Of a DNA stretch of 64,000 nt, positions 1 to 64,000 are shown one piece after another (position 1 is the stretch's first letter; the number at the start of each line of letters is the position of its first letter). Position numbers and translations under genes: made by a program. Source of the DNA: Sulfurovum sp. TSL6 (GTDB taxonomy: Bacteria; Campylobacterota; Campylobacteria; Campylobacterales; Sulfurovaceae); the NCBI RefSeq assembly GCF_019972115.1, contig NZ_BPFJ01000001.1, positions 682,001 to 746,000 of the forward strand, written 5' to 3'. The notes beneath the pieces were generated by a model, which was given only the letters and a program-made list of their open reading frames with translations, was not told the DNA's origin and made no database searches.

Positions 1-24
1 TGGTTCTTCCGTATTGTTTTGCAT
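1..24 (-). CDS. 5' end of a gene running off the window start (partial)
   Basis: Reading leftward, an ATG at base 24 follows a GAGGAC ribosome-binding-like sequence with a short spacer, and a TATACT-like -10 lies about 30 bases further upstream. Only eight codons (MQNNTEEP) are visible, so the product cannot be named. It would be the next gene downstream of the hydrolase gene on the same strand, with its own promoter in the gap. Confidence 0.35.
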
Positions 25-119
25 TTTTAGTCCTCATGATTTAAAAATGTAGTATAGCTAATTGGTACATAGAGCATGTTTTATAGTAAAGTTTTCTTGC
101 TCTCTTTATTCTATCTACT

Positions 120-857
120 CTAGCGTGACAATTCAAGAAACAGTAAAATATACTCCTCCACTTTAGGCAGCAGTACGGTACCGTGTCCATCGCCTGAGAG
201 TATGAGTGTGGTACCCGAAATCGCCTTTTTAACGTATTCTAGTGCGTTAACGTTTGCACCTAAGGGGTCATTTTTAGTAGCGACAAAGTAGGTTTTTGTC
301 AGTGAACTGGAGAGCGCCATGTCACTTTCGCTACTGCTTGATTTTCCTGCTGAAAGTGTGATGAGTGCTTTTGCATCGTAATCATTCAGTACTGGGATCA
401 ACGATGCACCACCCAGTGATGCACCAATAAGGTAGAGTTGCTGCATATCCAGGCTGTTATCCTCTTCCATCATCTCTAACCATGCTATGAGATCTTGTGG
501 TATCTTGGAAAAACCCACTTTTTGAGCACTTTCAGTAAATGCATCTCTCACTTCACTTGTGTTTTTAGGTATCTTGACTCTGTTCTCCACACCATTTTGC
601 ATGATAGACTTTCCATGACCACGCAGATCCACACTGAGTGTTGCCATACCTTTTTCATGCAGTCTCTTCATAAGACTATCCCATGAAGTATGGTCTGAAC
701 CAAACTGGTGTGCCAAAAGTACAATAGGTGTAGTTTTCATGGTATTTTTCGGTTTTACCAGCCATCCGTGGAGTTCAAACCCATCTTCGGTAGTAAGACT
801 AAGCTCCGTAGCAAAAAGAGGCATGATAAGCACTAAAGAGAGTAGAAATTTTTTCAT
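120..857 (-). CDS. secreted alpha/beta-hydrolase (esterase/lipase-like)
   Basis: A 245-residue protein with an N-terminal signal peptide (residues 1-16, Lys-Lys then a hydrophobic run ending LFA), so it probably acts in the periplasm. The alpha/beta-hydrolase fold is indicated by the oxyanion-side HQFG at 50-53, a nucleophile elbow GASLGG with Ser147, a candidate acid Asp197 (TKNDPLG) and His225 (GDGHG). The substrate cannot be inferred; the family covers carboxylesterases and dienelactone-hydrolase-like enzymes. It is a single gene on the minus strand downstream of hemL, separated by about 65 bases, with an AAGGAAA ribosome-binding site. I see no truncation. Confidence 0.88.
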   Translation of the reverse strand: MKKFLLSLVLIMPLFATELSLTTEDGFELHGWLVKPKNTMKTTPIVLLAHQFGSDHTSWDSLMKRLHEKGMATLSVDLRGHGKSIMQNGVENRVKIPKNTSEVRDAFTESAQKVGFSKIPQDLIAWLEMMEEDNSLDMQQLYLIGASLGGASLIPVLNDYDAKALITLSAGKSSSSESDMALSSSLTKTYFVATKNDPLGANVNALEYVKKAISGTTLILSGDGHGTVLLPKVEEYILLFLELSR

Positions 858-921
858 AACGTTTCCTTTACAAAGAGTGTAACTTTATGGCTGTTTCATC
901 AACATACTATGAAAGAGTGAT

Positions 922-2211
922 CTAGGCTATTTCAGCCATCACTTCATAGGCTGCTTTGATCGTCTCGTCTATCATCTCATCAGTTGTAGCTGCACAGATA
1001 AATCCTGCCTCAAAAGATGAACATGCAAGATAGATACCTCTGTCCAACATGCCTTTATGGAATTTTGCGAACCTGGCTGTATCATTTTCCAATGCATCAT
1101 CAAAGTTTTTTACCGGCTTATCAGAGAAAAAGAAACCAAACATACTTCCTCTTACATCGGTCACCAAAGGTATGTTTGATGCATCTGCTGCTTTTTTGAA
1201 TCCATCCATGAGTTTTTTAGCTTTATTCCCAAGTGATACATATAAAGAAGGATTGGATTTGAGTTTTCTAAGACTAGTAAGACCTGCTGCCATTGCCACA
1301 GGGTTACCTGAAAGCGTTCCCGCCTGGTAGACTGGACCTTCAGGAGAAAGGTGTGCCATGATCTGCGCTGATGCACCAAATGCACCCACAGGCATACCTG
1401 CGCCGATAACTTTACCCAGAGTGACCATGTCCGGTTTCACACTTGAAATACCTTGGGCCCCTCTAAGTGAAGCCCTAAACCCACTCATGACTTCATCAAA
1501 GATAAGCAGTGCACCATGGTTGGTACAGAGACATCTAAGTTCTTCCAAAAATGCTTCATCCGCAGGTACAAGACCCATATTCCCAGCTATAGGCTCGATG
1601 ATCACACATGCGATACCCTCTGGTGACTCTTCAAAACATGCCAGTACGGATTCAATATCATTATACGTTGCCAAAAGTGTATGTTTTGTAAGGTCAGCCG
1701 GTACACCCGGGCTCGATGGAGAGCCGAATGTAGCGAGACCCGAACCTGCCTGTACAAGAAGTGAGTCTGAGTGACCATGATAACATCCTGTAAATTTTAC
1801 AATATTTTCTCTGCCTGTCACACCACGAGCCAAACGGATAGCAGACATCACTGCTTCCGTTCCGGAACTAACGAAACGTACTTTGTCAATGCTGTCAAAA
1901 AGCGTCACGATCTCATTTGCAAGTTCAGTCTCTATAGTAGTAGGTGCACCAAAACTTAGACCTCTTTTCACTGCATCTATGACTGATGCTTCTATATCTG
2001 CATCAGCATGACCAAAGATTAGCGGTCCCCAACTTTGTACATAGTCGATATATCTGTTTCCGTCAATATCAAAAAGGTGTGCTCCCTCACCTTTTTGGAT
2101 GAATGGTGGTGTACCTTCTACTCCTGAAAATGCACGTACCGGTGAGTCTACACCCCCGGGTATTACTTTATATGCTTCTTCAAATGCCGCTATACTTTTG
2201 TCATATGCCAT
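922..2211 (-). CDS. hemL: glutamate-1-semialdehyde 2,1-aminomutase
   Basis: A cytoplasmic PLP enzyme converting glutamate-1-semialdehyde to 5-aminolevulinate, the first committed haem precursor in the C5 pathway. The protein is 429 residues, typical of the family. The phosphate-binding SSGTEA is at 115-120, FDEVMSGFR at 238-246, and the PLP lysine is K267 in [13 protein letters not shown] chose ATG at 2211 (MAYDKS) because GAGG lies nine bases upstream; an in-frame ATG ten codons earlier lies inside that leader. A TATAAT box on this strand at 2244-2249 predicts transcription start near 2237. The haem need is consistent with the many cytochromes in this window. Confidence 0.97.
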
Positions 2212-2227
2212 GTTATTAATCCTCATA

Positions 2228-3193
2228 ATGTATAATTGCAAGGATTATACACTAACGGCACTTAGGGCTTTATACAAGGAGAGTATCATCAGAACACTGA
2301 AAGGATTATTGCTCTCTTTATTGTTACATTTACTGATCTTGTTGCTCTTTATTCTAAACTGGAGAGAGATCATCGTCCCACCGCCTCAGGGAAAAGAGAA
2401 GAAAATAAGTCTTAATCTGCAGCAAATAGTTACGCCTCCCGCACCAAAACAAAAACCTATGGCTCTTCCTCCAAAACCTGTTCCCGTACCCCAACCCATT
2501 GTGACTCCGCCAATACCTGAGCCTATAGTTGAGAAACCCAAAGAAGCAGAAGTACAACCTCTGAAGAAAAAAGTGTTAGATAATCGTAAAAAGGTTTTTG
2601 CACAGCAGAGTACAGAAGAGAATAATGTCACAAAAAGTGTGCCAAAGCCTGTGCAAAAGATCGTTAAAAAAGAAGAGAAGAAACAACCTATAAAAAAAGT
2701 AACAAAAAAACGTGTAGCAAAAAAAACAAAAACCTATAAAAAAGCTAAACGTTCCAAGGACCCTCTTGCCAATATGCTTATGGGATCAGGTACTTCCATG
2801 TACCCTTCTCAGCGAAGCCGGCCATCATCTTCTGGCAGTTATGGTGCGAGAATGATCAAGAAACTTTATGGTGAAGAGTTCAATACCTTCAGTGAGACAC
2901 AAAAAAAGTTTATTAAAAATAATCTGGGTACTATCCACACGATCACACAACGTACACTTACACGAAACGGCTACCCGGATGTTGCTGTACGAACCAGACA
3001 GCAAGGTACCAATGTCGTTTCTTTTTATCTGCATCCAAATGGTGATATATCCGATCTTAAACTAAAAAGACATATAGGGCACCAGGCTTTAGATCAAAAT
3101 ACTTTAGAGGTGATACGTATCGCCTATAAGGATTACCCTTTACCAAACAAAAAAACGAAGATCGTTTTTTATGTCAAATACAGTATTTATTAA
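2228..3193 (+). CDS. TonB-like energy transducer, start codon uncertain
   Basis: The protein has a short basic N-terminus, one long Leu-rich membrane helix ([17 protein letters not shown]), a Pro-rich then Lys-rich periplasmic linker and a C-terminal alpha/beta domain ending YVKYSIY. This is the layout of TonB, which passes proton-motive force from ExbB/ExbD to outer-membrane receptors. The C-terminal motif ([15 protein letters not shown], then YPLP) fits the TonB C-terminal family. The coordinates use the last upstream in-frame ATG (2228), but that ATG lies upstream of the -10 box. The good AAGGAG at 2276-2281 is followed by ATC ATC AGA, with no ATG/GTG/TTG until the membrane helix. The real start is probably near 2285-2297. 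No exbB/exbD is adjacent. Confidence 0.75.
2231..2249. promoter_or_regulatory. overlapping divergent promoters for hemL and the TonB-like gene
   Basis: TATAAT on the plus strand (2231-2236) and TATAAT on the minus strand (ATTATA, 2244-2249) lie seven bases apart, forming a near-palindrome. Predicted start points are about 2237 for hemL leftward and about 2243 for the rightward transcript, so one polymerase bound here should block the other. Confidence 0.6.
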
Positions 3194-3197
3194 TAAT

Positions 3198-3881
3198 TTA
3201 TTTAAGCGTTTTCCAAAGCTTTTTGACCACATACTCGGTCCCCTGAATCAAAAGAGGTTCAGCTTCGGGATCCAACCAGCGTAATAGGGTTTGTACCTGA
3301 TTCTCATCCATGACCGTACATCCGGCTGTTGGCACACTCTTAATATGAATAAAAATGCATGACCCTGCACCTTTTTGTGCTCCCTTTTCATCTATATGAT
3401 TATGATTCACAACGATACCATATTTGTAGTAGTCTTTGGGAAACTTCATATGCTCTTTACTATTATAATCAACATTTATTTGAGTACTATCGACTATTTT
3501 GTTGTAATACTTAGAATTGACATCATCCACACAATGGTCTGTCTCTGTATAGACTTCATATGGGTATGCTATATTGAAGGGTGCATATCCAAAGGCTTGT
3601 TTGAGTTTGAAGATACCTGCGGGTGCTTTGCCGTCACCCTCTTTTTTAATGATCTGGGCATCTTTGGGTACTTCATGTAGCCCTATGCCCCATCCTAAGC
3701 CATTTCTACCCAGTTTAACAGGTATTGCATTACCCACTTTTTGCCAACTTGTATCAAACCGTTCATAACGTTGCAGCGTCCCTATAGGTGTCGACCAGTT
3801 TTTTGTTGTTACGACCAAAAGTTGTTTTGTTTGAGCCTGTAGCGTAATCAGTGTTACACATAGTACAAGTACAATCTTCAT
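3198..3881 (-). CDS. periplasmic L,D-transpeptidase (YkuD-like) family protein
   Basis: A 227-residue protein with a signal peptide (residues 1-16, MKIVLVLCVTLITLQAQ). The catalytic signature of YkuD-type L,D-transpeptidases is recognisable: His179 in FIHIKSVP and Cys188 in TAGCTVM. These enzymes cross-link or edit peptidoglycan stem peptides using a cysteine nucleophile. The divergent spacing and the Thr in the usual Ser position place it among the YafK/ErfK-like relatives rather than a canonical LdtD. I chose the start at 3881 because it gives a proper signal peptide; a longer frame upstream overlaps the antiporter gene. It is convergent with the TonB-like gene (five-base gap). Confidence 0.85.
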   Translation of the reverse strand: MKIVLVLCVTLITLQAQTKQLLVVTTKNWSTPIGTLQRYERFDTSWQKVGNAIPVKLGRNGLGWGIGLHEVPKDAQIIKKEGDGKAPAGIFKLKQAFGYAPFNIAYPYEVYTETDHCVDDVNSKYYNKIVDSTQINVDYNSKEHMKFPKDYYKYGIVVNHNHIDEKGAQKGAGSCIFIHIKSVPTAGCTVMDENQVQTLLRWLDPEAEPLLIQGTEYVVKKLWKTLK

Positions 3882-3885
3882 GTGG

Positions 3886-3897
3886 TATAATCCTTCT
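3886..3897 (+). promoter_or_regulatory. extended -10 promoter giving an apparently leaderless antiporter mRNA
   Basis: TGG-TATAAT at 3883-3891 is followed by exactly six bases and then the ATG at 3898. Transcription normally starts six to seven bases after the -10, i.e. at or next to the A of ATG, leaving no room for a ribosome-binding site, and none is present. Confidence 0.6.
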
Positions 3898-5277
3898 ATG
3901 GAATATGGAATATTATCAATAGCAATCCCGTTGCTGACAATCATTTTAGCTATTATAACTAAAGATGTGATCGTTTCACTCATGGGCGGTATCTTTGCAG
4001 GTTTCTTGGTACTGCATGCCTATAACCCCATAGATGCCTTCATTGCACTTTTTGATGGTGTGATCGCACTTTTTTCAGAAGCCTGGATCACAAAAACCCT
4101 TCTCTTTATCGTGATGGTCGGATCTATTATCAGACTACTCACCCTCAGCGGTGCGGTTGACAGTTTCGTCGTCTACCTGAGCCAAAGATCCAAGAAAATA
4201 GACTCGCCAACAGGCGCAATGATGCTTGCTTATATACTCGGTGTCGTTATCTTTATAGAATCCTCTATCACTGCACTGGTTGCTGGTACTGTGGCTAAAC
4301 CACTGTGTGACAAGAATGGTGTCAGCAGAGAAAAACTTGCGTATATTTGTGACTCTACCTCTGCACCTATTTGTTCTCTCATTCCACTCAATGCATGGGG
4401 TGCCTTGCTCTTGGGGCTTATTATGACCGCTATTGAATCTGAAGTGATATCAGGAGATGGTATTTCTTTACTGATTTCTTCTATTCCCTATAACTTCTAT
4501 TCGCTCTTTACTTTGGCCATAGTTTTGGTTGTAATATTTTTAAATATTAATATAGGTCCGATGAAGTATGCTCGCCCTGTACCCTACAGTGTAGAACAGG
4601 ATGAAAGCAAGATCAAAGCGACACCCTATAAGATGCTTTTACCTATTTTAGTGATGGTATTGATGGTGCCTGTTGGACTTTATGTCACTGGAGAAGGTGA
4701 CATCTTTAAAGGTTCAGGTTCCACTTCTGTCTATTACGCGGTGATCCTCACTTTACTCTTTATATACCTCTATTATGTACCGACCAAAACACTCACCCAT
4801 AAGAACTATTTTATAGGATTGTATGAAGGTATAGGAGACATGATACCCGTAGGATTGATCATGGTCTTTGCCCTGCTTATAGGTAACGTGATAGGTGATC
4901 TTGGTACTGCAAAATATTTAGCACATTTGCTTACGGGAAACATTTCACCTGTACTTATACCGCTTCTTATCTTTTTAGTGGCAAGCATCACAGCATTTTC
5001 TACGGGAACCAGCTGGGGTACATTTTCCATTATGATGCCTATTGCATTAGCTTTAGGTGCGACGATGGACCTGCATATTCCTTTAGTGATAGCCGCTGTC
5101 ATCTCCGGAGGTATATTTGGTGACCACTCCTCTCCTATCTCTGACACTACGATTATATCATCCATGGCAGCAGGGTGTGACCATGTAGAACATGTAAGAA
5201 CACAATTGCCTTATGCACTCTTAGGCGGAGTGTTGGCATCAGGTGCATTTTTAATAGCGGGTTGGTTTACAGTATGA
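3898..5277 (+). CDS. NhaC-family Na+/H+ antiporter
   Basis: A 460-residue polytopic inner-membrane protein with about 11-12 hydrophobic segments. It belongs to the NhaC/ArsB-type ion transporter group: paired internal repeats around VIFIESSITALVAG and ASITAFSTGTSWGTF, and the conserved GDHSSPISDTTI near the C-terminus, are typical of NhaC. The predicted role is Na+ (or Li+) export in exchange for protons. ATG at 3898 follows a TATAAT by six bases; an ATG six codons earlier lies before the promoter and has no ribosome-binding site. It heads a probable operon with the membrane protein at 5274 (ATGA overlap), lpxB and queH. Confidence 0.92.
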   Translation: MEYGILSIAIPLLTIILAIITKDVIVSLMGGIFAGFLVLHAYNPIDAFIALFDGVIALFSEAWITKTLLFIVMVGSIIRLLTLSGAVDSFVVYLSQRSKKIDSPTGAMMLAYILGVVIFIESSITALVAGTVAKPLCDKNGVSREKLAYICDSTSAPICSLIPLNAWGALLLGLIMTAIESEVISGDGISLLISSIPYNFYSLFTLAIVLVVIFLNINIGPMKYARPVPYSVEQDESKIKATPYKMLLPILVMVLMVPVGLYVTGEGDIFKGSGSTSVYYAVILTLLFIYLYYVPTKTLTHKNYFIGLYEGIGDMIPVGLIMVFALLIGNVIGDLGTAKYLAHLLTGNISPVLIPLLIFLVASITAFSTGTSWGTFSIMMPIALALGATMDLHIPLVIAAVISGGIFGDHSSPISDTTIISSMAAGCDHVEHVRTQLPYALLGGVLASGAFLIAGWFTV

Positions 5278-5837
5278 ATTTTTTGAAATTTCTCTTTGGC
5301 ATTATACTGGCTCAAGCCGCTACTTATGTGTTGATCTTGTTATCTCCTGCAGAATTCACTATGACAGGGGTTTTTCGTTTAGCCGTTCCCTTACTGATCA
5401 TTGCGCTTATCCTTGCTTTTTGGTTTAACTCTATTGCTGGACATCACAGTAAAGATGCGATCGGTAAAGTAAAAGATGATTTTGCAAATGAACGAGATAA
5501 GCTTCGAGTCAATGCACAGCGAGCAAAAGAACGTGTCATCAAAGAAGCCCACAAGGATATTGCAAAAGAGACCAAAAAAGCCCATGCAAAGGCAAACTTC
5601 AAAGTGGGTGCTGCTTTTGCAGCTGCGTTGGGTGTTGGGGCATTGTTTATTTTTGCACAAATGCTCACAGCCGGTCTCTTAGCCATCACGGCAACCGGCG
5701 GTGTGATGGGTGGATATTATTGGAGAGGAAGACGGTTGGAGAATGAAAGACTCAAAGAGATTGAAGGCAGAAGGAATCTGGATCTTATAGAGACAAAGTC
5801 ATCACAGATCAAAGTATTAAAAAAAGGCAAATCATGA
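5274..5837 (+). CDS. membrane protein with central coiled coil, unknown function
   Basis: 187 residues. Two N-terminal membrane helices (about 4-24 and 32-55) are followed by a charged, Ala/Lys/Glu-rich stretch predicted to be a coiled coil (57-108), then two more hydrophobic segments (111-132 and a Gly-rich 134-150) and a charged tail. I recognise no enzymatic motif. Its ATG overlaps the antiporter stop codon (ATGA), so translation is probably coupled, and it could be an accessory subunit or scaffold. Starting at the upstream TTG (5262) would lie inside the antiporter gene and is unnecessary. Confidence 0.8.
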   Translation: MNFLKFLFGIILAQAATYVLILLSPAEFTMTGVFRLAVPLLIIALILAFWFNSIAGHHSKDAIGKVKDDFANERDKLRVNAQRAKERVIKEAHKDIAKETKKAHAKANFKVGAAFAAALGVGALFIFAQMLTAGLLAITATGGVMGGYYWRGRRLENERLKEIEGRRNLDLIETKSSQIKVLKKGKS

Positions 5838-5859
5838 ACACTTTACAAGGAAACTTGAA

Positions 5860-6912
5860 ATGAAACTTCTCGTCTCAGCCCTTGAACCCTCATCAAACCT
5901 GCATTTAAAAGAGGTCCTCAAGCACACAAATGAGGTTGAACTGTTAGGGATCTACGACAAAAGTATCAAGGAAGGTACACCCCTTTATGACATCAGTGAA
6001 ATGGCTATCATGGGTGTCGTAGATGCCATCAAAAAGCTACGCTGGTTCTTTAAAGTGGCAGATGAAATGGTTGAACTCGCCAAAGAAGCAGATAAAGTAC
6101 TTTTAATGGACTCTTCAGGATTTAACCTGCCTTTGGCTAAAAAACTAAAAGAGAAATATCCAGATAAAGAGATCATTTATTACATCCTTCCTCAGGTATG
6201 GGCCAGCCGTCCCAAACGTGTAAAGAAGTTGGAACAGTATTGTGATAAACTGCTTGGCATACTCCCTTTTGAGATAGAGTATTACAGTTCTGATAAAGCA
6301 CAGTATGTCGGACATCCGTTATTGGATGAAATAGATGTACACAGAGTTGAAGAAGAGACCAAAGGGTGCATCGCATTCATGCCAGGTTCTCGAAAAAGTG
6401 AGATCAGCCGTCTTATGCCTATTTTTCTGGAACTGCGTAGAAAATTCCCGGAGATACGTCCTCTGCTTGTCATTCCCCCTTCTTTTTCAAGAAACAAGAT
6501 AGCCAAACTCTACAAAGGCAATCGTGAGTTTGAAATTGTACGTAACACACATGAAGCCCTTAGACGTGCAGAGTTTGCCTTCATATGCTCAGGGACTGCC
6601 ACCCTCGAAGCAGCACTGATAGGTACACCTTTTACCTTGGCCTACATTGCCAAAAAAGTGGACTTTTTTATAGGGACAAAACTTCTGGGCATCAAACAGG
6701 TAGGCTTGGCAAACATCATACTTACTAACTATAACAACACGACCTTACACAAAGAGATCCTGCAAGAAGAAGTCACAGTTGACAACTTGCTAAAAGAGTA
6801 CTACAATACCGACCGTAAGATCTTTGGACAAAAAGCTGAAGAGTTAAAAACATATCTTTCGCACGGTAGTTCCAAGAACGTCGCGGAAATCATAATGGAG
6901 TCATCATGCTAG
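5860..6912 (+). CDS. lpxB: lipid-A-disaccharide synthase
   Basis: A peripheral inner-membrane glycosyltransferase joining UDP-2,3-diacylglucosamine and lipid X to form the beta-1,6 disaccharide of lipid A. At 350 residues it is at the short end for LpxB but in line with Campylobacterota. Family features visible include FMPGSRKSEISRLMP near residue 175 and CSGTATLEAALIGTP near residue 245, the sugar-nucleotide binding region. An AAGGAAA ribosome-binding site precedes the ATG. It overlaps queH by seven bases. The next lipid A genes, fabZ and lpxA, lie about 1.1 kb downstream. Confidence 0.95.
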   Translation: MKLLVSALEPSSNLHLKEVLKHTNEVELLGIYDKSIKEGTPLYDISEMAIMGVVDAIKKLRWFFKVADEMVELAKEADKVLLMDSSGFNLPLAKKLKEKYPDKEIIYYILPQVWASRPKRVKKLEQYCDKLLGILPFEIEYYSSDKAQYVGHPLLDEIDVHRVEEETKGCIAFMPGSRKSEISRLMPIFLELRRKFPEIRPLLVIPPSFSRNKIAKLYKGNREFEIVRNTHEALRRAEFAFICSGTATLEAALIGTPFTLAYIAKKVDFFIGTKLLGIKQVGLANIILTNYNNTTLHKEILQEEVTVDNLLKEYYNTDRKIFGQKAEELKTYLSHGSSKNVAEIIMESSC

Positions 6913-7985
6913 TACACATCTGTTGTTCGGTAGACAGTCACTACTTTTTACAAAAACTCCAAACAGAGTATCCGGAAGAAAAACTTACAGGATTCTTTTA
7001 TGATCCCAACATTCATCCCTACTCTGAGTACTATTTACGACTCTTAGATGTGAAACGCAGCTGTAAAATGCTTGGTATTGATCTCATAGAGGGTGACTAT
7101 GATGTAGAGAACTGGCTCGAAGCAGTACGTGGCTTGGAACATGAACCTGAAAAAGGTTCACGCTGCTCTGTCTGTTTTGACAGACGCTTTGAGGTTTCCG
7201 CACAAAAAGCCAGTGAAATAGGTGAAACAAGCTTTACCTCTACACTCCTCACCAGCCCTAAAAAATCACTTAAACAGCTGCAGACTGCCGGTGATGCATT
7301 GGCTGAACGGGAAGGCATAGCTTTTGTCGCTCCTGACTACAGAAAAGCTTCCGGAACACAAGAACAAAACATTTTAGCCAAAGAAGATGCACTCTACAGA
7401 CAAGACTACTGTGGATGCATGTTCGGTCTGACTATCCAGCGTGACCAACAGGACAAACTGGCAGATGAACTTTTTGTACCACTCTCAAAGCAGATACAAC
7501 CCGAATCCATAGAAGAGCGTATTGAAATGTATGAAAAACGTTGGAAAATGGAAGAAGCAAACATACCTCACAAGATCATCAAGCAACGCTTTTTGAACTG
7601 GCGTATCATGATGGGCATGCTGCGTGTACGAAAAGAAGTCGTTCCTGCTCACTTTCTACCCTACTCTACACTCAAAGGCGAATACACAAGAGGAAAGATA
7701 GAGTACAATATCGGTGAAATATATCATATGAACCGTGATGAAGTACGATTCATCACACTCAGACATTACAATAAGCTTGCAGATACGGACTATCAAACTG
7801 TCACAGAACTCATCTACGCTCCTCCAACATTCAGTAAAGAACTGGAACTGCGTGCTAAACTGGGTGTGACCCCTTATGATCTCTCTATTATCATGGTCGT
7901 AGATGAGATACCAAGCAACAAGATAGAAATCATTTGTCAAAGCAAAACCTACAGTGACGTTAAAGAAGTATTAATAGAGTTATAA
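6906..7985 (+). CDS. queH: epoxyqueuosine reductase QueH with a long C-terminal extension
   Basis: QueH reduces epoxyqueuosine to queuosine in the tRNA wobble position and replaces QueG in many bacteria. The N-terminal ~175 residues carry the family cysteines: HICC (C6, C7), CSVC (C87, C90, followed by FDRR) and CGC (C169, C171), expected to bind metal/Fe-S. The remaining ~180 residues have no counterpart in minimal QueH proteins; they are charged, mixed alpha/beta in appearance and contain no motif I recognise. The gene starts inside the last codons of lpxB, indicating translational coupling. The QueH assignment is firm; the extension's role is unknown. Confidence 0.88.
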   Translation: MLVHICCSVDSHYFLQKLQTEYPEEKLTGFFYDPNIHPYSEYYLRLLDVKRSCKMLGIDLIEGDYDVENWLEAVRGLEHEPEKGSRCSVCFDRRFEVSAQKASEIGETSFTSTLLTSPKKSLKQLQTAGDALAEREGIAFVAPDYRKASGTQEQNILAKEDALYRQDYCGCMFGLTIQRDQQDKLADELFVPLSKQIQPESIEERIEMYEKRWKMEEANIPHKIIKQRFLNWRIMMGMLRVRKEVVPAHFLPYSTLKGEYTRGKIEYNIGEIYHMNRDEVRFITLRHYNKLADTDYQTVTELIYAPPTFSKELELRAKLGVTPYDLSIIMVVDEIPSNKIEIICQSKTYSDVKEVLIEL

Positions 7986-8042
7986 ACCGCTTTTTACCAA
8001 CTTTTCGATAAAATAATCCAATTTTAAAATAAAGGTTTATAC

Positions 8043-8492
8043 ATGCTTTATAACGTCGTTGACATTCAAAATATATTGCCGCATAGATACCCATTCTTAC
8101 TAGTAGACAGGATTACTGAACTTACTCCGGGTGAATATATCGAAGGTCTTAAAAATATTTCTATATCTGAACCTGTATTTCAAGGACATTTTCCTGGTCA
8201 CCCTATCTACCCAGGTGTGATGATCATAGAAGGTATGGCTCAGGCTGGTGGTGTCTTGGCGTTTAAAAGTATGGATGTAGCAAGCCAGGAAGAGATAGAA
8301 AATAAAGTGGTATATTTTATGAGTATCGATAAAGCGAAATTCCGTGCACCTGTTACACCGGGTGACCAGCTTGTATACAAAATAGATGTGATCAAGAACA
8401 AAGGTGCCGTATGGCAACTTGATGCTAAAGCATATGTTGATGACAAAATAGTCGCTCAAGCTGAACTTAAAGCTATGATCGTAGACAAATAG
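8043..8492 (+). CDS. fabZ: 3-hydroxyacyl-ACP dehydratase
   Basis: A hot-dog-fold dehydratase of type II fatty acid synthesis acting on 3-hydroxyacyl-ACP. Its substrates also feed LpxA, so its place beside lpxA is functional as well as conserved. The 149 residues include [13 protein letters not shown] at 12-24 and the catalytic His49 and Glu63 within [17 protein letters not shown]. It has an AAAGG site nine bases before the ATG, and a TAAAAT-type -10 may lie in the 57-base gap after queH. It heads the run fabZ-lpxA-clpX-mreB-mreC. Confidence 0.97.
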
Positions 8493-8500
8493 GTATTTTG

Positions 8501-9298
8501 ATGTCTTTAATTCATCCTTCAGCAGTTATAGAAGACGGTGCTATATTAGGTGATAATGTATCTGTAGGGCCATTTGCTTATATCGGACCCAATGTTAAAA
8601 TAGGTGATAATACTACAGTAGCCCCGCATGCTGTGATCGAAGGTCATACTACTATCGGTAAAGGGAACCGTATTTTTTCTCACTCTGCTGTAGGAACCAT
8701 ACCGCAAGACTTGAAGTTTGCCGGTGAACATGTAGAACTCATCATAGGTGATAACAATACCATCAGAGAGTTTACCCTGCTCAATCCGGGAACCAAAGGC
8801 GGCGGTTCTGTGACCAAGATAGGTAACGGGAACCTGCTTATGGGATATGTTCACTTAGGACATGATGTGATCATAGGGGATAACTGTATCCTTGCAAATG
8901 GTGCAACACTTGCCGGTCACGTTGAATTAGGTAACCATGTCGTTATCGGTGGACTTACACCTGTGCATCAGTTTGTACATATCGGTGATTATGCCATGAT
9001 AGGCGGAGCAAGTGCATTATCTCAGGATATTCCGCCTTTCTGTCTGGCTGAAGGAAACCGCGCAAGTTTGAGAGGTCTCAACCTGACTGGCTTGCGTAGA
9101 GCGATGGATAGAGAAGAGATCAATGCCCTTAAAGCAGCCTATAGAGAACTTTTTGAAGAAGGTAAACCACTACAGGAAGCAGCACAAAGACTTTTCGAAA
9201 GTACAAACTCTGAAAGAGTTAAACAACTTTGTGAATTTATTAAGACCTCTAAAAGAGGTATTCCGTTTACACGAACAAAAACCAATGAGGATAAATAA
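8501..9298 (+). CDS. lpxA: UDP-N-acetylglucosamine O-acyltransferase
   Basis: Transfers a 3-hydroxyacyl chain from ACP to UDP-GlcNAc, the first step of lipid A synthesis. 265 residues: a left-handed beta-helix of hexapeptide repeats through about residue 180 (many I-G-D-N units), the catalytic His region in [11 protein letters not shown], then the helical C-terminal domain. I use ATG at 8501; the TTG one codon earlier is not needed. It is eight bases after fabZ and its TAA overlaps the clpX ATG (TAATG). Confidence 0.97.
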
Positions 9299-10518
9299 TG
9301 ACAAAAAAAACATGTAGCTTTTGTGAAGCCCAAGAGAGTGAAGAAAATCCACTCATCGCCGGTGAAAGTGCCTATATTTGTTCAAATTGTGTCGTTTCTG
9401 CATATAAAATTCTTTTTGGAGAAGAAGATCAGGAAGAAGCACAACAAGATCTAGGAACTCAGACCCTCTACACACCAAAAGAGTTAAACGCATTACTTGA
9501 TGATTATGTCATTGGGCAAGAGCAAGCAAAGAAAACACTCTCCGTTGCTGTCTATAATCACTACAAACGTATTTTCAAAGACAACATTGAAGATGATACA
9601 CAGATCGCTAAATCAAATGTACTTCTCATAGGACCGACCGGTTCAGGAAAAACACTTTTAGCACAAACGATCGCCAGATTTTTAAATGTCCCTATTGCCA
9701 TAGCAGATGCAACGAATCTCACAGAAGCAGGGTATGTGGGCGAAGATGTTGAAAACATTCTTACGAAACTTCTCATGGCTGCGGATGGTGACCCACAACG
9801 TGCCGAACAGGGGATCGTATTCATTGATGAGGTAGATAAGATCGCCAGAATGGGTGAAAACCGTTCTATCACACGTGATGTTTCAGGAGAAGGTGTACAA
9901 CAGGCCCTCCTTAAGCTCATCGAAGGTTCAGTTGTGAATATTCCGCCAAAAGGTGGACGTAAACACCCTAACCAAGACTTTATACAGATAGACACATCAA
10001 ATATACTCTTTATCTGCGGGGGTGCATTTGATGGTCTTAATGACATTCTCAAAAGAAGACTTGGAGCGAATATACTTGGTTTTGGTCAGGAAAAACGTTC
10101 TAAAAAAGACGAAGAGAATCTTCTTCCTATGGTAGAGGCAGATGATCTTGTCACTTATGGGATCATTCCTGAACTTATAGGACGTCTACATGTACTGGCT
10201 ACACTGGGTGAGATCTCTAAAGAAGACATGGTGCGTATCTTGGTAGAACCTAAAAACTCTCTTGTCAAACAGTATCAGAAACTCTTTGAAATAGATGACG
10301 TAAAGCTTAGCTTTGAAGAAGATGCACTTGCACGTATTGCCCAAAAAGCATTAGTGAGAAAAACAGGAGCAAGAGGATTGCGTTCTATTCTTGAAGAGAT
10401 ACTTCTAGATATCATGTATGAATTGCCTGAGCTTAAGGGATATGAAGTAGTTATTACGGATGAAGTCGTTGAATCAGGTGCAAAACCTTTGTACATAAAA
10501 GATAAAAAAACAGCATAA
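9298..10518 (+). CDS. clpX: ATP-dependent Clp protease specificity subunit ClpX
   Basis: A hexameric AAA+ unfoldase that delivers substrates to ClpP. 406 residues. The N-terminal zinc-binding domain has C6/C9 and C28/C31; Walker A GPTGSGKT is at 112-119; the pore loop GYVG lies in [10 protein letters not shown] near 150; and Walker B VFIDEVDK is near 175. The C-terminal small domain contains [10 protein letters not shown]. It starts on the last base of lpxA (TAATG). clpP is not in the window. Confidence 0.98.
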
Positions 10519-10542
10519 GAGTAGCATTAAAAAGGAAATATA

Positions 10543-11577
10543 ATGTTTAAAAGATTATTAGGAATGTTCTCAAACGATTTAGCGATCGACTTGGGAACAG
10601 CAAACACACTTGTACTTGTAAAAGGACAAGGTATCAGTATTAACGAACCTTCAGTTGTTGCTATCCAATATGATAAGCATGGCAGAGAGCGTATTCTTGC
10701 TGTGGGTCAGGAAGCAAAAGACATGGTAGGTAAAACACCAGGAAATATTAAAGCTATTCGTCCTATGAAAGACGGTGTTATCGCCGATTTTGAAGTCACT
10801 GAAATGATGATCCGTTATTTCATTGAGAAAGCACATAAGAGAAAAGGTTTCTTCTCTCCACGTATCATTATCTGTGTACCTTATGGACTGACTCAGGTTG
10901 AAAGACGTGCCGTAAAAGACTCTGCAGAAAATGCAGGTGCAAGATACGTTTACCTGATAGAAGAACCTATGGCAGCAGCTATCGGTGCAGGGATACCGGT
11001 AAAAGATCCAAATGGTAACCTTGTCGTAGATATCGGTGGGGGTACAACTGAAATTGGTGTCACTTCACTGGGTGGTCTTGTGATCTCTAAATCCATTCGT
11101 GTGGCTGGGGACAATCTTGATCAAGCGATCATTGACTATATTAAAAAGAACTTTAACCTTCTCATTGGTGAGCGTGTGGCTGAAGAACTTAAGATCAAGA
11201 TCGGAACAGCTATCCCATTACAAGAAGAGATGTCTACTACTGTACGTGGTAGAGATCAAGTTGAAGGTAGCCTTGCTTCTATAGAGATCACTTCTGAACA
11301 TATGAGAGCTGCGATGAAAGATTCTCTAGAAGAGATCGCAGAAGCACTGAAAGATGTGCTTGAACAAACACCACCGGAACTTGCAGGTGATATCGTAGAA
11401 AACGGTATTGTGCTTACCGGAGGTGGTGCACTTATCAGAGGGTTGGACAAATATCTTTCAGATATTGTAAAACTTCCGGTATATATCGCGGAGGACCCTC
11501 TTCTTGCTGTTGCAAAAGGTACAGGTATTGCCTTGGATGAAATAGATCTCCTTCAACAAATGGCATATGAAGACTAG
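10543..11577 (+). CDS. mreB: rod-shape-determining actin homologue MreB
   Basis: A cytoplasmic bacterial actin that organises the elongasome beneath the inner membrane. 344 residues with the phosphate-1 loop DLGTANT near 17-23, the phosphate-2 loop VVDIGGGTTEIG near 160, and the adenosine motif LTGGGALIRGL near 290. An N-terminal amphipathic FKRLLGMF is the membrane-binding segment. It lies 24 bases after clpX with AAGGAAA before the ATG, and overlaps mreC by 11 bases. Confidence 0.98.
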   Translation: MFKRLLGMFSNDLAIDLGTANTLVLVKGQGISINEPSVVAIQYDKHGRERILAVGQEAKDMVGKTPGNIKAIRPMKDGVIADFEVTEMMIRYFIEKAHKRKGFFSPRIIICVPYGLTQVERRAVKDSAENAGARYVYLIEEPMAAAIGAGIPVKDPNGNLVVDIGGGTTEIGVTSLGGLVISKSIRVAGDNLDQAIIDYIKKNFNLLIGERVAEELKIKIGTAIPLQEEMSTTVRGRDQVEGSLASIEITSEHMRAAMKDSLEEIAEALKDVLEQTPPELAGDIVENGIVLTGGGALIRGLDKYLSDIVKLPVYIAEDPLLAVAKGTGIALDEIDLLQQMAYED

Positions 11578-12601
11578 ACTTGTCATCATAGCCATACTGT
11601 TACTCATACTAACAGTACTACTGTCACGAAATGATGAACGTATCTCAGATACGTTTCTCAATATCATTAATCCTATCAAACAAAAATATAAAAATTTTAC
11701 ACAGAATTTAGAAGATAAAAGTCAAAGCTATATTTTTCAAAAAGAGTCTATCGAGAAACTGAGTAAAGAAAACCGTATTTTACGTCAACGCCTTCTCGAA
11801 CAGATCCACTATATAGAACAAGTAAAAGACATTTATGAGGTACTCCCGACTTTAAGTCACATACCTGTCAAAAATATCTCTATTACGGATACTATCTCTT
11901 ACGTAAAACTTAACAGTTTTTCTCAGATCATCTTGACCAAACCTAAAGGACTGGAAGAAGATAAACTCTATGGCCTGATACAAGGCAGTGTGGTTGCAGG
12001 TACTGCAAGAGTACACAATAATCAACTCTATGGCTATCTCACATCAGATAAAAAGTGCCGTTTTTCTGTTTTCATCGGTAAAACCAAAGCACCGGGTATT
12101 GCTTTGGGTCTAAAAGCAAATGAAATGATCATCAAGTTCATACCAAAATGGCATAAAATTAAAGAGGGGGATGCAGTCCTTACCTCAGGTTTAGATGGTA
12201 TATTTTTTGCAGATATACCTGTGGGTCTTGTGACCAAAGTAGAAGTACAGAGTTCTTATACTGTTGCACATATTAAAACCTACAGTGATATTTTCCATCC
12301 CAAAACATTTTTTCTGATCAATGATGCCAAAGCCACGCTTGCAGAAAATTTTGATTCGAACCGTACCGACTTAGCCACAAGATACAGTACCCCGGATATC
12401 CATATTGAGCAGAAAGGTTCGATCGAACCGCTCAAAGATGCCAACATAAGTACACCGGTTGTATCAAGCATTCCAAAACGTATCGATCAGACACAAGAAG
12501 ATGTTATTGAGCCATTAGAAGTTTCAGAAATCGTAGAATCCCCCAGAAAAGTCAGTGAAAAGAAGCATGAAGCTGAGTCAAGCAGTTTAGACCTCTTTTA
12601 A
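11567..12601 (+). CDS. mreC: rod-shape-determining protein MreC
   Basis: A bitopic protein that links MreB to periplasmic wall synthases. 344 residues: a membrane helix at 3-19, a coiled coil of about residues 45-90, then the two beta-domain region of MreC (IPVGLVTKVE near 220 is characteristic). The last 80 residues are a low-complexity Ser/Glu/Lys tail, probably disordered, longer than in minimal MreC. The ATG lies inside the mreB end. mreD is not adjacent, and a clear terminator follows. Confidence 0.93.
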   Translation: MKTRLVIIAILLLILTVLLSRNDERISDTFLNIINPIKQKYKNFTQNLEDKSQSYIFQKESIEKLSKENRILRQRLLEQIHYIEQVKDIYEVLPTLSHIPVKNISITDTISYVKLNSFSQIILTKPKGLEEDKLYGLIQGSVVAGTARVHNNQLYGYLTSDKKCRFSVFIGKTKAPGIALGLKANEMIIKFIPKWHKIKEGDAVLTSGLDGIFFADIPVGLVTKVEVQSSYTVAHIKTYSDIFHPKTFFLINDAKATLAENFDSNRTDLATRYSTPDIHIEQKGSIEPLKDANISTPVVSSIPKRIDQTQEDVIEPLEVSEIVESPRKVSEKKHEAESSSLDLF

Positions 12602-12612
12602 AAGCGCATTTT

Positions 12613-12633
12613 GCCCTTTTTTAAGGGCTTTTT
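12613..12633 (+). terminator. intrinsic terminator after mreC
   Basis: A perfect GCCCTT/AAGGGC stem (12613-12618 with 12623-12628) is followed immediately by a T run. It closes the fabZ-mreC transcription unit 12 bases after the mreC stop. Confidence 0.9.
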
Positions 12634-12647
12634 CTATCTAAATCATG

Positions 12648-12653
12648 TATAAT
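12648..12653 (+). promoter_or_regulatory. carB promoter -10
   Basis: TATAAT at 12648-12653, 30 bases before the carB ATG and just after the mreC terminator, so carB is transcribed separately. I see no good TTGACA 17 bases upstream. Confidence 0.6.
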
Positions 12654-12682
12654 TACCAACTAAAAATTAAGGGTATTCCTCC

Positions 12683-15600
12683 ATGCCAAAACGCAATGAC
12701 ATCAAAACTATTTTACTTATTGGTTCTGGGCCTATCGTTATCGGTCAAGCTTGTGAATTTGACTATTCCGGAACTCAAGCAGCTAAAACACTTAAAGAGT
12801 TAGGCTATAGAGTAGTCCTTATCAACTCTAACCCTGCTACGATCATGACAGACCCTGAGTTTGCAGATCGTACCTACATTGAACCCATCACCCCTGAAGT
12901 AATTGATAGAATTATCAAAAAAGAAAACGTTGATGCTATCTTACCTACAATGGGTGGACAAACTGCACTTAACGTTGCTATGGATATGTACGATGCGGGT
13001 ATGCTTAAAGATGTGAAGTTCCTTGGAGCGCATCCGGATGCTATTAAAAAAGGGGAAGATAGACAACTCTTTAATGAAGCGATGATCAAAATCGGTATGG
13101 ATCTACCTAAAAGTGCCAATGCCTACAGTGTGGACGAAGCAATAAAAGTAGCAAAAGAAATTGGTTTCCCCGTAATCAGCAGAGCTTCATTTACGCTTGC
13201 AGGTGGTGGTTCAGGTGTAGCCTACAATATGGAAGAGTTTAAAAAACTGGCTGAAGAAGGTATTGACGCAAGTCCGATCAATGAGATTGAGATCATGGAA
13301 TCTATGCTGGGATGGAAAGAATATGAAATGGAAGTTATCAGAGACAATAAAGATAACTGCATTATCGTATGTTCTATTGAAAACTTTGATCCTATGGGTG
13401 TACATACGGGAGACTCCGTTACCATTGCCCCTGCTCTGACACTTACAGACAAAGAGTTCCAAAACATGCGAGATGCCTCTTTCAAGATCTTACGCGAAGT
13501 AGGAGTAGATACGGGTGGATCCAATGTACAATTTTCTATCGATCCAGATACAGGACGTATGATCGTTATCGAAATGAACCCGAGAGTCAGCCGTTCATCT
13601 GCACTTGCATCAAAAGCTACAGGTTATCCTATCGCGAAAGTAGCAACACTTTTGGCTGTCGGATTTACCCTGGATGAAATTACAAATGACATCACAGGCA
13701 CACCCGCTAGTTTTGAACCGGTTATCGATTATGTCGTTACAAAACTTCCAAGATTTACTTTTGAAAAATTCCCGCTTGCGGACTCCACACTCACAACTGC
13801 AATGAAGTCTGTAGGTGAAGTCATGAGTATGGGTCGTACCTTTAAAGAGTCTTTTCAAAAAGCACTCTGTTCGCTTGAAACAGGACTTATCGGGTTTAAC
13901 CCGATCAAATGTGACGGTGAAGAGCTTGTCAGAGAGATCAGACGTCCAAATGAGAACCGTATGCTTTATGTATTTGAAGGACTCAGACGCGGTATGACAG
14001 TGGATGCTGTTTTTGACCTTTGTAAGATTGACAGATGGTACCTTTACCAGCTTGAAGAATTGGCTCTGCGTGAAAAAGAGATGGACATTGCCCTGCTTTC
14101 TGATCCTACTCGTCTTAGAGAAGTGAAAAGTGAAGGTTTCTCTGACCCGATGATCGCAGAAATCATTAACAAGAAAGAGGGTCTTAACCTTACAGAGAAT
14201 GATATCTACAATGCCAGAGAAAAAGCCGGTGTAGCACTTGAGTATAATGAAGTGGATACTTGTGCCGCAGAGTTTAAGGCACTCACACCTTACCTTTACT
14301 CTACAACGAATATCACAAAGCTTCCAGTACAAGAAGTACCTGCGAGTGAAGATAAAAAAGTACTTGTGATCGGTGGTGGTCCTAACCGTATCGGTCAGGG
14401 TATAGAGTTTGACTACTGTTGCGTACATGCAGCCTTTGCACTTCAGGATATGGGTGTAAAATCTATCATGTATAACTGTAACCCGGAAACAGTTTCTACA
14501 GATTATGACACGTCTGATGTCCTTTACTTTGAACCTATTGATTTTGAACATGTGAGAAATGTGATCGAACTTGAAAAGCCTGATGGTGTGATTGTACACT
14601 TTGGTGGGCAGACTCCGCTGAAACTGGCTAAGAACCTTACAGCGATCGGTGCAAATATCTCTGGGACGACGGCAAAAGTGATCGACCTTGCTGAAGACAG
14701 AGAACAATTCTCGACATTCATAGATGAACTGGGACTTAAACAGCCAGATAACGGCACAGCCTTTGCCAAAGATGAAGCGATGGCTATCGCAAACCGTATA
14801 GGTTATCCTGTACTTGTTCGTCCTAGTTTTGTTCTTGGTGGCCGTGGTATGCGTACTGTATATAGTGATGCAGAGCTCAGAGAATATATGGATGAAGCAG
14901 TAAGCGTATCTCACGATGCTCCAGTCCTTATAGATAAATTCCTTGACAATGCTATCGAACTTGACGTAGATGCCATTTGTGATGGGAAAGATGTCTATAT
15001 CGGTTCTGTGATGCAGCATATTGAAGAAGCAGGTATTCACTCTGGTGACTCTGCATGTTCACTTCCTCCGGTTTCTATCTCTGAAGAACTTCAAGAAGAA
15101 GTAAAAGAGCAAACTGCAAAGATCGCACTTGGTCTTGGTGTGGTGGGTCTTATGAATATACAATATGCTATCCACAAAGGGTTGATCTACCTGATCGAAG
15201 TAAACCCTAGAGCTTCTAGAACTGTACCTTTTGTAAGTAAAGCAACCGGTGTCCCTCTTGCCAAAGTAGCAACAAGAGTGATGATCCAGGGTGACCTTAA
15301 AGAAGCACTGAAATTCTATGATACATTTAATGTTGTGAACTTTGATAAAAAGATCATGGAACCAAATCTTAAAGGTCATGTTGCTGTCAAAGAAGCGGTT
15401 TTCCCTTTCAACAAACTTCCGGGGTCCGACCTTATCTTAGGTCCTGAAATGAAATCTACGGGAGAAGTTATGGGTATTTCTGACAGCTTCGGTATGAGTT
15501 TTGCCAAGAGTCAGTTTGCAAGTAAGAATAACATTCCACTTGAAGGAACACTCTTTATCTCACTCACTGAAAATGATAAACCATATGCAGGCGAAGTGGG

Positions 15601-15943
15601 TAAAATGTTTACAGATCTTGGATTTGACATTGTTGCTACATCGGGAACACATACAGCACTGGAAGAGGCAGGTGTGCCTTCAACAAAGGTACTCAAGATC
15701 TCTGAAGGCCGTCCAAATATTGATGATATGATCAAAAATGAAGAGATAGCGTTGGCTATCAATACTTCAGATAACAAAGCAAGTAAAGATGATGCCAAAA
15801 CCATCAGACAATCTGTTCTTGCCAGCCATGTAGCCTATTTAACGACTATAGCTGCCGCGAAAGCTACTGCATCTGCGATCAAAGAACTTAAGGCCACAAG
15901 CGGTGAACTTGAGCCAAAAGCATTACAAGATTATCTAAGTTAA
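12683..15943 (+). CDS. carB: carbamoyl-phosphate synthase large chain
   Basis: Makes carbamoyl phosphate from bicarbonate, ATP and ammonia supplied by CarA, for arginine and pyrimidine synthesis. 1086 residues, full length: two homologous ATP-grasp halves beginning near [19 protein letters not shown] and [18 protein letters not shown] (near residue 565), each with a carboxyphosphate or carbamate phosphorylation site ([18 protein letters not shown] and [18 protein letters not shown]), and a C-terminal MGS-like allosteric domain from about 940 ([10 protein letters not shown]...VATSGTH). carA is not in the window. Confidence 0.98.
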
Positions 15944-16010
15944 TCTCACGTCATCCTCGTGCTTGCACCCAAAGGGCATTTCCTACGGTCACACGTGGAT
16001 CTAAAAAGGT
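15944..16010. other. GC-rich intergenic segment, possible remnant of a dispersed repeat
   Basis: The gap between carB and the next gene is visibly richer in G+C than any other intergenic stretch here. It is bracketed by CACGT (15947-15951) and ACGTG (near 15993-15997). Such segments are often members of dispersed palindromic repeat families, but no second copy exists in this window. Confidence 0.3.
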
Positions 16011-16015
16011 ATTTT

Positions 16016-16450
16016 ATGTTAAATGACAAAGTTTTCCTTACACAAACTGATACCACCATAGGTTTTGTATCCCAAAATGCAGACAAACTTACAAAGATCA
16101 AACAACGCCCTCCTCACAAGCATTACATTCAAGCAGTCAACTCACTACATACACTCAATACATTTACCCGTGTGCCTCAAAAGTATAAAAATAGAGTTCG
16201 AAGAGCAAAAAAAACAACGTTTATTATGTCAAATGGACATTCTTATCGTGTGATACAAGATACACATCATCTATTGCTCTTAGACCGCCTCAAATGGGCT
16301 TATACCACATCGGCTAATCTAAGTAATGAAGCCTATGAAGAATCTTTTGCCAGAGAGATGGCAGATGTCATCATAGAACCGATAAAAGAAACCAAGCAAG
16401 CTTCACAGATTTATAAGCTTGGGAAATACGCACTAAAAAGGATACGTTAA
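16016..16450 (+). CDS. Sua5/YciO/YrdC-family protein (short)
   Basis: 144 residues. The fold signature is visible: TDTTIGFVSQ (compare TDTVYGL in YrdC), a KxR-like KQRPPHKHYI and the nucleotide-binding TTSANLSNEAY (SxN motif). Full-length YrdC enzymes make threonylcarbamoyl-AMP for tRNA t6A and have about 185-200 residues, so this shorter form may be a Campylobacterota variant or a paralogue with another role. The start at 16016 (MLNDKVF) follows AAAAAGGT; an upstream in-frame start would fall in the GC-rich segment. The stop overlaps the ATG of the HIT-like gene (TAATG). Confidence 0.8.
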   Translation: MLNDKVFLTQTDTTIGFVSQNADKLTKIKQRPPHKHYIQAVNSLHTLNTFTRVPQKYKNRVRRAKKTTFIMSNGHSYRVIQDTHHLLLLDRLKWAYTTSANLSNEAYEESFAREMADVIIEPIKETKQASQIYKLGKYALKRIR

Positions 16451-16815
16451 TGTCAGTAATTTATGAAAATGAAAATATCAGGATTGAAGTAGAACAAAGT
16501 GAAATACCTTGGCTTAAGATATTTACCCAACATGCTTACAAAGAGATGAGTGAAGTGCCGGGTTTGATCAAATTTGAAATATATGACCTTTTAGACACCA
16601 TAGAAAAAGAGATGCTCTCCTACTACAAACCTAAAAAAATAAACATTGCCAGTTTTGGTAACTATATGCCTCATGTACATTGGCACATCATGGCACGTTT
16701 TGAAGAAGACAGTTTTTTTCCTGAACCTATGTGGGGAACCAAACAGCGTGAAAGTGATTTGAGTTTACCTGAGTTTGAAGTCTTTTGTAAAAGAGTGGTA
16801 AAAGCTATTTCATAA
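16450..16815 (+). CDS. HIT-family (histidine triad) protein
   Basis: 121 residues with the defining triad HVHWHIMAR near residues 76-84 (H-x-H-x-H). HIT proteins are cytoplasmic nucleotide hydrolases or transferases acting on the alpha-phosphate of nucleotide conjugates. The rest of the sequence resembles the small diadenosine-tetraphosphate hydrolase-like members seen in Epsilonproteobacteria. It is translationally coupled to the Sua5/YrdC-like gene; that protein's product class (aminoacyl-like adenylates) makes a joint housekeeping role plausible, but this is inference. Confidence 0.85.
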   Translation: MSVIYENENIRIEVEQSEIPWLKIFTQHAYKEMSEVPGLIKFEIYDLLDTIEKEMLSYYKPKKINIASFGNYMPHVHWHIMARFEEDSFFPEPMWGTKQRESDLSLPEFEVFCKRVVKAIS

Positions 16816-16819
16816 TTTC

Positions 16820-16852
16820 TTCTCAGCCCAAAAAGATTTTTTAGGGCGAGAA
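16820..16852. terminator. bidirectional hairpin between convergent genes
   Basis: TTCTC-(A)-GCCC-AAAAA pairs with TTTTT-A-GGGC-GAGAA, a long stem with one bulged base. It lies between the HIT gene (plus) and the small ORF ending at 16873 (minus), and the A and T tracts within the stem let it act on either strand. Confidence 0.7.
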
Positions 16853-16872
16853 AGATTGCGGGTAATTTATTA

Positions 16873-17007
16873 TCACTCGTTATGCTCTTCTTTAGAGTCA
16901 AATTTTTCTTCTTCTTTTGCAAATTTATTTGAAAATTTATCTACATCAATAAAAATTGCACCTATTACCCCAATGACTATTCCAACTGCTATATAAACTA
17001 ATTCCAT
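16873..17007 (-). CDS. 44-residue single-helix membrane protein
   Basis: MELVYIAVGIVIGVIGAIFI forms one Gly/Val/Ile-rich membrane helix, followed by a strongly charged cytoplasmic tail rich in Lys and Glu. The ATG at 17007 has AAAGGGATT a few bases upstream, a credible ribosome-binding site. It resembles the many small YtxH- or DUF-type membrane peptides without matching one I know. Its stop lies about 20 bases from the convergent terminator, and it is divergent from the phosphate transporter gene. Confidence 0.6.
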   Translation of the reverse strand: MELVYIAVGIVIGVIGAIFIDVDKFSNKFAKEEEKFDSKEEHNE

Positions 17008-17200
17008 AATAATCCCTTTCCATTCATTTAAGCCATGTAGGCTATACAGTAGTATAACATAAATATTGTTTTATATATTAAAAACTCAAATATTATAATC
17101 TTTTTAAAACGAATGATTTTTATTTTTTATTATCACTACTAAGATTAGTAGGTGTATACTATAAGAATGCACTTATTATAAAAGGATGAAATAAATCGAT

Positions 17201-18829
17201 ATGATACAGATGGCCAAAAAAATGGAAAAAGAGGCAATTAAAAGTAGTGGAATTGATTTTATAAGACTTGGGTTTGCACTCTTTTTTCTTGTAGCGGTTT
17301 TAACCTATAGTTTTTTAAGTTCAGGTTCAATACCAAATAATATGTTTTTAGCCATAGCAGCACTATTTGGTGCCTATATGGCTATGAATATTGGTGCAAA
17401 TGATGTTGCAAACAATGTAGGGCCTGCAGTGGGTTCAAAAGCACTTACCATGGGTGGTGCCATAATTATTGCAGCCATTTTTGAGGCAAGTGGTGCATTT
17501 ATAGCAGGTGGAGATGTGGTTAAAACCATTAAAAAAGGTATTATTGATATCAGTGCATTCGGTGGTAATGCTGATCCATTTATTTGGGCGATGATGTCAG
17601 CACTTTTAGCTGCTGCACTATGGCTGAACTTTGCCACAATGATGAAAGCTCCGGTATCAACCACCCACTCAATCGTAGGGGGTGTCATGGGTGCCGGTAT
17701 CGCTGCGGCAGGATTCACCATTGTCTCGTGGAGTACTATGGGCAAAATTGCAGCTTCATGGATTATCTCACCGCTTCTTGGAGGAGTTATTGCAGCAATA
17801 TTTTTATATGCTATTAAAAAAACGATCATATTTCAAAACGATAAAGTTGCAGCAGCCAGGAAATGGGTACCGATCTTTGTAGCCATTATGTCTTGGGCAT
17901 TTGTGACCTATTTAACCATTAAAGGCCTCAAAAAGATATGGCCTTCGATTGTAGATGTTTTGGTATTTCTTCCCGATGAGAAAAAACCTTCTTTTCTCAT
18001 AGCATCTGTTTTTGGACTTATTGTGGCTGGCGCAGTCTATATTATATTGAAAAAAACGGTTGCTAACAGAGCAACAAATCTTCATAACACCAGAGATTCT
18101 ATTAATTTATTATTTACTGTACCACTTATTTTTGCAGCAGCGCTTTTAAGTTTTGCCCATGGTGCAAACGATGTTGCAAATGCTATTGGTCCATTGGCAG
18201 CGATCAATGATGCAGTGATAACCGGAGGGATTTCGGCTCAAGCAGGTATACCTATATGGGTTATGTCTGTTGGAGCGCTTGGTATTGCTCTTGGTCTTGC
18301 TCTTTATGGACCAAAACTGATCAGGACAGTGGGTAGTGAAATAACAGAATTAGACCAAATGAGAGCATTCTCAGTAGCAATTGCAGCTGCAATTACGGTT
18401 ATTATCGCTTCTCAGTTAGGTCTTCCTGTATCTTCAACACATATTGCACTCGGTGGTATCTTTGGAGTAGGTTTTTTAAGAGAATATCTTGCAACTACTG
18501 GACCAAAAGAGATTCTAGTAAAACAACAGACCAATATTGAAGATGAAAAAAGAGTCTTAAAAGCATACAGCAGTGAACTCAAAAGATTAGAGGACAAAGC
18601 AGATAAAACAAAAGCAGATTATGAAAGAATTGTTGATCTATATAAAGCCATTGATCATGAAGAAGATAAGATTAAAAGGACAAAAAAACATATAAAAAGT
18701 ATAGAAAAAGTCAAATATGTCAAAAGAGATGCCATTAAAAAAATTATTGCTGCCTGGGTTATAACAGTACCTGCCTCTGCAGTGCTTTCAGCAGCAATAT
18801 TTTTCATGATTAAAGGAATTGTACTTTAA
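17201..18829 (+). CDS. pitA: low-affinity inorganic phosphate transporter (PitA/PHO-4 family) with an inserted coiled coil
   Basis: A 542-residue inner-membrane protein importing phosphate (as metal-phosphate/H+ or Na+ symport). Two PHO-4 half-repeats are visible: GANDVANNVGPAVGSKAL (near 65) and HGANDVANAIGPLAAI (near 320), each followed by a PVSTTH / PVSSTH motif. Before the last membrane helix lies a charged stretch of about 75 residues (roughly 440-510) with heptad-like Leu/Ile spacing, predicted to be a cytoplasmic coiled coil, which is longer than in E. coli PitA. AAGGATG precedes the ATG by about 12 bases; ATG at 17210 is an alternative. A small ORF and two PPK2 genes follow on the same strand. 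Confidence 0.93.
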   Translation: MIQMAKKMEKEAIKSSGIDFIRLGFALFFLVAVLTYSFLSSGSIPNNMFLAIAALFGAYMAMNIGANDVANNVGPAVGSKALTMGGAIIIAAIFEASGAFIAGGDVVKTIKKGIIDISAFGGNADPFIWAMMSALLAAALWLNFATMMKAPVSTTHSIVGGVMGAGIAAAGFTIVSWSTMGKIAASWIISPLLGGVIAAIFLYAIKKTIIFQNDKVAAARKWVPIFVAIMSWAFVTYLTIKGLKKIWPSIVDVLVFLPDEKKPSFLIASVFGLIVAGAVYIILKKTVANRATNLHNTRDSINLLFTVPLIFAAALLSFAHGANDVANAIGPLAAINDAVITGGISAQAGIPIWVMSVGALGIALGLALYGPKLIRTVGSEITELDQMRAFSVAIAAAITVIIASQLGLPVSSTHIALGGIFGVGFLREYLATTGPKEILVKQQTNIEDEKRVLKAYSSELKRLEDKADKTKADYERIVDLYKAIDHEEDKIKRTKKHIKSIEKVKYVKRDAIKKIIAAWVITVPASAVLSAAIFFMIKGIVL

Positions 18830-18831
18830 TA

Positions 18832-18939
18832 GTGACTAGCCAATTCAACATACTATTAACTCTCATAATAACACTATTGTTATGGGGAGCTTTAGTTCTC
18901 TTGGGGACAGGGTCTCTCTACCCAACTGACAAAGAATAA
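18832..18939 (+). CDS. 35-residue membrane peptide between phosphate transporter and PPK2
   Basis: A GTG start two bases after the transporter stop opens a short frame: a polar start, one strong membrane helix (ILLTLIITLLLWGALVLLG) and a short tail ending TDKE. There is no strong ribosome-binding site of its own, so expression would depend on coupling to the transporter. The hydrophobic pattern and tight placement suggest a real small subunit, but coding status is unproven. Confidence 0.45.
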   Translation: MTSQFNILLTLIITLLLWGALVLLGTGSLYPTDKE

Positions 18940-18960
18940 AAAAATTTACAAGGTATAAAT

Positions 18961-19839
18961 ATGTTAGAAAACAAAACAGTAGAAATAGATGGCAACACAA
19001 TCTCACTAGATGAGTTAATCAATACATACAGAGAAGCAAAGTCAGAAAAAAAATCTGAAATAAAAAGAAGAAATGAACAGGAATTAAAACCCTATCAAGC
19101 TGAACTCATCAAACTTCAGAGACATCTTGAAGATACGAACCAGAAAATGATCATACTTTTTGAAGGCCGTGATGCTGCAGGTAAAGGCGGAACGATCAGA
19201 AGAGTCACACGTTATATGAATGAAAAACACTACCGTGTCGTTGCACTGGGTAAACCAACGGAAGAACAAAGAACACAGTGGTATTACCAAAAGTATATTT
19301 CACATTTTCCTAGAGGCGGAGAGATAGTACTCTTTGATAGAAGTTGGTATAACAGAGCCATGGTTGAATCTGTTTTTGGTTTTTGTACAAAAAAAGAATA
19401 TGATGATTTTATGAAGGGTGTTAAAGGCTTCGAAAAAGATCTTACAAGACAAGGGGTTATACTTATCAAACTTTATTTTTCTGTAACCAAAGATGAACAG
19501 GCAAGACGATTTGAGCGTAGAAAAACCGATCCACTTCGACAATGGAAACTTAGTGAAATCGATGTACAGGCACAAGACAGATGGGATGATTTTACTGAGA
19601 CAAAATATGATATGATCAAACAGACACACTCTCACAATGCACCCTGGACCATTATACGGTCAAATGATAAGCATCAGGCAAGACTTGAAGCACTCAAAGT
19701 GATCGTAAATTCAATCAACTATGAAAGCAGAGATGTAAATCTTGATTATACGCTTAATCCTGATATCGTTATATCCGGTGCGAGAGAGATCGAGATCATG
19801 GATGCACAAAGAACAAGCAGCGGTAAATTTATAGGCTAA
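18961..19839 (+). CDS. ppk2: polyphosphate kinase 2 (first of a tandem pair)
   Basis: A cytoplasmic PPK2 that transfers phosphate between polyphosphate and nucleotides (commonly making GTP/ATP from NDP). 292 residues: Walker A GRDAAGKGG at 69-77, Walker B-type FDRSWYNRAMVE at 125-136, and a lid region RRKTDPLRQWKLS followed by PWTIIRSNDKHQAR. A single-domain protein with the class I lid pattern. It follows the phosphate transporter and precedes a paralogue by 19 bases, forming a phosphate uptake/polyphosphate cluster. AAGGTATAA precedes the ATG. Confidence 0.95.
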   Translation: MLENKTVEIDGNTISLDELINTYREAKSEKKSEIKRRNEQELKPYQAELIKLQRHLEDTNQKMIILFEGRDAAGKGGTIRRVTRYMNEKHYRVVALGKPTEEQRTQWYYQKYISHFPRGGEIVLFDRSWYNRAMVESVFGFCTKKEYDDFMKGVKGFEKDLTRQGVILIKLYFSVTKDEQARRFERRKTDPLRQWKLSEIDVQAQDRWDDFTETKYDMIKQTHSHNAPWTIIRSNDKHQARLEALKVIVNSINYESRDVNLDYTLNPDIVISGAREIEIMDAQRTSSGKFIG

Positions 19840-19858
19840 TATAAAATAAAGGGACCAT

Positions 19859-20710
19859 ATGGAAAAGATAAAAAAGAATAAAAGTAAGTCAATAACTAAA
19901 AAGAATGCTGATAAAGTTCAAATTTGGGTCAAGAAAGAAACTTTAGCCTACGAGAAAGAATTAAAAAAACTTCAAGTTGAACTCCTGAAATTTCAAAACC
20001 ATGTAAAAGATAAAGGGCTTAAGATCTTGATGATTTTTGAGGGCAGAGATGCTGCTGGAAAAGGTGGTACGATAAAAAGAATCACTGAACACTTAAATCC
20101 CAGGGGCGCAAGAGTAGTTGCTCTTGAGAAACCTAGCAACATTGAAACTTCACAATGGTACTTTCAAAGATATGTTAAGCACCTTCCAAGTGCTGGCGAG
20201 ATTGTTTTTTTTGATAGAAGTTGGTATAACAGAGCAATGGTTGAACCTGTCATGGATTTTTGTAGTGAAAGACAGCATCACAAGTTCTTAAGAGATGTGC
20301 CAGGGTTCGAGCAAATGATCGTGGATGAAGATATTCAGATATTTAAATTTTATTTTTCTGTATCAAAAGAAGAGCAAGCGAGAAGATTTAAAGCCAGAGA
20401 GACAGATCCTCTAAAACAATATAAATTTTCATCTGTAGATGAGAAGTCACAAGAATTATGGAATGAATATTCACTGGCTAAATATATGATGCTGAGTGCT
20501 ACACATACAGAAGCAGCACCTTGGACCATTGTTAAGAGTGACAATAAGAAAAAAGCCAGAATAAATTGTATAAAACATATCTTGAATTTTGTTGATTATC
20601 CAGATAAGATCGATAAGAAAGATATCAAAGTAGACTGTGACATCATTGTCTATGGAAGTGATGAAGCGATATCAATGGAAAGAGCGTTTAAGTTCTCACA
20701 CAATAAATAA
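19859..20710 (+). CDS. ppk2: polyphosphate kinase 2 (second of a tandem pair)
   Basis: 283 residues, clearly homologous to the preceding gene: Walker A GRDAAGKGG at 62-70, FDRSWYNRAMVEP, and lid RETDPLKQYKFS with PWTIVKSDNKKKAR. Identity looks moderate, so the pair is an old duplication and the two enzymes may differ in nucleotide preference. The N-terminus is unusually lysine-rich (about the first 15 residues). A GGGACC-type site precedes the ATG. It is the last gene of the cluster; the next gene is convergent. Confidence 0.94.
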   Translation: MEKIKKNKSKSITKKNADKVQIWVKKETLAYEKELKKLQVELLKFQNHVKDKGLKILMIFEGRDAAGKGGTIKRITEHLNPRGARVVALEKPSNIETSQWYFQRYVKHLPSAGEIVFFDRSWYNRAMVEPVMDFCSERQHHKFLRDVPGFEQMIVDEDIQIFKFYFSVSKEEQARRFKARETDPLKQYKFSSVDEKSQELWNEYSLAKYMMLSATHTEAAPWTIVKSDNKKKARINCIKHILNFVDYPDKIDKKDIKVDCDIIVYGSDEAISMERAFKFSHNK

Positions 20711-20732
20711 AATGACATTCATCACAAACAAC

Positions 20733-21944
20733 TCATGGTGCAAGATCATCCTTCTCATACTTAAAAAGCCATTTGAGTATAAATGGCGGTGCAATAGTTG
20801 TTACAATGATCACAAAGATCAAAACGGCATAAATTTCATTATCCAGTATATTGTTTACGCGCCCTACTTCTGCAAATATCAGCCCAACTTCTCCACGTGG
20901 GATCATAGAGATACCTATCAATGCTTTTTTTAATGCACTGCTATCCCTGAGTAAAAAAGCCCCCATATATTTTCCAATAATAGCGATTACCAAGAAAACA
21001 AATGCTAAGGTCCAAAATCTTGTGGATGTAAAGTCTATGACTTTTAAGTTCATGGATAGTCCGACCATCACAAAAAATATAGGCGTAAACATCTGTGCGA
21101 TAGGAGTAATAGCGTTTTTCACTTTCTCTAAAAAGACTTCATCATTTCTCAATCCCATACCAAAAGGCAAAATGAATCGTCTTGAAAGAGCGATACCCGC
21201 AGCAAAGGAACCTAAAATTTCAGGCGCACCAAAAAGATGTGAAAAATAAGCAAAAATTGCTATGAGTGAGATAATGATAGTGGGTATAAACCCCGGTACT
21301 TTTTGATGTTCATCAGACTTTTTCATAAAAGTAGAGATAAAATTGGCAAAAGTCGGTGCGATGAGTAAAAAAAGCAAGATAAACACAGTGGTATGCAAGG
21401 TATTGGTCATATTTAACTCTTGCGTAATGGCATAGTCATAAATGAAAACAAGGATAATAACGCCTAAAATATCATCCAATACAGCTGCACCAATGACTAT
21501 CTGGGCGACTTCTGAATGTTCTTTTTGAAGATCTTTTAACACTCTCATGGTAATACCTATACTCGTCGCTGTCAGAGTACCACCAATAAAAAGAGAGACA
21601 ACCAGTGTCAGATCAAATATATAATATGCAAAGAAGGAGGATACAGCAAAGGGAAATACGGCTCCAAATAATGCAACAATAACCGCTTTCCCTCCTGCTT
21701 CTTTTAGACGCTGAATATCAGTATCTAAACCGATTTCAAAGAGTAAAAGAAGAATACCTATCTCTGCAAGTACTTTAAGGACATCATTCACCTCTATAAT
21801 ACCCAAGCCTGAGACACCAAGGAGTATACCGGCACTCAACTCACCCAATACAGATGGAATACCCATGCGTGCAAACAATTCACCCAAAATCCTTGCAGTC
21901 GCCAATATCAAAAATAGTATGAGAAAAAAGTTATGTACATCCAT
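20733..21944 (-). CDS. CPA2-family cation:proton antiporter (KefB/NapA-like)
   Basis: 403 residues with about 12 membrane helices. Typical CPA2 features are the N-terminal RILGELFARMGIPSVLGELSAGILLG, the ion-site region AAVLDDILGVIIL (adjacent acidic residues near 160) and GMIPRGEVGLIFAEVG-like sequence near 360. It lacks the C-terminal TrkA-N domain of full KefB/KefC, so Na+/H+ exchange is more likely than gated K+ efflux. No ribosome-binding site precedes the ATG; TACAAT stands five bases before it, another candidate leaderless start. It is convergent with ppk2. Confidence 0.92.
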   Translation of the reverse strand: MDVHNFFLILFLILATARILGELFARMGIPSVLGELSAGILLGVSGLGIIEVNDVLKVLAEIGILLLLFEIGLDTDIQRLKEAGGKAVIVALFGAVFPFAVSSFFAYYIFDLTLVVSLFIGGTLTATSIGITMRVLKDLQKEHSEVAQIVIGAAVLDDILGVIILVFIYDYAITQELNMTNTLHTTVFILLFLLIAPTFANFISTFMKKSDEHQKVPGFIPTIIISLIAIFAYFSHLFGAPEILGSFAAGIALSRRFILPFGMGLRNDEVFLEKVKNAITPIAQMFTPIFFVMVGLSMNLKVIDFTSTRFWTLAFVFLVIAIIGKYMGAFLLRDSSALKKALIGISMIPRGEVGLIFAEVGRVNNILDNEIYAVLIFVIIVTTIAPPFILKWLFKYEKDDLAP

Positions 21945-22049
21945 ATTTTATTGTACAGAAAGTTACATAAAATCCGATATTATTACTATAGTTATTCATT
22001 GACATTTTGGAACAAGGTCTTATAGAATATTAAAACACATTTTTTATTT

Positions 22050-22499
22050 CTATCCCATCTTATCAATTTCTGATCGCTTTTCTTTATAAAAAAGTCCTAT
22101 CAAAGTATCAACCTCTTCACCTAAAAACTCAAGTATGTCGTCGACGGAGAGAATACCGGCTAGGCAACCTTCTTTATCAACAACTGGTAATCTTCTGATT
22201 CCATACGTACGCATACGCTCAATACACTCATGAATACCCTCCTCTTGACTTGCAGTTACCAATTCTTGGCTCATGACTTCAGAGACTTTAACGTTTTTAG
22301 GATCAGCATTGTTAGCCACAACTTCCATAACAATATCACGATCGGTTACGATACCGATCGGAGTATTAACATCTTCACTTTTGCTTACAACGATCAGGTC
22401 CCCAACATGGTAATGCCGCATCAGCTTAGCTGCCTCTACGATATTTTCATCTTTGAGGACAATAATCGTTTCACGATTACAAAGTTCACCAATATTCAT
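22050..22499 (-). CDS. tandem CBS-domain protein
   Basis: 149 residues made almost wholly of two CBS domains (about 8-65 and 73-130); each has the VTDRDI or LSVDDIL ending typical of the fold. Such stand-alone Bateman modules bind adenine nucleotides and act as energy or redox sensors for partner proteins. The start at 22499 (MNIGELC) has AGGAG eight bases upstream. It lies upstream of the antiporter gene on the same strand with a gap of about 105 bases, so a regulatory link is possible but not shown. Confidence 0.9.
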   Translation of the reverse strand: MNIGELCNRETIIVLKDENIVEAAKLMRHYHVGDLIVVSKSEDVNTPIGIVTDRDIVMEVVANNADPKNVKVSEVMSQELVTASQEEGIHECIERMRTYGIRRLPVVDKEGCLAGILSVDDILEFLGEEVDTLIGLFYKEKRSEIDKMG

Positions 22500-22635
22500 T
22501 ATCACTCCTTTCTATAAGTAGATAGTTCATTATATACCACTGTGATTAAATAATTCATAAATATTTATAATCTTAGATAGTAAAAAGATATAATATTGTT
22601 TTAAAGGAATCTAATTATTGTGCAAAGGAGTAACT

Positions 22636-23295
22636 TTGGCACATAACTATTATCAGCAAAGTATACTAACAAGCCTGATAGTCTTATCTATAGCTCTATT
22701 AACCGGTTGTACAAAATCTATTAGCGAATTTTATCCACCGGATCCAGGAAGAGCTGATAACAAAACAGTATACATCGTAAATCATGGATTGCACACAGGC
22801 ATTGCATTATCCAAAAAAGATGCAGCCCCTTATATCTATTCCTTTGATGATTTTAAGAGTGCACGATATTTAGAAATAGGCTGGGGAGATGAGATCTATT
22901 ATCAAACAGATCCAAATACACTTTGGATGGCGATAAGAGCATTATTTTGGCCTACAGATTCAGTACTTCATGTAGCTGCACTTAATACAGATCCTATAAA
23001 GTATTTTAATGACAATAAAGTCGTTCCGTTAAAACTCTCTAAAACGGGTTTTATCAGATTGGTAGAGTATATCGATAATAGTTTTACATTGGATGAAAAA
23101 AAACAGATAATCAAATTGGGAAACGGTCTCTATGGAACAAGCAGATTCTATCGTGCAGAGGGGAAGTTTCACCTATTTAATAACTGTAATACCTGGAGTG
23201 CAAGGGCAATCCGCTCATCAGGCTTCCCTATAAATACATGTTGTATATTTACTGCAGACGATCTAATCTACCAGTTAAAGCGTAGGGATGAATGA
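22636..23295 (+). CDS. DUF2459 (TIGR02117-type) lipoprotein
   Basis: 220 residues. The TTG at 22636 is the likely start because AAAGGAG lies five bases before it; an upstream TTG would place that ribosome-binding site inside the gene. An N-terminal hydrophobic segment ends in lipobox LLTGC (Cys25), so it is lipid-anchored. The body has the family motifs VNHGLHTGIAL, EIGWGDEIYYQT and NNCNTWSARAIRSSG, suggesting a papain-like or NlpC-like fold with conserved His and Cys. The function of the family is not established. A TATAAT-like box lies about 45 bases upstream. Confidence 0.82.
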   Translation: MAHNYYQQSILTSLIVLSIALLTGCTKSISEFYPPDPGRADNKTVYIVNHGLHTGIALSKKDAAPYIYSFDDFKSARYLEIGWGDEIYYQTDPNTLWMAIRALFWPTDSVLHVAALNTDPIKYFNDNKVVPLKLSKTGFIRLVEYIDNSFTLDEKKQIIKLGNGLYGTSRFYRAEGKFHLFNNCNTWSARAIRSSGFPINTCCIFTADDLIYQLKRRDE

Positions 23296-23325
23296 GATGA
23301 CTAAATTAAAGCCATATCATATATC

Positions 23326-24291
23326 TCAAAGATAAATTAAAAGCATCAGGACTATCAGTGTAATAATCCATGTGAAAATATACCGATCCATCGCATGCTT
23401 TGCTTTCTCTTTTTCATACCATGTTCGAGGACTGATACCTTTAAATATAAAAATGATTTTACTGGATAGGTTAATACTGACGATATTGATGGCAAGTAGT
23501 ATTCCCGCATTAACTGCCAGATCAAAACGTGCATCTCCAAGCATTAGTCCAAATACAGCAGCAGGAGGAAGAAGTGCAACGGCCACCATGACACCTACTA
23601 AGACACTGGAGAGACCAGTTGTGATCGATAATGCAGCTGCAGCACCCGAAGCCAAAGCCAAAATGACCGAATCAAAACCTACATGAGTTCGCATCAATAC
23701 CTCCTGACTGTTCACAGGTATGGATAGAATTTTTGCTATGATATAGGGTAGTAATACAGCAATACCGACACCAACCATCATTGACTTAACCGAAGCTAAC
23801 ATTAGTTTTGTATCTCCAAGAGCTGTCGCTAAACTGAATGCAATATTTGGACCAAGCAGTGGAGCAATTACCATTGCCCCTATAACAATAGCAACATTGT
23901 TTTCAATCAGTCCAATAGAAGCAACAATCGTTGATAAAGTTACCAATATGATAAAGTCGACAGTGATATGTGCATTTTTCTCAACTTGTTCATAGATGGA
24001 CTCCCTGGCAGAAGTTGTTTTCTTCTCTTTTTCCTGTGCTTCTACTTTAGGTTTAGGTAAATGTGCTTCAACAGGCATCACGATTACCTTAGCAGTTGGC
24101 TGTGTACCAATGATCTTCGAAAAACTGTCAAGCGCTTTTTGAAGATTCTCGTCATTTATGAGCATACGAAATAGCTGCATATTATCTTCATCTTTAGGAT
24201 GGTAACGCAAATCTTTTGCATCAACGTTTTGTGCAATATTTTGAACTGTTTTGAAACTTTCGGCACTCACTATCACTTCAAGATATTTCAT
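23326..24291 (-). CDS. DUF389 (TIGR00341-type) membrane protein
   Basis: 321 residues. A soluble N-terminal domain of about 130 residues (ferredoxin-like in other family members) is followed by six or seven membrane helices with the family signature GLIENNVAIVIGAMVIAPLLGPNIAFSLA (cited in part) and a GLSSVLVGVMVAVALLPPAA-like segment. The biochemical role is unknown. AAAGG precedes the ATG. It lies downstream of the FtsH-like gene on the same strand after a gap of about 160 bases. Confidence 0.88.
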   Translation of the reverse strand: MKYLEVIVSAESFKTVQNIAQNVDAKDLRYHPKDEDNMQLFRMLINDENLQKALDSFSKIIGTQPTAKVIVMPVEAHLPKPKVEAQEKEKKTTSARESIYEQVEKNAHITVDFIILVTLSTIVASIGLIENNVAIVIGAMVIAPLLGPNIAFSLATALGDTKLMLASVKSMMVGVGIAVLLPYIIAKILSIPVNSQEVLMRTHVGFDSVILALASGAAAALSITTGLSSVLVGVMVAVALLPPAAVFGLMLGDARFDLAVNAGILLAINIVSINLSSKIIFIFKGISPRTWYEKEKAKHAMDRYIFTWIITLIVLMLLIYL

Positions 24292-24449
24292 TTGTTTTAC
24301 CTTTTAAATTCTGCTAGGTACGCTTGCTTGAATGATCACTATACGCCTTGAAATTATAATGACTAATATACTTGTACCATTTTTATATGAGACTGATAAT
24401 TTTCACTTGCTAAAGTATATCACAAAACAAAATCATCTTCTGATAGCCC

Positions 24450-25796
24450 CTATAGACTATCTGGAAGTTGATGGGAGAGCTCTTCATCACCAATGATCGA
24501 AGCGAGTTCGTCACTTTCTACTATCTCCTGTTCTATCAGTTTTTGTGCCAGCGTTTCTATCTTCTTCCAATGGGTATCTACTAATTTTTCTGCATTTTGT
24601 TTTGCTACATGCATCCAATGCAAAAATCTTTTTTCAATCTGTTGTTCCAAGAAATAATTATCTAACGTATTGATCGCATTCAGGTTAATGTAGCCCAGCT
24701 CATTATCCATTCCCAATGTGGTAATGGCAGCATAAGCTTGCAAAGAGGCTTGGGCAAGGTCATTTTGTGCTCCGCTGTCCATCTGGTCATCTCCCATTTT
24801 TTTAACTTTTGCTATGCGTCCTGACAGCAGAACACAAATGTCATGAAAGAGGTCAATCTTTGAGATATTGGATAAGGGGTCTTCCTCATTGTAAGAAACA
24901 AAACCAAGCATTTTGCTTCTAGGTGAAATGGTGACCTGTTCAATTTTAACATGAGGCAAAAGCAACACGGAAAGTACTGCATGTGCCGCTTCATGATAGG
25001 CAGTCATTTTAAGTTCTTTTTCAAGCGTTTCAACCATTTTCTTTTCAACTTTATGCCCGTATTTAATGATGTTTATCTGCTCTATGAGTATCTCTTCTGT
25101 TATAAGGTCTTTGTCCTGTTCGACTACACTGAGTGCTGCCATACGTCCTATTCTTTCCAGTTCCAAAGCACTCATACCGGTGATGTAACGTACTATGCGT
25201 TCAACATTTATCTTGGGATCATGAGGTTTTTCCATGATCTTTTCTATAAAAAATCTTCTAGCATCCTTGTCAAGTTCTAAAACCTCCAATAAAAAATCAA
25301 GCTTTTGTGATGAAGTTAATATAGGATCGATCTCATCAAGGCTCTCAGCAGTGGCAATGGTAAAAACCCTCTCTTCCGTGGACTCTAGTACTTTGGCAAT
25401 ATCAGAAAAAGGAACATTAGTAATAGCTCCTTGCATAATACCTTTTACATCAATATCTTCCAATAGTACAATACAGGGAGCATTTTTAGAAGCAATATCG
25501 TATACCTCTTTTATATAATCAAGCTCAAAAAGTCTCGAACCGGATATTTCCATATAGGAAAGCCCTGCCTCTTTTGCAAAAGCTTTGGCAAGCATGCTTT
25601 TACCGACACTCACAGGTCCGTAGAGCAGCAGTCCTTTAGGTATAGCAGTATCGAACCGTTCAAGCATTTCTGGTTTTTTGATAATCTTAATAATACCTTT
25701 CAGACGTTCTTTTATCTGCTTATGACCTACTACATCATCAAAACCTATCTTGGATTGTTTTACTTTGGGAATATCTTTCTTTTTTTTAGTTTCCAT
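24450..25796 (-). CDS. FtsH-like AAA+/M41 metalloprotease lacking membrane helices
   Basis: 448 residues, beginning directly with a lysine-rich segment and the AAA domain; the two N-terminal helices and periplasmic domain of true FtsH are absent. Walker A is GPVSVGKS (60-67) instead of GPPGTGKT; the Walker B region reads CIVLLEDID (108-116) rather than DE; and the second region of homology lacks the RPGRFD arginine fingers. The protease half keeps the zinc motif HEAAH (268-272) and the third-ligand Asp346 (SGAQNDLAQA). It may be a soluble protease with weak or altered ATPase. I chose ATG at 25796 for the AAAGG spacing. Confidence 0.88.
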   Translation of the reverse strand: METKKKKDIPKVKQSKIGFDDVVGHKQIKERLKGIIKIIKKPEMLERFDTAIPKGLLLYGPVSVGKSMLAKAFAKEAGLSYMEISGSRLFELDYIKEVYDIASKNAPCIVLLEDIDVKGIMQGAITNVPFSDIAKVLESTEERVFTIATAESLDEIDPILTSSQKLDFLLEVLELDKDARRFFIEKIMEKPHDPKINVERIVRYITGMSALELERIGRMAALSVVEQDKDLITEEILIEQINIIKYGHKVEKKMVETLEKELKMTAYHEAAHAVLSVLLLPHVKIEQVTISPRSKMLGFVSYNEEDPLSNISKIDLFHDICVLLSGRIAKVKKMGDDQMDSGAQNDLAQASLQAYAAITTLGMDNELGYINLNAINTLDNYFLEQQIEKRFLHWMHVAKQNAEKLVDTHWKKIETLAQKLIEQEIVESDELASIIGDEELSHQLPDSL

Positions 25797-25925
25797 TTCC
25801 AACCTTTTTGATCTATATCTTCTAACTATATCTAAAACTTTACACTTGTATCAAGCTAGCATGTAATTTTGCATATAGTAAAGATTTTAATATACTATCA
25901 TTAGTAAATCAGCTAAAGAAGCAAG

Positions 25926-27149
25926 ATGAATACAAAATATACACCTAAATTAAAACGTAATGTCACATTGCCCATGCTGATTCTCTATGGATTAGGTAAT
26001 ATCTTTGGTGCAGGTATTTATGTACTGATAGGAGAGATGGCTGGTATTGCTGGTGTGTATATTCCTCTCTCCTTCCTGCTAGCCTGTATTATTATCTCAT
26101 TTACAGCTTTAACCTATGCAGAACTGAGTGCAAGATATCCTAAGAGTGCCGGTGAAGCGCTTTATATCAATGCCGGGTTCAATAACACTACGCTCTCTAC
26201 TCTCGTAGGCCTTAGTGTTGCTTTGGCAGGTCTGCTCTCATCTGCTACAATTTTACATGGATTTCATGGTTACCTGAGTACGTTTATACAGACACCGGAG
26301 ACCATAAGCATCTTGATCGTTGTTACCCTCCTAAGTGCAATTGCCATATGGGGCATCACACAATCCATCATAATCACTGCCCTACTGACATTGGTTGAAA
26401 CATTTGGTCTAGTCATGGTCATCTATGTAGGATTTGAGCATGTGCCTTTAAATATTCAAACCCTTCAAAGTTTTATTCCTCCCGTTGAAATGACTCTGAT
26501 AAACTCCATCATCTTGGGTGCCTTTTTAGCCTTTTATGCCTTTATAGGGTTTGAAGATATGGTGAACATTGCAGAAGAGGTTAAAGTTCCTACTAAAACG
26601 ATGCCAAATGCCATCATTATTACACTTATCATAGCAACTATTTTTTATGCCGTTATAGCCATAGTGTCCATATCTGTTGTCCCTATAGATGAACTTGCAT
26701 ACTCCAGTGCACCATTAGCAAAAGTGTATGAAACGGCTACGGATTCAAAAGCTACGATTCTAAGTCTTATTGCACTCTTTGCTGTAATTAATGGTGCACT
26801 TATTCAAATTATCATGTCATCGAGAATCTTCTATGGCATGAGTACTCAAGGATGGTTACCAAAATTTCTCAGTATTGTCGATCCAAGAACAAGTACACCC
26901 ATCTATGCTACCATTCTTGCTGGGTTCCTGGTATTTATCCTGGCTACACTCATTCCTATCCTTACCTTGGCTCAGTCAACAAGCTTCATGATCTTCATCA
27001 TATTCACTCTTGTTAATGCTTCACTAATTCTCATAAAGATCAAAGATCCTAAACCACGGGGCATACGCACTTATCCTATAGTCGTCCCTATTGTAGCGAT
27101 CATTCTTAACCTCACCCTACTTGGGTTTCAAATTGTGTCACTGTTTTAA
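25926..27149 (+). CDS. APC-superfamily amino acid permease
   Basis: 407 residues with about 12 membrane helices. The first helix carries the APC substrate-binding signature YGLGNIFGAGIYVLIG, and FYAFIGFEDMVNIAEEVKVPTKTMP near residue 210 matches the IA3-type APC motif (cited in part). It imports or exchanges amino acids; specificity cannot be read from sequence. GAAGCAAG precedes the ATG. It is divergent from the FtsH-like gene across a 130-base gap. Confidence 0.9.
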   Translation: MNTKYTPKLKRNVTLPMLILYGLGNIFGAGIYVLIGEMAGIAGVYIPLSFLLACIIISFTALTYAELSARYPKSAGEALYINAGFNNTTLSTLVGLSVALAGLLSSATILHGFHGYLSTFIQTPETISILIVVTLLSAIAIWGITQSIIITALLTLVETFGLVMVIYVGFEHVPLNIQTLQSFIPPVEMTLINSIILGAFLAFYAFIGFEDMVNIAEEVKVPTKTMPNAIIITLIIATIFYAVIAIVSISVVPIDELAYSSAPLAKVYETATDSKATILSLIALFAVINGALIQIIMSSRIFYGMSTQGWLPKFLSIVDPRTSTPIYATILAGFLVFILATLIPILTLAQSTSFMIFIIFTLVNASLILIKIKDPKPRGIRTYPIVVPIVAIILNLTLLGFQIVSLF

Positions 27150-27213
27150 ACAACATATTCATAGCATCCAATGAGTTTTGGTATAATTAAATATTCTAAG
27201 TAAAGGATATACT

Positions 27214-27840
27214 ATGATCTATGAACTATCCAATCCTGTTGCAAAAACTTTATTGAATCATTTGAGAGAAAAGAAAACGGATGCACTGCGTTTTAGACAC
27301 ATTGTTCAAGAACTGTCTCGACTGCTAGTTTATGAAGCACTAAAAAATGAAACACTTTATGATCAAACCATATCCACGTGGCAGGGAGAAGAAAAGTTTG
27401 GATTTATTCAAGAAGAAGATATCATCTTTGTCACTATTTTACGTGCAGGACTTCCTATGATCGAATCATTGACTGCACTTTTACCTAATGCATCTTCAGG
27501 ATTTCTCGCTATGAAACGTGATGAAAATACCCATCAAAGCATTCTTTACTATGACCGTATCCCTGAATGTAATGGTAAAACTGTCATTATACTTGATCCA
27601 ATGGTAGCAACTGCAGGATCACTCTGTGATGCTATATCTGTCATTCAATCCAAATCACCTAAAAAGATCATTTCACTCAATATTATCGGTTCCCCAGAAG
27701 GCATGGCTATTTTAGAACAAAAACATCCAAATGTAGAAGTCTTTATCGCACAAATTGATCAGAAACTAAATGAATATAAGTTTATTGTACCGGGTTTGGG
27801 GGATGCTGGTGATCGATCGTACAATACGATAGGGTCTTAA
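27214..27840 (+). CDS. upp: uracil phosphoribosyltransferase
   Basis: Converts uracil and PRPP to UMP in pyrimidine salvage. 208 residues, the family's usual length, with ILRAGLPMIES (near 75), the PRPP-binding VIILDPMVATAGS (near 125) and the uracil-binding C-terminus VPGLGDAGDRSYNT. A TATAAT at 27182-27187 and AAAGGATAT before the ATG give it its own promoter and ribosome-binding site. A terminator follows. Confidence 0.97.
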   Translation: MIYELSNPVAKTLLNHLREKKTDALRFRHIVQELSRLLVYEALKNETLYDQTISTWQGEEKFGFIQEEDIIFVTILRAGLPMIESLTALLPNASSGFLAMKRDENTHQSILYYDRIPECNGKTVIILDPMVATAGSLCDAISVIQSKSPKKIISLNIIGSPEGMAILEQKHPNVEVFIAQIDQKLNEYKFIVPGLGDAGDRSYNTIGS

Positions 27841-27920
27841 TAAACAGGATTATATATCAATATATTTATTTTCATAAGTAAATATGATTGATAATAAAAC
27901 GTTAGATAATAAATAAACTT

Positions 27921-27947
27921 GTAGATTCGTGCTGATCTACGCTTTTT
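27921..27947 (+). terminator. terminator after upp
   Basis: GTAGAT (27921-27926) pairs with ATCTAC (27935-27940) around a short loop, followed by GCTTTTT. It lies 80 bases after the upp stop. Confidence 0.7.
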
Positions 27948-27972
27948 AAACCCTATTTTCAGTATCTATTAA

Positions 27973-28016
27973 GAGAGATTCTCTCATAATCATAATAATA
28001 ATAATTTTAAATTATT
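27973..28016. promoter_or_regulatory. two adjacent palindromes upstream of the sulfite dehydrogenase gene
   Basis: GAGAG-ATT-CTCTC (27973-27985) and AATAATTT-T-AAATTATT (28000-28016) lie 24-67 bases before the ATG of the molybdoenzyme gene. They could be operators or a structured leader; nothing identifies the regulator. Confidence 0.35.
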
Positions 28017-28039
28017 ATCTCAACACTGAAAGGTATTTT

Positions 28040-29245
28040 ATGGAAAGAAGAGACTTCTTTAAAAAAGCTATAGTAACTGCTGGAGCAGCGGCTGTAGGAA
28101 CCAGTACGCTAGAAGCTGGTGTAACAACTCAACCTATTGATAATAGAAAAGTATCAAATGTTGCTTTTCCTGAGAAAAGACCACTGATCATGTATTCTGA
28201 CAGACCTCCTTTGCTAGAGACACCTAGAGAAGTATTCACCTCTGTACTTACCCCCAATGATCAGTTCTTTGTGCGTTGGCACATGCCGGATATTCCTACG
28301 CACATTGACCCAGACACCTATACAATACACGTTAACGGTCTTGTAAAAAATGAGCTGCATATCTCACTTAATGACCTCAAAACCAAGTTTGAACAGGTAG
28401 AAGTAACTGCTGTACTACAATGTGGCGGTAACAGCCGTTCTGCATTTAAACCGATTGCAGGAGGTATCCAGTGGGGATCAGGAGCAATGGGTTGTGCAAC
28501 ATGGAAAGGGGTACGTTTAAAAGATATCCTTGACCAAGCAGGTTTGCAAAAAGATGCACAATGGATCGGATTTAACGGTTCTGAAAGAGCAGCCTATTAT
28601 GAAACACCTGAATTTGTACGTGAACTTGAACTCAGTGAACTTGATGACCACGTTATCTTGGCATACGAGATGAATGGTGAAGATCTTCCATACCTCAATG
28701 GTTATCCTCTTAGACTTATACTTCCGGGATACTACTCTGACTCTTGGGTAAAAATGCTTTCGAATATCACCGTGACAAATGAGTATAAAAAACTCTTCTT
28801 CATGGATGTTGCCTATCGTGTACCGGATAATGAAACGGAATCAGAAACTCCGGAAAAAAGATTCCCTAAGACAAAGCCTATCAAAAAGATGAATGTAAAA
28901 TCTGTGATCGGATACCCGACAAAAGATTCAATTGTCAATCATAAATCTCACGTTGTTGTTCGTGGTGTTGCCTGGGATGATGGTCATGGTATACAAGATG
29001 TACTGATTTCTACTGATGGTGGGAAGACATGGGATAAAGCCATTCTTGATAATGGTAAACTTGGTCGTTATGCTTATAGAGCCTTTAGATATCCATACAA
29101 ACCAACTACATTTGGAAAAGTAACGATCATGGCTAAAGCGATCAATAAGATAGGTGAAGAACAACCTTTTGCTAAAGATATCAAATGGAATCACGGCGGA
29201 TATAAATATAATGGTATCGATGAAGTTACTGTGGAGGTAATATAA
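28040..29245 (+). CDS. SorA-like sulfite dehydrogenase, molybdenum cofactor subunit
   Basis: A 401-residue periplasmic molybdoenzyme of the sulfite oxidase family. The N-terminus has a Tat signal (RRDFFKK, then an Ala-rich hydrophobic run), needed for export of a folded cofactor protein. The Moco-ligating cysteine is Cys128 in AVLQCGGNSRS, and the C-terminal dimerisation domain (from about 285) contains VRGVAWDDGHGI. Together with the downstream cytochrome it matches the Campylobacter Cj0005c/Cj0004c sulfite:cytochrome c oxidoreductase arrangement, oxidising sulfite to sulfate. The stop overlaps the cytochrome ATG (TAATG). Confidence 0.92.
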   Translation: MERRDFFKKAIVTAGAAAVGTSTLEAGVTTQPIDNRKVSNVAFPEKRPLIMYSDRPPLLETPREVFTSVLTPNDQFFVRWHMPDIPTHIDPDTYTIHVNGLVKNELHISLNDLKTKFEQVEVTAVLQCGGNSRSAFKPIAGGIQWGSGAMGCATWKGVRLKDILDQAGLQKDAQWIGFNGSERAAYYETPEFVRELELSELDDHVILAYEMNGEDLPYLNGYPLRLILPGYYSDSWVKMLSNITVTNEYKKLFFMDVAYRVPDNETESETPEKRFPKTKPIKKMNVKSVIGYPTKDSIVNHKSHVVVRGVAWDDGHGIQDVLISTDGGKTWDKAILDNGKLGRYAYRAFRYPYKPTTFGKVTIMAKAINKIGEEQPFAKDIKWNHGGYKYNGIDEVTVEVI

Positions 29246-29553
29246 TGAAAAAATTACTATTAATTGCGACACTACTTGCATCACCACTCTTTTCACAGGT
29301 AAAAGAGGATGTGGAAGTACCTTATGTAGCGTTCCCGATCAAAATGGGAAAAGGATTCGATGCCATTCAAACACATTGTCTTATGTGTCACTCTTTTGGA
29401 TATATCATCAATCAGGGAAGACAGTCAAAAAAGTTTTGGCGTGGAAAAGTGGACAAAATGATCGTACATTTCAAAGCACCTATGGATGAAGCGGCAGCAA
29501 AAGAAACCACTGAATATCTATTTGAACATTATGGAAACGGAAAGTTAAAATAA
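29245..29553 (+). CDS. SorB-like monohaem cytochrome c
   Basis: 102 residues with a signal peptide (1-17) and one haem site CLMCH (Cys45, Cys48, His49). It is the predicted electron acceptor of the sulfite dehydrogenase encoded immediately upstream, passing electrons to the respiratory cytochromes in the periplasm. A distal Met could be Met36 or Met74, but this cannot be fixed by eye. Translational coupling through the TAATG overlap supports a two-subunit enzyme. Confidence 0.9.
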   Translation: MKKLLLIATLLASPLFSQVKEDVEVPYVAFPIKMGKGFDAIQTHCLMCHSFGYIINQGRQSKKFWRGKVDKMIVHFKAPMDEAAAKETTEYLFEHYGNGKLK

Positions 29554-29574
29554 GTGACTCTGCTCCACCTCTTT

Positions 29575-29593
29575 AAGAGGTGGAACTCTCTAG
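29575..29593. terminator. hairpin between convergent genes
   Basis: CCACCTC-TTTAA-GAGGTGG, a perfect seven-pair stem between the cytochrome gene and the repeat lipoprotein gene. No long T run follows on either strand, so efficiency is uncertain. Confidence 0.55.
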
Positions 29594-29630
29594 CATACTC
29601 TCTTCTATATCTATATCCATTTTCGTTTTT

Positions 29631-30479
29631 TTATGACTCATTATCACTATCATTTGTTTTGACTCTGGTCTTTGTTCTGATACGTTCACCGTCCTGATTT
29701 ACCCTGGTTTTTGTTCTGACACGCTCTCCATTCTGATTGACTCTAGTCTTGGTTCTAACGCGTTCTCCATCCTCTTTTATTCTGGTTTTTGTTCTCACAC
29801 GTTCACCATTTTGGTTGACTCTGGTCTTTACTCGAACACGTTCCCCATTTGGTTTTACTCTGGTCTTTGTTCTGATACGTTCACCATCCTGCTTTACCCT
29901 GGTTTTTGTTATGACACGCTCTCCATCCTGATTAACTCTGGTTTTTACTCGAACTCGTTCACCATTCTGATTGACTCTGGTCTTGGTTCTAACACGTTCT
30001 CCATTCTGGTTCACTCTGGTCTGGGTTCGGATAGTATTTCTATCATTTATTCGTCTATTGGTATAATCTCTATTAGTGTTTCGGTTACGATCACGGTTTC
30101 TGTAGTGACTTGACCTTTGATACGCAGCTTTGCTTCTATAATATCCATATTTACCTTCTACCGCACGATAACGGCGTCCATTGTAGTATCGATAGCGATT
30201 GTGATAATAATGTCCACGACGGAATTTTCTATTTCCATAATAATAATACCCATTTTTATAATATCCGCCATAATAGTAGATCCCACTGTAATAATAGTAT
30301 GGTACGCCATAATAATATGGATAACTGTAGCTGGAAAGAGACACTCTGACACTGGAGTATGGAACAGGGTCGTAATATCTGGCTTCATAGTACCCTGAGT
30401 TATAGGTTGTACATCCGGAGAAGAACAATGTCGAAGAGGCTGCCGTGATGAGTCCCAAATATTTTGTTTTATTTAACAT
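29631..30479 (-). CDS. lipoprotein with Tyr-rich domain and ten 13-residue repeats
   Basis: 282 residues. The signal peptide ends in lipobox FSGC (Cys23). Residues 30-125 are extraordinarily rich in Tyr, Gly and Arg (PYYYGVPYYYYSG and similar). Residues 151-275 consist of about 9.6 tandem copies of a 13-residue unit close to RTKTRVNQNGERV, strongly basic. No enzyme motif is present. The composition suggests a surface or periplasmic structural or polyanion-binding protein. AAAGGATTA precedes the ATG. It is a single gene bounded by convergent sorB and trmH on the same strand. I do not recognise a named family. Confidence 0.8.
   Translation of the reverse strand: MLNKTKYLGLITAASSTLFFSGCTTYNSGYYEARYYDPVPYSSVRVSLSSYSYPYYYGVPYYYYSGIYYYGGYYKNGYYYYGNRKFRRGHYYHNRYRYYNGRRYRAVEGKYGYYRSKAAYQRSSHYRNRDRNRNTNRDYTNRRINDRNTIRTQTRVNQNGERVRTKTRVNQNGERVRVKTRVNQDGERVITKTRVKQDGERIRTKTRVKPNGERVRVKTRVNQNGERVRTKTRIKEDGERVRTKTRVNQNGERVRTKTRVNQDGERIRTKTRVKTNDSDNES
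29650..30029 (-). repeat. 39-bp in-frame tandem repeat, about ten copies
   Basis: Each unit encodes a 13-residue block of the lipoprotein. Copies differ at synonymous and a few non-synonymous positions (Asn/Lys, Asn/Asp, Val/Ile), so they are not freshly duplicated, but the tract is a candidate for copy-number variation by slippage or recombination. Confidence 0.9.
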
Positions 30480-30543
30480 ATTAATCCTTTTATTTATTGT
30501 ATCTTTTGTATCATAAAATATAAAAGTGTAACTATTGTGTAGA

Positions 30544-31197
30544 TCAATAACCTAAGATCTCTTCTTTAAACTCTGAAGGAATCTGACCTTTACTCTTTCG
30601 GGCAATGGTATCTCTATAGATCCATTCTGCTTTTATCTTCTCTTTCTTCTCATGGGTTAAGACTGAAGTATCGTATCTGCCGGCATCTTCACGTTGTCTT
30701 TGCGCTTCATAAAGTATCAGTCCTGTGGCTACAGAGACATTAAGACTTTGTACCATGCCCTGCATAGGGATGATGATGACTTCGTCTGCCAGCTTCACTA
30801 TTTCAGCAGAGACACCCTCTTTTTCATTTCCCATCACAAGCAGTGTCGGTTTCGTATAGTCTATGTGTCTAAAAGAAACCGACCGTTCCTCAAGATGTGT
30901 GACTACCACTTGAAAACCCTGGTCCTTTTTCTCCTTGAGAAATGCCACCTTGTGATCATCATGCATACGGTAACGGTGCGTCCATCTATGTGCACCCTGT
31001 GTAATCGTTTTATGTATACGAAGACTTTCATTTTCTTTTGTACTGTAATAAATGTCAAGTACTCCCACTGCATCAGCAGAACGTATAATGGCAGAAAGGT
31101 TTTGTGAACTATGGACATTGTCCAACATCACTTGCAGGTCAGGTTGTTTTTTACTCAATAAATCATCAATACGAGCTATACGTTTTTCATTTAACAT
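30544..31197 (-). CDS. trmH: tRNA (guanosine-18-2'-O)-methyltransferase, TrmH family
   Basis: 217 residues from the ATG at 31197 (MLNEKRIARIDDLL). SPOUT methyltransferase motifs are present: NVHSSQNLSAIIRSADAVG near 31-49, VMGNEKEGVS near 125, and IPMQGMVQSLNVSVATGLIL near 145 (cited in part), which form the knotted SAM site. It methylates the 2'-OH of G18 in the tRNA D-loop. The TATAAT on this strand (31204-31209) ends six bases before the ATG, with no ribosome-binding site, so the mRNA appears leaderless. Confidence 0.93.
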   Translation of the reverse strand: MLNEKRIARIDDLLSKKQPDLQVMLDNVHSSQNLSAIIRSADAVGVLDIYYSTKENESLRIHKTITQGAHRWTHRYRMHDDHKVAFLKEKKDQGFQVVVTHLEERSVSFRHIDYTKPTLLVMGNEKEGVSAEIVKLADEVIIIPMQGMVQSLNVSVATGLILYEAQRQREDAGRYDTSVLTHEKKEKIKAEWIYRDTIARKSKGQIPSEFKEEILGY

Positions 31198-31209
31198 AAA
31201 GAGATTATA
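31198..31209 (-). promoter_or_regulatory. promoter giving an apparently leaderless trmH mRNA
   Basis: TATAAT (ATTATA at 31204-31209) followed by six bases and the ATG at 31197, the same spacing as at 3886 and 41507. Confidence 0.55.
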
Positions 31210-31275
31210 ACCATACAAACTAAAATACCTCTAGAGTAAATTCGGGTATAATTGCAAAAAATATAAGGAAGTACT

Positions 31276-31773
31276 ATGTGCGACTTCAATACTTTAACAG
31301 ATGAAGAAAAAAAGCTTTATCATGAAAAACTTTTAGAGTGTGCAAACAACTTTGGTGGAAAAAACTTTTTTCTTCATCTCTTAGAAGCTATACGTGAAAC
31401 AAAGCCTCATCCGCTTACGGCAGGCAATAGTCAATTTGATATAGAGTTAGGTACGATCAAATGGAACAAAGTCATTTTCAATGACAAACTCCAACTCTTA
31501 CTTAAAGCACGCGTAAATGAGAGTGCTCAAGACAATTTTCTACCAGATCCTCATGCAAAGAACTATAAAAAGATACTCAATGTTGTACGTACCCTAAAAC
31601 CTATCGTTTTTCATGTCAAACCAGTGATTAAAGAAGACGGACCAGGGTTTTTCTTTCAGCCTTTTGATCTCATAAGTGAGAATAAAGTGAAATTAAATCC
31701 AATCTTTGACGCAGTATTCTTTTGTTCGGTAGATACGGTTAAAAAAGCACTGAATTATGAACCAAAGGTTTAA
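31276..31773 (+). CDS. conserved hypothetical protein
   Basis: 165 residues, soluble, no signal peptide or membrane segment. The N-terminal half is helical (LTDEEKKLYHEKLLECANNFG) and the C-terminal half mixed, with HVKPVIKEDGPGFFFQPFDL as its most distinctive region (cited in part). I recognise no domain. A TATAAT at 31248-31253 and AAGGAAG before the ATG make expression likely. It is followed by the YwbE gene after three bases, so the two are probably cotranscribed. Confidence 0.8.
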   Translation: MCDFNTLTDEEKKLYHEKLLECANNFGGKNFFLHLLEAIRETKPHPLTAGNSQFDIELGTIKWNKVIFNDKLQLLLKARVNESAQDNFLPDPHAKNYKKILNVVRTLKPIVFHVKPVIKEDGPGFFFQPFDLISENKVKLNPIFDAVFFCSVDTVKKALNYEPKV

Positions 31774-31776
31774 AAG

Positions 31777-31971
31777 ATGACAGGCGGGCAAAAAAGAGAA
31801 AATATCAAATATGGTTTGGATGTTGGAGTAGTATTGAAAGAAGATCAAGGAACAGGAAGACTTACCTATGGTAAAGTACAGAAGATCCTCACCAATTCTC
31901 CTACCCATCCCCATGGCATCAAAGTACGTTTAAATACCGGTGAAGTAGGTAGGGTAAAAGAGATCCTATGA
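31777..31971 (+). CDS. YwbE-family protein (DUF2196)
   Basis: 64 residues. The pattern G-x-x-V-x-x-V-L-K-x-D-Q-x-T-G-x-L-T-x-G-x-V and the HPHGIKVRLNTGEVGRV ending are those of the YwbE/DUF2196 family, a small beta-barrel protein of unknown function. It overlaps the next gene by four bases (ATGA). Confidence 0.88.
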   Translation: MTGGQKRENIKYGLDVGVVLKEDQGTGRLTYGKVQKILTNSPTHPHGIKVRLNTGEVGRVKEIL

Positions 31972-32414
31972 CACTCTTCATCGATGGGGATGCTTTTCCA
32001 AATCTTCTTAAACCCATAGTCTTGCGAAGTATAGAACGTCTGTCTCTATCTACAAAAGTCATAGCCAACAAAAAGATACATATTGGCACATCAAAACACA
32101 TCGAATACATTATCGTAGATCAAGGTGCTGATGAGGCAGACCATCATATCGTAGAATTATGTGGTGCGGGTGATCTTGTCATCACTGCAGATATACCGCT
32201 TGCAGACAGGATCATAAGTAAAGATGCTCATGCCATAGACCACAGAGGCGAACTCTACAGCGTAGATAACATTAAACAATACCTAGCCATGAGAAACCTT
32301 ATGGAAAGCATTAGAGAAAGCGGTGAGATGACAAGCGGACCAAAAGCATTTGGTCCAAAAGACGCACATGCATTTGCAAATCAACTCAATGCCTTTTTAG
32401 CCAAACATACATAG
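31968..32414 (+). CDS. YaiI/YqxD-family protein (DUF188, PIN-like)
   Basis: 148 residues. The conserved N-terminal FIDGDAFPN (Asp residues near 5-7), VDQGADEADHHIVELCGAGDLVITADIPLADR (cited in part) and KDAHAFANQLNAFL end match YaiI/YqxD. The acidic residues suggest a PIN-like metal-dependent nuclease fold; activity is not established. It is translationally coupled to the YwbE gene and ends the short three-gene run, followed by a hairpin. Confidence 0.9.
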   Translation: MTLFIDGDAFPNLLKPIVLRSIERLSLSTKVIANKKIHIGTSKHIEYIIVDQGADEADHHIVELCGAGDLVITADIPLADRIISKDAHAIDHRGELYSVDNIKQYLAMRNLMESIRESGEMTSGPKAFGPKDAHAFANQLNAFLAKHT

Positions 32415-32436
32415 TCTTCTATACTTTATGAAGACT
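32413..32436 (+). terminator. hairpin after the DUF188 gene
   Basis: AGTCTTC (32413-32419) pairs with GAAGACT (32430-32436) right at the stop codon of the DUF188 gene. The following sequence is only moderately T-rich. Confidence 0.5.
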
Positions 32437-32524
32437 TCAATTGTTGTCATTACAAATTAAACCTACTTAAACCCAATAAAATACGCTAAAAATTTCAATT
32501 GCCTTCTTTATAGTTTTCATTATA

Positions 32525-32555
32525 AAACATCCTATATAGAATATTTTATAAGGTT
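32525..32555 (+). repeat. degenerate member of the 31-base repeat family (copy A)
   Basis: The right half, ATATTTTATAAGGTT (32541-32555), matches the family; the left half is diverged. It is also the exact inverse of the left half of copy B, so A and B together form a 15-bp inverted repeat around 50 bases that include the perfect palindrome CGCTATAGCG (32593-32602). Confidence 0.5.
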
Positions 32556-32605
32556 TTCTATTGAAGGAGACAAAATTATACCTTGCAAACGTCGCTATAG
32601 CGAAT

Positions 32606-32636
32606 AACCTTATAAAATATGTTAGGTTATAAGGTT
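32606..32636 (+). repeat. 31-base palindromic repeat (copy B)
   Basis: Starts AACCTTATAAAATAT like copies C-E and ends TTATAAGGTT; its arms AACCTTATAA/TTATAAGGTT are perfectly complementary. It lies 62 bases before the antiporter ATG, upstream of that gene's promoter. Confidence 0.65.
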
Positions 32637-32658
32637 TTAATCACAGATTTTAATCCTA

Positions 32659-32689
32659 TTGACATGAGTTTATATAGAAATGCTATAAT
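32659..32689 (+). promoter_or_regulatory. strong promoter for the CPA antiporter gene
   Basis: TTGACA (32659-32664), a 19-base spacer and extended -10 TGC-TATAAT (32681-32689). The ATG follows the -10 by eight bases with no ribosome-binding site, so the transcript is leaderless or nearly so. Confidence 0.65.
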
Positions 32690-32697
32690 TAAATATC

Positions 32698-33876
32698 ATG
32701 AATACACACCCTGAACTCATCTTATCCATTGGTATTGTATTTTTCCTCGGTTTAGCGGCTGATATGCTAGCAAATAAAATATCAGTACCACGGGTGACCC
32801 TGCTTATAATCCTTGGTATTTTTATAGGACCAAGTGGTCTTAACTTTCTACCACAAGTTTTTATTGACGAATGGTTTCATACTATCACGATCATAGCCTT
32901 AGGAATGATTGGATTCCTAATTGGTCAGCAGTTCACATGGTCTAAATTAAAAAAATCTGGTATAGTCGTCTTTTCAATCGCTTTGGGAAAAGTATTAATG
33001 TCCTTTGTGTTTATATCTGTAGTCCTGGTTCTGCTTAGCTTACCGTTACCTGCAGCAGTGATTTTGGCAAGTATTGCTTCAGCAACTGCTCCTACGGCAA
33101 TTTATGAAGTTGTTCATGAGATGAAAATTAGAAATAAATTTGTAACAACATTACTCGCTGTAGTCGCTTTTGACGATATATTAGCACTATTTTTGTTCAG
33201 TATAGTACTTGCAGTTCTAAGTGCAAGTGAGCAGCTAGGATTGTATATAATCATTTCTAGTGGTATGATTGAGATATTTGGTAGTCTCATGCTTGGATAT
33301 ATAATTGGATATCCAATTGCCAAAATAACAGGTAGGATTAAACCAGGTGAACCAAGTATGGTTGAAGCTTTGGGTAGTGTTTTTTTCATTAGTGGTCTCT
33401 CTCAATGGTTAGGGTTTTCTCCTATCTTAGGAGCTATGGCGATGGGTAGTGCAGTTACTACATTTGCAAAACACCATAAAAACCCCTTCCATGCTATTGA
33501 AAACATTCAATGGATTTTTATGATTATTTTCTTTATTCTTGCAGGTGCTACACTAGAACTTGATGCACTTGTCGGTGTAGGCTTTGTAGGACTTGCATAC
33601 ATTATCTCCCGTCTGGTTGGATTTTATCTGGGCGCACGTTTGGGTGCAAAAATAAGTGGCTCGGATATTAATATTGAAAAGTGGATGGGACTTGCACTGA
33701 TTCCTCAAGCAGGTGTAGCCATTGGAATGGCATTGATAGCCTCACAGCATTATGCCGAGTATAATCACCTTATATTACCAATTGTGTTAGGAACCACCGT
33801 CATCTTCGAAATATTTGGACCTATGATGACCCGTTTCGCTTTACGAAAATCAGACGTAATGAAAAAAAGCACTTAA
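32698..33876 (+). CDS. cation:proton antiporter (CPA family, KefB-like membrane domain only)
   Basis: 392 residues, about 12 membrane helices. The N-terminal half has the CPA pattern ADMLANKISVPRVTLLIILGIFIGPSG; the ion-site region AVVAFDDILALFLF has the adjacent Asp pair near 161-162; and a late segment LIPQAGVAIGMALIA resembles the region around helix 11-12 of NapA/NhaP relatives. It has no C-terminal nucleotide-binding domain. It lies between repeat copies B and C, i.e. it occupies one unit of the repeat-punctuated region. Na+/H+ or K+/H+ exchange is likely; which one is not decidable by eye. Confidence 0.9.
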   Translation: MNTHPELILSIGIVFFLGLAADMLANKISVPRVTLLIILGIFIGPSGLNFLPQVFIDEWFHTITIIALGMIGFLIGQQFTWSKLKKSGIVVFSIALGKVLMSFVFISVVLVLLSLPLPAAVILASIASATAPTAIYEVVHEMKIRNKFVTTLLAVVAFDDILALFLFSIVLAVLSASEQLGLYIIISSGMIEIFGSLMLGYIIGYPIAKITGRIKPGEPSMVEALGSVFFISGLSQWLGFSPILGAMAMGSAVTTFAKHHKNPFHAIENIQWIFMIIFFILAGATLELDALVGVGFVGLAYIISRLVGFYLGARLGAKISGSDINIEKWMGLALIPQAGVAIGMALIASQHYAEYNHLILPIVLGTTVIFEIFGPMMTRFALRKSDVMKKST

Positions 33877-33902
33877 AGTATAGTTATTGATTTCCAGTCA
33901 AA

Positions 33903-33933
33903 AACCTTATAAAATATATAATTTTATGAGGTT
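33903..33933 (+). repeat. 31-base palindromic repeat (copy C)
   Basis: AACCTTATAAAATAT, a short loop, then TTTATGAGGTT. It differs from copies D and E at one position in the loop (T for C). The arms pair with one G-U wobble in RNA. It sits between the antiporter stop and the SGNH gene. Confidence 0.8.
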
Positions 33934-34004
33934 ATTATAAAAAATATTAGTCAAATATTTTTGATATACTCTTAATAGTAAAATATCAGATATTAAGGTT
34001 AAAA

Positions 34005-34592
34005 ATGAGAGATGTACGTATATGCTATGTTGGAGATTCTTTTGTAAATGGTACAGGAGATCCAATTAAGCTTGGCTGGGCAGGAAGACTGAGTGCAAGT
34101 CCTCAAAACAACAATCTGGATATTACACATTATAATCTTGGCATTAGAAGAGAGACATCAGAAGATATATTAAAAAGATGGGAAGCAGAATGCAACTCAA
34201 GGTTGACTCAAGTATCAGAAAATAAAGTTGTTTTCTCATTTGGTGTCAATGACACAGTGATTGAAAACGGTCAAAGAAGAGTATCTTTGGAAAGTAGTAT
34301 TGAAAATGCTAAAACTATATTATTGAATGCTTCAAAAAAATATGATGTGATAATGATTGGTATGCCTCCAATTAATGATGATGAACAAAATGAACGTATT
34401 AAAGAGTTAGATCATAAATATCAAGCGTTATGCAATGAATTAAATATTCCATATCTATCAATATTTAATAGACTGGTTCATGAACAAATATGGAGAGATG
34501 AAGTTGCATTAAATGATGGTGCTCATCCAAGAGATAAAGGTTATGACATATTGGCAAACTTTATAAAAAATTGGAGTGGTTGGGTGCTTTAA
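34005..34592 (+). CDS. SGNH/GDSL-type hydrolase
   Basis: 195 residues, no signal peptide. Block I is YVGDSFVNGTG with nucleophile Ser12, block III is SFGVNDTV, and block V is NDGAHPRDKGY with the Asp-x-x-His catalytic pair, so the SGNH esterase active site looks complete. Substrate unknown; the family includes lysophospholipases and acyl-sugar esterases. AAGGTTAAAA precedes the ATG. The gene is more AT-rich in feel than the housekeeping genes and lies alone between repeat copies C and D, consistent with acquired cargo. Confidence 0.88.
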   Translation: MRDVRICYVGDSFVNGTGDPIKLGWAGRLSASPQNNNLDITHYNLGIRRETSEDILKRWEAECNSRLTQVSENKVVFSFGVNDTVIENGQRRVSLESSIENAKTILLNASKKYDVIMIGMPPINDDEQNERIKELDHKYQALCNELNIPYLSIFNRLVHEQIWRDEVALNDGAHPRDKGYDILANFIKNWSGWVL

Positions 34593-34632
34593 TAAATAAG
34601 GCAAAGAAGGGTTCAAAATATCTACTTGTTAA

Positions 34633-34663
34633 AACCTTATAAAATATATAACTTTATGAGGTT
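34633..34663 (+). repeat. 31-base palindromic repeat (copy D)
   Basis: Identical to copy E over the whole 31 bases. It lies between the convergent 3' ends of the SGNH gene and the membrane-protein gene and is followed by T-rich sequence, so it could also terminate transcription. Confidence 0.85.
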
Positions 34664-34680
34664 TTTCTCTCGTGTTAACA

Positions 34681-35142
34681 TTATGTATATACCTTTACAT
34701 TTTTATGCACTTTATAGTCGGCAGAAATAGTTTCAAGTATTTCAATTTCTAAGTTTTCTAATTGAGAATCCATAAACTCAAACATCTCAGACTTCTGCGG
34801 ACCTGACCAGTATGTAGGAGAAGGAAGCACTAATCGTTTTTCTCCCTTGCCATGAATCACTAGAGTTCCTTGGTTACCTTCTTCAATCCACTCAACTTCA
34901 TCCCAATAAATTCTATACTCAGCAAACGGAGATAACACAGAAATATATTCAGATGTTGATTTTATACTCGAAGCCATAAAAAGTAGAAAAACTCCTATAC
35001 AAGCAAATAAAAGGAAAAGTGGTGATACATAACCTTGTCCCGCTCTCCATGCCATTACAGCACAAAAGAGAAAGAATACAATACCAACCCATACTATTAT
35101 TTTATATACAAACAATCCTACTCTAAGTTCTTTTGATTTCAT
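34681..35142 (-). CDS. two-helix membrane protein, unknown function
   Basis: 153 residues. A basic N-terminus and two membrane helices (about 8-28 and 37-58), then a soluble domain of about 95 residues with beta character (YISVLSPFAEYRIYWDEVEW, cited in part) that may resemble a PH-like fold. No family recognised with confidence. GTAGGATA precedes the ATG. It is encoded opposite to its neighbours on the left and lies between repeat copies D and E. Confidence 0.75.
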   Translation of the reverse strand: MKSKELRVGLFVYKIIVWVGIVFFLFCAVMAWRAGQGYVSPLFLLFACIGVFLLFMASSIKSTSEYISVLSPFAEYRIYWDEVEWIEEGNQGTLVIHGKGEKRLVLPSPTYWSGPQKSEMFEFMDSQLENLEIEILETISADYKVHKNVKVYT

Positions 35143-35214
35143 GTTCTATATCCTACACGCTTTAATATCATGTTATTTTTCATAAAGAGTATATCAGAAA
35201 TGTCTTGTAGTCAA

Positions 35215-35245
35215 AACCTTATAAAATATATAACTTTATGAGGTT
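35215..35245 (+). repeat. 31-base palindromic repeat (copy E)
   Basis: The same 31 bases as copy D in the same orientation, although both flanking genes here read leftward. Flanks (GTCAA before, TTCTATTTTAT after) partly match copies A and C. Confidence 0.85.
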
Positions 35246-35289
35246 TTCTATTTTATTTTTTGCTTCCTAAAATTTAGTAGCTCATCTCA

Positions 35290-35886
35290 TTAGATTTTAG
35301 AGTTTTTTATTGGCACTGACAATTGTGCAGCAATAGTATAGCGCCAACCATACTGACATATATCTACTGAAAAACCATGACTTTTAAGTATTTGTTCTAA
35401 TACGCCAGGTGAGAAAAAGTTTCCGGGTTCACCCAATATTTTTTCTACCCTACAGATCAGTTTACCCATAAAAGTACTCGAATCGAAATCATAAATAAAG
35501 AGTTTTCCCTCTTTTTTAAGTACCCGTACGATCTCATCAATAGACTTTTCAATATCAGTAAAATGGTGAAGCGCTTCACCAATCAGTATCGCTTCAAAGC
35601 TATCCTCTTCAAAAGGAATTGTTTCTGCATGACCTTTGTGTGTTTGTATATACTCTGCAGAAAATTTCAGCATACCTTCTGAAGGGTCAAGCGCTGTAAA
35701 TTGAAGGTCATCTCTGCAGGCATAAGCAAATTCACTCATGATGCCTGTTCCTGCACCAAGGTCTAGTACCGATGCATGGTTCGAAAGCGGTATTAAAAAG
35801 CTGCAAAGTGACTCACGTATTTTATGTGGATATATATATGGTCCTATATATTTAAATATCCAACCCAAATGATTAAATGGTATCAT
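35290..35886 (-). CDS. class I SAM-dependent methyltransferase
   Basis: 198 residues. Motif I is VLDLGAGTGIMSEFA, the acidic loop ALDPSEGML, and GEALHHF is the post-motif region, as in UbiE/Methyltransf_11 proteins. Substrate unknown; the C-terminal LKSHGFSVDICQYGWRYTIAAQ region suggests a small-molecule or lipid target. I chose ATG at 35886 because GAAGGAG lies eight bases upstream. It borders the repeat-punctuated region on the right. Confidence 0.87.
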   Translation of the reverse strand: MIPFNHLGWIFKYIGPYIYPHKIRESLCSFLIPLSNHASVLDLGAGTGIMSEFAYACRDDLQFTALDPSEGMLKFSAEYIQTHKGHAETIPFEEDSFEAILIGEALHHFTDIEKSIDEIVRVLKKEGKLFIYDFDSSTFMGKLICRVEKILGEPGNFFSPGVLEQILKSHGFSVDICQYGWRYTIAAQLSVPIKNSKI

Positions 35887-36032
35887 GTGTATCACTCCTT
35901 CTCAGATATTTCCTAGCTATTTCAATAGAGTACACAACGTCTTTTATATGACAATTTGACATATATGCATACCAAATTATACAACTTTGATATAATGCTC
36001 AAATAAAATCAACGATAAAGTAATAGGCATTT

Positions 36033-37010
36033 ATGAAAAAGATACTTTCAGATTTATACAGAAATTTTGTTCTTTACTTTAAACTCTACATGCTGCTATT
36101 ACTGATTCCTCTTACCTATAATTTTATTCCGATCAATGAAGGGACTAAAACATTCTATATACCCTCTTCAAACATAGATGACGTGATTAAAACACTCAAA
36201 ACACATGGCTATGAAGTCACCTGGGTGGACAAACAGATGTTAAGACTCAGAAAAACACCTGATGAGGGGTGGTATAGTGTTGAACCTACTGAACATGGAC
36301 GCATTTTATTTTTTCAGCATCTCTATAAACAGAAAACAGATGAACTTATGGATGTGGTGATCTATGCAGGCGAAACGAAAGAGGAACTTATTGCACGTCT
36401 TGCTAATGATATGAAACTGGATCAGGCAAAACTTTTAAACACATACAATACTCTTGCACATTTTAAAGAAGCAGATATATTGGCTCAGCGATACACTCTT
36501 GCACGTACAGCAGATGAAAATACAACCATACAATATATTTTCTTAGAATCCAGACGCAAGCTGAACACGTTTATAAAAGAGTATTATACTACAACACCAG
36601 AACTGATGGAACTGAAAATTATCCATATCATCGCGTCTATCATACAGAAAGAGAGCAACTCTATAGAGGAGATGCCACTGATCTCTTCAGTGATCTATAA
36701 CCGTCTTGAAAAGAATATGAGACTACAAATGGACGGTACGCTTAATTACGGACCCTACGCACATACTATCGTTACTCCAGAACGGATCCAAAGTGATGAA
36801 AGTGAATATAATACCTACAAACATAAAGGCTTACCGCCACATCCCCTAAGTACAGTGACTTTAGATGCACTAAAAGCTACCATGGAACCAACAAAAAGTA
36901 ACTATATTTTCTTTATGCTGAATGAAAATGGTACCCATAACTTTACAACAACTTACGACCAACACTTAGAAAATATTAGAGCTTTTAGAAAGTTTCAAAA
37001 AAAGAGGTAA
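36033..37010 (+). CDS. mltG: endolytic murein transglycosylase MltG (YceG-like)
   Basis: 325 residues. An N-terminal membrane helix (about 16-32) anchors it to the inner membrane. The YceG domain carries the catalytic glutamate in IASIIQKESNS near residue 209 and the family regions SSVIYNRLEKNMRLQMDGT and GLPPHPLS (cited in part). It cleaves nascent glycan strands. A TATAAT-like box lies about 40 bases upstream. Its 3' end faces clpB. Confidence 0.93.
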   Translation: MKKILSDLYRNFVLYFKLYMLLLLIPLTYNFIPINEGTKTFYIPSSNIDDVIKTLKTHGYEVTWVDKQMLRLRKTPDEGWYSVEPTEHGRILFFQHLYKQKTDELMDVVIYAGETKEELIARLANDMKLDQAKLLNTYNTLAHFKEADILAQRYTLARTADENTTIQYIFLESRRKLNTFIKEYYTTTPELMELKIIHIIASIIQKESNSIEEMPLISSVIYNRLEKNMRLQMDGTLNYGPYAHTIVTPERIQSDESEYNTYKHKGLPPHPLSTVTLDALKATMEPTKSNYIFFMLNENGTHNFTTTYDQHLENIRAFRKFQKKR

Positions 37011-37033
37011 AAAGAAAAAAACTATAAAGCTAG

Positions 37034-37099
37034 CCTCTGAATAGATCATTTTCGGCTGTCGGTCATTAGAGGGGTTACACCCAAGATAAGGTATAACCC
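37034..37099 (-). terminator. two-stem structured 3' region between clpB and mltG
   Basis: Two hairpins are adjacent: CCTCT(G)AAT/ATTAGAGG (37034-37042 with 37065-37072) and GGGTTACACC/GGTATAACCC (37072-37081 with 37090-37099). The second has a G-U wobble in minus-strand RNA but an A-C mismatch in plus-strand RNA, so the structure favours the clpB transcript. Reading leftward it ends in a long T run (below 37027). Confidence 0.6.
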
Positions 37100-37123
37100 A
37101 AAAACTATTTTTATTGGAATTAC

Positions 37124-39697
37124 TTAAGAGATATGAACTACAATCTCACTATTTTGTACATCAAACTCAACGCTGGAGCCTTCAACTACTTTATCTTCAA
37201 GTATGAGTTCTGCAAGTCTGTCCTCTACCACTTCATAGAGTGCTCTTTTAAGCGGACGCGCACCATATACAGGGTCAAATCCGGCTTCTGCGATATATGC
37301 TTTGGCACTATCACTCAACGTAATCGTAATATCACGCTCTGCAAGTTTTGACTGGATACCTTTAAATAAGATATCCACAATGCTCGTAATGGCATCAAGA
37401 TCCAGCGGATTAAAGATCACCTGCTCATCCAAACGGTTCAGAAACTCCGGTTTGAAGTTTCGCTTGAGCTCGTCGTTCACCGCTGCTCTACGCTCTTCTT
37501 TATCCGTGATCGTCATGATCTTGTCTGATGCAATGTTTGATGTCATGATGATGATCGTGTTTTTAAAGTCTATCGTGACCCCTTTATTATCAGTTAAACG
37601 CCCGTCATCCAGTACTTGCAACAATGTGTTGAACACATCTGGGTGTGCTTTTTCTATCTCATCGAACAGGACCACTGAATAAGGTTTACGGCGTACCGCT
37701 TCAGTCAGCTGTCCACCCTCTTCATAGCCTACATACCCCGGAGGTGCACCAACCAATCTGCTGGCTGCATGTTTTTCCATATACTCACTCATATCGATAC
37801 GTATCAGTGACTTCTCTGAGTCAAACAAAAACTTCGCTAGCGTTTTAGCTACCTGTGTTTTACCTACACCCGTTGGCCCAAGGAACATAAAGCTACCGAT
37901 AGGACGGTTGATATCACTCAATCCTGCTTTATTACGTTTAATGGCGCGTGCTACAGCTTTAAGTGCTTCTTCCTGCCCTACAACCTCTTCTTTTAGAATA
38001 CTTTCGATCGCAAGTATCTTCTCTTTTTCACCTTGCAGCATCTTGTTGACAGAGATACCTGTCCAACGGCTGACAATGCTGGCGATCATCTCTTCATCCA
38101 CTGAGTTTTTAAGCAATGTTCCTTCAGACATCATCTGTGACCATTTATCTTCAAGATTCTTGAGTTTCTCATTTTCTGCAGGGATCTGTCCATACTCTAT
38201 CTCTGCTGCTTTGTTGAAGTCTCCTTCTCTTTTGACATGCTCCGCCTGCGTTTTGAGTGAATCGATATTGGTTTTCACTGCAGCGATCTCATTAAAGACA
38301 TTCTTTTCATTGTCAAATTGATTCTGCAGTGACACACGTCTCTCTTCCAGGTCAGCCAACTCTTTTTCTATCTCTTCAAGACGAGAGGTATTTTTATCAC
38401 TCTCTTCCATTTTGAGTGCCTCTTTTTCAACCTGTAGTGTTGATATATCACGTTTGGACTTCGCAAGGTCTGTAGGTTCAGACTCTATCTGCATCTTCAG
38501 TTCCGCTGCTGCTTCATCGATAAGGTCAATGGCTTTATCCGGTAAAAATCTGTCAGTAATGTAACGATCACTGAGTTTTGCTGAGGCAACCAGAGCAGAA
38601 TCCGTAATATTGACATTATGGTGTGCTTCCAGCTTGTCTTTGATACCTCTAAGGATCTGTAATGCTTCATTGATACTAGGTTCATCCACTTTTACCGGCT
38701 GGAAACGTCTTTGCAGTGCCGCATCTTTTTCAAAATACTTTCTGTACTCTTTGAGTGTGGTTGCACCTATGGTATGCAGTTCACCACGTGCCAGAGCCGG
38801 TTTAAGTATATTCGCAGCATCCATGCTTCCTTCGCTTGCACCTGCACCAACGATCGTATGGATCTCATCGATGAACAAGATAACATTGGCTGCTTCTTTG
38901 ACTTCATCCACTATGGCTTTGAGTCTGTCTTCAAACTCACCTCTATATTTGGCACCGGCGATTAACCTGCTCATATCGAGTGAGATCACACGCATGTTTT
39001 GCAGACTAAGCGGTACCTCTTTATTTACGATACGTTGTGCAAGTCCTTCCACGATAGCCGTTTTACCTGTACCCGGTTCACCTATCAGGATTGGGTTATT
39101 TTTTGTTTTACGAATGAGTATCTGCATCATGCGCTGTACTTCCTCATCTCTACCGATGACAGGATCCAATTCTCCATCAAGTGCCTTTTGATTCAAGTCA
39201 ATACCATATTGTGCAAGCGCTTCGAGTGTCTCATCACCACTTTGAGAGTCTATCTGTTTACCCCCTCGAATACTCTCTAAAGTCTTTTCAAATTCAGAGA
39301 TATCTAGATATTTTGACATGCTATCACGGATAAAACTTTCTCCTACATTTGCCTTAAGCCATGCATCCACAGCAAGATATTGGTCACCGTTTGCCGTCAT
39401 CACCCCTTCTGCATTTTGTAATGTACGTACCAGATTTTGTGAAAGTTTAATATTTTCTTTGGTCACAGAAGAAACAGTTGGTAATTTATTGGCAATACTT
39501 TTTGTTTCTAATTCAATGGCAGCCTTATCAACGTTCATTTTATTAAGTGCCTGGTGTAAGATAGATCCCGAATTGGTTAATAGTGCCCATAACAAGTGTA
39601 TAGGCTGTACTTCTTGATTTTTATTATGTAATGCTAAAGATAGTCCTGATTCGATGGTACCTTGCATTTGATTGGTTAATTTTTCCAGTATATTCAT
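37124..39697 (-). CDS. clpB: ATP-dependent disaggregase ClpB
   Basis: A hexameric Hsp100 chaperone that rescues aggregated proteins with DnaK. 857 residues: an N-terminal Clp repeat domain (1-140), AAA-1 with Walker A GEPGTGKT at 206-213 and pore loop [12 protein letters not shown], a coiled-coil M domain (about 400-520, rich in Glu/Lys), and AAA-2 with GPTGVGKT near 600 and the pore loop [17 protein letters not shown] precedes the ATG. Its promoter overlaps an HspR-type inverted repeat, so heat-shock repression is likely. Confidence 0.98.
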
Positions 39698-39731
39698 AGA
39701 ATAACTCCTTAAAATGATTTAAATTTAAATA

Positions 39732-39762
39732 ATTATACAACCTTTAGTCACTTCTTGTCAAG
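39732..39762 (-). promoter_or_regulatory. clpB promoter overlapping a HAIR-like (HspR) operator
   Basis: On the minus strand TTGACA (39756-39761) and TATAAT (39732-39737) are separated by 18 bases. Overlapping the -35 is CTTGACA-N7-ACTAAAG (39742-39762), matching the HspR consensus CTTGAGT-N7-ACTCAAG at 11 of 14 positions with the exact seven-base spacing. Confidence 0.6.
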
Positions 39763-39847
39763 TTTATTTAGTGATATTTGTTATTCATCCTTATACAAGG
39801 AAGATTTCTGTCACAAACCCACCTCCTCTTAGCCCAACATAACATGC

Positions 39848-41233
39848 TTAGCTTGGCTTGATATTCTGATTTAAATTAAAGATATTATCCGGATCATATT
39901 TTTCTTTTATTTCAGACAATCTGGCATAATTTTCACCATAAGCAGCAGGCACACGCTCCTGTTCTTCTTCTGTCATAAAGTTAACATAGGCACCACCCAT
40001 CGCATACGGTGTTGCACTATTAAAAAATGCTCGTGCCCAATCTATACATAATGCATCCTCATGACTCTCATCCCAGCGTGCGTGGACGTTCATGATATAG
40101 TTGGCTTTTCTATGTACATAAGCTGTTTTATTCAAAGGTTGTCTACTTGTGTAGCCACCCATCTGTGCGATAAATATTTCACTTGCCATTGAGGGGATCT
40201 TCGATGCATAGTCTGTGATCACATCAATGGTTTCATCATTTAAAATTTCAAAGTTATGTGATTTCCAGTAGTTTCTTGACCCTGGGGTAAGCAGAGGATC
40301 AAATATCTGTTGCCACGCTTTGTATGGCATCATACCGGTAAACTCACCATGGGCTTTGGCAAATTCTCTTAACGGTGCTATCAACGCTTCTCCTTCTTTT
40401 TCATCCCCTGTGTAGAGAAATGCCATCACCACGACTTCTTTACCGTGAACCTCTTCTGGTAAAAAAGGCAGAGGCGGTGCTTTTCGTATGACAGACCAAA
40501 TGCTTAATTCATCACGCAGTTTTGCCGTATACTCACGATAGTGTTGTAATATACTTTTTGCAGACTCAAATGGAAATACGATCATGCCACTAAAAGTTTC
40601 CGGACCTACAGGGTGTAATTGAAATTCAAATCTGGTAACAATGCCGAAGTTACCGCCACCCCCACGAATCGCCCAAAAAAGATCAGCATGTTCATCGTCG
40701 CTTACTCGTATAGATTCACCGTTCGCAGTGACTACCTGAGCGGCTATTAGATTATCAACGGTCATACCGTACTTCCGTGATAACCAGCCAAAACCCCCAC
40801 CCAGTGTTAATCCGGCAATACCCGTGGTCGAGTTGATACCAAGACTGGTAGCTAAACCGTAAAGTTGTGTTTCATGATCCATATCCCCCAATGTTGCACC
40901 TGGCTCTACATAAGCAATACGTTTCTTACTGTCTACAAATACAGACTTCATCATTGATAGGTCTATCATTAAACCGTTATCGCGTATAGAGCTGCCTGCA
41001 ATGTTGTGTCCTCCGCCCCTAATAGAAAAATCTATACCTGTATCCCTGGCAAATTTTATACAACTGACAACATCAGCAGTTCCGCTGCATCGTGCTATGA
41101 TCGCTGGACGACGATCGATCATCGCATTCCATATGCTGCGTATTTCATCATAGTCACTGTCTTCACTTGTAACGATACGGCCATGAAAGATGGCAGAGAA
41201 GTTTTCAATTTCGTCTTTTGTAAGCGTTTTCAT
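39848..41233 (-). CDS. FAD-linked oxidase with BBE domain (VAO family)
   Basis: 461 residues. The FAD-binding PCMH domain includes FSIRGGGHNIAGSS, whose His usually bonds covalently to the flavin, and GLTLGGGFGWLSRKYG near 145; the C-terminal BBE domain ends YDPDNIFNLNQNI. Relatives oxidise carbohydrates or alkaloid-like alcohols using oxygen. There is no signal peptide. Such genes are rare in core Campylobacterota genomes, so lateral acquisition is plausible. AAGGAATC precedes the ATG. It stands alone, between clpB and the MoxR operon. Confidence 0.9.
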   Translation of the reverse strand: MKTLTKDEIENFSAIFHGRIVTSEDSDYDEIRSIWNAMIDRRPAIIARCSGTADVVSCIKFARDTGIDFSIRGGGHNIAGSSIRDNGLMIDLSMMKSVFVDSKKRIAYVEPGATLGDMDHETQLYGLATSLGINSTTGIAGLTLGGGFGWLSRKYGMTVDNLIAAQVVTANGESIRVSDDEHADLFWAIRGGGGNFGIVTRFEFQLHPVGPETFSGMIVFPFESAKSILQHYREYTAKLRDELSIWSVIRKAPPLPFLPEEVHGKEVVVMAFLYTGDEKEGEALIAPLREFAKAHGEFTGMMPYKAWQQIFDPLLTPGSRNYWKSHNFEILNDETIDVITDYASKIPSMASEIFIAQMGGYTSRQPLNKTAYVHRKANYIMNVHARWDESHEDALCIDWARAFFNSATPYAMGGAYVNFMTEEEQERVPAAYGENYARLSEIKEKYDPDNIFNLNQNIKPS

Positions 41234-41506
41234 ACGATTCCTTTTCCTACTAATTAAATAAAATCAGGTAATGACCTACTGTTCAACTCATTCAACATAC
41301 CGATTTGTTTACAACCGATGAATATAGCTATATCTCTTAAAAGCACGAGATCTCAACTCAAATTATTCAACATTCTCATCTATCTTGACTATACTTTTTT
41401 TTAGTGCACTTGATGTGTAATACGATATTGCGATGATAAAAACTAAGTAAATCTAAGAAAATAGTCAAGTTTAGTCCTAGGAAAAAAATTTCAAAGTAAT
41501 TTACGT

Positions 41507-41518
41507 TATGATATACAA
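41507..41518 (+). promoter_or_regulatory. promoter giving an apparently leaderless MoxR mRNA
   Basis: TATGAT (41507-41512), six bases, then the ATG at 41519; no ribosome-binding site. The spacing is identical to the antiporter (3886) and trmH (31204) promoters. Confidence 0.5.
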
Positions 41519-42442
41519 ATGAATTACATAATTGCTCCGGAATTTACCCCTCTTATTGATGCGATAGAAACCCATTTAATGGGTAAAAGAGAGACTATAG
41601 CATTGTCTTTGGCCACTTTTTTTGCAGGCGGACATTTGCTTTTGGAAGATATCCCAGGTGTGGGAAAAACCACTTTAGCTAAACATCTTTCTCAAGTTTT
41701 AGGTCTTGATTTTGGTCGCATACAGTTTACTTCTGACATGCTTCCCTCAGATATACTTGGTGTCAACTACTATAACCAGAAAGAAGGTTCTTTCATCTTT
41801 AAAAAAGGGCCTATCTTTACCTCTTTTCTTTTGGCTGATGAGATAAACCGTTCCATGCCTAAAACACAGTCTGCTCTGCTTCAAGCTATGGAAGAAGGTA
41901 TCATCACTATAGATGGCACACGATATACTCTTCCTGAGCCATTTTTTGTCATAGGGACAGAAAATCCACATGAAGAGGTAGGTACTTTTCCTTTACCGAC
42001 CTCCCAACTGGATCGTTTCATGTGTTCATTTGGCATTGGCTATCCGGACAGAGAATCAGAAAGAGAGATACTTAAAGGTGAAAGAGGACACAGTGCAAGC
42101 AACTCTGATGCCCTGCTGACTCCCCAACAGATAGAAAGCTATATGAAACAGGCTTCTATGGTCACCCTCAGCGATACACTGCTGGATTTTCTTCAGGAGA
42201 TCATCGCCTATACAAGAGAAAGTGGGTTGTTTGAATATGGACTTTCTACGCGTGGAGCATTGTCTTTGACCGCTATGACTAAATCTTGGGCCATGCTACA
42301 AGGCCGCACTTACGCAACTGCCGATGATCTGCAAGCAGTCACTTCGGTTGTCTGCTCACACCGCCTGAAATTTAGAGAAGGTCCCACCACAGCCAAACGT
42401 ATACATGATGAAATCTTTACGCACATTCGCTCAGATATATAG
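41519..42442 (+). CDS. MoxR-family AAA+ ATPase
   Basis: 307 residues. Walker A IPGVGKTTLAKHL near 45, Walker B LLADEINR near 105, sensor I GTENPHEEVGTFPLP and the RGALSLTAM lid region are typical of MoxR. These ATPases act as chaperones for von Willebrand-type or DUF58 partners at the membrane. The DUF58 gene starts 38 bases before its stop, so the two are coupled. It heads a MoxR-DUF58-transglutaminase operon, a conserved trio whose role is probably in envelope protein maturation. Confidence 0.95.
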   Translation: MNYIIAPEFTPLIDAIETHLMGKRETIALSLATFFAGGHLLLEDIPGVGKTTLAKHLSQVLGLDFGRIQFTSDMLPSDILGVNYYNQKEGSFIFKKGPIFTSFLLADEINRSMPKTQSALLQAMEEGIITIDGTRYTLPEPFFVIGTENPHEEVGTFPLPTSQLDRFMCSFGIGYPDRESEREILKGERGHSASNSDALLTPQQIESYMKQASMVTLSDTLLDFLQEIIAYTRESGLFEYGLSTRGALSLTAMTKSWAMLQGRTYATADDLQAVTSVVCSHRLKFREGPTTAKRIHDEIFTHIRSDI

Positions 42443-43277
42443 ACGCATAGACCAGCATGCTACACGATACAGTGTCGTTGTAGTCGTCTTGCTTTTTGGG
42501 CTTTTTTTAGAAGCATATATGCACGATTTCAACCTCGTATACATTACGTTGTTTTTTATGTTTTCGCTTGCGTTTTCTGCAGGGCCTATAGGGATTTTAA
42601 ACCTTGGACATCTTGAAGCCTCTTATGTACCTTCTGGACGTCTATTTGCTCATCAGGAGGGTCATCTCTCTATGCAGATATACAATAATTCAACGACAAC
42701 ATCATGGTCTATCATGCTCCGTCATGAAAACACTTCTATACCATTGAAGCAACTTAAAGGTGACACATCAAGTGTTTTGCACCTGCCTGTACTACCAAAT
42801 AAACGTGGATCTTTCACCCATAAAGGCTGCTATCTGGAAAGTAAGTATCCTCTCTCTACAGTACGTTTGGTCATGAAGATAAACGAGGCATTTAGTGGAA
42901 TAGTCTACCCTGAACCTAAAGGCATCCCTTTGCATTCCTTTTTACAGCAGGAAGAGAATGATTATGGGGAAGAGAAAGAGTTTGATGGTTTGCGTGCCTA
43001 TGATGGCTCACAAAAACTTTCCCATATCCACTGGGCATCCGTTGCCAAAGGAGACATGTCAGTAAAGGTCTTCAGCAAAGAGACGCAGACACCAAAACTG
43101 ATTTTTAATTTTTACACAGCTGCCACTGATGATGAGTCACGCTTATCACAGCTGTGTTTGTGGGTACTGGAATGCGAAAAACAAAACCTGCCTTTCATGA
43201 TACAAATGCCAAACAGAGTCTTAAATTCAGCAAAGGAGAGTACAGATGTTATCCTTGAAACACTTGCAAGATATTAA
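42405..43277 (+). CDS. DUF58-domain membrane protein
   Basis: 290 residues. Two membrane helices (about 23-40 and 43-62) are followed by a cytoplasmic or periplasmic beta-rich domain and the DUF58 signature DGLRAYDGSQKLSHIHWAS near residue 200. DUF58 proteins are the usual partners of MoxR. The start lies within the moxR gene (38-base overlap) and the end overlaps the transglutaminase gene by 32 bases; two adjacent ATGs (42405 and 42408) are equivalent. Confidence 0.92.
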   Translation: MMKSLRTFAQIYRRIDQHATRYSVVVVVLLFGLFLEAYMHDFNLVYITLFFMFSLAFSAGPIGILNLGHLEASYVPSGRLFAHQEGHLSMQIYNNSTTTSWSIMLRHENTSIPLKQLKGDTSSVLHLPVLPNKRGSFTHKGCYLESKYPLSTVRLVMKINEAFSGIVYPEPKGIPLHSFLQQEENDYGEEKEFDGLRAYDGSQKLSHIHWASVAKGDMSVKVFSKETQTPKLIFNFYTAATDDESRLSQLCLWVLECEKQNLPFMIQMPNRVLNSAKESTDVILETLARY

Positions 43278-45189
43278 GCTCTCTCCCTTAGCACTTTTAG
43301 ATTCTGCTTACATCATCGTTCTATTACCATTGATGCTTATACTGAAAGTCCCTATGTTGATCTTCTCTTTCATAGTTTTGGTATTGCTATTCTTCAAGAA
43401 AACACCTGCAGATAAATTTCTCATTGTTTTTGTCTTTTTAATGGGTATTTTGGCACTCTATTTGTCATTATATGGTCTCTTCTCATTCAGAGGTCTTTCA
43501 CGTTTAAAACTTTTTCTTGAATTATTGGTGTATGTATTGATCATTGTTGTTTCAATGCAAAGACTGACAAGAGAGATCAACTTTTATCTACTACTCTCCC
43601 CTATTCTCTTTTTGGCACTCTCCTTATTTTTCTTTCATGGTATTATGATGCTCTCATATGTCATTGTTGAGATCTTCATCTTACTCTGGCTCATACTGGC
43701 ACATCGCATGAGTGGTGACATGATAGAGAGCTTCCGGGCAAGCATGGTAATGTTTATGTATTCTCTGCCTTGGGTGGTTGTGCTTTTTATCTTCTTTCCG
43801 CGTATCTCATTTGATCATGCAGACTATGGATTTAAAGGTGAAAATATACAACGTATGGGACATGACGGTACGATGTATTTAGATCGAAAGGCACTGCTTG
43901 TACCTTCAGACCGTATTGTCATGGAAGTGGGTTTTGATAAAGAGGTCCCCTCGTCTGACAAACTTTATTTCAGAGGAAGTATTCTTTATGTGGATAAAAA
44001 AGATCATTGGGAACCGCTTCCTTCATACCTAAAAAGAGAAAGTCAAACCTATTATCCTACGCAGGGAGAAAGGGTAGACTATAAAGTGACGTTGTATCCT
44101 ACACAAAAACGCTGGATCTATCTGTTAGATATGCCTGCACGTGCAGTGAAAGATGCAGATTTAGACAGAGACCTGATAAGTACCGTTGAGAAACCTATCA
44201 AAGCACCTATACATTACCTTGCAAGTTCTTCATTGAGTCCAAAATTCCATGATATTTTGGATCAAGATACACTTTATGCCTCAAGCCATTTTGATAGAAA
44301 TCGTAATCCTAAAACGTATCAGGAAGCACAGAAGATAAATAAACGATTTAATACACCTGATAAGAGAGCGTCAGCACTTATAAAATTTTTTCAAAATCAG
44401 TCTTTAACCTATACTTTGAAACCCAAAGCACTGGATATCAATAACACTGCAGACAGTTTTTTATTTGATAAACGTTTGGGGTACTGTGTACATTTTGCAT
44501 CTTCTTTCGTCATAATGGCCCGTATGGCAGGTATACCTTCGCGGATCGTTACAGGCTATAAAGCCGACAAAGCAAACAGTCTTAAGAATTATCTTCCTGT
44601 CAAAGAACGTGATGCACATGCCTGGGCTGAACTCTATATCAATGATCATTGGGTGAGGTTTGAAACCACCAGTACCGCCTCAGCCATAGATGAAGAAGCA
44701 GCCGAAGTCTTAGGTACCAATAGTACCGATGAAGGAGAGAAGGCAATCATTAAAAGAGTGAATCTCTATCTCATGTATGTAAAATATCAAGTAGAGACAT
44801 GGATACTCTACTACAGTAATATCCGTCAGCTTCAACTTCTTCAATACGCGAAAGAGAATCCTAGATTCATCTTTCTTTTTGTACTCTCGTTACTGGCTCT
44901 GGTATTGATCACTTTTAGCATCACTTTATATTTTCGTCGTCCTCGTTGTACACATAAAATTCTTTGTATACTGGAACCACTTCTAAAAAAACTAAAGAAA
45001 GAAGGGTATAACAGAGAAAAAGATGAAACCATGCATCAATTCTTCTTACGGTATCTCAAAGATCATCCCGATAAAAGTGCCATAAAAGAGGTGGATACCT
45101 ATTATGAAACTATCTCTTACGGTGGTGACAGTTCAACCGCTACAATAAAACGATTGAAAAGCATGGTCAAGAAGAGTCTATCTTCTTAA
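43246..45189 (+). CDS. TgpA-like membrane transglutaminase
   Basis: 647 residues. Six or so N-terminal membrane helices (to about residue 185), a periplasmic region, the transglutaminase core with Cys414 (GYCVHFASSF), His459 (RDAHAWAEL) and an acidic-to-polar FETTST where most relatives have an Asp-containing motif, then a last membrane helix (about 550-573) and a cytoplasmic DUF4129-like tail. Cys and His are intact; the third catalytic residue is probably Glu473 or Thr474 rather than the usual Asp, which deserves checking. Function of the family is unresolved. Confidence 0.92.
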   Translation: MLSLKHLQDIKLSPLALLDSAYIIVLLPLMLILKVPMLIFSFIVLVLLFFKKTPADKFLIVFVFLMGILALYLSLYGLFSFRGLSRLKLFLELLVYVLIIVVSMQRLTREINFYLLLSPILFLALSLFFFHGIMMLSYVIVEIFILLWLILAHRMSGDMIESFRASMVMFMYSLPWVVVLFIFFPRISFDHADYGFKGENIQRMGHDGTMYLDRKALLVPSDRIVMEVGFDKEVPSSDKLYFRGSILYVDKKDHWEPLPSYLKRESQTYYPTQGERVDYKVTLYPTQKRWIYLLDMPARAVKDADLDRDLISTVEKPIKAPIHYLASSSLSPKFHDILDQDTLYASSHFDRNRNPKTYQEAQKINKRFNTPDKRASALIKFFQNQSLTYTLKPKALDINNTADSFLFDKRLGYCVHFASSFVIMARMAGIPSRIVTGYKADKANSLKNYLPVKERDAHAWAELYINDHWVRFETTSTASAIDEEAAEVLGTNSTDEGEKAIIKRVNLYLMYVKYQVETWILYYSNIRQLQLLQYAKENPRFIFLFVLSLLALVLITFSITLYFRRPRCTHKILCILEPLLKKLKKEGYNREKDETMHQFFLRYLKDHPDKSAIKEVDTYYETISYGGDSSTATIKRLKSMVKKSLSS

Positions 45190-45315
45190 AGATCTGTTAT
45201 TATTTAAAAAACGGTTAACCTTCCTTATGTATAGTAATACAGAGCATTCAAAGCAACCTCTTAGATGTTTTTAAATAAAATTATAAACCAATTCTCATAT
45301 GGAGACACTACCTTA

Positions 45316-46674
45316 ATGATTAAGAAAAGCAAAAAAGTTATTGTTGCGGGGCTTGTAAGCACTTTGACTGTCGCATACATGTTTGGATCTTTCGCTCAGG
45401 CTAAAGGTACTGCTACAAAAACCAATGCATCTTCAACAGCCAAACAAAAGCTGGAAGCCTACATCAAATTTACACAAATTCTTAATGTAATTGAGAGTCA
45501 ATATGTAGATGATATCAATACAACAGACCTTGTAGACAAAGCACTCAAAGGACTTATGGCAAATCTAGACTCTCACTCTTCTTTTATGGACACCAAAGAA
45601 TTTAAAGACCTTTCTGTCCAGACAAAAGGTGAATTTGGAGGTTTAGGTATCTCCATAGGTATGAAAGATGGTGCACTGACTGTTATTGCTCCTATTAAGG
45701 ACACACCTGCATTTCATGCGGGTATCAAAGCCGGAGATATCATTTTAAAGATCAATGACACAGCGACTATCGGCATGAATATCGATGAATCCGTCAAACT
45801 GATGAGAGGAAAACCTAAAACTTCTTTGGTTTTAACGATCATCAGAAAAGGAGAGCCTAAACCTCTTGAAGTGAAGATCACCAGAGATATTATTAAAATT
45901 CAGTCTGTCTATGCAAAGACCATAGAAGATAATATACTTTATGTCCATGTCACTTCTTTTGACCAAAAAGTGGTTAAAGGTGTGCAAGAAGCCATGAAAG
46001 AACACAAGGATACCAAGGGTATGATCTTGGATCTAAGAAATAATCCCGGGGGTCTTCTTGATCAAGCTGTCGGACTTGCAGACCTCTTTGTTGATGAGGG
46101 TGTGATCGTCAGTCAAAAAGGAAAAGTGAAAAGTGAAAACCTAGAGTACAGAGCGACTAAAAAAGGGACAGATAAAAATACACCTCTGGTTATCCTCATT
46201 AATGGAGGTTCCGCATCTGCTTCTGAGATCGTATCGGGAGCGCTTCAGGACTTTAACCGTTCTATTCTTGTGGGAGAAAAAACTTTTGGAAAAGGCTCTG
46301 TTCAAGTTGTGATGCCTATAGGTGCAGATGAAGCTTTAAAGCTTACTGTTGCACGTTACTACCTTCCAAGTGGTCGTACCATACAAGCTTTGGGTGTCAC
46401 ACCTGACATTACAGTACCGCTCGGAAAAATAGACTTTATAGAAGACTCTATCATGCTTAAAGAAAAAGATCTCAAAAAGCACTTACAGAATGAGCTCGCC
46501 AAGATAGATATTAATACGACAAAATCATTGAAAACCAAGATTGATACAGAGAACAATGCAACAAAAATAGATGATACGATCATCACCGAAGAGCAGATAT
46601 ATAAAGATCTACAATTAAAAAGTGCTGTAGACATTTTGAAAGCTTTAATCATCACAAATAAAGGAAAAAAATAA
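45316..46674 (+). CDS. ctpA: C-terminal processing protease CtpA (S41 family)
   Basis: 452 residues from the ATG at 45316, which gives a normal signal peptide ([16 protein letters not shown], ending SFAQA); an ATG 17 codons earlier lacks one. A PDZ domain (near 95-180) contains [12 protein letters not shown]. The serine/lysine dyad is in [14 protein letters not shown] and [11 protein letters not shown]. It trims C-termini of periplasmic proteins. It begins the densely packed ctpA-purC-purS-purQ run; its stop overlaps the purC ATG. Confidence 0.95.
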
Positions 46675-47387
46675 TGCCAAAGACTGAACTTTTGTATGAA
46701 GGTAAAGCAAAGAAAATTTGGAAAACAGAAGATAAAAACCTTCTTATCTCTGAGTTTAAAGACAGCCTGACTGCATTTAATGGTGAAAAAAAATCATCAG
46801 AAGAAGGCAAAGGTGCACTTAACAACCAGATTTCAACAGAACTCTTCAAATATCTGGATGAAAAGGGTATCCCTACCCACTACGTAGATACGATAGATGA
46901 GAATAATATGCTTCATAAGGCTGCAGAGGTTATTAAGATCGAAGTGATCGTAAGAAATATTGCTACAGGGAGTCTCAGTAAAAACCTTGGCATTGAAGAC
47001 AAAACCGTACTTCCTTTCACACTGGTTGAATTTGACTATAAGAATGATGCACTGGGTGATCCAAAATTGAATGACCAGCACTGTCTTATTTTGAATTTGG
47101 TCAATGACACGTCTGAACTTGATTATATTCGTTTTATGGCAAGAAGGATCAATACCCTGCTTGTAGAATTTTATGCCGGTCTTGACATTAAAGTTGTAGA
47201 CTTCAAGATCGAATTTGGTAGAGATAAAGATGGCAATATCATCCTTATCGATGAGTTAAGTCCAGATAACTTTAGACTCTGGGATGCCAAAACAGATGAA
47301 AAACTCGATAAAGACAGATTTAGACAAGGGTTGGGCGGACTCACTGAAGCCTATAGACAAGTATTAGACAGAATTAAAAACAGATAA
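46674..47387 (+). CDS. purC: phosphoribosylaminoimidazole-succinocarboxamide synthase
   Basis: Joins CAIR and aspartate (ATP-dependent) to form SAICAR in purine synthesis. 237 residues, the usual bacterial length. It starts [11 protein letters not shown], has [16 protein letters not shown] near 85 and the metal/nucleotide region [21 protein letters not shown] (cited in part). Coupled to ctpA by a one-base overlap and followed by purS after nine bases. Confidence 0.97.
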
Positions 47388-47396
47388 GGAATAGTA

Positions 47397-47636
47397 ATGA
47401 CAGCAGTAGTAAACGTATTTTTAAAAGAGGGTGTTTTAGATCCACAAGGTAAAGCAGCACACCATGCACTTGACTCTTTAGGTTTTGCCGGAGTATCTGA
47501 TGTTCGTATCGGTAAACAGATCATCATTAAACTTGATACTGAGGATAAAGCAGTAGCTGAAACTGAAGTAAAAGAGATGTGTGAGACACTTCTTGCCAAT
47601 ACTGTCATTGAAGACTATACAATAGAGATCAACTAG
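47397..47636 (+). CDS. purS: phosphoribosylformylglycinamidine synthase, PurS subunit
   Basis: 79 residues with the PurS pattern V-x-V-x-L-K-x-G-V-L-D-P-Q-G-x-A and the IEDYTIEI end. PurS bridges the glutaminase PurQ and the synthetase PurL. It lies directly between purC and purQ, as in the Gram-positive-type three-subunit enzyme also used by Campylobacterota. purL is not in the window. Confidence 0.96.
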   Translation: MTAVVNVFLKEGVLDPQGKAAHHALDSLGFAGVSDVRIGKQIIIKLDTEDKAVAETEVKEMCETLLANTVIEDYTIEIN

Positions 47637-47637
47637 T

Positions 47638-48309
47638 ATGAAAGTAGCAGTATTAAGATTTCCTGGAACAAACTGCGAGTTTGATACACAGTATGCTTTT
47701 GAAAAATTAGGACATACAACAGAGCTTGTATGGCATGAGAGTGAACAACTTCCAGAAGCGATAGATCTTGTGGTTGTACCTGGTGGATTCTCCTATGGTG
47801 ATTATTTACGTTCAGGGTCTATCGCAAGATTTTCACCTGTCATGAAAGCAGTTACAGCGTATGCAAATGCTGGTGGTAAAGTACTTGGTATCTGTAACGG
47901 TTTCCAGATCCTTACAGAAGCAGGTCTACTTCCTGGTGCATTGAAACGCAATAACAACCTTCACTTCATCTCTAAACACCAAAATCTTTGTGTCATCAAC
48001 AATGACAATGCATTTTTAAATAAATGTGACAAAGGTGAAGTATTGAACATCCCTATCGCGCATGCAGATGGCAACTACTACATTGATGATGAAGGATTTA
48101 AAAAGATCGAAGCCAATGGGCAGATACTTCTTCGTTATTCAGATGAGAACGGTGATCCTGTTGTAGTGAATGGTTCTGTTACATCCATTGCTGGAGTATG
48201 TAATGAAGCTAAAAATGTATTTGGCCTTATGCCTCACCCTGAGCGTGCTTTAGAAGCAATACTTGGAAGTGAAGACGGTATACGTATGCTTCAAGGTTTT
48301 GAAGCATAA
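47638..48309 (+). CDS. purQ: phosphoribosylformylglycinamidine synthase, glutaminase subunit
   Basis: 223 residues, class I glutamine amidotransferase. The nucleophile is the Cys in LGICNGFQIL (near 85), with the His/Glu pair in MPHPERAL near the C-terminus. It supplies ammonia to PurL. The starts and stops of purS, purQ and the next gene are within two bases of each other. Confidence 0.97.
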   Translation: MKVAVLRFPGTNCEFDTQYAFEKLGHTTELVWHESEQLPEAIDLVVVPGGFSYGDYLRSGSIARFSPVMKAVTAYANAGGKVLGICNGFQILTEAGLLPGALKRNNNLHFISKHQNLCVINNDNAFLNKCDKGEVLNIPIAHADGNYYIDDEGFKKIEANGQILLRYSDENGDPVVVNGSVTSIAGVCNEAKNVFGLMPHPERALEAILGSEDGIRMLQGFEA

Positions 48310-49352
48310 TGCAACACTTACGTTCTGTATGGCTCTTTATAACACTAACACTAGCTTATACCACGCTTCTAAGCGCACAGAACGAATTTAAATACAGTTA
48401 TATGCCTAAAAAGGTATATGAAAACCAACTCTTCGCAGTAACGGTCATCGCTTCAGGTGTGGAGGTTAAAAGTAAACCACAATTTACTTTTGACAGCTCA
48501 AGTGAAACTCAGCCTCTTTTTAAAGAACCACTTAGCATTCAAAATGGTCCTGACAGCTTCTATACTTTTTATTTTAAAGCTTCAAATGTAGATATACGTA
48601 TTCCCAGACTCTTTATATCCTCTGAAAGTGGGGAGCATTCACTTGAACCTAATACTATCTTTATAAAGACGCTTCAACAACGAGAGGACTTCTGCCAGGT
48701 ACTTGCTGCCGATATGAAGGTGAAAAATTCACAAGTCTCAAACTATGATGAGAAGAGTCATATAGTCACCCTCTCCATAGAAGCCTTTGAAGCGAACCTT
48801 GAAGATATGCAACTGGACAAAGTACAAGAGTCTGGTATCGAGAATGTCAAACGTGATTTTGCAAAGGTAGAAGCTGAATTTTACGTGGTGATTCCTGTCG
48901 AAGAAAAGTTGCTTAAATTTACCTACTTCAATACGATCAAAGAACAGTATGAATTTCTAGAAGTTCCTGTGGAAGTGGTTGATGCTTCAGTGACGACACA
49001 GTCTGATCTAAATCCCAAAGAAGACAGCTTCGAAAAACTAAAAAAGTATACATTTATGTCTTTGGTCGGTTTCTTTTTTATCATGTTTTTATTTAGAAGA
49101 GATTTCTTCTATCTCGTTTTTGGCGTTGTATCTCTTATCACCCTCTTGACTTTTTATATACCGCATAAAAAAATATGTGTAAAACAGGGTGCCCCACTTT
49201 ATATCTTGCCGACACAAACCAGTACGGTCAGTACAAAGATAGATCAGAAACTTGATACCATGCTATTGAGTGAACGCGATGGCTTTAAAAAAGTGGAATA
49301 CAAAGAAGGTGTCATAGGATGGATCAAGAATGAAGATCTTTGCGACAATTAG
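48309..49352 (+). CDS. membrane-anchored periplasmic protein with C-terminal SH3-like domain
   Basis: 347 residues. A signal peptide (to about 23) is followed by a beta-rich domain reminiscent of BatD-type proteins (KKVYENQLFAVTV), then two hydrophobic segments (about 245-263 and 266-282) and a C-terminal bacterial SH3-like domain (GAPLYILPTQTST ... GVIGWIKNEDLC). That SH3 end resembles the BatE/BatD SH3 modules. I cannot assign a function. It overlaps purQ by one base and plsC by 23, so it belongs to the same transcript. Confidence 0.8.
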   Translation: MQHLRSVWLFITLTLAYTTLLSAQNEFKYSYMPKKVYENQLFAVTVIASGVEVKSKPQFTFDSSSETQPLFKEPLSIQNGPDSFYTFYFKASNVDIRIPRLFISSESGEHSLEPNTIFIKTLQQREDFCQVLAADMKVKNSQVSNYDEKSHIVTLSIEAFEANLEDMQLDKVQESGIENVKRDFAKVEAEFYVVIPVEEKLLKFTYFNTIKEQYEFLEVPVEVVDASVTTQSDLNPKEDSFEKLKKYTFMSLVGFFFIMFLFRRDFFYLVFGVVSLITLLTFYIPHKKICVKQGAPLYILPTQTSTVSTKIDQKLDTMLLSERDGFKKVEYKEGVIGWIKNEDLCDN

Positions 49353-50040
49353 GTTTTACTGGGGTGCATTTGTCATCTCATTTAATACCGCTGTTTTGAT
49401 GATACCTGCTTTAATGCTGTTTGGTAGGTACAAGAGTACCATTGTACATCATATCAACCGTTGGACGCTTTTTATGATGGGTGGCAAATTGGCTCAAGAA
49501 GGTACGATGGATACAAGTGCAGATATGTATGTCATGAACCACCAGGGCATCGTAGACATCATAGGGCTTGAAGCTTTGCAAAACAATCATTTACGCTGGG
49601 TAGCAAAGAAAGAGCTTTTTGAAGTGCCATGGTTCGGTAATCTTTTGCGTCATGGAGAGATGATCTCACTTGATCGCCAAAATAAAGCAGGTCTGATTAA
49701 GCTCATCAAGGATGTAAAAGAGTCTAAAGAAGTGTTCCATCGTCCTGTAGCTATATTTCCAGAAGGCACAAGAACTGATAAGCAGCCTTTGCTTACTTTC
49801 AAACAGGGAACAAAGCTCATAGCAGAGAAGCTAGGGCTACGTATACAACCCATCGTTATTACGGGAAGTAAATGGGTTTTAAATGAACATATACGAACAG
49901 CTCACAACGGAACGGTAAAATATACTTTTTTACCTAGTTTCACTGTAAACAGTGAAGATAAAGAGTGGTTCAATACACTTAGAGAAAATATGCAAAAGGT
50001 TATAGATGACGAGTTTAGCAACAATCATTGCAGTCGCTAG
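49330..50040 (+). CDS. plsC: 1-acyl-sn-glycerol-3-phosphate acyltransferase
   Basis: 236 residues. The acyltransferase box is MNHQGIVDIIG (His-x4-Asp) near 75 and the phosphate-binding FPEGTRTD near 145, with a membrane segment near 10-30. It acylates lysophosphatidic acid to phosphatidic acid at the inner membrane. It overlaps the upstream gene by 23 bases and crcB by 35. Confidence 0.94.
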   Translation: MKIFATIRFYWGAFVISFNTAVLMIPALMLFGRYKSTIVHHINRWTLFMMGGKLAQEGTMDTSADMYVMNHQGIVDIIGLEALQNNHLRWVAKKELFEVPWFGNLLRHGEMISLDRQNKAGLIKLIKDVKESKEVFHRPVAIFPEGTRTDKQPLLTFKQGTKLIAEKLGLRIQPIVITGSKWVLNEHIRTAHNGTVKYTFLPSFTVNSEDKEWFNTLRENMQKVIDDEFSNNHCSR

Positions 50041-50395
50041 CGGTGGTGCCATAGGAGCAACACTACGAATGCTTATCAACGGAGCAGTCAATAAGCATTT
50101 TGTACATGCACTTCCATTAGGAACACTGGCAGTGAACTTCATAGGAAGTCTGATCATAGGTATGCTTTTTGCTTATTTCCATTTGAACACGTCACTCTCT
50201 CCTCATGTAAAAACGTTTTTAGTGACAGGTATACTCGGTGCATTGACCACCTACTCTACCTTTGCTATAGAGAGTTTCTTTTTATTGGAAGCCGGTCATT
50301 ACCTGCATGCCTTTGCCAATATGGCACTTAACCTTTTTGGTACCATACTCCTTGCAGGTATCGGGTACCTTCTCATACTACAAATTTCAAAATAG
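50006..50395 (+). CDS. crcB: fluoride exporter CrcB/Fluc
   Basis: 129 residues, four membrane helices. The signature GGAIGATLRMLI at the start, VNFIGSLIIGML near 45 and GILGALTTYSTFA near 75 define the CrcB dual-topology fluoride channel. A single gene, so a homodimer of antiparallel subunits. It begins inside plsC (35-base overlap). No fluoride riboswitch is visible, as expected for an operon-internal gene. Confidence 0.95.
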   Translation: MTSLATIIAVASGGAIGATLRMLINGAVNKHFVHALPLGTLAVNFIGSLIIGMLFAYFHLNTSLSPHVKTFLVTGILGALTTYSTFAIESFFLLEAGHYLHAFANMALNLFGTILLAGIGYLLILQISK

Positions 50396-50403
50396 GAAAA
50401 ACA

Positions 50404-50664
50404 TTGTCAACACTAAACGAAGAGATAGAAAAACATATCAAAAAGCTTGTAAATCCACTTAAAGAGCCAGAAGAGCTTCTCGAAGTACTTAAGGTAAAAC
50501 TTACCAAGAAAGAGTTAAAGCTCTTAAAATCATGGGCAGAAGAAACGCCACAAGAAGAGATACAAGCTGATCTCAATCTTGATGAAGAACGTTACGGTGA
50601 ACTCTCAACAAAACTCATTAAGAAGCTTAATCAAGAGAAGATCAAACAGGCTATGTGCATCTAA
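50404..50664 (+). CDS. small helical protein of unknown function
   Basis: 86 residues, a TTG start with AGGAAA a few bases upstream. Strongly charged and helical (EEIEKHIKKLVNPL, then KKLNQEKIKQAMCI), with NLDEERYGELSTKLIKKL near the end. The sequence recalls small sigma-like or ribosome-associated helical proteins but no family is recognised. Last gene of the ctpA run, eight bases after crcB. Confidence 0.7.
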   Translation: MSTLNEEIEKHIKKLVNPLKEPEELLEVLKVKLTKKELKLLKSWAEETPQEEIQADLNLDEERYGELSTKLIKKLNQEKIKQAMCI

Positions 50665-50665
50665 C

Positions 50666-51094
50666 CTACAATATCAAAAATAAAGAGCACGCATTATAGA
50701 ACATGTGAAGAAAGATACTGGCACCTATGTGTCCATACTGCTCTTTAAAATACCCGAAAACCAAAGAAGGTACAAAAACAAGCATTGCCCATAACGGTGT
50801 ATGATGTACGAAATGCATCGCAACAAATAGTAGAGATGTTATGAAGTTAGCAACTGATATGTAAAAAAGAGATGGATACTGTTTCGTCTTTGAAGCAATG
50901 AACTCCTGAATCACTCCACGAAAAGCCAATTCCTCCACTACCGGATAAAAAACGATAAGAAAAAACAGTGATTTTGTATCGAAGTGCAATAGATCTAGGT
51001 CAAAAGCTTGATGTTGAAATATACTGTTGTATAGAAGAACAAATAGTGGAGCAGCCAAAATGGCCACTCCGTATTGTATGTGTATTTTATTCAA
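50666..51094 (-). CDS. CPBP-family intramembrane glutamic protease (MrtJ-like candidate)
   Basis: 142 residues, four to five membrane helices, made of the CPBP domain alone. Motif 1 is EELAFRG (Glu-Glu, Arg), motif 2 FVAMHFVHH and motif 3 SIFLHMFYNACS, i.e. the conserved catalytic Glu and His residues are intact. It starts with TTG at 51094, eight bases after the gene for a secreted protein with a Gly-Gly-Cys C-terminal sorting tail, and no other such pair is seen. This is the arrangement of the JDVT-CTERM type sorting systems, in which a dedicated CPBP protease processes one target. The name is by analogy; processing is inferred. Confidence 0.8.
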   Translation of the reverse strand: MNKIHIQYGVAILAAPLFVLLYNSIFQHQAFDLDLLHFDTKSLFFLIVFYPVVEELAFRGVIQEFIASKTKQYPSLFYISVANFITSLLFVAMHFVHHTPLWAMLVFVPSLVFGYFKEQYGHIGASIFLHMFYNACSLFLIL

Positions 51095-51102
51095 GGAGAA
51101 GA

Positions 51103-52881
51103 CTACTTGATAAATCTTCTTCTAATCGGATAGAGAAGTCCTAATGCCATCATCAACAAGAACGTCATATCGAAGCCTTTGTTGTTAGGATTATAGGTAC
51201 AACCTCCACCACCACTGCTTGGATTCTCATCATCTGAAGGTACAATTGAAGATGTACTTGCAGTCGTGGATGCTGTTATCGTTGCATTTTCACTTACGTC
51301 TATATAGTACGCAGTCACTATTGTTCCGTCAATCGTTGTCATCGTGCCATCGTTCACTCCACCAACATTAATGCTGTCTGTCGGCAATGTACCTTTAAAG
51401 ATAGAACTGTTTACATCTGTTTCTACCAATAAAACATTTTCCTCATCACCAGTGCTGTTTTTCACGACTATAGTGATGTTCTGTTCCGTTGAAACATCCG
51501 TATTTAGATCAGTGTCGGCTACACTAACAGTCAAATTCTCACCGGGTGAAAATGTAGGTGATGGAGATATCGCGACAACGCCTTTTTCAGTTGGAATTAT
51601 CACTATTGGTGTTGTTCCATAATGAACTGGTGGTGCTTGATCTGTATCTGTATGTGGTGTGATACGAATAGTGAATGTGTCACCTATAAGGTTATTATCT
51701 CCAACTTCAACAATATAGTTCAGTCCAAGATTCAATGTATCCTCAATCACACCCATTTCATACCAAGGATCAGTCTCCCAAGCTAAAAGTTCTTGTGGAG
51801 TTGGTTTCTCCCAGTTAGTATCGTTTCCTTTGTACCATCCAATGCCTGTTCCAAGTGGATCACCCCAATATGCTACAAGTTCATTATCAGTACTAGGATC
51901 TTTATCATCATCCCAAAAAATACCTACAGGTGCCCACTTATAAGTCAACCAGTTTCCAAAAAGTGTTTGATAGTTACCCCCTTGCATAGGGCCCACATAA
52001 GAAATAGTATATTTATCTGAACTTAATGTAGCTGGATAATAAGCCCTTACATCATCAAAAAAACCATTTGTATCAAAATGTTGATCTGCCGGTCCCCATA
52101 AACCATGTGCAAAATTTGCAAAATCTTGCTCTCCCCAAGTATCAACTGCTATAGAGAGAGTAAGATTTGGATTTTTTTCTTTCTTTGCATCAAGTACTTC
52201 AATCTTATAACCATTGAGCCTTTTTGTTGTATAGTTATTTATCTTTTGTAGTACTTGATACAGTTTTGTAGTATTATCGCCTGCTTCAAGATTAAAAGTC
52301 AGGTCAAAATAATTACCATAATATCCACCTACACTAGTATTATTATCTATCATAGTTTCTAACATTTTTACTTTAAAACGCTTGTGTGTTTGAAAAGGAC
52401 TTGAACATATAACGGGAACTGGTCCATCAGCTGAAGTTGTATCAAGATATCCACTTTCACCTGTGCCAGTATTAAATTCATCCAAATAAGAAGTCGTCAT
52501 AATACAATTTTCTGGTTTACCACCTTGTCCAATATCACCATTGATGACTTTTATCCCAGCGGGTTCTCCAACTGGCCAATCCTTTCCATGAACAGTTGCC
52601 AATACTGTTGTATTATCTACAGTACTTTTCACTTGAGAGTAAAAAGTATCACCATAAATTCTTGGATCATACACACCAGTAGTAGTATTAAAATCACCAC
52701 CATCTGACAATATTACATTTATATTACTAAAGTTCCATCCACCAAAACCATACTGTTTATTAGCAACATGCGCATCACCAACATTAGCACCGATAATCTT
52801 ACCCGCATATGCATTTGAAGCTAGCAACATTGCTGTCACTAAGCTCATGCCTAAAAATTTATTTTTATAGTTTTTTTTCAT
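51103..52881 (-). CDS. large secreted protein with C-terminal GGGGC/TM/Arg sorting tail
   Basis: 592 residues. Signal peptide ends SNAYA (about 26). The N-terminal region (GKIIGANVGDAHVANKQYGF) resembles the choice-of-anchor F class as I remember it. The tail, from about 555, is a Ser/Pro-rich linker, GGGGC, a membrane helix (DMTFLLMMALGLLYPI) and RRRFIK, the layout of a C-terminal protein-sorting signal with a lipid- or proteolysis-target cysteine. It is followed by its presumed protease gene. A beta-sandwich-like stretch lies at about 390-540. Ribosome-binding site GGGGAG. The biological role of the body is unknown. Confidence 0.85.
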   Translation of the reverse strand: MKKNYKNKFLGMSLVTAMLLASNAYAGKIIGANVGDAHVANKQYGFGGWNFSNINVILSDGGDFNTTTGVYDPRIYGDTFYSQVKSTVDNTTVLATVHGKDWPVGEPAGIKVINGDIGQGGKPENCIMTTSYLDEFNTGTGESGYLDTTSADGPVPVICSSPFQTHKRFKVKMLETMIDNNTSVGGYYGNYFDLTFNLEAGDNTTKLYQVLQKINNYTTKRLNGYKIEVLDAKKEKNPNLTLSIAVDTWGEQDFANFAHGLWGPADQHFDTNGFFDDVRAYYPATLSSDKYTISYVGPMQGGNYQTLFGNWLTYKWAPVGIFWDDDKDPSTDNELVAYWGDPLGTGIGWYKGNDTNWEKPTPQELLAWETDPWYEMGVIEDTLNLGLNYIVEVGDNNLIGDTFTIRITPHTDTDQAPPVHYGTTPIVIIPTEKGVVAISPSPTFSPGENLTVSVADTDLNTDVSTEQNITIVVKNSTGDEENVLLVETDVNSSIFKGTLPTDSINVGGVNDGTMTTIDGTIVTAYYIDVSENATITASTTASTSSIVPSDDENPSSGGGGCTYNPNNKGFDMTFLLMMALGLLYPIRRRFIK

Positions 52882-52959
52882 AGTTTTTCTCCCCTATATT
52901 GCTACTTAACACCTAATTTTATATTATAAGTGTTAAATAAGTATTAAATTATATTTTTC

Positions 52960-54246
52960 TTAAAACAGCATATTGAAACTAATGAGAAAGTCTCGATAGT
53001 CTTCAACAATTGATTTTGATGGTTTGGCCCAGCTATGTTCTATCGATAGCTTCATAGGAAGGTAGTACTTAAATGAATAGTCCATTCCCACCGTGATGGC
53101 ATTATCTAAGTCTTTTACATTAATATGACTTTTCTTCGTTGGATAACCATAAAGGTCATTCATTGTAAGATAAGCGAGTTTCACACCAAAACCTGGCATA
53201 AGATTCACTTCACCCCCTACTGAGAATGCCTCATTATCTATATTATCAAGGTCTTTGGATGTCCCAGCACCGATACCTGTATAGGTCACTTCATTTTTAA
53301 AGACTTTACTCATGGTCAAAGTAGCACTTTTATCTCCGATGTACCCTTCAACCATAAAATCCATTCCATACGTTTTACGCTTGATACTGAGAGAACTTCC
53401 ATCAGATACTGTATCTCCACCGCTAATGGCAAATCCACCCAAAATAAGGTTATAACTGCCTACAGGATACTCATATGCCAATCTGGCAAAAGGAAGCAGG
53501 TTGCTTGTAAGTTCCATTTGAACATTGTCTTGCCCCTGAGCATACATACCCACCGTTGCAAAGATATGATCACCATCTGCCAATGCACCATCTTTGTCAT
53601 AGTAAGCTTGAAGTCCTGTTGAAGAGCCTGTACCTATCTCTGTTGCTTGAAGTGCATTTGAGAGTCTTCTTATATCAAACGTTCTAAACGGTTTATAGAG
53701 ACCTGAGTTATAAATCTCCATACCTGAGAATGGACCAAAATCAGCTGTAGAATAAGCTGCCAATCCCATATATCCATCTTCTATCTCTTGGGCATAAACC
53801 ATTTTCCCTGAAATGGAATTATCATTTTGAGATTTGTAAGAAAGATTGACAAGGGTTCCGAAATTCTCTGTTACTCTTCCTCCAACATACAACGCGGCTG
53901 TACGAGGTACAGATAAGATACCGTCATTGGTTACAGTAGTATCTTTAACTTTTCCTGACTCACTCGGCTTATTATCTGTTTTTTCATAGATAGACTTAAA
54001 CATCACTCCTGCATTAATATCTGAACCATTGCTGTTGGGATCTGTAAATTTTTGGCTGATGGTCATACCTGAAGCCAAAAATTTTCTACCAAATTTGTTG
54101 AGCCTTTCTATATGTTGTATGTGACATGCTGTACAGTCCATACCTGTCTGTGTAGCAAATAGAGTCACCGCCTTCACTTCACTTGTCAAACTGATGAATC
54201 CAAGTAGCCCCACTGCTACCATACTTTGTCTGTTTATTTTTATCAT
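52960..54246 (-). CDS. monohaem, probably beta-barrel, outer-membrane protein
   Basis: 428 residues. Signal peptide to about 26 (LTSEVKA), one haem-c site CTACH (Cys38, Cys41, His42), then a long region with the alternating polar/aromatic pattern of outer-membrane beta strands, ending with a typical C-terminal aromatic (FNMLF). Such a short cytochrome head fused to a porin-like barrel could pass electrons or act as a cell-surface haem/electron conduit; this is inference. Start at 54246 because GGGGAGGG is just upstream. The next gene leftward encodes the secreted sorting-tail protein. Confidence 0.8.
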   Translation of the reverse strand: MIKINRQSMVAVGLLGFISLTSEVKAVTLFATQTGMDCTACHIQHIERLNKFGRKFLASGMTISQKFTDPNSNGSDINAGVMFKSIYEKTDNKPSESGKVKDTTVTNDGILSVPRTAALYVGGRVTENFGTLVNLSYKSQNDNSISGKMVYAQEIEDGYMGLAAYSTADFGPFSGMEIYNSGLYKPFRTFDIRRLSNALQATEIGTGSSTGLQAYYDKDGALADGDHIFATVGMYAQGQDNVQMELTSNLLPFARLAYEYPVGSYNLILGGFAISGGDTVSDGSSLSIKRKTYGMDFMVEGYIGDKSATLTMSKVFKNEVTYTGIGAGTSKDLDNIDNEAFSVGGEVNLMPGFGVKLAYLTMNDLYGYPTKKSHINVKDLDNAITVGMDYSFKYYLPMKLSIEHSWAKPSKSIVEDYRDFLISFNMLF

Positions 54247-54393
54247 TCTATACCCTCCCCTTTCTTTAAAAAAATAGCTTTGCACTATTTAATTTATTCT
54301 AGCACAACTGACTATAAATATACAAGATATATAACCTAAGTTCAAATGATATAAGTATATAATAAAGTTAAATTAGTTGATAAAAGGAATAGA

Positions 54394-54699
54394 ATGACAT
54401 TCATAAAAATAGGATTTTCACTTGTTGCAGTAAGTTTTCTTTCTGCATCACCAGCAAACACTATCTATGCGCAAAAATGTGCAAGCTGCCACGGTATGAA
54501 TGCGGATATGAAGGCTATGGGAACTTCTAAAGCGATCAAAGATATGACTGTCGAAGAGATAGAGAAATCTGTCGTTAACTATGCGTCAGGAGAAAGAAAG
54601 GCTCTGTCCTTTGTTAAAAGTGTAAAAGAAACTTTTGTGAAAAACTATACTAAAGAAAAGCTCCATGAAGTTGCTGTCTATATTCACGATCTAAAATAA
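54394..54699 (+). CDS. periplasmic class I cytochrome c
   Basis: 101 residues, signal peptide (to about 18-20), haem site CASCHG (Cys29, Cys32, His33) and a small single-domain fold resembling cytochrome c553; a distal Met may be Met45. It carries electrons in the periplasm. TATAAT at 54358-54363 and AAAGGAA before the ATG give it an independent promoter. Divergent from the monohaem barrel protein. Confidence 0.92.
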   Translation: MTFIKIGFSLVAVSFLSASPANTIYAQKCASCHGMNADMKAMGTSKAIKDMTVEEIEKSVVNYASGERKALSFVKSVKETFVKNYTKEKLHEVAVYIHDLK

Positions 54700-54786
54700 G
54701 AAGTATTTACAGAAGAAAGGGTATTTGTAGATAAATACCCTTAAAAAGTAATTTAAATACGTAAAACGATTTAAATTTTGTATATG

Positions 54787-55053
54787 TTAGTGGCGACCGC
54801 CACCACGGCCCTTTGATCCTCTCATCGAACCTTTATTGGGTCTACTTGGATTTGTACCCTGATACTTATATTGGTTTTGTTTTTCATATTTGTATTGGTT
54901 TTTTTCACCACTGCCGTCTTTTAATCTCTTTTGATACTGTTCTTGAAGTTTTTGTTCCATTCTAAGATGTTGTTGTAAACTATCTTCTCCAAGAACTAAA
55001 GAAGGTGTAGCCAAAAGTGCTGCTGCACTCAACGTTAATAAAGTATTTTTCAT
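54787..55053 (-). CDS. small secreted protein with Lys/Gln middle and Gly/Arg-rich end
   Basis: 88 residues from ATG at 55053 (AAAGGA seven bases upstream). A signal peptide (1-22, ending SLVLG) is followed by a helical Gln/Lys-rich region with Q-Y-K-Y-x repeats and a tail RGSKGRGGGRH. No family recognised. Upstream, at 55108-55125, is the direct-repeat site shared with two other genes, 8 bp from a TATACT -10 box. That places it in the predicted regulon of the nearby two-component system. Confidence 0.75.
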   Translation of the reverse strand: MKNTLLTLSAAALLATPSLVLGEDSLQQHLRMEQKLQEQYQKRLKDGSGEKNQYKYEKQNQYKYQGTNPSRPNKGSMRGSKGRGGGRH

Positions 55054-55107
55054 GGTCAATCCTTTGTATGTAAATATAATGTGTTACATTCAAAGTATAG
55101 GAAAAGA

Positions 55108-55125
55108 GTGTGAAGCTTCTATGAA
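55108..55125 (-). promoter_or_regulatory. predicted response-regulator site upstream of the 88-residue protein
   Basis: On the minus strand, TTCATAG-AAGC-TTCACAC (11-bp period). It ends 8 bp before a TATACT -10 box (55094-55099). Same layout as the sites at 55581 and 58627. Confidence 0.6.
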
Positions 55126-55136
55126 GAAAAAGAAGT

Positions 55137-55538
55137 CTATCTTCGACCTCCTCCGCCTCCGCTGCCTGAGCCACCACCCATGGATCCGCCGCCCATTGAT
55201 CCACCCGTGCCTGCATTTCCATATCCACCCATGAAGTTACCCTGTGCTGAACCATCGTTAAATTTAAATTTAAACCTTGACTTATTGTCATAGTCAAAAC
55301 TTTCTGATTTCTTTTCAGCCCTAGCCTCATTACCTGATCCTATACCATTTGATTTATATTCATCTTTAAATACAAAGCGTTTCTTCTTTGATACTTTTTT
55401 TTTCGTAGGTGCAGGCTTAACCAGTGCCTGTTTCTGACCTGCTTTTTGAAGGATATTCTCTAAGCCGCTCTCTTCTGCTTGAAGTGAAAGAGTGCCAAAT
55501 ATACAAAGAGTGGGAAGTATATATTTATATTTCATCAT
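55137..55538 (-). CDS. secreted protein with Gly-rich C-terminus
   Basis: 133 residues. Signal peptide (MMKYKYILPTLCIFGTLSLQA), a Lys/charged middle with FKDEYKSNGIGSGNEAR, and a tail of Gly/Ser repeats ending in GGGGGRR. The Gly-rich tail and final Arg-rich end recall the 88-residue protein downstream, as if the two were related in design. Start at the first of two adjacent ATGs, since AAAGG is seven bases away. Divergent from the response-regulator gene; the shared promoter region holds a direct-repeat site. Confidence 0.75.
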   Translation of the reverse strand: MMKYKYILPTLCIFGTLSLQAEESGLENILQKAGQKQALVKPAPTKKKVSKKKRFVFKDEYKSNGIGSGNEARAEKKSESFDYDNKSRFKFKFNDGSAQGNFMGGYGNAGTGGSMGGGSMGGGSGSGGGGGRR

Positions 55539-55580
55539 TCGAGCACCTTTCTAAATTTATATTTTTATTATAGTAGAAAA

Positions 55581-55598
55581 GTATGAAAGAAGTATGAA
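55581..55598 (-). promoter_or_regulatory. predicted response-regulator site in the divergent region of the two-component genes
   Basis: On the minus strand, TTCATAC-TTCT-TTCATAC, a perfect direct repeat with 11-bp period, ending 8 bp before TATAAT (55567-55572) of the Gly-rich protein gene. It also lies just upstream of the -35 position of the response-regulator gene (its TATAAT is at 55620-55625), so it may serve autoregulation. Confidence 0.65.
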
Positions 55599-55648
55599 GT
55601 ACTCTTTTACTGAGTATGTTATAATCATAGTAAATATCAGGAGTGTCG

Positions 55649-56323
55649 ATGAAAATTTTATTATTGGAAGATGACATAGGTTTGGCAGATATTATGTCCG
55701 AGTACCTTGAGGACAATGATTTTGAACTGGATCTTGTGTATGATGGAGAAGAAGCACTGGCTAAAGCCTATGAAACACAGTATGACCTGTATATCTTTGA
55801 TGTCAATGTTCCAGCTATTAAAGGTTTTGATCTCTTGAAAACATTACGTGACAATGGTGATGCAACCCCTACGATATTCGTCACTTCTCTCAATGACATC
55901 GATGATGTTTCAAAAGGGTTTGAAAGCGGTGCTGATGATTACCTCAAAAAACCTTTTGAACTTGCCGAACTTCTTTTGCGTATTAAAAATATCCAGAAGC
56001 GTTCTTTTACACAACAACGCTCTACAGTGATCCAGATAGATAAAGATATCACTTTTGATATAGATACAGAATTACTGTATACAGGAGGAGAGAGTGTTTC
56101 TTTACCACAAAAAGAACTTAAATTACTCAAGTACTTTTTGAAGCATCCCAATGAGGTCGTCACCTTTGAAAGTCTCTATGATGTGGTTTGGGATTACGAT
56201 GAAACACCTTCATCAGAATCTTTAAGAGCACATATAAAAAACCTTAGAAAACACCTTACAAAAGATATGATACAAAACCTCAGAGGTCTAGGTTACAGGT
56301 TTGAAATGGAAACTTCAAACTGA
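55649..56323 (+). CDS. OmpR-family response regulator
   Basis: 224 residues from ATG at 55649 (AGGAG six bases upstream). Receiver domain with acidic Asp8-Asp9, phosphoacceptor Asp51 (FDVNVP) and the conserved Lys in KKPFE near 101; then a winged-helix Trans_reg_C domain (about 130-222) with the recognition helix region SSESLRAHIKNLRKHL. It is translationally coupled to the sensor kinase (TGATGA overlap). Predicted targets are the three promoters with TTCAYAC-N4-TTCAYAC. Confidence 0.95.
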   Translation: MKILLLEDDIGLADIMSEYLEDNDFELDLVYDGEEALAKAYETQYDLYIFDVNVPAIKGFDLLKTLRDNGDATPTIFVTSLNDIDDVSKGFESGADDYLKKPFELAELLLRIKNIQKRSFTQQRSTVIQIDKDITFDIDTELLYTGGESVSLPQKELKLLKYFLKHPNEVVTFESLYDVVWDYDETPSSESLRAHIKNLRKHLTKDMIQNLRGLGYRFEMETSN

Positions 56324-57492
56324 TGAAAGCAAGTACTAAAAGTGTTATTATCTTTATGGTTGTATACCTTGGATCACTCAGTATATTGGCCACCTGGATC
56401 GGTTATCTTTACTATGAAGACCAGAAAAAATCTTTGATCGATAATATGCATATGGAAATGCGATATAAAGCAAGAAGTATCAATGCACAGTTGGAATACT
56501 ACCATATGAATCAAAGTGAGCAGTTCACTTTTTATGAAGAGGGGTATGATATTGCTCTCTATGACAATCAAAGAGCATTGATCGCTTCAACATTTATGGA
56601 TAATACTATAGACTTCTCAAAACTCTTTTATGACAATAGTGGCAAATACTATCTTGTCGAATCACTTTTTAAAGAGTATCTGGGGGTCAAATATATTGTC
56701 ATTGCAAAAGCGCTTGATACCAGTAAACTTGATGATATATTTGCACAGATCATCAGGGTAGCTTTGTATGGATTTGTCTTTCTTCTGTTGGTTGCATTTC
56801 TTTTGGCCAAGATCATGCTTTCACCTGTAAAAAAATCTATTTCTGCATTAACGAAATTTATGAAAGATGCGACGCATGAGATGAACACACCCATCAGTAC
56901 GATACTGATGAGCTATGAGCACATGGATAAAGACAATCTAAGCACTAAACAGCTTCGCTCACTTGATCGTATAGATATAGCCACCAAAACCCTCTCCAGT
57001 CTTTACAGAGACCTCTCTTTTGCTTCTTTTCACGACTATATAGAGTATGAGGACACACCCATCGATGTTAAAGAGGTTATCCTTGAAAGAATAAAGTATA
57101 TGGATACACTCATACACTTCAAAGGGTTACAGATCAGTACTGCTTTAGAACATAAAATAATCCACATGGATAAGCGAAAACTAATATTGCTTATAGACAA
57201 TCTTCTCTCAAATGCCATAAAATTTTCTAAGAAAAATGGCCAAATAGAAGTGACTTTAACAGAGCAGTATTTTTCAGTGAAAGATCATGGTATCGGCATT
57301 TCAAAAGAAGACCAAAAAACTATCTTTGAGCGTTTTAAATCCTCTCAGAGTTTGCATGGCGGGTTTGGAGTGGGACTGGATATCGTCAATCAGATCTGTA
57401 AAGAGTACCATATGAAGATCGTATTGGATTCTGAACCTTCCAAGGGAAGTGAATTTAAATTAATTTGGTCAGAACAGAAAAGTCAAAAATAA
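56323..57492 (+). CDS. membrane sensor histidine kinase
   Basis: 389 residues. Two membrane helices (about 10-30 and 143-168) flank a periplasmic sensor domain of about 110 residues with no known motif. The dimerisation box DATHEMNTPIST holds the phosphoacceptor His; the ATPase has N box LLSNAIKFSKKNG, G1 DHGIGISKED and G2 GGFGVGLDIV. Partner of the upstream response regulator. Confidence 0.95.
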   Translation: MKASTKSVIIFMVVYLGSLSILATWIGYLYYEDQKKSLIDNMHMEMRYKARSINAQLEYYHMNQSEQFTFYEEGYDIALYDNQRALIASTFMDNTIDFSKLFYDNSGKYYLVESLFKEYLGVKYIVIAKALDTSKLDDIFAQIIRVALYGFVFLLLVAFLLAKIMLSPVKKSISALTKFMKDATHEMNTPISTILMSYEHMDKDNLSTKQLRSLDRIDIATKTLSSLYRDLSFASFHDYIEYEDTPIDVKEVILERIKYMDTLIHFKGLQISTALEHKIIHMDKRKLILLIDNLLSNAIKFSKKNGQIEVTLTEQYFSVKDHGIGISKEDQKTIFERFKSSQSLHGGFGVGLDIVNQICKEYHMKIVLDSEPSKGSEFKLIWSEQKSQK

Positions 57493-57577
57493 TATATAAT
57501 AGCTTTGATATATAAAAAGATGGTCGTAGTTATAGAGTTTTCTCAATAAGCTAAAATGCTCTAGAATACTAGAATAT

Positions 57578-58000
57578 TTACTCTACTTTCCGACCTGCGT
57601 AGTAGTTGATCTTCCATCCATCTTTTTCTTTTGAAAAGTAAAGTTTCTTCGTTTTCCCATCTTCTGTATAATCGATAGTCTGACGCTTTTCACCATTCCA
57701 TGATACAGACGTGATATCTATTTCAGGTGAAACTTTTCTAGAAATGAGGTCAAAAGAGAGCTTGTTTTCAACCTCTGCTAATGCACCTTCATCTTCTTGT
57801 ATCTTTTTTAATTGTGCCTTGAACTCTTGGTCATGTAATGCCACTCTCAAGCCGAATGTCTCCAAGGTCATTATGTAAGATTCTCCGGTCATCAACTCTT
57901 TGACCGTACTAAGATTGCCACTATACAGTGATGTATAGTAGAGAGAAAGTATATCACTGGGCTCTAACAATGAAAAAGTCTTGCTATTGCTTTTGAGCAT
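57578..58000 (-). CDS. small DUF4878-like protein, unknown function
   Basis: 140 residues, no signal peptide. An N-terminal helical part (EPSDILSLYYTSLYSGNLS) and a C-terminal sheet-like half ending SKEKDGWKINYYAGRKVE, which resembles the NTF2-like DUF4878 fold. It follows the DUF2202 gene after six bases, so it is transcribed with it and should share its predicted two-component control. Confidence 0.7.
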   Translation of the reverse strand: MLKSNSKTFSLLEPSDILSLYYTSLYSGNLSTVKELMTGESYIMTLETFGLRVALHDQEFKAQLKKIQEDEGALAEVENKLSFDLISRKVSPEIDITSVSWNGEKRQTIDYTEDGKTKKLYFSKEKDGWKINYYAGRKVE

Positions 58001-58006
58001 AATTTA

Positions 58007-58576
58007 TTATGCTCTCTCAATCGCAGTTTGAAATGCATCAAGATGACTTAAACTACCTTCTTTAAGGCTTTCAAATACAGATACTACATCCTCTGGCATA
58101 CCTTCAGCAGCATGTTCCAAATCTTCTATGTCAGTGTATTCAATCAATTCACCTATTTTAAGTGCATCAAGAAGTGATGTTTCACCTTCACCCACACAGG
58201 TATCATAAAGTTCTTGCAGTACAGGTAAGACAAAGCTTCCTACAGCATCTTCATCTACCTCTGAAGTATCAACACCATATATTTCACATAGTTCTTTTGC
58301 AGAATCCATATGTCTCTGTTCAGATATCTGAATAGATGCAAAAGTATTTTCATTGGTATAAATATTACCTAATGTAATATATACATCTCTGGCTACTTTT
58401 TCTTCCTGGTATATATAAAAGAGCATATCTTTTTGATCTTCCGTCAGTACTACAGTGGTATCTGTCGTTTCTTTTTTTGCATAGGCAGAAGATGAAAATA
58501 ATGCTACACCACTTGCTCCGGCAACAAACATTTTAGTTAAAAAGTTTCTTCTATTTTTAATATTATTCGTATTCAT
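58007..58576 (-). CDS. exported DUF2202 ferritin-like protein
   Basis: 189 residues. The N-terminus has a twin-arginine-like signal (RRNFLTKMFVAGASG, ending SAYA), so a folded, possibly metal-loaded protein is exported. The mature part is a four-helix bundle pattern with EEKVARDVY, SEQRHMDSAKEL and LEHAAEGMP, matching DUF2202 and its conserved Glu/His metal ligands. Upstream, at 58627-58644, lies the direct-repeat site, 8 bp from a TATACT -10. Confidence 0.85.
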   Translation of the reverse strand: MNTNNIKNRRNFLTKMFVAGASGVALFSSSAYAKKETTDTTVVLTEDQKDMLFYIYQEEKVARDVYITLGNIYTNENTFASIQISEQRHMDSAKELCEIYGVDTSEVDEDAVGSFVLPVLQELYDTCVGEGETSLLDALKIGELIEYTDIEDLEHAAEGMPEDVVSVFESLKEGSLSHLDAFQTAIERA

Positions 58577-58626
58577 GATAATCCTTTTAGAATGTTTTAT
58601 AATTACACGAGCAGTATAAGATAGAA

Positions 58627-58644
58627 GTATGAAGAAAGTGTGAA
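58627..58644 (-). promoter_or_regulatory. predicted response-regulator site upstream of the DUF2202 gene
   Basis: On the minus strand, TTCACAC-TTTC-TTCATAC, 11-bp period, 8 bp before TATACT (58613-58618). Third instance of the layout seen at 55108 and 55581. Confidence 0.65.
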
Positions 58645-58681
58645 AAGTAATATCACACTTAGATGTAGGTAGATCTTTTGA

Positions 58682-60409
58682 TTATGCAGTTGAACAGTAT
58701 GGTTGATTCTCTTCTGTTTTTTTAGCATGACTAATAAGATCATCCATACTGAGTTCATCGATATGTCTCTTACCCATCACAGCAAGTAAAGAACGTACAC
58801 CATGAAGAAGTTGATGATGATAGAATGCGACATGTTTTGATTTTTCAATGACAAGATACTTACTTCTTTTGGCTTCATTCATTGTATTAAGCCCTACAGG
58901 ACAGTTCCTTCCATTTGCACCACTACACTCCCTCGCACGTATACAGCCTGCAGCGATCATAAAACCTCTCGCAATATTGATAAAATCAGCGCCATGACAC
59001 AGCAATTCAACCACATCATCAGGGGTGAGTACTTTTTCACTTGCTATGATCTTAATATGCTCTCTAAGTTCATACTCATTGAGCACTTCATTGACAATCA
59101 GGAGTGCTTCACGTATCGGTAAACCAATTTTACTCATCATCTCTAACGGTGCAGTTGCAGAACCGCCATCACCGCCATCTATCGTAATAAAATCAGCAAT
59201 ATCTTTTCCTTCTAATACTCTTTCTTTCAGAGCTTTAGCATACGTCTCAAAATTCTCTCGTGATGAGATTACGATTTTGAAACCTACTGGTTTATCTGAG
59301 AGTTTCTGTAAACGTTCGATAAAATCAAAAAATGTCTCCATATCTGTAGCATAAGGAAAACGATTAGGGCTGACAAGGTCTTTATGTGCAGGAATACCTC
59401 TATAGTAAGCAATGTCATCACTAACTTTGGTTGCAAGAAGTTTTCCCCCTGTCTGCTTCGCTCCCTGTGCCAATTTCACTTCAGTCATACGACAAAAACG
59501 CATCACTTTTTGATAATGGTCATCACTAAAATTCCCCTCTTCATCTCTCACACCATACAGACCGCTTCCCATCTGGAACGTAATGTCCGGTATACCTTCG
59601 GATATACTTTCCGGAAATGATTCTAACGGACTATGCCAATTAATACGGAAATAGACCAATTTGCTTCTGTCAAAAATAAAAGAACCTCTGTCTTTTTGTC
59701 GTACGACCATATGTCTATAAAGGCGTTGTGAAACTTCTCTATTGGTAAAAAATCTCATGATTCTATAGACAGTCTTTGCAAACCAGGTTCCCTCTTTAAT
59801 TTCAAGATAAGAATTCTCACAATCTTTTAGGTTGAGTGTAGCGAGGAAGTTGGAAGTCAAACCGCCCTCTCCCGTATTGATAGGAAACTGTCCATTGAAT
59901 GCACCACGTGCATACGCACGTGTACCTTCCGGTGAAACAGCCCCATCACTCATTGCAGACCTGCCTATGATACTTTTACTTTCATAGGGTATTTTTCTAT
60001 TTTCTCCGAACAATACAGAAAACTCAGCCTGTACTTCATGCAGTTCATTGACAAAATTGGCATGTCTAAATAGTGTTTTTTGATTGCCGTAAGGATTTGA
60101 GGGTGAAAAGGACAAAGAGGGGTTTTCTCCATGTGAAACTTTATTGATCCAGTCAATTTTTTCAAAAGAATCATAGAATGTCTCATCACCAAAATACTGG
60201 CGCATTGGATTCCGCAACATATAAAAAAGATATCTCATTCGCCCTATAAGCGGGAAATTAATAAGAAGTTGATTTTTTCTTTGTATAAATCTATCATAAA
60301 TGGCAATATTGATAAGAACCAATATCAATATTATGAGTATGAGTTTAATGAACACACCCCAGTCTGCAGAAAATAGAGGGAAATATGAGAATAAGTCTTC
60401 TTTAGTCAT
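58682..60409 (-). CDS. FMN-dependent glutamate-synthase-like protein
   Basis: 575 residues with an N-terminal membrane helix (about 16-34). The body is the glutamate synthase FMN/Fe-S domain: KVSDDIAYYRGIPAHKDLVSP, FITIDGGDGGSATAPLEMM (cited in part), and a cysteine cluster CIRARECSGANGRNCPVG. It lacks the amidotransferase domain of GltB, so it belongs to the stand-alone FMN oxidoreductase group whose donor and acceptor are unknown. I chose ATG at 60409 because AAGG is nine bases upstream; the gene overlaps doxX by eight bases. Confidence 0.88.
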   Translation of the reverse strand: MTKEDLFSYFPLFSADWGVFIKLILIILILVLINIAIYDRFIQRKNQLLINFPLIGRMRYLFYMLRNPMRQYFGDETFYDSFEKIDWINKVSHGENPSLSFSPSNPYGNQKTLFRHANFVNELHEVQAEFSVLFGENRKIPYESKSIIGRSAMSDGAVSPEGTRAYARGAFNGQFPINTGEGGLTSNFLATLNLKDCENSYLEIKEGTWFAKTVYRIMRFFTNREVSQRLYRHMVVRQKDRGSFIFDRSKLVYFRINWHSPLESFPESISEGIPDITFQMGSGLYGVRDEEGNFSDDHYQKVMRFCRMTEVKLAQGAKQTGGKLLATKVSDDIAYYRGIPAHKDLVSPNRFPYATDMETFFDFIERLQKLSDKPVGFKIVISSRENFETYAKALKERVLEGKDIADFITIDGGDGGSATAPLEMMSKIGLPIREALLIVNEVLNEYELREHIKIIASEKVLTPDDVVELLCHGADFINIARGFMIAAGCIRARECSGANGRNCPVGLNTMNEAKRSKYLVIEKSKHVAFYHHQLLHGVRSLLAVMGKRHIDELSMDDLISHAKKTEENQPYCSTA

Positions 60410-60842
60410 GTAGACCATCCTTGAACAATACTCTATCTAAACTATATTTTCCTGCACCAAAACTGGCAAGAAATACAAGAAACAGTAGATAATAAAGTGG
60501 GATCTCAAATCCATTATCTGCAACAGAAAATCCATTGTCTATATGGACGAAAAATATAGCACCTATCATCACACATGAAAGTAATAATGAAATATAACGG
60601 GTAAACAGTCCCAAAAACAAAAATATGATACCCATTGTTTCAATGCTTGAAACGAGATAGGTTGATAAAAATGGTAAAGGTATAGACATACTGTCAAACC
60701 AGGTGACAGTATCTTCTAAATTATTGATCTTAAGTAAAGCCGGGGTGGCAAATCCATATGCCAAGATCAGTCTAATTACTAATATAATGAGGTTTTTAGG
60801 ATACGAAAAAAGAACAGCGACCTCACTCATAAAATTTTTCAT
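60402..60842 (-). CDS. DoxX-family membrane protein
   Basis: 146 residues, four membrane helices, with the DoxX pattern RLILAYGFATPALLKINNLEDTVTWFDSM (cited in part). DoxX-type proteins occur as subunits of quinol oxidases or with thiosulfate:quinone oxidoreductases, as well as in unrelated settings. AAAGGAGGG precedes the ATG. It starts a two-gene unit with the glutamate-synthase-like gene. Confidence 0.88.
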   Translation of the reverse strand: MKNFMSEVAVLFSYPKNLIILVIRLILAYGFATPALLKINNLEDTVTWFDSMSIPLPFLSTYLVSSIETMGIIFLFLGLFTRYISLLLSCVMIGAIFFVHIDNGFSVADNGFEIPLYYLLFLVFLASFGAGKYSLDRVLFKDGLHD

Positions 60843-60907
60843 AAACCCTCCTTTAAGTTTATCGTGTAGCTTTATAAATGTATATAGATCTTTAACTATA
60901 AAATAGA

Positions 60908-61105
60908 CTATGATATAGCTTTAGAACTAAACCGACACTCACCCAGTGTAATGATCTTTCCCTTTTCTATCTGCGCGAGAATATACTTCAAAGTAGCCTG
61001 GGCATCTGTTTCAGGCATCTCTTCTTTTATCATACGCAGAACATCTTTTTGACTGGTTTTCTGCCATCTTTTTTCGTAGGTGTATTGTGTATATAGTTCT
61101 ACCAA
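60908..61105 (-). CDS. small helical protein, start uncertain
   Basis: If started at the TTG (61105) just after the upstream gene's stop, 65 residues: VELYTQYTYEKRWQKTSQKD, then a charged helix and a short end. An in-frame ATG at 61192 exists but lies inside the preceding gene. No family recognised. The TTG is two bases from the stop of the 64-residue gene, so coupling is possible. Confidence 0.5.
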   Translation of the reverse strand: MVELYTQYTYEKRWQKTSQKDVLRMIKEEMPETDAQATLKYILAQIEKGKIITLGECRFSSKAIS

Positions 61106-61106
61106 A

Positions 61107-61301
61107 TTATATCCAACCCAATTCAGCGAAGATGGGTTCCATCTCCATCCACCATTTTTCAAACCGTACAGATACCTCTGCAATGGCATCATCTTCTTCT
61201 TTCCATTCTTCGAGTTTCTCTAAGATCAATGGTTTATTCTCCTCAGATACTTTACTTGATTTCTGCACTTGATTTATAACTTCTTCTATCTTCTTTTTCA
61301 T
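61107..61301 (-). CDS. small acidic helical protein
   Basis: 64 residues, AAGGAG eight bases before the ATG. Helical and charged (EEVINQVQKSSKVSEENKPLILEKL), followed by a Trp-rich end EKWWMEMEPIFAELGWI. Unknown function. It lies upstream of the previous small gene and divergent from nhaA. Confidence 0.65.
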   Translation of the reverse strand: MKKKIEEVINQVQKSSKVSEENKPLILEKLEEWKEEDDAIAEVSVRFEKWWMEMEPIFAELGWI

Positions 61302-61423
61302 ACGACAACTCCTTTATTCTTATTCTAGTTCATTCTCATATAATTGTCAATATTAACTAAGCATTTATTTTGATTAGTTAATTTTAGCTAAAATAATGCA
61401 ACTTACAATAGAGGGTTAAAATT

Positions 61424-62611
61424 ATGTTCACACAGTTTCTTCAAGAGTTCATTAAAAAAGAATCATCCGCAGGTATTTTACTGATCTTTGTCACTATCTT
61501 GGCACTGCTCCTGGAAAATTCTTTTATGTCAGAATTCTATACAAGTTTTCTACATACTCCCGTTGAAATACGTTTTGGAGATCTTCAGATAGCCAAACCT
61601 CTACTTCTATGGGTCAATGACGGTCTAATGGCAGTATTTTTTCTTGTTATAGGTCTTGAAATTAAACGTGAAGTGAAACAGGGACACCTCTCTTCTCTTT
61701 CACAGATCACCTTACCAGGCATCGCTGCATTAGGTGGGATGATCGTACCTGCTTTGATCTTCATCGCATTTAATAAAGGTGAAGATTTCTCTATGAATGG
61801 ATGGGCGATCCCTACTGCTACAGATATAGCATTTGCTTTAGGTATTTTATCTTTACTAGGGACGAGAATCCCTATCTCTTTAAAAATATTTTTGATGGCA
61901 TTGGCAATCATAGATGACTTGGGTGCCATTGTGATCATTGCACTTTTTTATACGAGTGAACTTTCAACCACATCTATTGCTATTGCAGCGATCGCACTTA
62001 TGATTCTTTTTATTATGAACCGTATGCATGTTGCCATTAAATCAGCATACATGGTAGTAGGGGTCATCCTGTGGGTTTCAGTACTCAAGTCAGGCGTACA
62101 TGCGACACTTGCAGGTGTTGCACTTGCTTTTATGATCCCTCTCTCTTCAAAAGATAAGGAAGGTAATAGCTTCTCCATGGCAAAAGAGATGGAGTATGAT
62201 CTTCATAACTGGGTTATATTTATGATTTTGCCTCTCTTTGCTTTTGTGAATGCCGGTGTTGATCTTAAAGGTATCTCCATAGAAGAAATGGCTGGTCCTG
62301 TACCACTAGGAATCATGCTTGGTCTTTTTATCGGTAAACAGGTGGGCGTATTCGGGTTCTCTTGGTTAGCCATCAAAATGGGACTTGCATCTTTACCGAA
62401 GGGAAGCAACTGGACCTTACTGTATGGGGTCAGTGTCCTGACAGGTATAGGTTTTACCATGAGTCTTTTTGTCGATACCCTGGCCTATAATGATACACAG
62501 ATCTATCATTATGCTGACAAACTTGCTATTTTGCTCGGTTCATTCCTCTCCGCTATTGTAGGGTATCTTATTTTACGTCTAAAAACCACCAAACAAGCGC
62601 CGATGGAGTAA
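61424..62611 (+). CDS. nhaA: Na+/H+ antiporter NhaA
   Basis: 395 residues, 12 helices. NhaA signatures: WVNDGLMAVFFLVIGLEIKREV, the ion-binding Asp pair in ALAIIDDLGAIVIIALFY near 163-164 (cited in part), and VSVLTGIGFTMSLFV near 340. It exports Na+ using the proton gradient. Own gap with AGAGGG before the ATG. One of four cation/proton antiporters in this window. Confidence 0.97.
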   Translation: MFTQFLQEFIKKESSAGILLIFVTILALLLENSFMSEFYTSFLHTPVEIRFGDLQIAKPLLLWVNDGLMAVFFLVIGLEIKREVKQGHLSSLSQITLPGIAALGGMIVPALIFIAFNKGEDFSMNGWAIPTATDIAFALGILSLLGTRIPISLKIFLMALAIIDDLGAIVIIALFYTSELSTTSIAIAAIALMILFIMNRMHVAIKSAYMVVGVILWVSVLKSGVHATLAGVALAFMIPLSSKDKEGNSFSMAKEMEYDLHNWVIFMILPLFAFVNAGVDLKGISIEEMAGPVPLGIMLGLFIGKQVGVFGFSWLAIKMGLASLPKGSNWTLLYGVSVLTGIGFTMSLFVDTLAYNDTQIYHYADKLAILLGSFLSAIVGYLILRLKTTKQAPME

Positions 62612-62615
62612 TGAT

Positions 62616-62640
62616 ACTTTAGAGAAATTAAAGTCTTTTT
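62616..62640 (+). terminator. terminator after nhaA
   Basis: ACTTTA (62616-62621) with TAAAGT (62629-62634), then CTTTTTG; low-GC stem, modest. Confidence 0.55.
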
Positions 62641-62649
62641 GTTCTATCA

Positions 62650-62655
62650 TATAAT
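62650..62655 (+). promoter_or_regulatory. -10 box for the 45-residue basic protein
   Basis: TATAAT at 62650-62655, 43 bases before the ATG; AAAGGA at 62686-62691 is the ribosome-binding site. Confidence 0.5.
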
Positions 62656-62697
62656 AAGGTTATAAAGTAAGAGCCTACAAATATAAAAGGATCAAGA

Positions 62698-62835
62698 ATG
62701 ATTGAAAAGAAAAAAGTTAAAAAATACATCAAAAAGCAAATGGACAGCATGCTCAAAAAAGAGTTAAAGCAAGAGATCAAAAAACATATTAAAGACTATA
62801 AGAAAAAAGAAAAAGCAGAAAAAAAGAAAAAGTAA
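62698..62835 (+). CDS. 45-residue highly basic helical protein
   Basis: MIEKKKVKKYIKKQMDSMLK begins a peptide with 22 Lys in 45 residues and amphipathic helix spacing. Its own -10 box and a good ribosome-binding site support expression. A nucleic-acid- or polyphosphate-binding role is conceivable given composition, but this is speculation. No family recognised. Confidence 0.6.
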   Translation: MIEKKKVKKYIKKQMDSMLKKELKQEIKKHIKDYKKKEKAEKKKK

Positions 62836-62851
62836 AACATGCTACTTTTCA

Positions 62852-62879
62852 CCTCGTTCACTATTACTCATGAACGAGG
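62852..62879. terminator. hairpin between convergent genes
   Basis: CCTCGTTCA (62852-62860) and TGAACGAGG (62871-62879), a perfect nine-pair stem between the basic-protein gene and the metallo-hydrolase gene. Neither side has a long T run. Confidence 0.55.
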
Positions 62880-62894
62880 AATGCCCCAACCTCA

Positions 62895-64000
62895 TTATCC
62901 CAGATAAATAACTTCTTCAGGCTCTACAATATGTGCCTTTTTACCTAAAGCATTTTCTATCACACTGCGCAGTATCACCTGTTTGTCCTCTTCCCCATGT
63001 ATAAGGTATACACGGTAAAGATCTTCCATTTTTGATATCCATTTAATGATCGCGTCTTGATCGGCATGGGCAGAAAAACCGTTGATCGTATGAATACTGG
63101 CTTTGATCAGTATATCTTCATGAAAGATCTTCACCCAGCGCGCACCGTCAACGATGTGACGTCCTAAAGTACCAACTGCCTGATACCCTACAAATATGAC
63201 AGCATTTTTAGGATTCCAAAGACGATTTTTAAAATGATGGATGATCCTTCCCCCTGTACACATACCGCTCCCTGCAATGATAATGGCACGGGTATCTACT
63301 TCATTAATAGCCCTGGAGCCTTCTACATCGGGTGTATAGACAAGATCTTCAAAATCAAAAACCGTCCCATCTCTTTTTTTGTAATCCTGACATTGTTGGC
63401 TTAGTAGGTCACTATGGTTATTATACACTTCTGTCGCACGTGTAGCCATTGGACTATCTAAAAAGATTTTACAGTGAGGAAGTTCTTTTCTATCATGCAT
63501 TTCCTTGAGAATACATAGTATCTCTTGTGTACGTTCCACAGCAAAAGAAGGAATCAATACATTTCCCCAATCACGTAATGTATCAATAATAACACGTTTA
63601 AATTCCACGATACTCGCTTCAATATCCTTATGGTTTCTGTCACCATAAGTTGATTCTACATACAGATAATTAGCATGAGTACATTTCTCCAAGTCTTCCA
63701 TCACTAGATCGTTATCATTGCCGATATCACCTGAAAATACGATGGTCTGTTCTACATTATCTTCCTTATAAGTAATTTCAATAAAAGCTGCCCCCAGAAT
63801 ATGTCCAGCATCACGAAAAGTTACTTTAAGTCCTTCTTGAATAAGAGAGGAGTTATCATATTCTGGATAATGCCAAACAAGATCAAAAGATGCTTCAACA
63901 TCATCCTCATCATATAGAGGTTCTCTTACCTCTCCTTCTTTACCGCGACGCTGTTCTTTTTTAAAATTAGTCTTATAATCCTCTTTCATGATCTTTGCAC
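62895..64000 (-). CDS. beta-CASP metallo-hydrolase (RNase J/CPSF-like), 5' part missing
   Basis: At least 364 residues visible; the frame stays open to the window end, so the N-terminus, including the HxHxDH zinc motif, is outside. Visible motifs: FRDAGHILGAAFIEI (a metal-ligand His), FSGDIGNDN (metal Asp), the beta-CASP motifs with ESTYGDR, SPMATRATE, AGSGMCTGGRI and FSAHADQDAI. It is an RNA-specificity MBL enzyme, probably an endo- or exoribonuclease of the YsiA/CPSF group rather than the full RNase J seen elsewhere. The partial state is due to the window edge. Confidence 0.9.
   Translation of the reverse strand, partial: AKIMKEDYKTNFKKEQRRGKEGEVREPLYDEDDVEASFDLVWHYPEYDNSSLIQEGLKVTFRDAGHILGAAFIEITYKEDNVEQTIVFSGDIGNDNDLVMEDLEKCTHANYLYVESTYGDRNHKDIEASIVEFKRVIIDTLRDWGNVLIPSFAVERTQEILCILKEMHDRKELPHCKIFLDSPMATRATEVYNNHSDLLSQQCQDYKKRDGTVFDFEDLVYTPDVEGSRAINEVDTRAIIIAGSGMCTGGRIIHHFKNRLWNPKNAVIFVGYQAVGTLGRHIVDGARWVKIFHEDILIKASIHTINGFSAHADQDAIIKWISKMEDLYRVYLIHGEEDKQVILRSVIENALGKKAHIVEPEEVIYLG

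Follow-up and report, generated by a model that had tools for sequence, protein, structure and literature searches.

The two-component system in the analysed window (64,000 nucleotides from Sulfurovum sp. TSL6, a bacterium of the sulfur-oxidiser group in the Campylobacterota) very probably works through a PhoB/OmpR-type class II activator that would read direct repeats spaced by 11 bp at a fixed distance from the -10 box, most likely in the service of metal and/or redox stress. The sequence of the element, its specificity in the genome, its conservation and its linkage to the system are direct observations (features in Table 1). Together with orthologous promoters, co-occurrence of regulator and sites, and the regulator's own promoter, genome-wide specificity supports the regulon of the adjacent OmpR-type system that had been proposed. 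The original prediction confined this regulon to three promoters; it extends beyond them.

Table 1. Coordinates of the promoter elements, two-component genes and target genes in the window
Feature	Position	Strand	Remarks
Direct repeat TTCATACttctTTCATAC (TTCATAC-N4-TTCATAC)	55581..55598	-	Divergent promoter region between Gly-rich gene and regulator gene
-10 box TATAAT	55567..55572	-	Spacer ttttctac (8 bp) after the 55581-55598 repeat
Direct repeat TTCACACtttcTTCATAC (TTCACAC-N4-TTCATAC)	58627..58644	-	Before DUF2202 gene
-10 box TATACT	58613..58618	-	Spacer ttctatct (8 bp) after the 58627-58644 repeat
Direct repeat TTCATAGaagcTTCACAC (TTCATAG-N4-TTCACAC)	55108..55125	-	1 mismatch to consensus
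-10 box TATACT	55094..55099	-	Spacer tcttttcc (8 bp) after the 55108-55125 repeat
Extended -10 (TGT-TATAAT) of regulator gene	55617..55625	+	Distance to the shared repeat 21 bp; the repeat has minus-strand orientation
OmpR/PhoB-family response regulator	55649..56323	+	PF00072 and PF00486
Sensor histidine kinase	56323..57492	+	PF00512 and PF02518
Gly/Met-rich protein, 133 aa	55137..55538	-	Sec-type signal sequence
Gly/Arg-rich protein, 88 aa	54787..55053	-	Sec-type signal sequence
DUF2202 ferritin-like protein (PF09968)	58007..58576	-	Twin-arginine signal
140-aa protein of unknown function	57578..58000	-	Directly after DUF2202 gene

The gap of 8 bp to a TATAAT or TATACT box and the orientation are the same at all three window sites, as had been claimed. 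The repeat TTCAYAC-N4-TTCAYAC, said to be common to them, is exact in two of the three; the site at 55108-55125 deviates in one half-site, and this TTCATAG type is seen again in most orthologous promoters. With at most one mismatch to the full 32-mer the window holds three matches, against 0.05 expected from shuffles at up to three mismatches. The putative tandem half-sites at the target promoters lie about 11 bp apart, as is expected for a regulator of the OmpR/PhoB type. By inspection, neither a -35 box nor a TGn extended -10 is present at the three target promoters. The absence of a -35, originally taken as the signature of a class II activator, cannot serve as a diagnostic feature in this phylum: as a group, Campylobacterota show weak conservation of -35 boxes anyway (PMC7755780), and the missing box is thus a weak point in favour of activation.

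Throughout the 2.25-Mb genome, pattern searches return the exact 18-mer repeat five times (0.125 expected), and in all five instances a TATAMT -10 box follows at the identical position, 8 bp on. Given these counts the arrangement is not due to chance. Reversed-pattern controls mostly gave 0-1 match per genome at up to two mismatches. Scatter over unrelated promoters, which the original prediction had named as a refuting outcome of this search, was not observed: the genes behind the exact repeats encode small proteins with export signals. Two of the five repeats belong to the window; the remaining three precede genes for paralogous exported 'AHH' peptides of 44-48 residues.

As had been stated, the regulator and kinase genes lie between the sites. 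They have the make-up of an OmpR/PhoB two-component system (a receiver with a winged-helix C-terminal domain, and an adjacent kinase with HisKA and HATPase_c), with the phospho-acceptor Asp and the HEMNTP His motif conserved. For the regulator we prefer the ATG start at 55649 (AGGAG upstream) over GTG at 55643. The periplasmic region of the kinase is predicted to form a long helix and five strands; a Foldseek search with the sensor-domain fold gave matches dominated by the kinase core and no information on the ligand. The TGnTATAAT of the regulator promoter is retained in most orthologues, and the regulator may possibly control itself through the repeat that adjoins this divergent promoter.

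Concerning the targets, Pfam and NCBIfam searches were without match for both the 133-aa Gly/Met-rich and the 88-aa Gly/Arg-rich protein. The DUF2202 assignment, in contrast, is confirmed by a PF09968 match of 107.7 bits (gathering cut-off 22); a relative in the PDB is MJ0754 (3q4n). Its proposed Tat export agrees with a conserved RRxFL motif, from which export is predicted: the twin arginine is found in 12 of the 13 homologues with this N-terminus, and one has QR. The 140-aa gene starts 6 bp past the DUF2202 stop codon, and the two probably form one operon. Wider targets (multicopper oxidase, EF-hand/Met-rich and DUF2202 proteins) would favour a periplasmic metal/redox stress role, judged from target annotations in other species. 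The earlier suggestion of an envelope or metal/redox stress response is plausible.

Conservation across the genus points the same way. An orthologous regulator (at least 69% identity, with nothing between 69% and 50%) occurs in 15 genomes, that of TSL6 included; in nearly all of these the kinase and the Gly-rich and/or DUF2202 genes adjoin the regulator and the element is the same, and in most the element stands in front of the adjoining Gly-rich and/or DUF2202 genes. In an alignment of orthologous promoters that was anchored on the motif, information amounts to 1.63-1.87 bits per column in the half-sites and 1.65-2.00 in the -10 box, against 0.82-0.88 in the 4-bp spacer and 0.36-0.86 upstream. 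Genomes with a regulator orthologue carry 10.0 sites per genome (n=15) against 2.1 in those without (n=63), a difference with a Mann-Whitney p of 4.6e-9 in a test that ignores shared ancestry. Moreover, three orthologues (in G100, G098 and G130) have a forward repeat, 8-bp gap and -10-like box in the regulator's own promoter. A gene order common in the family, with RR and HK genes, a TTCAY-N6-TTCAY-N10-TATAMT promoter and then a cytochrome c or DUF2202 gene, also speaks for the main reading, as do the OmpR-family precedents CreB/BlrA and CiaR.

Taken together, the proposed mechanism would run as follows. The histidine kinase would phosphorylate the regulator, of which two protomers would occupy the pair of TTCAYAC half-sites in head-to-tail order; with the half-sites 11 bp apart, both would lie on one face of the DNA. 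The bound protomers may then replace the missing -35 and, as class II activators, recruit RNA polymerase to the -10 box that follows after 8 bp. Putative targets are the 133-aa and 88-aa proteins, the DUF2202 protein with its operon partner and, elsewhere, the three paralogous AHH peptides. Autoregulation through the repeat beside the divergent regulator promoter is likely. The periplasm or envelope would be where these products function, with a metal and/or redox stress response as the likeliest role.

It might be argued that the repeats are real activator sites, yet are recognised chiefly by a paralogue of the OmpR type, for example the one at C1:408907, or by several jointly, such that the linkage in the window is only partly causal. 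The genome itself encodes paralogues of 48% (C1:408907) and 41% identity, and one lies near TTCACAAtattTTCACAA with TATTAT, upstream of a gene that encodes a small exported protein and has cytochrome-like genes next to it. Across the family, paralogous RR-HK operons are followed by TTCAY-N6-TTCAY-N10-TATAMT promoters. Similar sites are also present in G042 (there as an exact window-type site), G067, G091 and G110, all without a close orthologue, so that a paralogous regulator can probably use such sites. Nonetheless, we consider this reading rather unlikely: sites are five times more numerous in genomes with a close orthologue, in three genomes the orthologue itself has the element in its promoter, in most others the element clusters round the orthologue, and the paralogue-linked sites prefer half-sites of the TTCACRA/TTCACTT type over TTCAYAC. 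Since paralogous systems use similar sites, assignment to the window regulator rests on linkage, co-occurrence and this own promoter. In other families, 11-bp direct repeats before -10 boxes near the best regulators were mostly AT-rich noise, with the exception of TTCCACACTTCTTCCACAC after a kinase in L146.

Repression is less probable still, and we regard it as very unlikely. The bound regulator would here block RNA polymerase at the -35 region, which the repeat does overlap, until relieved by the kinase; the extended -10 of the divergent regulator promoter indeed looks usable without an activator. The target promoters, however, lack by inspection both a -35 and an extended -10, the 8-bp spacing is fixed over dozens of promoters (a demand of RNA polymerase contact and not of repression), and the geometry is nearly that of CiaR-activated promoters. 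Least credible, to the point of near dismissal, is that the repeats reflect a general promoter style of the lineage and no specific regulon. Promoters of this phylum do go without well conserved -35 boxes, but the counts contradict such a style (just five exact instances, with controls near zero), and the targets share one type.

The regulon of the window system is best read as another case of a known OmpR-family design, like those of E. coli CreB, C. jejuni DccR and streptococcal CiaR. CreBC/BlrAB shares with it the OmpR-family regulator, the core repeat (CreB/BlrA tag TTCACN6TTCAC), the 11-bp spacing and a site after the RR-HK genes and before the target (PMC4689548). The core of the tag, found in the E. 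coli creD site as TTCACcgtcacTTCAC, agrees with the window sites with TTCAY replacing TTCAC, whereas the window half-sites extend to TTCAYAC. Identity with CreBC is excluded: the window regulator is 31% identical to E. coli CreB, reaches 130.9 bits against a cut-off of 273 for the curated CreB model, and creD is absent beside the system.

DccRS of Campylobacter jejuni belongs to the same phylum, with an OmpR-like regulator and a similar type of target. The DccR consensus, reportedly that of Wosten et al. (J Bacteriol, 2010), is said to be WTTCAC-N6-TTCACW over the -35 region; on this consensus the window repeat, with half-sites TTCAYAC, would have the same core and spacing. A macrolide efflux pump, reportedly among the DccRS targets, was not seen among those of the window system. 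DccR acts on a handful of promoters for putative periplasmic or membrane proteins and on that of dccR itself (PMC9449129; PMC7118207). In C. jejuni dccS adjoins groEL, but no related system was found beside groEL in ten Campylobacteraceae genomes, which makes groESL adjacency a weak criterion. DccR-type sites were absent from 34 genomes of the genus g52, and a genome-contig search with its best regulator gave one distant Salipaludibacillus match and none in Campylobacter.

In streptococci, CiaRH likewise combines an OmpR-family activator, an 11-bp-spaced direct repeat, a fixed -10 distance and small RNA genes in its regulon, but its half-site differs (TTTAAG, in the repeat TTTAAG-N5-TTTAAG; the -10 was searched for 10 nt further along), as does the phylum (PMC3091779). 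TCS2/RR2 of Sulfurospirillum (tetrachloroethene respiration) is of the same phylum and family, with a direct repeat overlapping the -35 region; this repeat is CTATW-N17-CTATW, however, and its targets concern organohalide respiration (PMC7755780).

Following the motif also led us to a conserved, covarying RNA family of about 150 nt with the same promoter design as in the window, for which an Rfam search gave no match. The site at C2:691986, the promoter of this RNA, was considered as a chance match, a reading dropped given the conserved downstream sequence. The family may be driven by the window regulator or by a paralogue. With its repeat promoter, this candidate RNA family may be comparable to the csRNAs of CiaRH.

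Both the regulon and the RNA family appear to be undescribed before. Tentatively, the two-component system of the window or one of its close paralogues may control an undescribed periplasmic metal/redox stress regulon of DUF2202 and Gly/Met-rich proteins, AHH peptides of fewer than 50 residues and structured small RNAs with C/U-rich loops, a possible Campylobacterota counterpart of CiaR and its csRNAs; a mature His-His N-terminus of the AHH peptides is plausible as a metal ligand. Overall, the regulon is sharply defined and testable; its promoter code can be searched for, and it belongs to a group of Campylobacterota from which few regulons are known. One control element ties together families of unknown function, namely DUF2202, Gly-rich exported proteins and micropeptides too short for normal annotation, and the same element exposed a conserved covarying RNA family missing from Rfam.

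Re-inspection of the window confirms the coordinates and the 8-bp spacing of the three minus-strand sites in the original prediction; the common TTCAYAC-N4-TTCAYAC is exact at 55581 and 58627, but has one mismatch (TTCATAG) at 55108. Genes for an OmpR-type regulator and a kinase are indeed located between the sites. For the full 32-mer, three window matches occur at 0-1 mismatch, against 0.05 at up to 3 mismatches in shuffles. Across all seven contigs of the genome (2.25 Mb) there are five exact 18-bp repeats against 0.125 expected (genome-wide expectations being computed with the window's base composition). TATAMT stands at exactly 8 bp from all five, the chance of a -10 box at one fixed place being about 0.0014. 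Two of the five are the exact window sites.

Features of the proposed regulon and its relatives (C1-C3, contigs of the TSL6 genome; L numbers, extracted loci with their own coordinates; RR, response regulator; HK, histidine kinase)
Feature	Position	Strand	Remarks
Repeat TTCATAC-N4-TTCATAC + TATAAT	55581-55598	-	8 bp to -10 box
Repeat TTCACAC-N4-TTCATAC + TATACT	58627-58644	-	8 bp to -10 box
Repeat TTCATAG-N4-TTCACAC + TATACT	55108-55125	-	8 bp to -10 box; one mismatch
OmpR/PhoB-family RR	55649-56323	+	start ATG 55649 preferred; Response_reg, Trans_reg_C
HisKA/HATPase kinase	between promoters, beside regulator	+	domain matches
Gly/Met-rich protein, 133 aa	behind element promoter	-	Sec-type signal sequence by eye
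Gly/Arg-rich protein, 88 aa	behind element promoter	-	Sec-type signal sequence by eye
DUF2202 protein	behind 58627-58644 promoter	-	family match; twin-arginine motif
Exported 441-aa CxxCH protein	52960-54285	-	no Pfam match; adjoins cluster
Small cytochrome c gene	54394-54699	+	adjoins cluster
Own paralogous RR-HK	L162:3998-7330 = C1:408904-412236		RR 48%
AHH peptide loci	L172 (site 3828), L173 (site 4032), L174 (site 4143)	-, +, -	
AHH peptide relatives	L169-L171, L175, L225, L227, L229-L231, L250, L256		
Own RNA copy	L263:1501-1647 = C2:691839-691985	-	covariance model
Own RNA copy	L295:353-506 = C2:692091-692244	-	covariance model
Own RNA copy	L289:101-243 = C3:346905-347047	-	covariance model; without repeat
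RNA family relatives	L259-L288		
DUF2202 proteins behind similar repeats	L252, L236, L242, L254, L037, L015, L039		mostly lipoproteins

The repeat spans about -38 to -21 and, in place of a -35 element, would allow class II activation by two tandem regulator protomers. On inspection, none of the three window promoters has a -35 element or TGn ahead of its -10 box. The predicted absence of a -35 stands, but its value as a class II signature is reduced: in this phylum conservation of the -35 is weak (PMC7755780), so the fixed spacing carries more weight. For the window system we infer phosphotransfer, binding and activation.

The 133-aa and 88-aa proteins gave no match in a family-model search. 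The twin-arginine motif of the DUF2202 protein is conserved in 12 of the 13 homologues sharing its N-terminus, and the gene directly after it, for an unknown 140-aa protein, probably belongs to the same operon. Homologues of the CxxCH protein and the small cytochrome c lie beside the cluster in many relatives; in the window, neither is preceded by the repeat promoter.

A genus-wide search finds the regulator at 69% identity or more in 15 genomes (own included) and none between 69% and 50%. In every other orthologue-bearing genome the kinase lies beside it, nearly always with Gly-rich proteins and/or a DUF2202 gene, typically with the element in front. Information content in the element-anchored alignment is 1.63-1.87 bits per column for the half-sites and 1.65-2.00 for the -10 box, with 0.82-0.88 in the 4-bp spacer and 0.36-0.86 in the upstream flanks (figures inflated by anchoring on the motif including its 8-bp gap). 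Sites number 10.0 per genome with a close orthologue against 2.1 without (Mann-Whitney p 4.6e-9, uncorrected for relatedness).

The 55581 repeat sits in the divergent region between the regulator and Gly-rich genes. The regulator's own extended -10, TGTTATAAT (55617-55625), is conserved in most orthologues, and in genomes G100, G098 and G130 a forward element lies in this promoter, 8 bp before a -10-like box. Family-wide, many paralogous systems are arranged as RR, HK, TTCAY-N6-TTCAY-N10-TATAMT and a small cytochrome c or DUF2202 gene; the repeat core is therefore common to a regulator subfamily, and the AC that closes each half-site appears to distinguish the window branch. Because element-type sites are present in G042, G067, G091 and G110, genomes without a close orthologue, assignment to the window regulator is not absolute. 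The genome's own paralogous RR-HK is followed by cytochrome-like genes; near it a TTCACAA-type repeat, TTCACAAtattTTCACAA, with TATTAT precedes a small exported protein, cytochrome-like genes lying beside. About 3 kb upstream at this locus are reading frames resembling, by eye, a multicopper oxidase and CopB. In a Campylobacteraceae genome, a TTCCACACTTCTTCCACAC repeat before TAAAAT (L146:4856, minus strand), just downstream of an RR-HK operon, may serve a related system as its cognate site.

The TTCAY-N6-TTCAY core resembles the consensus of C. jejuni DccR, which is reportedly WTTCAC-N6-TTCACW. CreB/BlrA have TTCAC-N6-TTCAC as their cre/blr tag (PMC4689548), and it also lies in front of E. 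coli creD. With 31% identity to CreB and 130.9 bits against a cut-off of 273, the window regulator is distinct from CreB. CiaR of streptococci, which controls small RNAs, likewise has a direct repeat ahead of the -10 (TTTAAG-N5-TTTAAG, the -10 searched 10 nt on; PMC3091779), but its half-site TTTAAG differs from TTCAYAC.

The remaining three exact repeats (C1:148796, C1:457031, C2:83111) each precede a paralogous gene for a 44-48-residue peptide, below the size of routine annotation. These peptides carry signal sequences (MKK...AMAHHPAP... and ...SAHHMAQSDTAG...), with AHH around the predicted cleavage site and several copies per genome; all lie behind a regulon-type promoter, but were discovered via that promoter.

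Directly after another own site (C2:691986, TTCACACTTACTTCATGCAATGAAGTTATACT) comes a conserved ~150-nt sequence with no conserved reading frame, as likewise after exact sites in G101, G107, G144, G091, G110 and G042. Judged from its sequence, it is a putative structured RNA family, conserved and covarying: 13 of 23 pairs have two-sided changes, and paired cells reach 94.9% against 37-62% in slid versions (a comparison that favours the model, to which the alignment was fitted). Rfam gave no match. A covariance model trained on ten of these sequences detects the family in 26 of the 78 genus genomes; our genome holds three copies. Outside the training set, repeat and -10 abut the RNA in 22 of 30 copies, often as TTCACA-N5-TACACA; over the family, most copies adjoin a promoter with this repeat or with TTCAYAC-N4-TTCAYAC. 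C and U dominate the 5' hairpin loop in many copies (CCCUCCC), as in some antisense small RNAs. The window regulator and a paralogue are both candidates for driving the family; G042 has a copy with an exact site and lacks a close orthologue.

The kinase sensor region is predicted to form a long helix and five strands, which would fit a PAS/Cache-like domain; neither predicted fold nor structure comparison indicates a ligand. In other species, a similar element precedes further DUF2202 genes, some of which come immediately behind a paralogous RR-HK operon (a lipoprotein gene in L252). MJ0754 in the PDB is a relative of DUF2202, a family with a ferritin-like fold that this regulator subfamily seems to target repeatedly. 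Other candidate targets there are Gly/Met-rich exported proteins, DUF302, cytochrome-like proteins, a multicopper oxidase (L233) and an EF-hand/DUF1104 Met-rich protein (L141). Given these candidates together with DUF2202, we tentatively favour a role of the regulon in a periplasmic response to metal (perhaps copper) and redox stress.
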